Shown piece by piece: positions 1-35,637 of a stretch of 35,637 bases of DNA (position 1 is its first letter; each line of letters begins with the position of its first letter). Origin of the DNA: Polyangia bacterium (lineage in GTDB: Bacteria; Myxococcota_A; Polyangia; Polyangiales; Sandaracinaceae); contig JAUHXR010000057.1 in the NCBI GenBank assembly GCA_030426845.1, positions 1 to 35,637 of the forward strand. The letters are read 5' to 3'. The position numbers and the translations under genes are program-made. A model generated the notes under the pieces. That model was not told the origin of the DNA, ran no database searches, and saw only the letters and a program-made list of their open reading frames with translations.

Positions 1-565
1 CCAGGCCGACGCGCACCTTGCGGATCGCGTCCGCCTCCGACGCGTAGTCGAAGTTGGCCTGCACCGTCGCGGTGCGCCGCATCATGTCGAGCGCGAGCGA
101 CCCGCGGGTCGGCAGGTACTCACGCATGATCCCGTAGCGGAGCTTCGGGACCCACGACAGATCCTGCTGCCGCGCGGTCGGGTGGAACCCGAGCCCGAGC
201 CACGCGATGCCGAGCTCCTCGGAGATGTCGCGCAGCTCCGACATGTGGCCGCGGAACTCCGCGCAGGTCTGATGGATGGTGCTCAGCGGCGCGCCCGAGA
301 GCTCGAGCTGGGCGCCCGGCTCGAGGGTGATCGACGCGTCGCCCCGCCGGAGTGAGATCAGCTGGCCGCCCTCGACCTCGGCCTCGGGGAACCAGCCGTG
401 ACGATCGCGGAGCTCGAGGAGGACGGTCTGCACCCCCGTCTCGCCTTCGAAGCCGATCGGCTTGCCGGACGCGGGGAGGACCCCGAACTTCTCGGCCTCC
501 GTCCCGATGCGCCAGCGGGCGCGAGGCTTCTCGGCCTCGTAAAACGGCTCGAGCAGGTCGTCCAT
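1..565 (-). CDS. gshA: glutamate-cysteine ligase (GCS2 type), 5' part only
   Basis: Makes gamma-glutamylcysteine from glutamate and cysteine with ATP, the first step of glutathione or a related thiol; cytosolic. Translation of the minus strand gives about 188 N-terminal residues; the gene runs off the left edge of the window. Visible family marks are WRIGTEAEKFG near residue 18, the glutamate-binding region typical of plant/proteobacterial-type GCS2 ligases, then GGQLISL, SITLEPGAQLELSG and GLGFHPTARQQ, and a region containing MREYLPTRGSLALDMM. I chose the ATG at 565; an in-frame TTG at 598 preceded by GGAGAG (603-608) would add eleven residues and cannot be excluded. It is divergent from the bactofilin pair. 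The family is clear; whether the product feeds glutathione synthesis depends on a gshB outside this window. Confidence 0.88.
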   Translation of the reverse strand, partial: MDDLLEPFYEAEKPRARWRIGTEAEKFGVLPASGKPIGFEGETGVQTVLLELRDRHGWFPEAEVEGGQLISLRRGDASITLEPGAQLELSGAPLSTIHQTCAEFRGHMSELRDISEELGIAWLGLGFHPTARQQDLSWVPKLRYGIMREYLPTRGSLALDMMRRTATVQANFDYASEADAIRKVRVGL

Positions 566-609
566 CCCGTTCAGGACGCGTTCACTTGAGTGGCCCAACG
601 ATCTCTCCG

Positions 610-635
610 TGATAGTCTCGCGCCCGGCAGGGAGG
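610..635 (+). promoter_or_regulatory. putative extended -10 promoter and SD for the bactofilin operon
   Basis: TGATAGTCT at 610-618 has the TGn-TAnnnT form of an extended -10 element. A TTGAGT at 586-591 upstream is spaced too far (21 nt) for a standard -35. A Shine-Dalgarno GGGAGG (630-635) follows, 4 nt before the GTG at 640. Inferred from sequence only. Confidence 0.4.
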
Positions 636-639
636 ACAT

Positions 640-990
640 GTGACCACCCGACGCATGGATGGCAGCCTCGGCCCCGATCTCGTGGTCCAGGGGCGCCTGA
701 GCGGCAAGTCGGAATCTCTCCGGATCGATGGCGTGCTCGAGGGCGAGGTGGATGTGGACGCGGCCGTGACGGTCGGGCCTGACGGTCTGCTCAGCGCGCC
801 CTCCCGGGTCCGCTCGCTCGACGTCGAAGGCGAGGTTCGCGGCGCGGTGACCGCGTCGGACGCGGTGGCGATCCACGCGGGCGGGCGACTGCTCGGTGAC
901 GTGCGCGCGCGTCGCATAGCGATCGACGATGGCGGCTCGCTGCAGGGGGGGATCGAGATGGAGTTCGAGCTCCCCGAGGGGGAGGCGTGA
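640..990 (+). CDS. bactofilin (short, core domain only)
   Basis: Bactofilins polymerise without nucleotide into filaments that act as cytoskeletal scaffolds for cell shape, pilus placement or chromosome arrangement. This 116-residue protein is almost only the right-handed beta-helix core. Short repeats of hydrophobic-glycine pattern run throughout, such as LRIDGVLEGEV, LDVEGEVRGAV and AIHAGGRLLGDV, and it ends near GGIEME as bactofilins usually do. The start is GTG 640, preceded by GGGAGG. The last four bases (GTGA) overlap the start of a second bactofilin, so the two are translationally coupled and probably co-polymerise or compete. It lacks long disordered tails, unlike its neighbour. Family assignment is strong; the specific role is unknown. 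Confidence 0.85.
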   Translation: MTTRRMDGSLGPDLVVQGRLSGKSESLRIDGVLEGEVDVDAAVTVGPDGLLSAPSRVRSLDVEGEVRGAVTASDAVAIHAGGRLLGDVRARRIAIDDGGSLQGGIEMEFELPEGEA

Positions 991-2066
991 CGCGCACGTC
1001 GGTGTTTCCGGCCGGGCTGCGGCTCGAGGGATCGATCGAGGGCGACGGCGATCTGGTGGTCGCAGGCACCGTCTGCGGGCCGGTCGCCGTGGGTGGCCAC
1101 CTCGTCATCGAGGCGAGCGGGCGCGTGGAGGGCGACGTTCAGGCCGGCTCGATCGTGATCCGCGGCGTGCTCTCGGGCAGCGCCGAGGCGAAGGAGTCGA
1201 TCCGGGTGGAGCCGTCGGCCCTCGTGGTCGGCGACGCGCTCGCCCCGCGGGTCAGCATTCAGGAGGGCGCGCGCATCCGCGGCAAGGTGCGGATGAGCGG
1301 CGAGCCGCTCGTGCCCAAGGCGGCGCACCGCCGTCGCGGCCACGCGGCCGGCTCGAACGGGCGCGGTCGGTCCGACGACGCAGGGCGCGAGGCCCGCGTC
1401 GCCGAGCCCGAGAGCGACGAGCCCCGCCGCGACGAGCCCCGCAGGCGCGGGGAGGAGCCGCGATCGGAGCGAAGCGGCGAGCCGCGGTCTTCGGCGCGCC
1501 GCGGAGGATCCCGCCGTGGCGGCCGCCGGGACGACGCGCGCCAGGGCGACTCGCGCCGAGACGACTCGCGCCGGGGCGACTCGCGCCGGGGCGACTCGCG
1601 CCGAGACGACTCGCGCCGAGAGGACTCGCGCCGAGAGGACTCGCGCCGGGGCGACTCGCGCCGGGAGGACGTAGCGGCCTCCGAGCCGCGGCGGGACGAC
1701 GCGCCGCGGCGTCGTTCGCGGCCGAGCCGGGACGCGGCGCGCGAGGCGGCCGCGGCGGCGCAGGAGCACGCGGACACCGCGGTCGGGGTCACGATCGAGG
1801 CGATCGAGGCCGAAGCGGCGACGGACGCTCCGCTGGCGAGCGCCGCCGACGACGGGCCGGCGTTCGCCGAGGCCCGCGCCGAGGTCAGCGCCGAGACCGA
1901 GGCCAGCGCCCGGGTCGAGACCGAGGCCGACGCCGACGAGGCCGAGGCGCCGCGCCCGCGCCGCAAGAAGCGCCGGCGGGGCCGGCGTCCGCCGCCTCCC
2001 ACCATGCCCGTGGTCGCGCGCCAGAAGGCGCGCCGCAAGGACCGTCCGACGGACGCGCCCGGGTGA
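987..2066 (+). CDS. bactofilin with long charged C-terminal tail
   Basis: Residues about 5-105 form a bactofilin beta-helix core, with repeats such as LRLEGSIEGDGDL, LVIEASGRVEGDV and SIVIRGVLSGSAE, ending at GARIRGKVRMSG. After this come about 250 residues of disordered, highly charged sequence. It includes eight exact DSRR units at 15-nt spacing (about residues 188-227), then an acidic Ala/Glu-rich stretch and a basic end rich in RRKKRRRGRR. The start is GTG 987, overlapping the previous stop by four bases. Bactofilins with long tails are known in myxobacteria; an alternating Asp/Arg tail could bind nucleic acid, a partner or the other bactofilin, which is inference. It is followed by pyrE, again with a GTGA junction. 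Confidence 0.85.
   Translation: MTRTSVFPAGLRLEGSIEGDGDLVVAGTVCGPVAVGGHLVIEASGRVEGDVQAGSIVIRGVLSGSAEAKESIRVEPSALVVGDALAPRVSIQEGARIRGKVRMSGEPLVPKAAHRRRGHAAGSNGRGRSDDAGREARVAEPESDEPRRDEPRRRGEEPRSERSGEPRSSARRGGSRRGGRRDDARQGDSRRDDSRRGDSRRGDSRRDDSRREDSRREDSRRGDSRREDVAASEPRRDDAPRRRSRPSRDAAREAAAAAQEHADTAVGVTIEAIEAEAATDAPLASAADDGPAFAEARAEVSAETEASARVETEADADEAEAPRPRRKKRRRGRRPPPPTMPVVARQKARRKDRPTDAPG
1548..1667 (+). repeat. 15-bp tandem repeat encoding DSRR units
   Basis: The sequence GACTCGCGCC recurs exactly at 1548, 1563, 1578, 1593, 1608, 1623, 1638 and 1653, that is eight copies at 15-nt spacing. The five remaining bases of each unit vary and encode the changing residue (R plus G, D or E). The array stays in frame inside the bactofilin tail, so copy-number changes would lengthen or shorten the tail by five residues without frameshift. 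Confidence 0.9.
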
Positions 2067-2650
2067 CGAGCGCGCTCATGGACCGTCTGCTCGAGCTGCT
2101 CCGGGAGCGAAGCTTCGCGCGCAAGCGCGTGGTGCTCACGTCGGGGCAGGAGTCGGACTTCTTCATCGACTGCAAGCAGACCGCGCTCCTCGCCGAGGGC
2201 CACCAGCTCATCGGCGAGCGCATGCTGGCGCGGCTCGACGCGCTCCCGGCCCGACCCGTCGCGGTGGCGGGGGTCGCGCTCGGTGGGTGCAGCCTCGCCT
2301 CAGCGGTCGCGTTGACCTCTCAGCTACGCGTCGACCGGGGGGAGGGCGGCAAGCCGCTCGACGCGATCTACGTGCGCAAGGCGACCAAGGGGCACGGCAG
2401 CCAGCGGCTGCTCGAGGGCACCGACCACCTGCCGGCCGGCGCGCGGGTGGCCGTCCTCGAGGACGTCGTCACGACCGGCGGCTCGACCCTCGATGCGATC
2501 GCCAACCTCCGCGAGGGCGGCCTCGAGGTGGTCGGCGTGATCGCGATCGTCGATCGGAGCGAGGGCGCGGCCGAGCGGATCCGCGGCGCCGGGGTCGCGT
2601 TCGAGGCGCTCTACGCGCGCGCCGACTTCATGGGACCGGACGGTGGGTGA
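2063..2650 (+). CDS. pyrE: orotate phosphoribosyltransferase family protein
   Basis: PyrE joins orotate to PRPP to make OMP in pyrimidine synthesis; cytosolic. The 195-residue product has SGQESDFFIDCKQT near residues 27-40, VRKATKGHG at about 104-112 (flexible-loop region) and the PRPP-binding signature VLEDVVTTGGST at about 131-142. I chose GTG 2063 because it forms the same GTGA overlap with the preceding stop that is used at several other junctions in this window; ATG 2078 is the alternative and removes five residues. The segment that usually reads like GADP in this PyrE subtype is GGCSLA here (about 74-79). The fold is certain, orotate specificity likely. It is placed between bactofilins and a lipoprotein with no other pyrimidine gene nearby. 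Confidence 0.85.
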   Translation: MTSALMDRLLELLRERSFARKRVVLTSGQESDFFIDCKQTALLAEGHQLIGERMLARLDALPARPVAVAGVALGGCSLASAVALTSQLRVDRGEGGKPLDAIYVRKATKGHGSQRLLEGTDHLPAGARVAVLEDVVTTGGSTLDAIANLREGGLEVVGVIAIVDRSEGAAERIRGAGVAFEALYARADFMGPDGG

Positions 2651-3329
2651 CTCGCCCCGCCGACTGCGCAGCGTGGCCGTCGCGGCGCTCGGGCTCCTCG
2701 CGCTCGCGGCCTGCGGAGGCCGGGCGCTGCCGATCCAGCCGGCGTCGCGATCGTTCACCGCCGACGACTACGAGCGCATCTACGGCGACTGGACCCGCAG
2801 CTCCGACGAGTTCGCGTTCGACCGGCTCCAGGACGTCCTCCACGTCACCGCGACGTTCGAGTCCTGGGAGTTCCGCTGGGCCTACGTCGTCCGGTACGCC
2901 GCCGACTACTCGCTCCAGACCCCCGAGCGGACCCGCCTGCTCCGCTCGTCCCTCGGTGACGCTCAGGAGCGGCATCGCTTCTTCGTCACGATGGTGGGCA
3001 ACCGCTACGCGCAGAGCGATCTGACCGACGAGCGCGGCGCCTGGCGGGTCCTCCTCGTCGACGAGTCGGGGCGGCAGGTCCGGCCGGTCGAGGTCTCGCG
3101 TCTGCGCAGCCCCGGCGCGGCGGAGGAGGTCTACTTCCCGTCGATCTCCAACCAGCGGCAGGCCTTCCGGATCGCCTTCCCGACCCAGCACCCGGACGGG
3201 AGCCCGGTGATCGCGAGCGGCGCGCGGCGCGTGACCCTGCGGTTCACCGGCGCGCAGGGGTCGGTCGATCTGCAATGGGACCTCGATCCGCGCGCGGCGA
3301 CCGAGCCCACGGTCGCCCTCGACGAGTAG
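2643..3329 (+). CDS. lipoprotein of unknown function
   Basis: A 228-residue exported lipoprotein. Residues 1-24 form a signal with an Arg-rich start, a hydrophobic stretch and a lipobox LAAC with the modified cysteine at 24. The mature part begins with a segment containing FTADDYERIYGDWTRSS and looks like a mixed alpha/beta domain ending in a beta-sandwich-like region (ARRVTLRFTGAQGSVDLQWDL). I recognise no catalytic motif. The GTG start overlaps the pyrE stop by eight bases, so it is co-translated with pyrE. A strong hairpin follows the stop, so this is likely the end of the operon. The lipoprotein call is firm; function is unknown. Confidence 0.8.
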   Translation: MGDSPRRLRSVAVAALGLLALAACGGRALPIQPASRSFTADDYERIYGDWTRSSDEFAFDRLQDVLHVTATFESWEFRWAYVVRYAADYSLQTPERTRLLRSSLGDAQERHRFFVTMVGNRYAQSDLTDERGAWRVLLVDESGRQVRPVEVSRLRSPGAAEEVYFPSISNQRQAFRIAFPTQHPDGSPVIASGARRVTLRFTGAQGSVDLQWDLDPRAATEPTVALDE

Positions 3330-3334
3330 CGCAC

Positions 3335-3372
3335 CTCTCGGGACCCCTCCCGCCGCCTCGGCGGCCCGAGAG
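3335..3372 (+). terminator. nested hairpin, probable terminator
   Basis: CTCTCGGG (3335-3342) pairs perfectly with CCCGAGAG (3365-3372). Inside it CCGCCG (3350-3355) pairs with CGGCGG (3359-3364) across a three-base loop. It begins six bases after the lipoprotein stop. There is no T-tract, so termination efficiency is uncertain. Confidence 0.55.
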
Positions 3373-3398
3373 CTAGCGCAGAGATCGGCCCGCGTCCG

Positions 3399-3439
3399 CG
3401 TTGACTCGCGTTGACTCCGAGGGGGCGCCCCGATATCGT
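3399..3439 (+). promoter_or_regulatory. candidate promoter with duplicated TTGACT
   Basis: GCGTTGACTC occurs twice in tandem (3399-3418). The second TTGACT (3411-3416) is 17 nt from TATCGT (3434-3439), a plausible sigma-70-type pair. This predicts a GC-rich leader of about 160 nt before the ATG at 3606, in which I see no ORF or known riboswitch. The duplicated hexamer could be two -35 options or a regulator half-site pair. Confidence 0.4.
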
Positions 3440-3605
3440 CGGCCAGCGTCAGAGACGACCGAGGGTCCCGAATTCGCAGCCGAATCGGGTGCCTCCACCA
3501 ACCGGGGCCACCGCGCCCGGGCCGCCCGCTCCCGCCGGAGCGCGGGGCCCCTGCGCGGCGGGGCCGGTCGGCCGCCCCCGACGGCGGCCCAACTCAGGGG
3601 GATCC

Positions 3606-5369
3606 ATGAAGAGGACTCACATCGTTACCCTCCTCGCCGCGCTCGGCACCGTCCTCGCGGTGGCGATCGGCTGCCACGCCAAGCCCGACGATCCGGCGGG
3701 CCAGGCCGAGGAGCTCTCCGATCCGGTGCGCCGCGAGAACGCGATCGCCAACCTGCAGCGCGTCTACACCCAGCGGCTCGCCGCGGCCGAGGGCGATCGC
3801 AGCGTCGAGACGGTCCAGGACGACGAGGGCCGCGACGTGCCCGGGCCGATGGGCGTGGCCAACGCGTCGGTCGAGGCGCTCGCGCAGACCTACATCGATC
3901 ACCCCGAGGACTCGCAGAACGGCCAGCGCATCCTGAACCTCCTGCTCGAGATGCAGGACCCGCGCTCGCTGCCCGCCTTCGTGCAGGCGCTCGACTGGCG
4001 CGCCGAGGTCTCCGAGCAGCACGCGATCACCGCGGCCCAGGCCATCGAGCGCATCGAGATCCCCGAGGGGGAGAAGGCCGGCATCATCACCGCGCTCTCC
4101 GAGGCGCTCGACCGCGTCCAGGGCAGCCGGGGCGTCGACAACCGCATGCGGATCCACTTCATCCGCTCGCTCGGCCACCTCGAGGATCGCGCCGCGACCC
4201 CGATCCTCACCAAGGTCGCGATGCGGATCCACGAGGACCAGAACTTCCTCATCAACCGCATGGCCGCCGAGGAGCTCGGCCGCCTCCGTGATCCGGCCGC
4301 GATCGAGCCGATGACGAAGGGCCTGTTCCTCTTCGCGCACAACCGCCCGGACATGCGAATGAACGACATCGCTGCCCAGTCGCTCGTGCAGATCGGGCGG
4401 CCCGCGCTCGAGCCGCTCACCGCGCTGCTCCGCGGCGAGAACGAGGTCGCCACCCGCATCGCGACCAACTTCATCGCCGCCAACCGCCAGCGCTTCCCCG
4501 ACGCGCCCGAGGTCGAGCCCAGCTCCGTGGTGGTCGGCGAGGCGTGCTTCGCGCTCGGACAGCTCGGTTTCCGCGAGTCGATCGGCCCGATGATCGAGCA
4601 GATCACCCCGTTGACCGAGCTCAGCCCGGGCGACGTCGGCGAGGAGCAGCGCACCCAGATCAGCAACGCGCTCTCCTGCGTGACGTCGCTCGTCCAGATC
4701 AACCGCGCCGACGCGGACACCCCGCGCCTGAGGCAGGCTCTGATCGACACCTACACCCACATCCCCGAGGAGTGGCCGCCGGAGGCGCCGTACAGCTCGC
4801 GCGCCCAGGTGCTCGCGGCGATGCAGCACACCTACGACGTCGGCCTGCTCGACTTCCTCCACCAGATCTCGGCGGACCGCGAGGCGCTCTTCGACTTCCG
4901 CGTGGTCGCGTACATCGCCGAGGTGATGCTCGGCAACCGGGCCGAGGTCGCGCGCGCGCGCCAGGTGATCGAGGGTGAGCCCGAGGGCTCGCAGGTCCGC
5001 CAGCGGCTCGAGGAGTTCCTCCCCGCGATCGCGACCGCGACGGAGTGCGACGAGGATCTGCAGTGCTACATCGGCAAGCTCGGTGACAGCGACCCGATGG
5101 TCGTGCGCAAGGCGGCCTACATGGTGGCGCGCTACGGGCGCGGCAACGAGCAGGCGCTCACCGCGCTCATCGAGCACATCGATCACGCCAACGTCCCGGT
5201 CCGGGGCGACGTGCTCTACGCGATCGACTGGGTCGCGACCGAGGGCAGCCAGGCGGCGGTCGACGAGATCCAGCGCGTGCGCGAGGCCGAGGAGGGCCGC
5301 TCGAGCTGGAACCAGATCAAGGAGCTCGCGATGGCCGTGAAGGCGCGGCTGTCGGCCCGCGGCAGCTGA
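3606..5369 (+). CDS. HEAT-repeat lipoprotein
   Basis: A 587-residue exported lipoprotein built largely of helical repeats. The N-terminus MKRTHIVTLLAALGTVLAVAIGC is a signal with a lipobox-like AIGC, cysteine 23. Repeat units are recognisable by patterns such as ILNLLLEMQDPRSLPAFVQAL, FIRSLGHLEDRAATPILTKV, MAAEELGRLRDPAAIEP, CFALGQLGFRESIGP and AAYMVARYGRGNEQALTAL, typical of HEAT/PBS-lyase-like scaffolds. No enzyme motif is visible. The ATG at 3606 is preceded by AGGGGG; an open frame upstream to 3411 is only the GC-rich leader. It lies directly upstream of the FHA/sigma-54 activator (36-nt gap), so the two may share a transcript. A protein-protein scaffold at the inner or outer membrane is inferred. 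Confidence 0.8.
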   Translation: MKRTHIVTLLAALGTVLAVAIGCHAKPDDPAGQAEELSDPVRRENAIANLQRVYTQRLAAAEGDRSVETVQDDEGRDVPGPMGVANASVEALAQTYIDHPEDSQNGQRILNLLLEMQDPRSLPAFVQALDWRAEVSEQHAITAAQAIERIEIPEGEKAGIITALSEALDRVQGSRGVDNRMRIHFIRSLGHLEDRAATPILTKVAMRIHEDQNFLINRMAAEELGRLRDPAAIEPMTKGLFLFAHNRPDMRMNDIAAQSLVQIGRPALEPLTALLRGENEVATRIATNFIAANRQRFPDAPEVEPSSVVVGEACFALGQLGFRESIGPMIEQITPLTELSPGDVGEEQRTQISNALSCVTSLVQINRADADTPRLRQALIDTYTHIPEEWPPEAPYSSRAQVLAAMQHTYDVGLLDFLHQISADREALFDFRVVAYIAEVMLGNRAEVARARQVIEGEPEGSQVRQRLEEFLPAIATATECDEDLQCYIGKLGDSDPMVVRKAAYMVARYGRGNEQALTALIEHIDHANVPVRGDVLYAIDWVATEGSQAAVDEIQRVREAEEGRSSWNQIKELAMAVKARLSARGS

Positions 5370-5405
5370 GCAGACCCCACCACCCCCCAAGCCCGAGGAG
5401 CTCCG

Positions 5406-7340
<1,935 letters not shown>

Positions 7341-7399
7341 CACGGCCAGGCCCTGACCGCGGGCGCCGAACGTCAGGCGCTGAACGCCAGGCCTGAAGG

Positions 7400-9007
7400 T
7401 CAGCGGCCCGAGTTGGACGCCGGGTCGACGTCCGCGGGGTCTAGCTCTGCGGGGTCGACGACCTGCGTCGCCTCTCCAGCGAGGTCGTCGAGGTCGTCGT
7501 TCGTGCGCTCGTCCTCCACGAGCGGGCCGCCGCCCGCCGGGTGCACCGGCGTGAACATCGTCGGCTCGTCCCAGGGATCGGAGAAGTCGGCGTCCGCGTG
7601 GGGAGCGCCCTCCAGCGGCGCGGGCGCCGGGTTGGTGTCGGGCCCCGACGAGTAGCTCTCGTGCTGCTCGGTGGAGTACTCGTCGACGAACACCCCCTCA
7701 GGGACGTGCGGCAGCGCGCTCGACGCGGGGACCGTGCCGGACGCGTCGGAGGGCCGCGCGGTCGTCGGGGCGACGATCTGACGGGTCACCGCGTGGTGCG
7801 CCTCGAGCGGCGGAGGCGAGAGGATCGGCTCGGCGGCGGGCGGCCGGTCGGTCGGGCGCTCGTCGCCGAGATCGACGTCCACCTCGATCAGCGCGTCGAG
7901 CTCGACGTCGACCTCCGAGGGGGGCGGCGGCGCGCTGGTCTGCACCTGCACGCCGGACTCCGCGGGGACGGGCGCGGGCGGGGGGATGGTCGCGCCCTCG
8001 ACCCGCGCCGGCGGCCGCGCCGTCACCCGCTCGGGCGCGGACGGCTCGGCGAAGGGCGGCGCCTCGTCCGAGGGCGCCGCCTGAGGGAACGCCTCGCGCA
8101 TGTACTTGCGCAGGCTCGAGGCCCCGGCGTAGACGCCGTGGCCGTAGACGAAGGCCTGGAGGTCGTCGTGGAGCTCGAGCGCGGTCGCGTAGCGCTCGTC
8201 GCGATCCTTGGCGAGCGCGCGCTGGACGATCGCCTCGAGCGGGGGGGTGACCTCGGGGTTCAGCGCGGCCATCGGCGGGACCTTGGCTTCGTAGACGCGC
8301 CGCAGGGTGTCCATGTCGGAGGGGCCGAGGAACAGGCGCTCGCCGGTCAGCAGCTCGAAGAGCACGATGCCGAGGCCGAACACGTCCACGCGGTGATCGA
8401 TCTCGTCGCCCCGGAGCTGCTCGGGCGACATGTAGGCGAGCTTGCCCTTCACCACGCCGGCCTGGGTCTGGACCATGCGGCCTCGGGCTTTGGCGAGCCC
8501 GAAGTCGGCGACCTTCACCTCGCCGTCGAACGAGACGAGGACGTTCTGCGGGCTCACGTCGCGGTGGATGACCTGAAGCGGCTCGCCGCGCGGACCCTGG
8601 GCGAAGTGCGCGTGGTGGAGCGCCTCGCACATCTTCATCACGACGTGGGCCGCGATGCCGATGGGCACCCGCGCGCCGCGCTTCTGCTCGAGATCGTAGA
8701 TGGCGCGCAGGTCCTTGCCCGTCACGTACTCCATCGCGATGTAGAGCGTGCCCTCGGCCTTCCCGAGATCCTGGATACCCACGATGTTCGGGTGGTTGAG
8801 GCGCACCGCGATCTTCGCCTCGTCGACGAACATCTTCACGAAGTCCTCGTCCTCGACCAGGTTGGGGAGGATGCGCTTGATCGCGATCAGGCGCTCGAAG
8901 CCTTCGGCGCCGAAGAGCTTCGCCTTGAACACCTCCGCCATCCCCCCGATGCCGATCCGTTCGAGGAGGAGGTACTTCCCGAAGCGCACTGAGTTGTCGG
9001 GATTCAC
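7400..9007 (-). CDS. cytosolic eukaryotic-like Ser/Thr protein kinase
   Basis: A 535-residue Hanks-type kinase. The catalytic domain occupies about 10-300: glycine loop RIGIGGMAEVF (17-27), ATP lysine K44, catalytic HRDVSPQN (148-155), DFG (168-170), activation segment GKLAYMSPEQLRG. The remaining about 230 residues are Pro/Ala/acidic and disordered, with no transmembrane helix. I chose GTG 9007 so that the protein begins MNPDNSVRFGKY, close to the usual domain edge; GTG 9061 would add 18 residues and is possible. Neither has a clear Shine-Dalgarno. It is convergent with the FHA sigma-54 activator (59-nt gap) and divergent from a small membrane protein. Its substrate is unknown; the adjacent FHA protein is a natural candidate. 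Confidence 0.9.
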   Translation of the reverse strand: MNPDNSVRFGKYLLLERIGIGGMAEVFKAKLFGAEGFERLIAIKRILPNLVEDEDFVKMFVDEAKIAVRLNHPNIVGIQDLGKAEGTLYIAMEYVTGKDLRAIYDLEQKRGARVPIGIAAHVVMKMCEALHHAHFAQGPRGEPLQVIHRDVSPQNVLVSFDGEVKVADFGLAKARGRMVQTQAGVVKGKLAYMSPEQLRGDEIDHRVDVFGLGIVLFELLTGERLFLGPSDMDTLRRVYEAKVPPMAALNPEVTPPLEAIVQRALAKDRDERYATALELHDDLQAFVYGHGVYAGASSLRKYMREAFPQAAPSDEAPPFAEPSAPERVTARPPARVEGATIPPPAPVPAESGVQVQTSAPPPPSEVDVELDALIEVDVDLGDERPTDRPPAAEPILSPPPLEAHHAVTRQIVAPTTARPSDASGTVPASSALPHVPEGVFVDEYSTEQHESYSSGPDTNPAPAPLEGAPHADADFSDPWDEPTMFTPVHPAGGGPLVEDERTNDDLDDLAGEATQVVDPAELDPADVDPASNSGR

Positions 9008-9080
9008 GGGCTCTGAGCGAGCCTGCCGGTTGAGCGGACGCCCGGTCAAGTGCGCCCCCACCCGCGAGGGCCGGAGCTGC

Positions 9081-9096
9081 TACATTGCGCCCCATG
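9081..9096 (+). promoter_or_regulatory. -10-like box directly before ATG (leaderless start candidate)
   Basis: TACATT at 9081-9086 is separated from the ATG at 9094 by seven bases (GCGCCCC), where transcription would be expected to begin. There is no Shine-Dalgarno. No convincing -35 is seen. One of several similar arrangements in this window. Confidence 0.4.
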
Positions 9097-9276
9097 GGGC
9101 GCTGGATCCGCGACGGCACGGGCCTGACCCTCGTCGTGCTCGCGCTCGCGGCCTTGTTCTGGGGGATCGCGCAGCTCCGCGAGCACGACTACCTCGCGTC
9201 GATCCTCGCGCTCCTCACGGGCCTCGCCGTCCTGCGGGCCGGGGTCGAGCTCCTGCGCCCGACGGTCGGCGAGTGA
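9094..9276 (+). CDS. small two-helix membrane protein
   Basis: A 60-residue protein beginning MGRWIRDGTG. Two hydrophobic stretches, about 10-26 (LTLVVLALAALFWGIAQ) and about 33-52 (ASILALLTGLAVLRAGVELL), with the short polar turn LREHDYL between them, suggest two membrane helices in a hairpin. No known family motif. I took ATG 9094; an in-frame TTG at 9085 falls within the -10-like box region. The last four bases GTGA overlap the start of the next gene, so it is the first gene of a three-gene unit with a foldase-like lipoprotein and a roadblock-like protein. Overlap coupling and consistent codon use support it as real; function is unknown. Confidence 0.65.
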   Translation: MGRWIRDGTGLTLVVLALAALFWGIAQLREHDYLASILALLTGLAVLRAGVELLRPTVGE

Positions 9277-10193
9277 GGTGGCTCCTCCTCGCGCTCGCGC
9301 TCGCGGGCTGCGGCGCCGAGCCCGCCGAGGCGCCGCGACCCGCCCGGAGCCGGGGCGACGCGCGGGTGGGCGGCGACGTGGTCTCCACGGTGGACGGTCA
9401 CCCGATCATGCTCGAGGACGTGCGCCGCGCGGTCGAGCGCACGGGGGTCCCGCCCCGGGTGGCGCTGCGCCGGCTGCAGGACGAGCTGCTCCTCGGCGGG
9501 GCGGCGGCCCAGCACGGCCTGGACGAGGACCCCGACGTGCGGCGGCGGGCGCGGCAGGAGGCGGTCCAGGAGCTCTTGCGGGTCGAGGTGGAGGAGACCA
9601 ACCGGCCCGAGGGTCTCCCCCTGGCCCGGCTGGAGGCGGCGCTGGAGGCGGACCCGTCCCGCTGGGTCCAGCCGGCCCGGCGCCGCTCGGTGACGGTGCT
9701 CGCGCGGGTCCCCGAGGGCGCTACCGCGGCGCTGGACGAGGCGGCGCGGGCCTGGATCGCGCGGCAGCGGGACGCGCTCGCGGAGGCGGAGGACCCCGAG
9801 CGCGCGGCCCTGGCGCTTCAGCGGCGCGCCCCCGAGGCGCTGCCCTTCGAGGTGTCGGTCGACGCGGTGATGCCGCTCGCGGCCGACGCCGACGCGGACG
9901 CGGCCTACCTCGAGGCGCTCTTCGCGCCGGCCTCCGCGCCGGCGGTGGCCCCCGCGCCGGTGCGCTCCTCGGTCGGCTGGCACGCGGTGGTGGTGACCGA
10001 GCTGCTGCCGCCGATGCACACGCCGCGCGAGGAGGCGCTCGAGCTGGTGCGGGGCGAGCTCGCCGCCGCCAATCGCGCGCAGGAGCTGTCGCTCTTGCTC
10101 CGGGGGCTCGGCGAGGCGACCGCGGTGCACCTCCGCCCCGAGGTCGTCGGCGGTGCGCTCGCGGACCCGACGCTCCTCGGGGGCGCGCCGTGA
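9273..10193 (+). CDS. SurA/parvulin-like peptidyl-prolyl isomerase lipoprotein
   Basis: A 306-residue lipoprotein: signal MRWLLLALALAGC with lipobox LAGC, cysteine 13. The mature part starts with a SurA-like region (VVSTVDGHPIMLEDVRRAV, then ELLLGGAAAQHGL and RRRARQEAVQELLRVEVE), the helical chaperone module of periplasmic foldases. The C-terminal third resembles a parvulin domain, ending with PVRSSVGWHAVVVTELLPP, but is short and may not be an active isomerase. The GTG 9273 start overlaps the small membrane protein by four bases, and its own stop overlaps the next start by four. Likely helps fold or quality-control exported proteins; client unknown. Confidence 0.75.
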   Translation: MRWLLLALALAGCGAEPAEAPRPARSRGDARVGGDVVSTVDGHPIMLEDVRRAVERTGVPPRVALRRLQDELLLGGAAAQHGLDEDPDVRRRARQEAVQELLRVEVEETNRPEGLPLARLEAALEADPSRWVQPARRRSVTVLARVPEGATAALDEAARAWIARQRDALAEAEDPERAALALQRRAPEALPFEVSVDAVMPLAADADADAAYLEALFAPASAPAVAPAPVRSSVGWHAVVVTELLPPMHTPREEALELVRGELAAANRAQELSLLLRGLGEATAVHLRPEVVGGALADPTLLGGAP

Positions 10194-10861
10194 CGGCGCC
10201 GCGCGAGGGGCCCCGCGAGCGGAGCTGGGCCAAGGAGGCGCCGCGCGATCAGGCGGAGAGCGCCTTCACCCCGATCCTGCGCCGGCTGCTCCACCGGGCG
10301 CGCGGGGTCCTCGCGGTCGCGTTCGTCGACGGCGAGGGCGAGTGCGTCGACTACTGTTCGTCGCTCTCGCCGTTCGAGACGAAGGTCGCCGGCGCCCAGA
10401 TGCTCGTGACGATGAGTGAGCTGGCCGAGCGGATACGCCGGGTCGGCGGCGGGGAGAGCTACGCGCTCACCGTCCACTGCGAGCGGCGTGACTTCGTCGT
10501 GCGACGCGTCAACGAAGCATACCTTCTCCTGGTCGCGCTCAAGCGCGGCGCGCTCACCCGGCGGCTGCGCGGCGGCATCGAGCATACCGTCACCGAGCTG
10601 CGGCGCGAGGCGCTGATCGAGGTGCCGCGGTGGGAGCCGGTGCTCGACTCCGTGCGGGTCGAGGTCCGCGAGGCGGTCGGCTGGCCCTACGCCCCGGCCG
10701 CCTACTTCGGCGACGATGGCCAGCGTCGCGCGATCGAGGTCGTGCTCGGCCGATGGTTCCAGGGCGCGCGCAGCCGGATGTGCTTTCGCGTGCGCACCGA
10801 GGACGGCCACGAGCTGACCCTGATGCACGATCGATCCACCGACCGGTGGGAGCGCGGTTGA
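10190..10861 (+). CDS. roadblock/LC7-like domain protein
   Basis: A 223-residue soluble protein without signal peptide. Residues about 25-140 (ILRRLLHRARGVLAVAFVDGEGECVDY, VAGAQMLVTMSELAERIRRV, then YALTVHCERRDFVVRRVNEAYLLLVAL) have the helix-strand-helix pattern of roadblock/LC7 (MglB-like) domains, which in myxobacteria regulate small GTPases or act in polarity and signalling. The C-terminal about 80 residues form a second small alpha/beta region that I do not recognise. The start is GTG 10190 in a GTGA overlap with the foldase gene. No GTPase gene is adjacent. The family call rests on pattern only and is moderate. Confidence 0.55.
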   Translation: MTAPREGPRERSWAKEAPRDQAESAFTPILRRLLHRARGVLAVAFVDGEGECVDYCSSLSPFETKVAGAQMLVTMSELAERIRRVGGGESYALTVHCERRDFVVRRVNEAYLLLVALKRGALTRRLRGGIEHTVTELRREALIEVPRWEPVLDSVRVEVREAVGWPYAPAAYFGDDGQRRAIEVVLGRWFQGARSRMCFRVRTEDGHELTLMHDRSTDRWERG

Positions 10862-10880
10862 TCCGGCGCGGGCGTGCGGG

Positions 10881-12437
10881 TCAGGCCGACTGGACGAGCA
10901 GGCAGCCGATCACCCAGGCGCCGCCGATCAGCAAGAACACGGTGGTGTAGCCGAGGATGTCGCGCGCCTTGATCCCCGTGATCGCGAGGAGCGGCAGCGC
11001 CCAGAACGGCTGGAGCATGTTCGTCCACTGGTCGCCGTAGGCGACGGCCATCACCACGTGCTCGACCGGGACGTGCAGCTGCTGCGCGGCCTCGACCGCG
11101 ATGGGGCCCTGCACCGCCCACTGCCCGCCGCCGCTCGGCACGAAGAGGTTCACGAGGCCCGCGCTCAGGAACGTGAACGTGGTGAGGAGCGACGCGGGCG
11201 CCAACGACGAGAGCGCGCCCGCGAGGGTCGCGGCGAGCCCGGTGCCGCGCATGATCCCCATGATCCCCGCGTAGAGTGGGAACTGGAGCACGATGCCGGT
11301 CGTGCCCCGCACCGCCTCGCTGACCGCGGCGACGTAGCGGCGGAGCGAGCCGTGCAGCGCGAGCCCGAGGGTGAGGAACAGCAGGTTGACCGCATTGGGA
11401 TCGAGCTGCGCGACCCCGACGTCGAGCTGCCAGCGCACGCAGGCGGCGGCGAGGAGGAAGACGAGCACGCCGATCGTGAGGGGGTGCCGCTCGACGCGCT
11501 CGGGCACCGTCAGGGCGTGGCCGTCGTCGCGGCTCCGGTAGGCGAGGGCGACCGCGCCGATCGCGACCAGCCCGCCGAGCGCCGCGACGAGCGCGTCATC
11601 GCCGAGCGCCCCGAGGGCCCGCGTCACGTCGGGGCTCGCCGCGCGCACGCCGAGCACGAGGAAGGGGACGACCAGCAGGAGCGCGCTCGGGCCGAGCCCG
11701 CCGTCGTGGGCCACGTCCCGCTCGGGCGCCGGCGCGTCCCCGACGTAGTCGTCGTAGCCCACCGCGTCGTCCGGCGCGGGGGCGAGCAGAGCGCAGACGA
11801 GCGGGATGAGGACCAGCAGGCCGCCCGAGACGACGAGGTTGTCGACGGTCAGCACCGTCCGATCGAAGCCGATGGGAGACAGCGTCGCGGCGAGCTCTTC
11901 GCCGAGGAAGCTCGTGAGCAGGGCGTCCGAGGTGACGTCGAGGGGCGCGGAGCCGGAGAGGCCGCCGTGCCAGCACATCATCGACGCGTAGCCGGCGGCC
12001 ACGAGGAGCGGGTAGTGGGCGCGCACGCCAGCGCCGGCGAGGCGCCGGCCGACCTCGCGCGACAGGAGCGCGCCTACGATCAGGCCGAGCCCCCAGTTGA
12101 GGAGGCCGGCGGCGATCGCGACCGCGGCCACGAGCGCGGCCGCCTGGGCCCCCGTGCGCGGCAGCCCCGCGAGGCCCGCGAGCAGCCGGCGCACCGCGGG
12201 CGCGCTGGCCACCGCGTGGCCCGTCACGAGGATCAGGAGCATCTGCATCGCGAAGGCGAGCAGGCTCCAGAAGCCGCCCTGGCCCTGCCACGCGCGGAGC
12301 GTGTCGAGGAACGACGCGCCCTCGAGCGCCATCGCGAGCGCGAAGACGAGCGCGGTCAGCCCGATCGCGAGGACGAGGGGATCCGGGGTCACGGCGCGAA
12401 AGAACGCCTCGAACCGGCGGCCGAGCGCGCGGATCAT
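10881..12437 (-). CDS. atoE: AtoE-type short-chain fatty acid transporter
   Basis: A 518-residue polytopic inner-membrane protein resembling the AtoE/TIGR00366 family that imports short-chain fatty acids. About twelve hydrophobic segments are visible. Conserved-looking polar patches include GLLNWGLGLIVGALLSREVGRR, HYPLLVAAGYASMMCWHGGLSGSAPL, NLFVPSGGGQWAVQGPI and the end region AYGDQWTNMLQPFWALPLLAI. At about 230-310 there is a polar loop (DDAVGYDDYVGDAPAPERD) that makes it longer than typical AtoE. The start is ATG 12437; frames further upstream run into the divergent kinase and are not used. A TATCAC box lies seven bases before the ATG. Substrate specificity is inferred from family only. 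Confidence 0.85.
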   Translation of the reverse strand: MIRALGRRFEAFFRAVTPDPLVLAIGLTALVFALAMALEGASFLDTLRAWQGQGGFWSLLAFAMQMLLILVTGHAVASAPAVRRLLAGLAGLPRTGAQAAALVAAVAIAAGLLNWGLGLIVGALLSREVGRRLAGAGVRAHYPLLVAAGYASMMCWHGGLSGSAPLDVTSDALLTSFLGEELAATLSPIGFDRTVLTVDNLVVSGGLLVLIPLVCALLAPAPDDAVGYDDYVGDAPAPERDVAHDGGLGPSALLLVVPFLVLGVRAASPDVTRALGALGDDALVAALGGLVAIGAVALAYRSRDDGHALTVPERVERHPLTIGVLVFLLAAACVRWQLDVGVAQLDPNAVNLLFLTLGLALHGSLRRYVAAVSEAVRGTTGIVLQFPLYAGIMGIMRGTGLAATLAGALSSLAPASLLTTFTFLSAGLVNLFVPSGGGQWAVQGPIAVEAAQQLHVPVEHVVMAVAYGDQWTNMLQPFWALPLLAITGIKARDILGYTTVFLLIGGAWVIGCLLVQSA

Positions 12438-12467
12438 CGCGTCCGTGATATCGCGGCTCCGCGCGCC
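12435..12467 (-). promoter_or_regulatory. promoter abutting the atoE start codon
   Basis: On the minus strand TTGTGC, a 17-nt spacer and TATCAC lead to the ATG after seven more bases, so transcription would start at or near the start codon. No Shine-Dalgarno is present. Confidence 0.35.
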
Positions 12468-12503
12468 GCACAAAGCGCGCGTGATCCCGACCTCGCTCCG
12501 GGT

Positions 12504-12519
12504 TAGCATCGACGCCGTG
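12504..12519 (+). promoter_or_regulatory. -10-like box directly before the kinase GTG (leaderless candidate)
   Basis: TAGCAT (12504-12509) lies seven bases before GTG 12517. There is no Shine-Dalgarno and no near alternative start in frame. The -35 region is not convincing. The divergent atoE start 80 bp away has the same arrangement. Confidence 0.4.
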
Positions 12520-13818
12520 CAACGGCGCTGCCCGACCTGTGGGACCGTCTTCCCCGACGAGGTCGCCTTCTGCGGACACGACGGGAGCGTGACCATCCAG
12601 CTCCCGCCGGACGGCGAGGAACCCGACGCGCGGCTCGGGGAGCAGCTCGGCCAGTACATCGTCGCCGCCCACGTGGCGGACGGCGCGATGGGCGCGGTCT
12701 ACGAGGCCCGCAACGCCGAGACCCGCGAGCGCGTCGCGATCAAGGTCCTGCACCCCGAGGTCGAGAACGACGAGGTCGCGGTCGAGCGGTTCAACCGCGA
12801 GTACGAGACCGCGGAGATGCTCGACCACGCGCATGTCGTGACGGTGAAGGACTTCGGCGTCACCCGCGACAACCAGCACTACCTGACGATGGAGTTTCTC
12901 GTCGGGCGGGAGCTCGGCGAGATCTTCCGCACCGAGGGCAAGCAGACACCGGCCCGCACGCTGCGCATCCTCTGCCAGGTCGCCGAGGCGCTCGAGCACG
13001 CGCACTCCTTCGGCGTCATCCACCGCGACCTCAAGCCGGACAACATCTACATCTGCGACGGCGAGGGCGGCGACGACGTGCGGCTCCTCGACTTCGGCTC
13101 GGTGAAGCTCCAGGTCGAGACGGGGCCGAAGCTCACCGCGTTCGGGACGACGCTCGGCAGCCCGTACTACATGAGCCCGGAGCAGGCCAAGGGGCTCCCC
13201 GACGTCGACACCCGCACCGACGTGTTCGCGATCGCGGCGATCCTCTACGAGGGCCTCAGCGGCAAGATCGCGTTCCAGGCGCCGACGGTGGCCGAGATCC
13301 TGATGAAGATCGTCCGGCAGATGCCGACGCCGATCCACACCGTGGCCGACGGGCTGCCGCCGCGCATCCACGCGGTCATCGAGAAGGGCCTCGCGAAGAA
13401 GAAGGAGGACCGCTACGACAGCCCGGCGGGCCTCATGAACGCGGCGCTCGAGGCGTTCGGCGTGCAGGGCTCCGCCGCGGATTGGGCGGATCGGCCCCAG
13501 GCGGAGCTCGAGGCAGCCCTCGCGGCCGCGCCGCCGATCGGGCTCTCGCTCGACGACCCCAACACGGTCCCCGACCCCCGTCCGCCGGAGGGCGCCGGGG
13601 CAGACGACGCACGCGGCGAGCCCCCGGAGGCCGAGGTCGCGCCGGGACCGCCGCTCGGCGCCCCGAAGGCCTCCGCGGAGCCGCTCCCCCCGCCGGCGAT
13701 CGAAGCGGTGCCGGGCGCTTCGAGCGGCAACCGGACGCTCATCCTCGCCGCCCTCGGCGTGGTCGCGGCCGGCGTCATCTGCTTGGCCGGCTCGCTCGCG
13801 ATCTTCGTCCTGGGCTGA
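12517..13818 (+). CDS. zinc-ribbon, tail-anchored Ser/Thr protein kinase
   Basis: A 433-residue Hanks-type kinase. Residues 5-20 are a zinc-ribbon-like motif (CPTCGTVFPDEVAFCGHDG), often found at the front of myxobacterial kinases. The catalytic domain (about 45-310) has a glycine loop GAMGAVYEA, K76 in VAIKVLHPE, HRDLKPDN from H169, DFG at 192-194 and the activation segment TTLGSPYYMSPEQAKG. A Pro/Ala/Glu-rich linker follows, then a single hydrophobic helix at about 407-433 that ends the protein, so the kinase would be held on the cytosolic face by a C-terminal anchor with no periplasmic sensor. The last codons and stop lie inside the first unit of a 13-bp repeat array. GTG 12517 was chosen because the zinc ribbon begins right after it. 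Confidence 0.9.
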   Translation: MQRRCPTCGTVFPDEVAFCGHDGSVTIQLPPDGEEPDARLGEQLGQYIVAAHVADGAMGAVYEARNAETRERVAIKVLHPEVENDEVAVERFNREYETAEMLDHAHVVTVKDFGVTRDNQHYLTMEFLVGRELGEIFRTEGKQTPARTLRILCQVAEALEHAHSFGVIHRDLKPDNIYICDGEGGDDVRLLDFGSVKLQVETGPKLTAFGTTLGSPYYMSPEQAKGLPDVDTRTDVFAIAAILYEGLSGKIAFQAPTVAEILMKIVRQMPTPIHTVADGLPPRIHAVIEKGLAKKKEDRYDSPAGLMNAALEAFGVQGSAADWADRPQAELEAALAAAPPIGLSLDDPNTVPDPRPPEGAGADDARGEPPEAEVAPGPPLGAPKASAEPLPPPAIEAVPGASSGNRTLILAALGVVAAGVICLAGSLAIFVLG

Positions 13819-13930
13819 GCCGCCGGGCTGGGCCGCCGGGCTGGACCGCTGGGCTGAGCTGCTGGGCTGAGCTGCTGGGCTGAGCTGCTGGGCTGAGCTG
13901 CTGGGCTGAGCTGCTGGGCTGGGCTGAGCC
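13809..13930. repeat. 13-bp tandem repeat array between convergent genes
   Basis: Units of the form GCTGGGCTGAGCT repeat with exact 13-nt spacing. The GGG core is at 13812, 13825, 13838, 13851, 13864, 13877, 13890, 13903 and 13916, nine units; the last six are nearly identical, the first three diverged. The first unit contains the kinase's final Gly codon and TGA stop. No strong hairpin forms within a unit. The array fills most of the 169-bp gap between the kinase and the lipoprotein gene. Confidence 0.9.
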
Positions 13931-13987
13931 CACACGGGCGGCTCCTTCCGGCTGGCTCCTCCCGGCTGGAGGGCCGCGCCGGCCCGC

Positions 13988-15883
13988 TCAGCTCTCGCCG
14001 GGGCTCACCGCCGAGAAGGCGTCGTCGACGACCTCGAGCAGGCGGGCGCCTTGGAGGGGGCCGCGGTCGGCGCCGAGCCCGCCGCTCGCCCCGACGGTGA
14101 CCGCCCGCTCGCCGCGCCCGAGCCACCGCGCCACCCCGCCTCGGGTCGTCTCGCCCGCCTCGACCGCGCCGCGCACCAGGCGGAACGCGTCGTAGCCGTA
14201 GGCCGCGAAGGTGTCCGGCGCGCTCCCGAACCGATCGCGGAACCGATCGGCGAAGCTCGCGCCCGGGCCGGCCGCCGTCGGGGCGTGGAACGGCGCCGCG
14301 AAGAGCGCGCCCTGGAGGTAGCGGCTCGCCGACGCGGTCAGGCGCGCGTCGACCGCGACGCTCGGGGCGAGCAGCGTGATCGCCCGGCCGCCGCGGGGCG
14401 CCGGGGTGCCCGCGCGCGTGCTCCAGATCCCGGCCGCGGCCAGCGCTGGAGCAATCAAGAGTACCTGACGGCTCGCGTCGGGCACCAGCAGCGCGTCGAA
14501 GCGCGCGCGCTCGAGCCGCCCGATCGCCTCGCCGAACGCGGTCGCGCCCGCCGGGTAGGTCTCTCGCGCGACGAGCTCGCCGCCCGCCGCGGTCACCGCC
14601 CGCGCGTAGGCCTCGGTCATCGCGCGGCCGTAGGCGTGCTCGGGCGCGAGCACCGCGAAGCGGCTCGCCCCGCGCGCCCGAGCCGCGGCCACGAGCGCCC
14701 GCGCCTCCTCGTCGGGGGCGGGGAACAGGCGAAACACCAGCGGGCGATCCGCGACCACCGTGGGGTCGGGAACGAGGGCGAGCAGCGGCACGCCGAGGTC
14801 CTGCGCCCGCTGCGCGGCGGCCCGCGCGGCCGCGCCCTCCAGCGGGCCCACGATCGCGATCGCGCGGTGCTCGGAGACGAGGTCCTCTACGGCCTGGGCC
14901 GCGCGCTCGGGGTTGCCCGCGTCGTCGCGCAGCACGAGCTGGGGTGCGTTCGGATCCGGCGGGCCGTCGGCCGGGTTTCCGGCCGCGAGCATCAGGCCGC
15001 GCATCGCGCGTTGCCCGACCTCTCTGCCGCGCCCGGTGAGAGGCAGGATCGCGCCGATGACCCGCGGGTCTGCGCGCTCGGTCCGCTCGGCGCGCACCGC
15101 GAGCTCGGCCAGCTCGTCGTCCATCGGCACGTCGCGCGCGCGCAGGTCGGCCACCATCTCGGAGACGCGCGCCATGTCCCCCGCGTCGAACGCCAGGCGG
15201 ATCGCGCGCACGGCCACGATCGGCCAGGCGGCGCCGCCGCGCGGCAGCTCCGCGTAGGCGCGCGCCACGTCGTCCGGTGCGGCCTCCTGCGTCAGCTCGC
15301 GCAGCCGCCGCCGGGCCTCCTCGCGGGCCTCCTCACCCGCCGCCTCCGCGCCGACGAGCTGATCGAGCGCCTCGAGCGCGAGGAGGGTGTCGCCTGTCGC
15401 GGCCGCGGCCGAGGAGAGCGTCCGGAGGAGCAGCACCGTCTCGGCCGGATCGGTGGTGCGCCCGGCGAGCGGCCGCAGCCGCTCGAGCGCCTCGGCGTGC
15501 CGGCCAGCGAGGTGCAGCGCCACCCCCTGGTAGAAGCGTCCCGCCTCGCGGGCCGCCGGGTCGGTCGACTCCGCGACCTGGTCGAACTGCGCGAGCGCGC
15601 CCTCGAGATCGCCGGCCGCGAGTCGGACGCGGCCGAGCCCGAGCCGCGCGACCGGGACGAGCGGGTCGGCCGGGTGCGCCTCGAGGAACGCGCGGAATTC
15701 GCGCTCCGCGTCCGCCGAGCGGCCCGCCTCCGCGGCCTCCCGAGCGCGACGGAGATCCGCCTCCGCCACCGGGTCGTCGCTCGTGAGGCTCGGCAGCGAT
15801 CCGAGGTCCTGCTGACCGCTCGAGTGCGGGCAGCCCGTGAGGAGCGTGGCGACGCAAGCGAACAGACCGACGAGGGCGCGCAT
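13988..15883 (-). CDS. LpoA/LivJ-like lipoprotein: TPR-like N-terminus plus periplasmic-binding fold
   Basis: A 631-residue lipoprotein with signal MRALVGLFACVATLLTGC (cysteine 18). Residues about 40-230 are helical TPR-like repeats (AEAGRSADAEREFRAFLEAHP, LGLGRVRLAAGDLEGALAQF, LHLAGRHAEALERLRPLAG). Residues about 265-620 form a type I periplasmic-binding-protein fold of the Leu/Ile/Val-binding type: VIGAILPLTGRGREVGQRAMRG, LVLRDDAGNPERAAQAVEDL, AIVGPLEGAAARAAAQRAQ and AYGYDAFRLVRGAVEAG. This two-part layout matches LpoA (YraM/LppC), the outer-membrane lipoprotein that activates PBP1a, so a role in peptidoglycan synthesis or ligand sensing is likely. ATG 15883 is divergent from the PFK-2 gene. 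Ligand and partner are unknown. Confidence 0.78.
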   Translation of the reverse strand: MRALVGLFACVATLLTGCPHSSGQQDLGSLPSLTSDDPVAEADLRRAREAAEAGRSADAEREFRAFLEAHPADPLVPVARLGLGRVRLAAGDLEGALAQFDQVAESTDPAAREAGRFYQGVALHLAGRHAEALERLRPLAGRTTDPAETVLLLRTLSSAAAATGDTLLALEALDQLVGAEAAGEEAREEARRRLRELTQEAAPDDVARAYAELPRGGAAWPIVAVRAIRLAFDAGDMARVSEMVADLRARDVPMDDELAELAVRAERTERADPRVIGAILPLTGRGREVGQRAMRGLMLAAGNPADGPPDPNAPQLVLRDDAGNPERAAQAVEDLVSEHRAIAIVGPLEGAAARAAAQRAQDLGVPLLALVPDPTVVADRPLVFRLFPAPDEEARALVAAARARGASRFAVLAPEHAYGRAMTEAYARAVTAAGGELVARETYPAGATAFGEAIGRLERARFDALLVPDASRQVLLIAPALAAAGIWSTRAGTPAPRGGRAITLLAPSVAVDARLTASASRYLQGALFAAPFHAPTAAGPGASFADRFRDRFGSAPDTFAAYGYDAFRLVRGAVEAGETTRGGVARWLGRGERAVTVGASGGLGADRGPLQGARLLEVVDDAFSAVSPGES

Positions 15884-15940
15884 CGCCCTTGGGGTGCCAC
15901 CGGTGGCGCCCCGGGGCAACTTCCGCGAAGCTCCCACCCC

Positions 15941-17179
15941 GTGAGCCAGATCGGTCGAGCCGAGCGGATCCGCCTGGCGCTGGTGATGGTGGGGCTGCCT
16001 GCCCGGGGCAAGACCCACATGGCCCGGCGCGTGGCGCGCTACCTGCGCTGGTTGGGGCTCGAGACGCGGGTGTTCAACGTCGGCAACTACCGGCGCGAGC
16101 ACCTCGGGAGCCACCAGGCGCACCACTTCTTCGATCCCACCAACGCCGAGGGCCTCGCCGGTCGGCGCCGGGTCGCGGAGCTCGCGCTCGACGACATGAT
16201 CGGCTGGTTCGCCCAGGGCGGCGAGATCGGCATCTACGACGCCACCAACACCACCCGGGAGCGCCGGGGGCGCCTCCGGGATCGGCTCGCCGCCCACGGG
16301 CTCGAGGTCGTCTTCATCGAGTCGGTCTGCGAGGACGAGGCGGTCATCGAGGGCAACATCCGGCAGACCAAGCTGCGGATGCCCGACTACGCGGGCGTCG
16401 CCCCCGACGAGGCGGTCCGCGACTTCCGCGCGCGGATCGCGCACTACGAGCGCGTCTACGAGCCGATCGAGGAGCGCGAGGGGAGCTTCGTCCGGGTGAT
16501 CGACGTCGGCCGCAAGGTCGTCGCGCACCGCACCCAGGGCTACCTCGCGTCTCGCCTCGTCTACTTCTTGATGAACCTCCACGTGGCCCCGCGCTCGATC
16601 TGGCTGACGCGCCACGGCGAGAGCGCCTTCAACGTCGACAACCGGGTGGGGGGCGATCCTCCGCTGAGCCCCCGCGGCGAGCGCTTCGCCCGGGCCCTCG
16701 GCGAGCACGTGGAGGAGCTGGGCGTCGATCGCGCCTCGGTGCGCGTGTGGACGAGCACCCTGCGCCGCACCCGCATGACGGCCGCGCCGCTCGGCCTGCC
16801 GACCGAGGAGTGGCGCGCGCTCGACGAGATCGACGCGGGGGAGTGCGACGGGATGACCTACGAGGAGATCCAGGAGCGGCTGCCCGGGGAGCACGCCGCG
16901 CGCCGGGCCCGCAAGCTGACCTACCGCTACCCGCGCGGGGAGTCCTACGAGGACGTGATCCGACGGCTCGAGCCGGTGATCATCGAGCTCGAGCGCGAGC
17001 GCCGGCCGGTCCTGGTGATCGCGCACCAGGCGGTGCTCCGCGCGCTCTACGCCTACCTGATGGATCGCTCCCTCGAGGAGGTCCCGTACCTCCCCGTCCC
17101 GCTCCACACCGTCATCCGGCTGACCCCGATCACCTACGCGTGTGAGGAGGAGCGCACGCGGCTCATCGAGTCGGGTTGA
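15941..17179 (+). CDS. bifunctional 6-phosphofructo-2-kinase/fructose-2,6-bisphosphatase
   Basis: A 412-residue protein matching the animal/plant PFKFB enzyme over its full catalytic length; it would make and break fructose-2,6-bisphosphate. Kinase half (about 10-215): Walker A GLPARGKT at 18-25, FNVGNYRRE, and the signature YDATNTTRERR at 99-109, followed by FIESVCEDEAVIEGNIRQ. Phosphatase half (about 216-405), a histidine phosphatase: LTRHGES with phospho-accepting H225, GGDPPLSPRGERFA, acid E296 in DEIDAGECDGMTYEEIQE, and second histidine H362 in IAHQAV. Both halves keep the expected catalytic residues. It lacks the long N- and C-terminal regulatory tails of mammalian isoforms. Start GTG 15941, no clear Shine-Dalgarno. 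It lies 43 nt before the HEAT-repeat operon on the same strand. The family is certain; what the product regulates in this bacterium is not known. Confidence 0.93.
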   Translation: MSQIGRAERIRLALVMVGLPARGKTHMARRVARYLRWLGLETRVFNVGNYRREHLGSHQAHHFFDPTNAEGLAGRRRVAELALDDMIGWFAQGGEIGIYDATNTTRERRGRLRDRLAAHGLEVVFIESVCEDEAVIEGNIRQTKLRMPDYAGVAPDEAVRDFRARIAHYERVYEPIEEREGSFVRVIDVGRKVVAHRTQGYLASRLVYFLMNLHVAPRSIWLTRHGESAFNVDNRVGGDPPLSPRGERFARALGEHVEELGVDRASVRVWTSTLRRTRMTAAPLGLPTEEWRALDEIDAGECDGMTYEEIQERLPGEHAARRARKLTYRYPRGESYEDVIRRLEPVIIELERERRPVLVIAHQAVLRALYAYLMDRSLEEVPYLPVPLHTVIRLTPITYACEEERTRLIESG

Positions 17180-17222
17180 TCGCAGCCGGCTCCGCGCGAT
17201 ACGCCTCCCCGCTGGAGGAGCG

Positions 17223-18020
17223 ATGAACAGACTCGCCGCGCTCTTGGGGATCGCGGGGCTCGTGTGGGCGATCGGCCTGCCCGACGCCTCCGCGCAACGA
17301 CGCCGCGGGCGGCCGTCGATCGACGGACCCGCCGCGCAGCTCGATTCGGCCGACGCGGCCGAGGTGCGGGCGGGCCTGGAGGCCCTGGGGCTCTCGGGCA
17401 GCCCGCAGGCGGTCGAGCCGATCGTCACGCGCGTGCGCCGTGGCCTGCCGCCCGACCTGCTCGGCGTGGCGGTGGACACCCTGATGATCCTCGGGCGCGC
17501 CGAGGCGGGTCCGCTCCTCTACGACCTCATGCATCACCGGCGCGCGGACATCCGGCTCAAGGCGGTGCAGGCGATCCTCGCGACGCTCCCGCGCGGCCAC
17601 CAGGGCGTGCTCGTCGCCGCGCTGAGCGACCCCGACCCGCGCGTGCGCGGCGCGGCGGCCGAGGGGCTCGGCTCGACGGGCGCGGTCCAGTCCATCGACG
17701 CGCTCTTCCACGCGATGGAGCGTGGCGTGCCGGAGGCGCCCATGGCGATCGCGGCCCTCGCGCGGCCGGCCGACGTCGAGCGCTTCCTCGGCCTGGTGGG
17801 CACGGTGCCGTTCGACACGGTGACGCCCGCGCTGGCCGAGATGCTCCACCGCGACGACCTCGCGGACCGCTCCAAGATCGCGATCATCCACCGCCTCACG
17901 GAGCTCGCGACCGCCGGCGTCCGCGCGTTCCTCGAGGACTTCGTCGCCAACCTCGAGCCCGACGACGACGGAGAGGTCCGCCGCGCGGCCGAGGACGCCA
18001 TCCCGAGGATCGGCCAATGA
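17223..18020 (+). CDS. exported HEAT-repeat protein
   Basis: A 265-residue protein with a cleavable signal peptide (MNRLAALLGIAGLVWAIGL, likely cut after DASA near residue 25). The mature part is helical repeats: RAGLEALGLSGSPQAVEPIV, VDTLMILGRAEAGPLLYDL, LKAVQAILATLPRGHQGVLV, ALSDPDPRVRGAAAEGLGSTG and RAAEDAIPRIGQ, a HEAT/PBS-lyase-like array. ATG 17223 is preceded by GGAGGAG. The stop overlaps the next start (ATGA), so it is the first gene of a three-gene operon of exported repeat proteins. No catalytic residues are visible; a periplasmic scaffold is inferred. Confidence 0.8.
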   Translation: MNRLAALLGIAGLVWAIGLPDASAQRRRGRPSIDGPAAQLDSADAAEVRAGLEALGLSGSPQAVEPIVTRVRRGLPPDLLGVAVDTLMILGRAEAGPLLYDLMHHRRADIRLKAVQAILATLPRGHQGVLVAALSDPDPRVRGAAAEGLGSTGAVQSIDALFHAMERGVPEAPMAIAALARPADVERFLGLVGTVPFDTVTPALAEMLHRDDLADRSKIAIIHRLTELATAGVRAFLEDFVANLEPDDDGEVRRAAEDAIPRIGQ

Positions 18021-19834
18021 CCGCTCGCCTCTGCATCTTGGTTTGCGCGCTCGCGGTCGGCTGCGGCGCCGGCGCGAGCGACGCCGCCTTCTCGGCCATG
18101 TACCCCGACAACCAGCCCGCGCCGATCGAGGAGGTCGCGCGCCGGCTCGAGGCGGCGGGCCCGCGACAGGCGAGCTCGCTCGCGGTCGGCCTCGAGGACG
18201 GGGCGCTCTACGCCTACGACCTCGGCTCGGGCCAGGAGGCGTGGCGGGTGCCCGTCTCGGAGCCGCGCACCGCGCCGTGGATCGCCGGCGCCCTCGTCAT
18301 CACGCACGAGGGCGACCGCGTGGTGGGCCGCCGGCTCTCGGACGGCCAGCGCGCGTTCGACATGCATGACGACCGGCTCGGCCTCGTGGGCGCGGACGGC
18401 GACGGCCGCTTCGGCGCGTTCGTCCTGTCGACCACCGGCGGGGTCGGCGCGGTCTCGCGCGTCTACCTCCTCGACGGCACCGGCGTCTCCACCCACTACG
18501 AGCTCGAGTCCCCGGTCGGCGTGCCGGCGGTCGCGGCCGGGATGGTGTTCGTCCCGTGGGGCAACCAGAACATCACCGTGATCGAGGCCGCGACGGGGGC
18601 CGAGATCGCGCGCGTGCGCTCGCTCGCAGGGGTGGTGTCCCACGCCCTCGCGCGCGGCGGGCACCTGTACTTCGGCCAGTCCGGGGTCGGGCGGATGAGC
18701 GCTCAGATCGGCGGCGGCTCTCCGGCCGAGGTGGGCTGGAATCAGCCCGAGACGGGGGAGCTGCCGGGCGCGCCGCCGCTCTGGCGCTCGGCCTACGATC
18801 CGCCGCAGTCGGCGGAGAGCGCGACCCACCGCATCCGCCTCGAGTGGTCGCCGACCGGGGCCGACGGGCCGGTCGCCTGGGCCGACGACACGCTCTACCT
18901 GACCTTCTACTCGATGGTGTTCGGCCTCGCGGGCGAGGACCTGTCCGTCCGCTGGGTGCAGCAGCTCCAGCACGACGTGGTCGGGGCGGCCGCGACCGAC
19001 GGAGGCGTGCTGCTCGCGGACGACGCGGGCGGGCTCACCTTCCTCGCGGCCCGGGACGGCGCGGTGCGCTGGACCGGGACGACCTCGCGCGCCCCCTCGG
19101 TGGTGGCGCTGCGCCTCGGGGGCTTCCAGCCCTCGGGGAGCGGGGAGCCGGCCGCGCCCCTGGCCGAGCAGCTCCTCGCGGCGGTCCAGAGCACCGACGC
19201 GCGCCTCGTCCCGGCGCGCGCCTTCGCGGTGCGGGCCCTCGCGGGCCAGGCCGACGGGGCCGTGACCGATCACCTCCTGGTCCTCTGCGACGATCGGAGC
19301 CTCCCGGATCCGCTGCGCCAGGCGAGCTGCGAGTCGCTCGCCACGCGCGAGCTCGGGAGCGACGTGGTCCTCCGGGCGCTGCGGCGCCACGCGGCCTACC
19401 TCGAGGACACGAGCGCGCCGCCGGTCGGGGCGCTCGCCTCGGCCGCGGCCCGGATGAACGAGCGCGCGGCGGTCCCGCTCCTCGTGGCCCACCTCAACGA
19501 TCCGAGCACCGCGGCCCAGGACATCGCGCCGCTGGCCGACGCGCTCGGCGCGCTCGGCGACCACTCGGCGGTGCGCCCGCTCCAGGACTTCCTGTGGCTC
19601 TACCACGCGGACGTGCCGGACGAGCTCTTCGCCCGCTCGCTCGCGGCGGTGGCGCGCGCGATCGTGACCCTCTCCGGCCCGCCGGGCCGCGAGCTCGTCC
19701 AGGAGGTGATGGACGCCGCGTTCACCCCGGGGCAGCTCCGCGGCCAGCTCCGCGACGTCCTCGAGGCGCTGGCCGCCCAGGACGAGGCCGCCCAGGACGA
19801 GGCCCAAGACGAGGCTGGCGAGAGCGACGAGTGA
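18017..19834 (+). CDS. lipoprotein with PQQ-like beta-propeller and HEAT repeats
   Basis: A 605-residue lipoprotein; signal MTARLCILVCALAVGC with cysteine 16. Residues about 50-360 show propeller-blade patterns of the PQQ-like/BamB kind (SSLAVGLEDGALYAYDLGSG, then GQEAWRVPV; MVFVPWGNQNITVIEAATG; VLLADDAGGLTFLAARDG, then GAVRWTG). Residues about 385-580 are HEAT-like helices (LRQASCESLATRELGSDVVL, LADALGALGDHSAVRPLQ). The C-terminus has repeated Gln-Asp-Glu-Ala units. ATG 18017 overlaps the previous stop. A BamB-like propeller joined to HEAT helices suggests a scaffold in an envelope complex with its two operon partners. It need not bind PQQ. Confidence 0.75.
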   Translation: MTARLCILVCALAVGCGAGASDAAFSAMYPDNQPAPIEEVARRLEAAGPRQASSLAVGLEDGALYAYDLGSGQEAWRVPVSEPRTAPWIAGALVITHEGDRVVGRRLSDGQRAFDMHDDRLGLVGADGDGRFGAFVLSTTGGVGAVSRVYLLDGTGVSTHYELESPVGVPAVAAGMVFVPWGNQNITVIEAATGAEIARVRSLAGVVSHALARGGHLYFGQSGVGRMSAQIGGGSPAEVGWNQPETGELPGAPPLWRSAYDPPQSAESATHRIRLEWSPTGADGPVAWADDTLYLTFYSMVFGLAGEDLSVRWVQQLQHDVVGAAATDGGVLLADDAGGLTFLAARDGAVRWTGTTSRAPSVVALRLGGFQPSGSGEPAAPLAEQLLAAVQSTDARLVPARAFAVRALAGQADGAVTDHLLVLCDDRSLPDPLRQASCESLATRELGSDVVLRALRRHAAYLEDTSAPPVGALASAAARMNERAAVPLLVAHLNDPSTAAQDIAPLADALGALGDHSAVRPLQDFLWLYHADVPDELFARSLAAVARAIVTLSGPPGRELVQEVMDAAFTPGQLRGQLRDVLEALAAQDEAAQDEAQDEAGESDE

Positions 19835-20325
19835 CGCGTGCCCGGATCGTGGCCCTCGCGGCGGTCGGCTGGGCCGTCGCGATGACCGGCTCCGCGCAGG
19901 CGCCGGACCCGCTGCTCGCGGTCGGCGCCGATCCGTCCGAGCTCGCCCGGGTCGCGGCGCGCCTCGGGGACGACGCGATCCTCGAGCGCCTCGGCCCGGA
20001 GCGCCCGCTCGCGGTGCGCCTCGCCGCGGTGCGCGCGTGCCCGTTCCTCGTCGGCCCGGAGGCCGCGCTCGAGGCGCTCGCCGAGCTCGCCGCCGGTCGC
20101 CACCCGCGCCTCGCCCCGGCCGCGGCCGCGAGCCTGCTCGCCATCGCGGACGCGACCGGCGCGGCGGAGCTGTCGCGTCGCGAGGCGAGCGTCCCGGACG
20201 CCGCGCTGGAGGCCCTCGATCGGCTGGCGGCCGACGAGACGGCCCGCCCGGATCTGCGCGCGGTCGGCGCCCACGTCGCGGCTCAGCTCCGCGGCGCGCT
20301 CGGGTTCGCGAGCTCCGCCTCGTAG
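19831..20325 (+). CDS. small exported helical-repeat protein
   Basis: A 164-residue protein with an N-terminal signal (MTRARIVALAAVGWAVAMTGSAQA, likely cleaved near 24). The rest is Ala/Leu-rich helical sequence with HEAT-like periodicity (AVRLAAVRACPFLVGPEAAL, PRLAPAAAASLLAIADATG). GTG 19831 overlaps the preceding stop (GTGA). Its 3' end overlaps the end of rsmA on the opposite strand by 43 bp. It is the third member of the HEAT operon and is probably co-expressed with the two upstream proteins. No motif identifies a specific activity. Confidence 0.7.
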   Translation: MTRARIVALAAVGWAVAMTGSAQAPDPLLAVGADPSELARVAARLGDDAILERLGPERPLAVRLAAVRACPFLVGPEAALEALAELAAGRHPRLAPAAAASLLAIADATGAAELSRREASVPDAALEALDRLAADETARPDLRAVGAHVAAQLRGALGFASSAS

Positions 20326-21134
20326 CGGGTCGCGATCGCGTCGAGCTCCTCGACGCTGAGCGTCTCGGCGCGGCGGCGCGGGTCGATCCCCGTCGCCTCG
20401 AGCGCGGCGAGGGCCTCGGCGCCGAGCGCCTTGAGCCCGTTGCGGAGCGTCTTGCGCCGCTGCCCGAACGCCGCGCGCACCACCGCGCGGAACGCGTCCC
20501 GCTCGACCGCGCGGGGCGTCGCGTGCGGGTCGAGTCGGACGACCGCGCTGTCCACCTTCGGGGGCGGGTGGAACGCGCCCGCGGGGACCTTGATCACCGG
20601 GCGCACCGCGAAGCTGGCCTGGGTGAACACCGTCAAGGCGCCGTACGACTTCGAGCCGGGATCGGCGGCGAGGCGCTGCTGGACTTCGCGCTGCACCATC
20701 ACCACCGCCCGCGCGACCGAGGCGCGGTGGCGCACCAGGTTGCGCAGGATCGCGCCCGTGATGGCGTAAGGCAGGTTGCCCGCGAGCTTCACCCGGCCGC
20801 CGTCCGCGAGCGCCGTCAGGTCCACCTCGGCCGCGTCCCCTTCGCGCACCTCGAAGCCGGGGTGCGCGCCGAGCTCCTCCATGAGCACCCCGATCATGTC
20901 GCGGTCCGCCTCGATCGCGCGGACCTGGCCGCCGGCGCGGAGCAGGGCGCCCGTCAGCGTGCCGAGGCCGGGGCCGAGCTCGACCACCGCCTCGCCGGGC
21001 GCGAGCGCGAGCGCCTCCGCGATCCGCTCGACCGCGCTGCGCGAGACGAGGAAGTTCTGGCTGAAGCGCCGCTTCGGGGCCAGGCCGTGGCGGCGCATCA
21101 CCCGCCGCGGGTCCTCCCACTCCGGCGCGCTCAC
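20283..21134 (-). CDS. rsmA: 16S rRNA (adenine1518-N6/adenine1519-N6)-dimethyltransferase
   Basis: RsmA/KsgA dimethylates two adjacent adenines near the 3' end of 16S rRNA using S-adenosylmethionine, a late step in small-subunit maturation. The 283-residue product has FSQNFL (24-29), the SAM-binding VELGPGLGT (51-59), acidic IEADRDM and the catalytic NLPY (120-123), followed by MVQREVQQRL and the C-terminal RRKTLRNGL. Start GTG 21134 is preceded by GAGGA inside the end of the DUF58 gene (10-nt gap), so it is the last gene of the DUF4350-MoxR-DUF58 operon. It runs 43 bp into the end of the convergent HEAT gene. Confidence 0.93.
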   Translation of the reverse strand: MSAPEWEDPRRVMRRHGLAPKRRFSQNFLVSRSAVERIAEALALAPGEAVVELGPGLGTLTGALLRAGGQVRAIEADRDMIGVLMEELGAHPGFEVREGDAAEVDLTALADGGRVKLAGNLPYAITGAILRNLVRHRASVARAVVMVQREVQQRLAADPGSKSYGALTVFTQASFAVRPVIKVPAGAFHPPPKVDSAVVRLDPHATPRAVERDAFRAVVRAAFGQRRKTLRNGLKALGAEALAALEATGIDPRRRAETLSVEELDAIATRYEAELANPSAPRS

Positions 21135-21144
21135 GCCGTCGTCC

Positions 21145-22761
21145 TCACGCGGCACGGCGGCGCATCGCTTGCTGAGCCCGCGCCACCACCAGCGCGGGGC
21201 TGTCGGCGGCGGTCGCGCGCACCACCGCGACGCCGAGCTTCGTGAAGCGCTCCTTCGCCTCGCGGAAGTGCCGGCGCTCGGTGCGCTCGTAGACGTCGAA
21301 CACACGCGCGCCGACCGGGTCGTCGGAGCGCGCGGCGAAGGTCGACGCGTCGGGGACGACGAACGCGAGCCCGTGGCCGTGCATCCGCAGCAGCTTGGCC
21401 GCGGCCTCCACCTCGTCGAGCGCTCCGACTCCGTCGAAGTCGGTGATCACCACGATCGACATCGGCGTGCGGCTGCGCCCTCCCGCCTCGCGCAGCGCGC
21501 TCGCGAGCCCGGGGCCCTTCAGCCCGTCGCGGGGGTCCGGCCGGTAGGGCAGGGGGATGCCGCGCGCCCGGCAGAAGCGACGCAGCGCCTCGCCGGCCGG
21601 GCTGCTCGCGCGCACCGCGAGGCGCTCCTCGTCCTCGTCCATCGCGTCGCTCACGTGCCGGACGAGCATCGGCACGTTCCAGCCCTTGGCCTGGGCGAAG
21701 TCGACGCCGTCCTGCTGGCGCACGTAGCGCCCGACGACCGCCGCTACCTCGTCGTCGCTCACGTCGGTCAGGTCCGCGTCCACCGCCTCGATCGCGCCCA
21801 GCAGGGTCTCGAACACCCGCAGGAGCTGCGGGCGCCCGTCGTTGGGCGAGAGGTGCGCGAGCAGGCGTCCGTCGACCGTGATGACCCCCACTCGGTCGCC
21901 CGCGTCGAGCGTGCGCCGCGCCTCGCTGGCCGCGGCCTCGACCGCGAAATCGAGCTTGCGGGCTCCCGGCTCGCCGCCGCGCATCGTGCCGCTGACGTCG
22001 AGGATCACGTAGCGCGTCTCCTGCACCTCCTGCTCGACCTCGCGGACCATGAGCCGGCCGCTGCGCGCGCTCGCCTTCCACGCGATCGACTTGAACGGGT
22101 CGCCGGGCCGCAGCTCTCGCAGCTCTCGCAGCTCCGTCCCGCTGCCCGCGGGGCTGAGCAGGCTCGCGCCCGAGCGCTCCACCGGCAGCCCGGTGATCGT
22201 CCGGGGGGCCGCGCGGGTCCGCAGCGCGGCGCGCGGCAGCACCTTGATGACGAGCGGGTTGGGGAAGTAGAGGGGCAGCTCGAAGAGCCCGAGCGGCCCC
22301 GGCAGGGTGACGGCCAGCCCGTGCATCACGACGCGCCCGACCGACGGGGCCACGAGGCGGAAGCTGAACTCCGTCCGCGCGTTCGAGCCCAGCGTCAGCG
22401 CCTCGCCGTCGTCGTCGACCAGCCTCGCGCCGCCCGGCGCGAGCGGGGTCAGGTCGCGGAGCGTCAGGCGCATGGCCCCGCGGTGCCGCAGGAAGCAGCG
22501 CACCTCGAACGGCTTGCCGGGCACCACCGCGCCGCCGCCCGATCCCGGCTCGGCGTGGGAGAGCCACCAGGCGAACTCGAGCCGGTGGCGCCGCACCCGG
22601 CGGCCGAGCGGCATGGTGAGCGCGAGGCACATCGCGAGGCCGATCGCGATCGAGCCGCCGAGGAGGGTCGCCGGCCACGAGCCGAGAGCCGCGCCGACCG
22701 CGACCGCGAGGAGCGCCCCGACCACCGCGACGAGGGCCGTCCGGGTGGGGATGGGGAGCAT
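21145..22761 (-). CDS. DUF58 membrane protein with vWA-like domain
   Basis: A 538-residue protein. Two N-terminal membrane helices (about 8-50) are followed by a beta-rich region, then the DUF58 hallmark LRPGDPFKSIAWKASARSG at about 217-235, and a von Willebrand A-like domain beginning YVILDVSGTM (251-260), where DVSGT is a MIDAS-type metal site. DUF58 proteins work with MoxR AAA+ ATPases in envelope assembly, stress or protein maturation. The ATG overlaps the MoxR stop by one base (TGATG), so expression is coupled. It is longer than many DUF58 proteins because of insertions around 320-400. The partner relationship is well known for the families; the client is unknown. Confidence 0.88.
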   Translation of the reverse strand: MLPIPTRTALVAVVGALLAVAVGAALGSWPATLLGGSIAIGLAMCLALTMPLGRRVRRHRLEFAWWLSHAEPGSGGGAVVPGKPFEVRCFLRHRGAMRLTLRDLTPLAPGGARLVDDDGEALTLGSNARTEFSFRLVAPSVGRVVMHGLAVTLPGPLGLFELPLYFPNPLVIKVLPRAALRTRAAPRTITGLPVERSGASLLSPAGSGTELRELRELRPGDPFKSIAWKASARSGRLMVREVEQEVQETRYVILDVSGTMRGGEPGARKLDFAVEAAASEARRTLDAGDRVGVITVDGRLLAHLSPNDGRPQLLRVFETLLGAIEAVDADLTDVSDDEVAAVVGRYVRQQDGVDFAQAKGWNVPMLVRHVSDAMDEDEERLAVRASSPAGEALRRFCRARGIPLPYRPDPRDGLKGPGLASALREAGGRSRTPMSIVVITDFDGVGALDEVEAAAKLLRMHGHGLAFVVPDASTFAARSDDPVGARVFDVYERTERRHFREAKERFTKLGVAVVRATAADSPALVVARAQQAMRRRAA

Positions 22762-23729
22762 CAGCGCCCTTCGCGCCGGTGGGGCACCGTGTCGAGCGCC
22801 TGCCGCACGATCGACTCCGTCGCGATCCCCTCCATCTCCGCCTCGGGGGTGAGCACGAGGCGGTGGGCGAGCACCGAGACCGCGAGCCGCTTGACGTCGT
22901 CGGGAAGGACGTAGCCGCGCCCCGCGATGAGCGCGCGGGCGCGGGCGGCGCGGATGAGCGCGAGCGAGGCGCGCGGGGAGGCCCCGAGGAAGAGCCGCGC
23001 GTGCTCGCGCGTGAACTCGGCGAGCCGCACCACGAAGTCGAGGATCGAGTCCTCGACGTGCACCCGATCCACCAGGTGCTGCATCGTCAGGATCTGCGCC
23101 GGCGCGAGCACCTGCCGCGCCCGGGGCGTCCCGTCGGTGAAGCGACGCAAGATGCCTTTCTCGTCGCGGGCCGACGGGTAGCCGATCATCAGCCGCACGA
23201 GGAAGCGGTCGATCTGCGCCTCGGGGAGCGGGTAGGTGCCCGCCTGCTCGACCGGGTTCTGGGTGGCCAGGACGATGAACGGGCTCGGCAGGGCCCGGGT
23301 GTCACCCTCGATCGTGGCCTGGAACTCCTGCATCGCCTCGAGGAGCGCGCTCTGCGTCTTGGCGGGCGCGCGGTTGATCTCGTCGCCGAGCACCACGTTG
23401 GCGAAGATCGGCCCCTCGCGCAGCTCGAAGGTGCCCTCCTTGGGCGAGAGCACGTAGGTGCCGGTGATGTCGGCGGGCAGCAGGTCCGGGGTGAACTGGA
23501 TGCGCCGGAACTGGCAGCCGAGGGTGGCCGCGAACGCCTTGCAGAGCGTCGTCTTCGCGACGCCGGGGACGCCCTCGAGCAGCGCGTGGCCGCGGGCGAG
23601 GAGCGAGACGAGGAGCAGCTCGGGGATCTCGCGCGGCCCGACGTAGACGCGCTGCACCTCGCCGATGACCTGGGTCGCGCTCTCGGCGACGCTCGCGAGC
23701 GTCTCGGCCTCGATGGTCTGCTGGGTCAC
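22761..23729 (-). CDS. MoxR-family AAA+ ATPase
   Basis: A 322-residue chaperone-like ATPase. Walker A GVPGVAKT at 53-60, FTPDLLPADITG at about 79-90, Walker B with D116 E117 in VLGDEINRAP, sensor region VLATQNPVEQAGTYPLPEAQ, and arginine-finger-like DRF follow the MoxR pattern. The C-terminal lid includes GASPRASLALIRAARARA. Start GTG 23729 overlaps the DUF4350 stop by four bases. MoxR proteins act with vWA/DUF58 proteins, present next door. Part of a four-gene operon with DUF4350, DUF58 and rsmA. Confidence in family is high; target unknown. Confidence 0.92.
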   Translation of the reverse strand: MTQQTIEAETLASVAESATQVIGEVQRVYVGPREIPELLLVSLLARGHALLEGVPGVAKTTLCKAFAATLGCQFRRIQFTPDLLPADITGTYVLSPKEGTFELREGPIFANVVLGDEINRAPAKTQSALLEAMQEFQATIEGDTRALPSPFIVLATQNPVEQAGTYPLPEAQIDRFLVRLMIGYPSARDEKGILRRFTDGTPRARQVLAPAQILTMQHLVDRVHVEDSILDFVVRLAEFTREHARLFLGASPRASLALIRAARARALIAGRGYVLPDDVKRLAVSVLAHRLVLTPEAEMEGIATESIVRQALDTVPHRREGR

Positions 23730-24997
23730 GCCGCCTCCGGGGGCGAGATGCGCGCGAGGAGCGCGTCGCCGCGCTCCACCAGCTCCTCGAACCGGCGAGC
23801 GGACACCGTGGGCGGGGCCGGCGGCTGGTCCGCCAGGCCGTGGAGCCGGTCGAGCTCGAGCAGGAGTTCGCGCATCTGGTTGAGGTCGGTCTCGGGCATC
23901 CCGCGGCGCTTCATCGCGGCGAGCACGTCGCGCAGGAGCGCGCGCCCGCTCAACGAGAGTCTCCGTAAGATCTCGTCTTCCAGCTCGAACTTGTAGACCA
24001 TGAGCGGCTGCAGCAGGTTGACTTTCCTTCGGGAAAAGAACTCGACCCGCCCGAGGAAGCCGCCCTTCGACGGGGGCCGCGCGAACATCCGCGCGGAGCG
24101 ATACGGCGAGCGGCGGGGGAGGGCGCCGAGGGCCAGGATGACCGCGATCGCGGCCAACGCCAGCGCGGCGATCCGAAGGGCCGGCCCCGGGATATCGAGG
24201 CTCGCCACCGTCTCGAGCGCGGCGCGGAGATCGTGCAGCGGGCGGTCGGCTCCGGGCTCGCCGAACCGGCCGACGACCCGGGTCTCGGGTCCGACGACGT
24301 AGAGGGTGCCGCCGCGCACCTCGGTCAGGTACTCGACGAGGTTCTCCGCGAAGCGGTGGTTGCCCCGGAGCTGGAGCATGTTGTCGATGAACACGCTGGG
24401 GTCCGACACGACCACCAGGCGCCCCTCGCTGACCGCCCCGGCCAGCACGAGCGCTTCGCCCTCGCCCAGCGAGAAGATCGGCGAGAGCCCGCGGTGGTAG
24501 ACGACCGCCGGGTGGTTGGCCACGAGCGCGCGGACCCCGCGGGCCAGCCGATGGTTGCCGACCGGACGCGCGACCAGGAGCGCCGGGTTGCCCCGGAGCC
24601 GCGTGGCGATCTCCGGATCGGGCTCGCCGCGGCCTATCTGGAAGACCCTCAGGAAGCTGTCGCCTGCCCCGAAGTCGTCGGCCACGCAGGCCCGTCCGCC
24701 CGCGTTGAGGAACGCGGTGAGCGCTCCGGCCGGCAGCTCCTCCTGGGGGGCCAGTATCAAGAGCGCGTCGTTTGCCTCCACCTCGCCGATGTCCAGGCGG
24801 GATGGGATCGCCACTGTGATCTCGCGCGATTGCGCGATCCGAATCAACTCGGATACGGAGTTCCAGGCGCTCCCGTCGGGGGCGAAGTCGGGCTGCGCAC
24901 TGGCGCTCCCCGCGGGCGCGAGCGCGCTCAGCAGGATCGCGCCGTGCGCGATCACGCAGCGGAGGATCGCGGTCAGGCCGAGGCGGGGGCGCCGCAC
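23726..24997 (-). CDS. DUF4350-type membrane protein
   Basis: A 423-residue protein with an N-terminal signal (about 1-34, ending SASA) and one strong membrane helix at about 273-292 (ALRIAALALAAIAVILALGAL). The exported part, about 35-270, has a DUF4350/GATase-like arrangement (DALLILAPQEELPAGALTAF, ALVLAGAVSEGRLVVVSDPSV, NMLQLRGNHRFAENLVEYL). The cytosolic tail is helical and rich in Leu/Arg. DUF4350 genes commonly precede MoxR and DUF58 genes, as here. I chose GTG 24997: a TATGCT box lies six bases before it and longer starts give an implausible Arg-rich extension. First gene of the operon. Confidence 0.78.
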   Translation of the reverse strand: MRRPRLGLTAILRCVIAHGAILLSALAPAGSASAQPDFAPDGSAWNSVSELIRIAQSREITVAIPSRLDIGEVEANDALLILAPQEELPAGALTAFLNAGGRACVADDFGAGDSFLRVFQIGRGEPDPEIATRLRGNPALLVARPVGNHRLARGVRALVANHPAVVYHRGLSPIFSLGEGEALVLAGAVSEGRLVVVSDPSVFIDNMLQLRGNHRFAENLVEYLTEVRGGTLYVVGPETRVVGRFGEPGADRPLHDLRAALETVASLDIPGPALRIAALALAAIAVILALGALPRRSPYRSARMFARPPSKGGFLGRVEFFSRRKVNLLQPLMVYKFELEDEILRRLSLSGRALLRDVLAAMKRRGMPETDLNQMRELLLELDRLHGLADQPPAPPTVSARRFEELVERGDALLARISPPEAA

Positions 24998-25033
24998 GCG
25001 GCGAGCATAGCGCCCAACGCGACGGGCTCGCAA
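24995..25033 (-). promoter_or_regulatory. promoter abutting the DUF4350 start codon (leaderless candidate)
   Basis: On the minus strand TTGCGA (25033-25028), an 18-nt spacer and TATGCT (25009-25004) are followed after six bases by GTG 24997. Transcription would begin at or next to the start codon; no Shine-Dalgarno is present. Confidence 0.45.
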
Positions 25034-25105
25034 AGCTGGACCCTTGGCCCCAGGAGTGGGATCGTGGGCGCGGTTCGGGAATGTGGTGGCCGATGGATAC
25101 CGCCA

Positions 25106-25133
25106 TTGCCGCCGGGACCCGAATGACTACAGT
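25106..25133 (+). promoter_or_regulatory. candidate promoter for the 56-residue protein
   Basis: TTGCCG (25106-25111), 16-nt spacer, TACAGT (25128-25133). The predicted leader of about 32 nt contains GGGAGGGGAAGGAG (25150-25163), a long purine-rich ribosome-binding region ahead of ATG 25172. Confidence 0.4.
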
Positions 25134-25171
25134 GGAGCCATCAACTTTCGGGAGGGGAAGGAGCTGAGCGG

Positions 25172-25342
25172 ATGCTGCCTCCTTTCATCATCGACCAGAT
25201 TCGGCGTCGCGAGGAGCAGGAGAAGATCCAGCGGGACTCTCCCGTGAAGGAGCTCCCGCTCGAGCAGCCCCTGCCGCGCAAGCAGAAGTCGAGCGACGAC
25301 GACGAGCCGGAGCGCGGCGTCGTCATCATCGACCTGGGCTGA
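25172..25342 (+). CDS. small conserved-looking protein of unknown function (56 aa)
   Basis: Begins MLPPFIIDQIRRREEQEK and ends with GVVIIDLG. Both ends are hydrophobic (FIIDQI and VVIIDL) and the middle is highly charged, with a basic-then-acidic stretch KQKSSDDDEPER. No signal peptide or membrane helix. A good ribosome-binding site (AAGGAG at 25158-25163) and a promoter-like pair precede it, and a clean hairpin follows its stop, which supports a real single-gene unit. I recall similar tiny proteins in myxobacterial genomes but cannot name a family. Function unknown; it could be a short linear-motif adaptor. Confidence 0.7.
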   Translation: MLPPFIIDQIRRREEQEKIQRDSPVKELPLEQPLPRKQKSSDDDEPERGVVIIDLG

Positions 25343-25348
25343 CCGCGC

Positions 25349-25365
25349 TCTCGGGCCGCCCGAGA
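25349..25365. terminator. hairpin terminator between convergent genes
   Basis: TCTCGGG (25349-25355) pairs perfectly with CCCGAGA (25359-25365) across a three-base loop. It lies between the ends of the 56-residue protein and the SDR gene and could serve both strands. The stem sequence is the same as the outer stem at 3335-3372. Confidence 0.55.
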
Positions 25366-25367
25366 TC

Positions 25368-26213
25368 TCAGGGCCGCGTAGCCTCGGCCAGCGCGTCGGC
25401 CATCCCGTCGAGCGCCTCGGGCTCCCCGTCGCCGAAGCGACCGGGGGTCTCTCGGCCGCCGAGCGCGTAGAGCCGGGTGCCTGCCACCCCGATCACCTCG
25501 CCGCTGATCTCGGCCGCCGCGTCGCTCGCGAGGTGCACCGCCACCGGGGCCACGAACTCGGGCCGCATCGAGCTCTCGGCGATGCCCTGGAACAGCGGCA
25601 GGTCTTCGGTGGTCCGCGTGCGCGCGGTTGGGGCGATCGCGTTCACCCGGACGCCGTGCTTGCGCAGCTCGATGGCGGCCGAGCGCACGAGCCCAGCCAC
25701 CGCCGCGCTGGTGGCGGCGAGGGCCGACTGGCGGGCCGCGCCGAAGAACCCTACCGCCCCGGTGTGCAGCAGGATCGTCCCGCCGTGTCCCGCGTCGATC
25801 ATCGCGCGTGCGCCCGCGCGCACGAGGGCGAAGCCGCCCTTGATGTGGACGTCGATCATCCGGTCGAGGATCGCGTCGTCCATCTTGAGGACGGTGCGCG
25901 AGGCGACGATGCCGGCCGCGCCGATCACCGCGTCGACCCGGCCGAACGCGCGCTGGGCCTGGGCCACGACCGCGCTCGCGCCGCCGGGCCGCCCGATGTC
26001 GGTCGCGTCGGCGACCGCCTGGCCGCCCGCCTCCACGATCGCCGCCGCGACCTCGCGCGCGACGTCCGGGTCGCTGCCCTCACCGCTCGCGTCGCAGCCG
26101 AGGTCGCTCACCACGACGGCCGCGCCGGCGCGCGCGCACGCGAGGGCCTCGGCGCGGCCGACCCCGCGGCCGCCGCCCACCACCACCACGACCTTGCCGT
26201 CGAGGAGGCCCAC
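25368..26213 (-). CDS. short-chain dehydrogenase-fold protein lacking the catalytic tetrad
   Basis: A 281-residue Rossmann-fold SDR protein, closest in style to the peroxisomal-MFE-like hydroxyacyl-CoA dehydrogenase branch. The cofactor loop GGGRGVG (13-19) is kept, as are SDLG, the NNAG-like GAAG (98-101) and the late VRVNAIAP. The four catalytic positions do not match: the usual Asn is H123 (DVHIKGGF), the Ser is G152 (LHTGAVG), the Tyr is L165 and the Lys is S169 (ALAATSAAVAG), aligned using flanking glycines and the conserved Gln. It is therefore probably a non-catalytic cofactor-binding or regulatory protein. Start GTG 26213 is one base after the stop of the metzincin-like gene, so the two are coupled. 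There is no frameshift, so it is not an obvious pseudogene. Confidence 0.85.
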   Translation of the reverse strand: MGLLDGKVVVVVGGGRGVGRAEALACARAGAAVVVSDLGCDASGEGSDPDVAREVAAAIVEAGGQAVADATDIGRPGGASAVVAQAQRAFGRVDAVIGAAGIVASRTVLKMDDAILDRMIDVHIKGGFALVRAGARAMIDAGHGGTILLHTGAVGFFGAARQSALAATSAAVAGLVRSAAIELRKHGVRVNAIAPTARTRTTEDLPLFQGIAESSMRPEFVAPVAVHLASDAAAEISGEVIGVAGTRLYALGGRETPGRFGDGEPEALDGMADALAEATRP

Positions 26214-26214
26214 G

Positions 26215-28167
26215 TCAGGGGCCGACCAGCGCCGCGGCGCGCATCACGAAGCCCTGGCCGGCGCTGAGGTTGGTGTTGGTGCCCGAGCCCACGATGCTCC
26301 AGTGCATGAGGTTGGTGGTGTCGCCGCGGGTCGTGTCGGCGAGCTGATCGCCGGCCCCGAACGGCGCGCAGTTGTCGTCGGCGGGGAGCTCACCGGGCCC
26401 GCACGGGCGGAGCTGCTCGGTGACGTGGAAGAGGCCGAGGTAGTGGCCGAGCTCGTGCGCGAGGATCTGGCCGAGCACCGCCGAGCCCGTCGATCCGGAT
26501 CCGAGCCCGGTGAAGGACGATACAACGCCGCTGTGCCGGCTCCCGTGGAGCTCGACCGGCCCCGGGATGCCGCCCGCGATCCCGAGGGCGCGGAAGCCGC
26601 CGCCGCCCGCGCTGATCGAGCGCACCAGGAAGACGTCCACCGCCCGGCCGCCGAGGGTCGAGCTGCCCGAGCGGAAGAGGGTCGCGAGCTCGCTGGTCGG
26701 TCCGTCGGTCGAGTCGATCACCGCGAGCGAGGGCTGGGCGAGATCGACGTAGCGGACCGTCCCGACCGAGACCCCGACCTGGGCGAGGATCTGGCGGAGC
26801 CGCGTCAATCCGCCTTGCAGGAAGCCGTCGCTGGGGGCGCTCGCCGCGGTGAGCCCCACGCCCGAAACGAGGTGGATGTTGAGATCGATCCGGCCCGCGG
26901 TGAGCGGCGCGCCAGTGGGCGTACGCTTGACCCGCGCGAAGACGCGCAGCTGGGCAGTGCGGGAGTCGCCGGCCGAGGCCTGGAGGGGGCTGACCGAGAA
27001 GCGGTGGAGGCCCGGCACGAACGTGACCCGGTCGGGCGTGGTGTTCGGCACGAGCATCGTGATCGACTCGGAGGTGTCCGCCGGCAGCCAGCGGATCGGC
27101 GTGTCGACGAGCATCCCGATCTGGCTGAGGTCGAAGATCTGCAGTCCGTTCGGGTCGGTCACCGAGATGAACGTGAGGTCGAGCACCGGGGAGGCGCCGA
27201 CGTCACGGGCCTCGAAGGTCACGCTCACCGCGTCCGGCGGCGTCGCGAGATCGAAGGCCTGACCGAAGCCGGCCTCGAGCGTCACCTCGCCGAGGTCGAC
27301 CGTGTTCACGCCGCCGGCGCCGACCGGCGGGTAGCCACACCCCATGTAGGTCGCTGCGCCCGCGCCGGCGCGCGGCATCGACGTGCAGATCTGCCCCGCG
27401 ACGCAGTCGCCGTCGTCGTTGCACACCTCGGTGCACTGGCCCTGCTGGCAGATCCGAGCCGCGCAGCCGTCGTCGCTCGTGCAGAGCTGCGCCGTGCCGA
27501 GCGAGGCGGGCGGGGAGAGGACGCAGATCGCGGGCGCGGCGTCGGGCGCGCCGTCACCGTCGGTGTCGGTCGGGACGGCCGAGCAGCCCGCCTCGACCTC
27601 GAACTCGAAGCAGTCGGTCGCCTCGGCGCAGGGCAGCGAGCACACGCCGCCGAGCGCTGCCGGCAAGCACACGCCGCCCACGCACTCGTCGTCGCGGGTG
27701 CAGGGGCTCCCGTGCGGCGCCGCGAGGCCCGCGTCTTCGAGCGTCTCCACGCACTGGCCGGCGCGGCAGGTCTGCGACGGCCCGCAGTCCGCGGGCGTGG
27801 TGCAGGCCGCGGGGACGCACCGTCCGCTCGAGCAGCTCCCGCCCGCGCCGCAGTCCGCGTCGACCGTGCAGCTCGGGCGGCAGCTCCCCATCCAGCACTG
27901 GTAGCCGTCGCGGCAGGCGGCGTCGTCGGCGCAGCGCGCGAGGCAGAGCGAGGTGCCGCCGGCCGGCACGCAGTCGGCCTCGCCCTCGCAGGATCCGTCG
28001 CACACGAGCGTGCAGTAGCCGCCCGGGAACTGCGGCGTCTCGACGCAGCCGAGGTCGCCCTCGCAGGGGGAGGAGGCGCTGCAGGGCGCGCCGTACACCC
28101 CCACGGGGTCGGAGCCGCAGGCGGCGAGGGTGAGTGCGAGGAGGGCTCCGAAGCGACGGCAAGTCAT
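26215..28167 (-). CDS. Cys-rich lipoprotein with metzincin-type protease domain
   Basis: A 650-residue surface-type lipoprotein: signal MTCRRFGALLALTLAAC, cysteine 17. Residues about 25-270 contain many cysteines in short repeated modules (CTTPADCGPSQTCRAGQC, CTVDADCGAGGSCSSGRC, CTSDDGCAARICQQGQC), similar to Cys-rich modules of myxobacterial surface proteins. A beta-rich middle follows. The C-terminal domain carries the zinc motif HELGHYLGLFH at 571-581 (H571, E572, H575, H581) and a downstream Met-turn-like LMHW, as in metzincins. I prefer ATG 28167 to the GTG at 28188 because the signal begins there and a TACACT box sits 12 bases upstream. Likely an anchored extracellular protease; substrate unknown. 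Confidence 0.85.
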   Translation of the reverse strand: MTCRRFGALLALTLAACGSDPVGVYGAPCSASSPCEGDLGCVETPQFPGGYCTLVCDGSCEGEADCVPAGGTSLCLARCADDAACRDGYQCWMGSCRPSCTVDADCGAGGSCSSGRCVPAACTTPADCGPSQTCRAGQCVETLEDAGLAAPHGSPCTRDDECVGGVCLPAALGGVCSLPCAEATDCFEFEVEAGCSAVPTDTDGDGAPDAAPAICVLSPPASLGTAQLCTSDDGCAARICQQGQCTEVCNDDGDCVAGQICTSMPRAGAGAATYMGCGYPPVGAGGVNTVDLGEVTLEAGFGQAFDLATPPDAVSVTFEARDVGASPVLDLTFISVTDPNGLQIFDLSQIGMLVDTPIRWLPADTSESITMLVPNTTPDRVTFVPGLHRFSVSPLQASAGDSRTAQLRVFARVKRTPTGAPLTAGRIDLNIHLVSGVGLTAASAPSDGFLQGGLTRLRQILAQVGVSVGTVRYVDLAQPSLAVIDSTDGPTSELATLFRSGSSTLGGRAVDVFLVRSISAGGGGFRALGIAGGIPGPVELHGSRHSGVVSSFTGLGSGSTGSAVLGQILAHELGHYLGLFHVTEQLRPCGPGELPADDNCAPFGAGDQLADTTRGDTTNLMHWSIVGSGTNTNLSAGQGFVMRAAALVGP

Positions 28168-28179
28168 CGAGGGCGCTGC

Positions 28180-28185
28180 AGTGTA
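28180..28185 (-). promoter_or_regulatory. -10-like box for the metzincin-like gene
   Basis: TACACT on the minus strand, 12 bases before ATG 28167, would give an mRNA leader of only about six nucleotides. No Shine-Dalgarno is present. Confidence 0.35.
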
Positions 28186-28246
28186 CACCCGGCCGCGCGC
28201 GGCGCCCGCGCGACATCCTACCTGGACGGCGCCTCGGGCATCTCCC

Positions 28247-28276
28247 CTGTCACCTGCGGGATCTCCGCGCTAGTCT
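28247..28276 (+). promoter_or_regulatory. candidate promoter for the Ser/Thr kinase
   Basis: CTGTCA (28247-28252), 18-nt spacer, TAGTCT (28271-28276). The same -10 hexamer TAGTCT precedes the bactofilin operon. Predicted leader about 50 nt. Confidence 0.35.
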
Positions 28277-28333
28277 CCGCGCGAACGAGGAGCTCGCGCC
28301 GGGCTCCGGGGGCTTGCAGACGGCGAGAGTGAG

Positions 28334-29701
28334 TTGACTGCGCGACTGGGCAGCTACGACCTGGTTCGGAAGATCGCCGCGGGCGGGATGGCCGAGATCT
28401 TTCTCGCCCGTCAGTGGGGCGAGGGCGGGTTCTTCCGCGACGTGGTCGTCAAGCGACTCTTCTCGCACCTCGCCGAGCACGAGCGGCAGCTGCGGATGTT
28501 CCTCGACGAGGCGCGGCTCCTCTCGGAGCTGTCGCACCCGAACATCCCGCAGGTCTACGACGTCGGCTATCAGGACGGGCACTGGTACATCGCGATGGAG
28601 TACGTCGAGGGGCTGACCGTGGCCGACCTCTGGCGACAGGGCGCGAAGGCCGGCGTGGTGATGCCGATGAACGTCGCGATCGCCGTGACGCTGCAGGCGT
28701 GCGAGGCCCTCCATCACGCGCACGAGCGCGCGGATCGCGCGGGGCGCCCGCTGCGCATCGTCCACCGCGACGTGACGCCGCACAACCTGATGCTCACGCG
28801 CGACGGCGTGGGCAAGCTGATGGACTTCGGCGTCGCGGCGACGAGCGCGCGCAAGGACACCGAGGCGGGCGCGGTGCGCGGCACGTTCGCGTACATGGCC
28901 CCCGAGCAGGTGCGCGGCCGCCCGCTCGACAAGCGGGCCGACGTCTTCGCGCTCGGCGTCGTCCTGTACGAGCTGACGACGGGCACGCGGCTCTTCCGCG
29001 GGACGGACGTGCAGATCATGACCGCGGTGGTCGAGCAGGACGCGCCGCTGCCCTCGAGCCGCGTCCCGGGCTACCCCGCGGACCTCGAGGAGATCGTGCG
29101 GGCGACGCTCATGCGGGACCGGTCTCAGCGCATGCCCAGCGCCGCGCACCTCGCCGCGTACCTCGAGGAGCTCGCGATGCGGCACGGGATGCTGATCGGC
29201 CCGCGCGCGGTCGCGCGCTACTTCGGCTCGGTCGCGCCGGCCACGCGGATCCGCGAGGAGGCGCTCGCGATGGTGGAGAAGCCGACCCTCGAGGTGGTGC
29301 CCGACTCCGAGTCGCGCCGCGTCTGGGGCGCCGACTCCGAGGAGCTGCCCGAGATCGACGAGAGCGAGCTGCTCGACGACCTCGAGCTGCTGAGCGTCCC
29401 GCCGGCCGCGCCGGACTCGCTCGGTCCCGACACCGTTCAGCCGCTGCCGCCGATCGACGCGTTCGACGATCTGCACGAGGAGATCACCGCGCAGTCCGAC
29501 GCGTACAGCCTCGACGACGAGGATGAGGCCCTGGTGCTCGACGGCTTCGCGGACGAGCTGTCTCGCGACCGGGACCGACCGGTGGTGCTGCTCGAGGGCT
29601 CGGCCCGCAAGGAGCCGGCGCCGCGCGGCGACGAAGAGGGCGGAGACTACGTGAGCGAGCTCGAGCGGCGCCTGGCCGGCGAGGATCCGAGCGAGCGCTG
29701 A
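28334..29701 (+). CDS. cytosolic eukaryotic-like Ser/Thr protein kinase
   Basis: A 455-residue Hanks-type kinase. Glycine loop KIAAGGMAEIF (13-23), ATP lysine K40 (DVVVKRL), catalytic HRDVTPHN (144-151), DFG (164-166), activation segment RGTFAYMAPEQVRG. The kinase domain ends near 285. The C-terminal about 170 residues are acidic and disordered (EELPEIDESELLDDLELL), without a membrane helix. Start TTG 28334 is the first codon that fits the domain edge; ribosome-binding sequence is weak. It converges on a small Cys-rich lipoprotein; the two stop codons lie in one short hairpin (29698-29711). Divergent from the metzincin-like gene. Substrate unknown. Confidence 0.9.
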   Translation: MTARLGSYDLVRKIAAGGMAEIFLARQWGEGGFFRDVVVKRLFSHLAEHERQLRMFLDEARLLSELSHPNIPQVYDVGYQDGHWYIAMEYVEGLTVADLWRQGAKAGVVMPMNVAIAVTLQACEALHHAHERADRAGRPLRIVHRDVTPHNLMLTRDGVGKLMDFGVAATSARKDTEAGAVRGTFAYMAPEQVRGRPLDKRADVFALGVVLYELTTGTRLFRGTDVQIMTAVVEQDAPLPSSRVPGYPADLEEIVRATLMRDRSQRMPSAAHLAAYLEELAMRHGMLIGPRAVARYFGSVAPATRIREEALAMVEKPTLEVVPDSESRRVWGADSEELPEIDESELLDDLELLSVPPAAPDSLGPDTVQPLPPIDAFDDLHEEITAQSDAYSLDDEDEALVLDGFADELSRDRDRPVVLLEGSARKEPAPRGDEEGGDYVSELERRLAGEDPSER

Positions 29702-29711
29702 GCGATCTCAG
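29698..29711. terminator. small hairpin spanning both convergent stop codons
   Basis: CTGAG (29698-29702) pairs with CTCAG (29707-29711) across CGAT. The TGA of the kinase (29699-29701) and the TGA of the opposite gene (29710-29708) sit in the two arms. Short stem without T-tract, so only a weak terminator candidate. Confidence 0.3.
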
Positions 29712-29941
29712 GGGTCGAGCGGCACGCCGCGATCCGGGCAAGGGCGCATCAGCGAGGGAGACTCCTCGCAGAACCCGTCCACGCAGAGCGTGAGCAGACC
29801 GCACGTCTGCGTCGGGTTGCAGTCCTCGAGCTGCGCGCACGGGACACCGTCGCCGGGCTCGGGCGCGTCGGGCTGACGCGGGCACCCCAGCAGGGTCAGG
29901 CCGAGCAGCGCGGGGAGCGCGATCCGAAGGCAGCGAGCCAC
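29708..29941 (-). CDS. small Cys-rich lipoprotein
   Basis: A 77-residue lipoprotein: signal MARCLRIALPALLGLTLLGC with lipobox LLGC, cysteine 20. The mature 57 residues have six cysteines (35, 41, 47, 53, 58, 68) in the pattern CAQLEDCNPTQTC...CVDGFC, resembling the Cys-rich modules in the metzincin-like lipoprotein at 26215-28167. The start must be GTG 29941 or very near: an in-frame TAG stop lies only four codons upstream, inside a TAGGAT box, and no other start codon lies between. Convergent with a Ser/Thr kinase. Function unknown; probably a disulfide-stabilised surface module. Confidence 0.7.
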   Translation of the reverse strand: MARCLRIALPALLGLTLLGCPRQPDAPEPGDGVPCAQLEDCNPTQTCGLLTLCVDGFCEESPSLMRPCPDRGVPLDP

Positions 29942-29953
29942 CGCCGCATCCTA
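29939..29953 (-). promoter_or_regulatory. -10-like box directly before GTG (leaderless candidate)
   Basis: On the minus strand TAGGAT (29953-29948) is six bases from GTG 29941. The box contains an in-frame TAG, so translation cannot start further upstream. No Shine-Dalgarno. Confidence 0.4.
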
Positions 29954-30075
29954 GCAGCGTCCCGGAGCCGATGCCTCCGCTCGCGCGCGTGAGCCGCCGG
30001 AGCCTGGGGCCAACGCACCGCCGTCCCCGGGCGCCGGGGTCTCGGGCCGGGGCGCCGATAGAGGCGCAAGCTGCC

Positions 30076-32640
30076 TTACAGGATGTCGTACTCCTTGAGG
30101 CGCCGGTAGAAGGTGCGGCGCGCCATGCCGAGGGCCTTGGCGGCGCGCACCCGGTTCCAGTTGTGCTGCTCGAGGGCCGAGAGGATGCGGCCCTTCTCGG
30201 TCTCCTTGAACTCGGAGACGGTCGCGGGCGGCGCCTCGGCCCGGGCCGGCGCGGCGGCCGGGGCCTGGGAGAGCGCCCGATCGATCCGCGGAGGAACGAC
30301 GAGCGCGCTGCCGTCGTCGGCGAGCGCGAGGTCGTCGGCGTCGATCACGTCCCCCTCCGCCATGACCCAGGCGTTGAGGAGAAGGTGCTCGAGCTGGCGC
30401 ACGTTCCCCGGCAGCGGGTGCGACCGGATGCGGTTGACCGCGTCGCGCGAGATGCGCTTCGGCTCGGCGTCGTCCCGGCGCGCGAACATCGCGAGGAAGT
30501 GATCGCAGAGCAGCGGGATGTCGTCGGCCCGGTCGCGCAGCGGCGGCAGCCACAGCTCGACCACGTTGAGACGGTAGTAGAGGTCCTCGCGGAACTCCCC
30601 GCGCGTCACGAGCTCGGTGAGCGCCTTGTTGGAGGCGGCGATGACCCGCACGTCGATCGGCAGCTCGTCCTCGCCGCCGACCGGTCGGACGCGGCCCTCC
30701 TGCAGCACACGGAGCAAGTCGACCTGCATCTTGGCCGGCATGTCGCCGACCTCGTCGAGGAAGAGCGTGCCGCCCGAGGCGCGGACGAGGACCCCCGAGC
30801 GATCGCGGTCGGCGCCGGTGAACGCGCCGCGCACGTGGCCGAACAGCTCGCTCTCGAGGAGCGCCTCGGGGACGGCGGCGCAGTTCAGCGCGACGAAGGG
30901 CTCGCGCGAGCGTCGCCCGCCGAAGTGGATGGCGCGCGCGATGAGCTCCTTGCCGGTGCCGCTCTCGCCCTGGATGACGACGGGGACGTCCGCGTCCTGG
31001 ACGCGATCGATGACCGCGAACACGCGTCGCATCGGCGCGCTGTGGCCGACGATCCCGTGTCGGTCGTTGGCCTGTCGCAGCGCGTCTCGCGCGCGGATGA
31101 GCTCCGTCTTGGCCTCGGCGAGCTCGTTCGTCTTCGCGTCGAGGAGCCGCTCGATCTCCTCCTTGGCCACCGCGAGGTCCTCGTTGGCGCGCTCGAGCTG
31201 CTCGCGGCGCTCCTCGAGCGAGCGCAGGAGCCGGGCGTTCTCGAGCGCGATCGCGGCCTGATCCGCGAAGGCGAGCAGCAGGTCCAGGTCGCCCTCGCCG
31301 AAGCGCCCGCGGCGCACGCGGTGCTCGAGGTACAGGACGCCCAGTTCGCCGGCGCGGCCGCGGATGGGCAGGCAGGCGACCGACTTGAGCATCAGCTTGT
31401 GGACCGAGACGTACTCGCTGAGGCGGTGATCGTTGCGCGCGTCGACGGTGAGGATCGGCTCGCCGTCGATGAGGACCGCCTCGGCGATCGAGCGGCTGAA
31501 CGCGACGTGCGGATCCTCGGGGTTGGCCGCGTCGCGCACGGTGTGCGGCATCAAGCCCCCGCGCTCGTCGGTCAGGAGCACGAAGCCGCGCTCGGCGCCC
31601 GACAGCTCGATCGCGCAATCCGTGATGCGCTCGAGCAGGCGGCCGAGATCGGTCTCCGACGCGAGGCGCTTGAGCACCTCGAGGAGGCGCGCGAGCCGGC
31701 CGTCGGCGAATGGGGCCTGGGCGAGCGCGGCGCGGCGCGGGCGGTCGGTCTGGCCGGCGGCGCGGCGGCGCACGTGCTGGCGCGCGCGGTCGTTCCAGAA
31801 ACCTTCGCGGTGCTCGCGCGCGAGGCCGGTGGCGATCGACTCGAGCGCCTCGACCGCCTGCTCCCAGCTCTTGCGGGCGAGGAACTCCGCGCCGTGCTCC
31901 TCGTGCAGCTTCCCCAGCGCCGCGAGGGCCCGCCACTGGAGGGCCGGTGTGTCGCGGAGCGCGTGCGCGAGGCGCTCGAGCTCGGTGACCGCGCCGTCGG
32001 CGTCGCCGGTGGCGCCGCGGGCCCGCGCGAGCAACAGCGCGAGCCGCGGCCGGAGCCGGCCGACCCTTGCTGCCTCGATGTGATCGCGCGCCTCCGCCAG
32101 GCGGGACGCGGCCGCCGAGGGGTCGACCGGCCCGTCCCGATCCAGCAGGGCCTCGGCCGCGTCGAGATAGGCCCCCGCGAGGTGCTCGCCTGCGTCGTCG
32201 ACCTCCCGCAGGTGCGCCAGCGCGTTGTCGAAGCAGCGCAGCGCCTCTTCCGTTTGCCCGGTGGCGAGGGCCGCGCGCCCGAGCGCCCGGCTTGCCTCGG
32301 CGCGCGCCACGCCGTCGGCCTGACGGTCCTCGAGCACCCCGCGGGCCTCGACCGGCGCCTCGGCGAGCTGACCGAGCCAGGCCCGCAGCCGCGCTCTCAG
32401 CGACCGGGCCCGGGCGGCTTCCGTCGGGGCGTCCGCGTCCCCGGCCTCGCGCAGCGCCTCCTCGATCAGGCCGAGCGCGTCCTGAGCGCGCCCGCGGGCC
32501 CACGCCAGGCGGGCGCCCTCCCACGCGACCCGCGCTCGATCGGGCCCCTGGGCCGCCTGCCTCAGCGCGGAGAGGGCCTCGTCCGCGGCGTCGAGGTCAC
32601 CGGAGGCCAGTGCCTCGGCGAAGGAGCCGAAGTTCGCCAT
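30076..32640 (-). CDS. TPR-GAF sigma-54-dependent transcriptional activator
   Basis: An 854-residue enhancer-binding protein. Residues about 1-300 are TPR-like helical repeats (FAEALASGDLDAADEALSAL, ALGRAALATGQTEEALRCF, LAALGKLHEEHGAEFLARKSW); about 325-490 is a GAF sensor (AERGFVLLTDERGGLMPHTV, LPIRGRAGELGVLYLEHR); about 490-530 is a coiled coil; about 530-770 is AAA+ with Walker A GESGTGKE (558-565), canonical GAFTGA (605-610) and Walker [10 protein letters not shown]; the C-terminus is a Fis-type HTH (NRVRAAKALGMARRTFYRRL). The ATG at 32640 begins MANFGSFAEALASG; a GTG at 32676 is unlikely. Lies downstream of the LysM peptidase gene on the same strand (67-nt gap). TPR input suggests a protein or peptide signal. 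Confidence 0.92.
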   Translation of the reverse strand: MANFGSFAEALASGDLDAADEALSALRQAAQGPDRARVAWEGARLAWARGRAQDALGLIEEALREAGDADAPTEAARARSLRARLRAWLGQLAEAPVEARGVLEDRQADGVARAEASRALGRAALATGQTEEALRCFDNALAHLREVDDAGEHLAGAYLDAAEALLDRDGPVDPSAAASRLAEARDHIEAARVGRLRPRLALLLARARGATGDADGAVTELERLAHALRDTPALQWRALAALGKLHEEHGAEFLARKSWEQAVEALESIATGLAREHREGFWNDRARQHVRRRAAGQTDRPRRAALAQAPFADGRLARLLEVLKRLASETDLGRLLERITDCAIELSGAERGFVLLTDERGGLMPHTVRDAANPEDPHVAFSRSIAEAVLIDGEPILTVDARNDHRLSEYVSVHKLMLKSVACLPIRGRAGELGVLYLEHRVRRGRFGEGDLDLLLAFADQAAIALENARLLRSLEERREQLERANEDLAVAKEEIERLLDAKTNELAEAKTELIRARDALRQANDRHGIVGHSAPMRRVFAVIDRVQDADVPVVIQGESGTGKELIARAIHFGGRRSREPFVALNCAAVPEALLESELFGHVRGAFTGADRDRSGVLVRASGGTLFLDEVGDMPAKMQVDLLRVLQEGRVRPVGGEDELPIDVRVIAASNKALTELVTRGEFREDLYYRLNVVELWLPPLRDRADDIPLLCDHFLAMFARRDDAEPKRISRDAVNRIRSHPLPGNVRQLEHLLLNAWVMAEGDVIDADDLALADDGSALVVPPRIDRALSQAPAAAPARAEAPPATVSEFKETEKGRILSALEQHNWNRVRAAKALGMARRTFYRRLKEYDIL

Positions 32641-32707
32641 GAGCCAGACAGTGCCATCGTGGTCCGACCTGCACAAGACGGCACGTGTCAGGTGTGTGCC
32701 GCCGTGG

Positions 32708-33733
32708 TCAGTCGGTGTCGGCTTGCGCCGAGGCGCCGTGAGCGTCGTCGTCGTCGTCGTCGTCGGAGTCGTAGTCCGGGTCGTCGGCCCCCGCGCCGCG
32801 CCCGAAGCCGGTCGCCGCCACCTCCTCGTCGGTGGCGTCGTCGGGTGCCGCTTCGCCGCGGCGCTGGTAGTCGCTGCTCTCGCCCGGCCCGCTCCAGTCG
32901 ACCCAGTAGGAGTCGCGGTCGCGCACGTCGACGTGGACGAAGTGGCTGCGCGGGTAGAACCCGACGCCCACGTGGTTGAACGTCTCGCGCACGTAGTCGC
33001 GCAGCTCGGTGTTGGGGACGCCGCGGACGCGGATGTCCAGCGCGTGCCCGCGCACGTGGCGGCTGCTCGAGCGGGTCTCGCGTCCGGTCGGACGGTAGCC
33101 GCTCACGATGGTGATCTCGCGGCCGCCGAAGTGGTCCGAGATGCGGGCGAGGATCTCGATCAGCCGATCGGGCGGGCGCGGGCCGAGGCCGCGCGTCCGC
33201 GCGGAGCGCATGAGCTCCTGGAGGCGCCGCACGCCGGTACGCCTCGCGCGCCCGCGGCGGTCGACGATGCGGACGCGCAGGTGACGGTCGAGCGAGCGGC
33301 GGTAGAAGCGGGCGACCCCGGGGCTGCGTGGCTGGCCCCACCGCCGCGCCGCCTGCTGGCGCTCCTCGACGCGATCGAACCCGGGCAGCTCGATCCGCTG
33401 GCCGAGCCGGAGCGAGTCCGAGCGGAGCCGGTTCACCCGGCGCAGATCCGCCACCGAGCAGTCGTGGTCACGCGCGATGCTGGCGAGGGTCTCGCCGCGG
33501 GCGACGTAGTGGACGCCCGTCTCGGGGATCCTCAGGACCTGGCCGGGGCGCAGCTGGGCGCTGCGGCGCAGGTTGTTGGCGGCGGCGAGGTTCGCGACGC
33601 TCACATCGTAGCGGCCGGCGATGCGCGCGAGCGACTGGCCGGGCCGCACGCGATGCTCGCGCTGGGCGGCGGCAGGTGCGCTCCATCCGAGCGCGGCGGC
33701 GAGGGTGAGGGCGGCGAGTAGGCGCAGGGGCAT
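32708..33733 (-). CDS. LysM-domain M15/DUF882-type peptidoglycan peptidase
   Basis: A 341-residue exported protein with a signal peptide (about 1-24, cut after PAAA). Two LysM domains (about 27-70 and 74-118; HRVRPGQSLARIAGRYDVSV and HYVARGETLASIARDHDCSV) bind peptidoglycan. The C-terminal domain (about 185-280) matches M15/YcbK-like (DUF882) peptidases: SGYRP at 211-215, SRHVRGHALDI with likely zinc ligands H226 and D233, and FVHVD with H267. The tail is very acidic, with a run of seven Asp coded by a GTC-rich repeat. ATG 33733. Probably a periplasmic or surface cell-wall peptidase or binding protein; cleavage specificity unknown. Confidence 0.88.
   Translation of the reverse strand: MPLRLLAALTLAAALGWSAPAAAQREHRVRPGQSLARIAGRYDVSVANLAAANNLRRSAQLRPGQVLRIPETGVHYVARGETLASIARDHDCSVADLRRVNRLRSDSLRLGQRIELPGFDRVEERQQAARRWGQPRSPGVARFYRRSLDRHLRVRIVDRRGRARRTGVRRLQELMRSARTRGLGPRPPDRLIEILARISDHFGGREITIVSGYRPTGRETRSSSRHVRGHALDIRVRGVPNTELRDYVRETFNHVGVGFYPRSHFVHVDVRDRDSYWVDWSGPGESSDYQRRGEAAPDDATDEEVAATGFGRGAGADDPDYDSDDDDDDDAHGASAQADTD
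32744..32764. repeat. GTC trinucleotide repeat coding the Asp run
   Basis: Seven consecutive GTC units on the plus strand encode seven Asp residues on the minus strand near the C-terminus of the LysM peptidase. Slippage would change the acidic tail length without frameshift. Confidence 0.8.
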
Positions 33734-34132
33734 GGGACTCTCGGGCAGGAACCAGGGGCGGGCCAGCGAGGGCTCGCGCGCGCGGGGTAGGGCTCCCAGG
33801 GCTAGAATTTCGGACGAGGATCTGCAACCCGGCGGCGGCGAGCCCTGGGCCGCGGGGGCTCGGACGCGGCGGGGGCCCGGAGGATTCTCGAGGAGCGATG
33901 CCCACCGCGCGGCGCGGGCTCCCGGCCGGCGCGCGGGGAGGTTCTCCCAAAGGACTGCTAGGTTGTTCCCGTGCCCGTCGCCCGACGGCGCGAGCACGGC
34001 GTTCGACCAGGCCCGCCCGATCGCCCATCACGCGCCTCGGGAGCAGGAATCCGGGGCTAGTCGCATGTAATTTATGCATAATTAGGCTATATTTAGCCTC
34101 AATTCCTTGACGATTAGTCCAATGCTGCTCAT
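33734..34132. other. intergenic region with inverted repeat and AT-rich end
   Basis: About 400 bp without a gene I can support. CCCAGGGCT (33795-33803) and AGCCCTGGG (33841-33849) form a perfect 9-bp inverted repeat around a weak minus-strand promoter-like pair (TTGCAG at 33827-33822 and TAGCCC 17 nt on) facing the LysM gene. A plus-strand frame at 33898-34110 has GAGGAG before its ATG but Arg-rich, unstructured sequence and poor codon use, so I do not call it. The last 75 bp are strikingly AT-rich and are described separately. Confidence 0.6.
34058..34132 (+). promoter_or_regulatory. AT-rich promoter/operator region of the XRE gene
   Basis: In a genome of roughly 70% GC this stretch is mostly A/T. 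It contains the perfect palindrome TTATGCATAA (34072-34081), the hairpin-forming AGGCTA-TATT-TAGCCT (34084-34099) and a strong -10-like TATATT (34088-34093) inside it, plus TTGACG at 34107-34112. The overlap of palindromes with the -10 is what an autorepressed promoter would look like; the regulator gene begins at 34133. Confidence 0.55.
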
Positions 34133-34666
34133 ATGACCTGGCGCGTGCGCGACAGCCTCATGGCCCACGAAGGAAAGACTGCTGCGGAGCCGGAGGGCGA
34201 GATGTCGTCCGCGCCGGTGCGCGGGCCGCGTCGCGGCGCGAGCGCGCCGGACCCGACGGCTCCCGCGGCAAAGGCCCGCGCCCGCGGGGCCGAGGGCGAC
34301 GCAGTGCCGGCCAGCGCAGTGCCAGCCAGCGCTGTGCCGCCCAGCGCCGCGAGCGTTGACGGTGCGAGCCCGGCGACCGCCGCCGACGCGGTGTCTCCGA
34401 GCTCGGACTCTGGAGGCACGGACGCTTCGGCCAAGCCGCCTCGCAAGAAGTCGGGGCCGGGCAGCCGTCCCAACAACGTCCGCCGTCTTCGGGTGGAGCG
34501 GATGATGTCCAAGGCCGAGCTCGCGCGCCGCGCCGGTCTGTCGGTCCTGACCATCGACCGCGTCGAGAAGGGCTACGGCTGCCGCATGGACACCAAGCGC
34601 AAGATCCTCCGGGCGCTCGATCTGAGCCTCGGCGATCGCGTACGGGTGTTCGGCGAGGAAGAGTAG
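34133..34666 (+). CDS. XRE/Cro-type helix-turn-helix regulator
   Basis: A 177-residue DNA-binding protein. The last about 63 residues (115-177) are an XRE-type HTH: VRRLRVERMMSKAELARRAG, LSVLTIDRVEKGYGCRMDTKRKILRALDLS. The first about 110 residues are disordered, Ala/Pro/Ser-rich, with three 15-nt repeats coding VPASA-like units near 34308-34350. The start is uncertain: ATG 34133 (no ribosome-binding site), ATG 34160, or ATG 34202 with a good GGAGGG (34192-34197); the last would shorten only the disordered part. It lies immediately upstream of pilM on the same strand, so it may control the pilM operon as well as itself. TAG stop at 34664-34666. Confidence 0.82.
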   Translation: MTWRVRDSLMAHEGKTAAEPEGEMSSAPVRGPRRGASAPDPTAPAAKARARGAEGDAVPASAVPASAVPPSAASVDGASPATAADAVSPSSDSGGTDASAKPPRKKSGPGSRPNNVRRLRVERMMSKAELARRAGLSVLTIDRVEKGYGCRMDTKRKILRALDLSLGDRVRVFGEEE

Positions 34667-34681
34667 AGCGTCTCGCTCGGG

Positions 34682-34706
34682 GGGCTCGGGCCTGCGCCTC
34701 GAGCCC
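34682..34706 (+). terminator. hairpin after the XRE gene
   Basis: GGGCTCG (34682-34688) pairs with CGAGCCC (34700-34706) across an 11-base loop, 16 bases after the stop codon. No T-tract, so it may only attenuate read-through into pilM. Confidence 0.35.
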
Positions 34707-34838
34707 GCGCCCCGTGAGCCTCAGCGCTCGACACGACCGCCTCCGCGTCGCCCTCCGTGTGGGCACGGCCGGTCGGCTTTGCAGGAAATGGGAACCCCTC
34801 GGATCGATCTGTCATCATGCTCCTCGGAGTGATGGTGG

Positions 34839-35637
34839 ATGTCTGACGGCAAGAACCTGGTCGGCGTAGATATCGGGTCGAGCTCGATCAAGGTCGCCGA
34901 GATCAAGGAGAAGCGGGGCGGCGCGCGCGCGCTGGTCGGCTTCGGCTACCACCCGTTGCCGAGCGAGACGATCGTCGACGGACACATCATGAACACCGGC
35001 GCGGTGGTGGAGGGGCTCAGCAAGCTCTTTCACAAAGCAAAGCGTCGTGACGTCGCGCTCCGGGTCAGCGGCCACTCCGTGATCATCAAGAAGATCACGA
35101 TGCCCCAGATGACCACCGCGGAGCTCGAGGAGCAGATCAACTGGGAGGCCGAGCAGCACATCCCGTTCGATCTGGCCGAGGTGCAGATCGACTGGAACGT
35201 GCTCAACCAGCGCGCCGACCAGGGACAGATGGACGTGCTCCTCGTGGCCGCGAAGAAGGAAGAGATCCACGACCTCACCCAGCTCGCCGTCGAGGCGAAG
35301 CTGAAGCCGCGGGTCGTCGACCTCGACGCCTTCACGGTGCAGAACGCGTTCGAGGCGGGCTACGGCGCGCCGCCGCTCGAGCAGACGGTGGTGCTCATCC
35401 ACGTGGGTGCGTCCCTGACCACGCTTAACATCCTCTCCGAGGGGACGACGTCGTTCACGCGCGACATCGCGAACGGCGGCAACCACATCACCGAGGAGAT
35501 CCAGCGCAGCCTCGGCATCAGCGCCGAGGAGGCCGAGGCCTACAAGTGCGGCGGGGACGGCCGCGGGCTCGTGCCGCGCGAGGTCCCCGAGATCATCACC
35601 CAGGTGGTCGATCAGCTCGCGGGCGAGATCCAGCGCT
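34839..35637 (+). CDS. pilM: type IV pilus assembly protein PilM, 5' part only
   Basis: PilM is the actin-like cytosolic ATPase-fold protein that binds PilN and links the type IV pilus machine to the cell interior. The 266 visible residues begin MSDGKNLVGVDIGSSSIKVAE, the phosphate-1 loop of the actin-like fold. KKITMPQMTTAELEEQINWE, EQHIPFDLAEVQIDWNVL and LLVAAKKEEIHDL follow, all characteristic of PilM. The HVGASLTTLNIL region is the second phosphate-binding loop. The gene runs off the right edge. ATG 34839 is preceded by GGAGTG; the gap to the XRE gene is 172 bp. pilN, pilO, pilP and pilQ would be expected beyond the window. Confidence 0.95.
   Translation, partial: MSDGKNLVGVDIGSSSIKVAEIKEKRGGARALVGFGYHPLPSETIVDGHIMNTGAVVEGLSKLFHKAKRRDVALRVSGHSVIIKKITMPQMTTAELEEQINWEAEQHIPFDLAEVQIDWNVLNQRADQGQMDVLLVAAKKEEIHDLTQLAVEAKLKPRVVDLDAFTVQNAFEAGYGAPPLEQTVVLIHVGASLTTLNILSEGTTSFTRDIANGGNHITEEIQRSLGISAEEAEAYKCGGDGRGLVPREVPEIITQVVDQLAGEIQR

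Follow-up and report, generated by a model that had tools for sequence, protein, structure and literature searches.

A PFK-2/FBPase-2 family enzyme in Myxococcota and a candidate target for fructose-2,6-bisphosphate in bacteria

Judged from its sequence, a gene of a Sandaracinaceae bacterium almost certainly encodes an enzyme of the PFK-2/FBPase-2 (PFKFB) family. We found that PFK-2 is widespread in Myxococcota, beyond the curiosity of a single genome, and that these proteins, members of a known enzyme family, have apparently not been characterised in bacteria so far. We lean, by somewhat better than even chances, towards an explanation in which a bifunctional PFK-2/FBPase-2 would make and break fructose-2,6-bisphosphate (F2,6BP), which would inhibit class I fructose-1,6-bisphosphatase (FBPase). 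So far as the open literature shows, what is new is that the bacterial branch is given attention, together with a specific hypothesis about its target.

Domains, fold and active sites

The gene lies in the window, the whole 35,637-nucleotide stretch of DNA that was analysed. Its features and immediate neighbours are as follows.

15941–17179, plus strand: PFK-2/FBPase-2 gene; GTG start, TGA stop, open throughout, 412 amino acids
15959–16591, plus strand: 6-phosphofructo-2-kinase domain (Pfam 6PF2K, residues 7–217, 249.7 bits, E = 2.7e-74)
16598–17128, plus strand: fructose-2,6-bisphosphatase domain (Pfam His_Phos_1, residues 220–396, 147.1 bits, E = 6.4e-43)
13988–15883, minus strand: divergent gene for a TPR and periplasmic-binding-protein (LppC-like) lipoprotein; context, outside the enzyme
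17223–18020, plus strand: gene for a HEAT-repeat protein, downstream; context, with no known link to the enzyme

The two Pfam domains follow one another in a single chain in the PFKFB order, and the curated cut-off for 6PF2K is 27 bits. When the protein was compared with the PDB by phmmer, human PFKFB3 ranked first (434 bits, query residues 13–406), a match far beyond chance. Pairwise alignment gave about 50% identity to PFKFB3 across the catalytic core, and in a structure alignment the phosphatase half shared 55% identity with its rat liver counterpart. The AlphaFold model (pLDDT 91.3) matched crystal structures of PFKFB2 and PFKFB3 in Foldseek with TM scores of 0.91–0.95. The protein is thus like eukaryotic PFKFB1–4 (human PFKFB3, 2axn/6ic0; human PFKFB2, 5htk; rat liver phosphatase domain, 1fbt) in domain order, core identity, catalytic and binding residues and predicted fold, but it has no N- or C-terminal regulatory extensions and sits on a bacterial chromosome. 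By contrast, the bacterial histidine phosphatases CobC (alpha-ribazole phosphatase), PhoE and phosphoglycerate mutase, which belong to the same superfamily as its C-terminal half, have no kinase domain and are only about 23–36% identical to it; the query falls well below the curated cut-offs of these NCBIfam families. The 412-residue protein shows every defining PFKFB feature that can be tested. The first-pass annotation had called it a complete PFK-2/FBPase-2, and the two domains, the identity to PFKFB3, the fold and the retained sites bear this out.

The active sites are conserved in detail. The Walker A motif GLPARGKT occupies residues 18–25 and YDATNTTRERR residues 99–109 (DATNTT, 100–105), and H225, E296 and H362 align with H254, E323 and H388 of human PFKFB3, which confirms where these motifs and phosphatase residues had first been placed. 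Our wider list of sites, which we take to be that of UniProt entry Q16875 (PFKFB3), falls in the query at these residues.

Kinase domain: C130; fructose-6-phosphate (F6P) pocket R51, R75, T102, R108, K144, R165 and Y169
Phosphatase domain: R224, H225, N231, R276, E296, Y307, R321, K325, Y336, H362, Q363 and R367

In human numbering, the kinase sites K48, R75, R99, D125, T127, R133, C155, K169, R190 and Y194 all match, as do the phosphatase sites R253, H254, N260, G266, E323, Y334, R348, K352, Y363, H388, Q389 and R393. The Walker A lysine, D100, C130, R51, R75, T102, R108, K144, R165, Y169, R224, H225, E296 and H362 of the query are identical to human and also invariant in 34 bacterial homologues, which agree at nearly all positions when the listed sites are taken together. 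At human position 303 (query R276), PFKFB3 has Ser, and the rat liver isoform and all of the bacterial proteins have Arg. Ser at this position is associated with the weak phosphatase activity of PFKFB3; because the bacterial enzymes have Arg instead, their phosphatase is predicted to be effective.

On this evidence, both catalytic activities are very likely to be present in the protein. One alternative is a one-way enzyme, chiefly a phosphatase or chiefly a kinase, with the other site nearly silent. This would be in keeping with eukaryotic isoforms, among which the kinase/phosphatase ratio differs greatly, but it is distinctly unlikely, given that each site retains all of its catalytic residues without variation and that Arg is present where the weak-phosphatase isoform has Ser. 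Another alternative is a PFKFB-like kinase/phosphatase whose substrate is some other sugar phosphate, such as a pentose phosphate or sedoheptulose phosphate, and whose product differs as well. Several residues neighbouring the pocket do vary among homologues (for example, at human position 132), and we found no published biochemistry of any bacterial PFK-2 in the open literature, outside which many subscription papers lie. However, the F6P and F2,6BP contacts that we checked do not differ between the human enzyme and nearly all of the 34 bacterial proteins, and the overall identity and the fold agree as well, which makes a different sugar very unlikely. The first-pass annotation had offered a choice between another target and another sugar, and the second half of that choice largely falls away with the conservation of the pocket.

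The absence of regulatory tails, also suggested at first reading, held up at both ends of the protein. About 11 residues precede the kinase core, and the C terminus lies 13 residues beyond the last conserved tyrosine, Y399. A long N-terminal extension is impossible because the divergent lipoprotein-like gene, whose start ATG lies upstream of PFK-2 on the minus strand, at about 15883, bounds the 5′ end. For the same reason we rejected an open frame running upstream to 14051 as part of PFK-2. Regulatory N- and C-terminal extensions are typical of many eukaryotic PFKFB enzymes, but they do not define the family.

Distribution and ancestry in Myxococcota

We counted matches above the curated 6PF2K cut-off in 282 Myxococcota genomes from across the phylum and in 14 well-known control genomes. 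PFK-2 was present in 64 of the 282 (about one fifth), spread over 13 tool-numbered families, and in none of the 14 controls, which include E. coli and were the only genomes sampled outside Myxococcota. In these 64 genomes it is a stand-alone chromosomal gene, and the genome under study (9.4 Mb in 538 contigs) has one copy. Relatives sharing 77% and 68% identity come from Sandaracinaceae, and one genome of this family that carries PFK-2 (G177) consists of one contig, 10,327,335 bases long. A mobile origin was rejected, as no full-length copy occurred among the plasmids, phages and viral contigs searched.

The HEAT-repeat gene also adjoins PFK-2 in another genome of the same family (G149), and both it and the lipoprotein gene are kept beside PFK-2 only among close relatives, within Sandaracinaceae. 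Our gene-neighbourhood comparison found no conserved neighbour beyond these relatives, and on that ground we rejected a functional gene cluster that would reveal the target. Elsewhere, the window holds a dense set of Ser/Thr kinases and sigma-54 activators, a combination typical of myxobacterial signalling: a 22-kb span has three genes for Ser/Thr protein kinases, at 7400–9061 (minus), 12097–13818 (plus; kinase domain at about 12667–13416) and 28334–29701 (plus), and there are two sigma-54 activators with GAF domains, at 5406–7340 (plus) and 30076–32676 (minus), one of which also has an FHA domain. At 21145–25106 (minus) a DUF58/vWA gene adjoins a MoxR-type AAA gene, a common pair in bacteria; about 475 residues precede the AAA domain in the AAA frame, whose start is possibly overlong.

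The gene tree placed the query inside a Sandaracinaceae clade with support of 100/98. In a tree with phosphatase outgroups, Myxococcota proteins were separate from the vertebrate ones with moderate support (83/82) and long outgroup branches. With vertebrates as the only eukaryotes and with such branches, the trees do not fix the direction of transfer between eukaryotes and bacteria. To our knowledge, the PFKFB family is otherwise described from eukaryotes, as would suit a recent eukaryote-to-bacterium transfer or eukaryotic contamination in the assembly. Either is highly improbable, however: the gene is intact and intronless, it has bacterial neighbours in an order common to its Sandaracinaceae relatives, the positive genomes include the 10.3-Mb single contig, and both trees speak against it. 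Taken together, this looks like an old bacterial residency of PFK-2 rather than recent capture or contamination. Public databases contain bacterial 6PF2K entries. Michels and Rigden (2006) reportedly proposed that the fusion arose in an ancestor of eukaryotes, and how deeply PFK-2 is spread within Myxococcota matters for the question of a eukaryotic or a bacterial birth of the fused enzyme. One speculative and rather unlikely reading is that F2,6BP signalling is an old Myxococcota system acting on class I FBPase, from which eukaryotes would have derived PFKFB already fused, rather than by a fusion in early eukaryotes.

Class I FBPase and PFK-1 as candidate targets

Class I FBPase (PF00316) was present in 58 of the 64 PFK-2 genomes, compared with 96 of the 218 without PFK-2 (raw Fisher P = 4e-12), and the class II FBPase GlpX in 0 of 64 compared with 47 of 218 (P = 2e-6). 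When the association of PFK-2 with class I FBPase was stratified by family, a CMH test gave a chi-square of only 3.9 (P about 0.05), so the association mostly reflects shared ancestry and the remainder is suggestive; we dropped a claim of strong statistical co-occurrence. Single genomes illustrate both sides. G093 is the sole carrier both of PFK-2 and of class I FBPase among 21 members of its family. G143 possesses the two genes as well, most of its relatives carrying GlpX instead. Both belong to families mostly lacking the two genes, and the PFK-2 and FBPase trees each place them with family f20. A counter-example is G119, a 96% complete genome with PFK-2 and without class I FBPase. In the neighbourhood comparison, PFK-2 was unlinked to FBPase or PFK-1 genes. 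Many Myxococcota genomes lack class I FBPase and GlpX alike, including all of families f23 and f38 and 20 of the 21 members of f24.

The class I FBPase of Sandaracinaceae has the E. coli enzyme (2gq1/2qvr) as its nearest relative in the PDB (367 bits), and it keeps N212, R243, Y264 and K274 (pig numbering), which we take to be sugar-phosphate contacts of FBPase. The listed F2,6BP and AMP sites of class I FBPase did not differ between PFK-2-positive and PFK-2-negative genomes, and the idea that divergence at these positions tracks PFK-2 was rejected. Hines et al. (2007), listed among the references of PMC6400660, reportedly describe synergistic inhibition of mammalian and bacterial FBPase by AMP and F2,6BP, and E. 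coli class I FBPase, the closest solved relative of the Sandaracinaceae enzyme, is reported to be inhibited by F2,6BP. E. coli itself has no 6PF2K above the cut-off, so an F2,6BP-making enzyme of this family is not expected among its own proteins. The part of the first-pass annotation that pointed to another target thus gains from the co-occurrence of PFK-2 with an F2,6BP-sensitive enzyme class, and we give class I FBPase about an even chance of being the F2,6BP target in PFK-2 bacteria.

No match to PF00316, GlpX or an E. coli FBPase query was found in the 538 contigs of the genome under study. Both of the sampled genomes of the same family carry class I FBPase. In G177 the gene order is class I FBPase, a flippase-like gene and PFK-1 (L052:5623–10776), and a contig of the genome under study (C28) begins within the flippase-like gene and continues directly with PFK-1. 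Because the G177 order would put FBPase beyond that point, the missing gene is best explained by a contig break, with FBPase probably just past the end of C28, and its true absence is less likely. This row of class I FBPase, flippase-like membrane protein and PFK-1 in Sandaracinaceae means that the opposing enzymes share a neighbourhood.

F2,6BP acts mainly on PFK-1 in animals and fungi. It might be made and broken in these bacteria too but act on the bacterial PFK-1, or on another glycolytic enzyme such as pyruvate kinase, and not on FBPase. Of the 64 PFK-2 genomes, 63 encode PFK-1, and the genome under study has an ATP-type PFK (GGDGS motif) together with a divergent paralogue. However, PFK-1 occurs in 268 of the 282 sampled genomes, and being nearly universal in the phylum its presence is uninformative. 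The main PFK-1 of the genome under study is single-length (376 amino acids) and scores far below the cut-off of the eukaryotic-type model, and we would therefore not expect it to have the duplicated F2,6BP site that eukaryotic PFK has. Furthermore, M. tuberculosis PfkA and PfkB showed no significant activation by F2,6BP (PMC7867265), one direct measurement that agrees with the insensitivity of bacterial phosphofructokinases assumed in the first-pass annotation. We therefore consider a glycolytic target unlikely. The divergent PFK-family protein lies on a separate contig (C437; L041:3845–5047, minus strand); its best match, 102 bits, is far below all curated cut-offs, and the motifs GGDGS and TIDND are replaced in it by GGNGT and SIDND.

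Proposed control of sugar metabolism

In the explanation that we favour, with class I FBPase as the target, the kinase half would convert F6P and ATP to F2,6BP, and the phosphatase half would break F2,6BP down via a phosphohistidine at H225. F2,6BP and AMP would jointly inhibit class I FBPase. When F6P is plentiful, gluconeogenesis would be shut and a futile cycle with the ATP-type PFK-1 avoided. In an enzyme without tails, the kinase/phosphatase ratio would probably be set by metabolites.

Textbooks present F2,6BP as a signal of eukaryotes. Should these bacteria make it, it would be an unrecognised regulator of their switch between glycolysis and gluconeogenesis, and there would be a physiological context for the reported inhibition of E. 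coli-type FBPase by F2,6BP. In the Myxococcota that carry PFK-2, a regulator usually deemed eukaryotic may set the direction of sugar metabolism.
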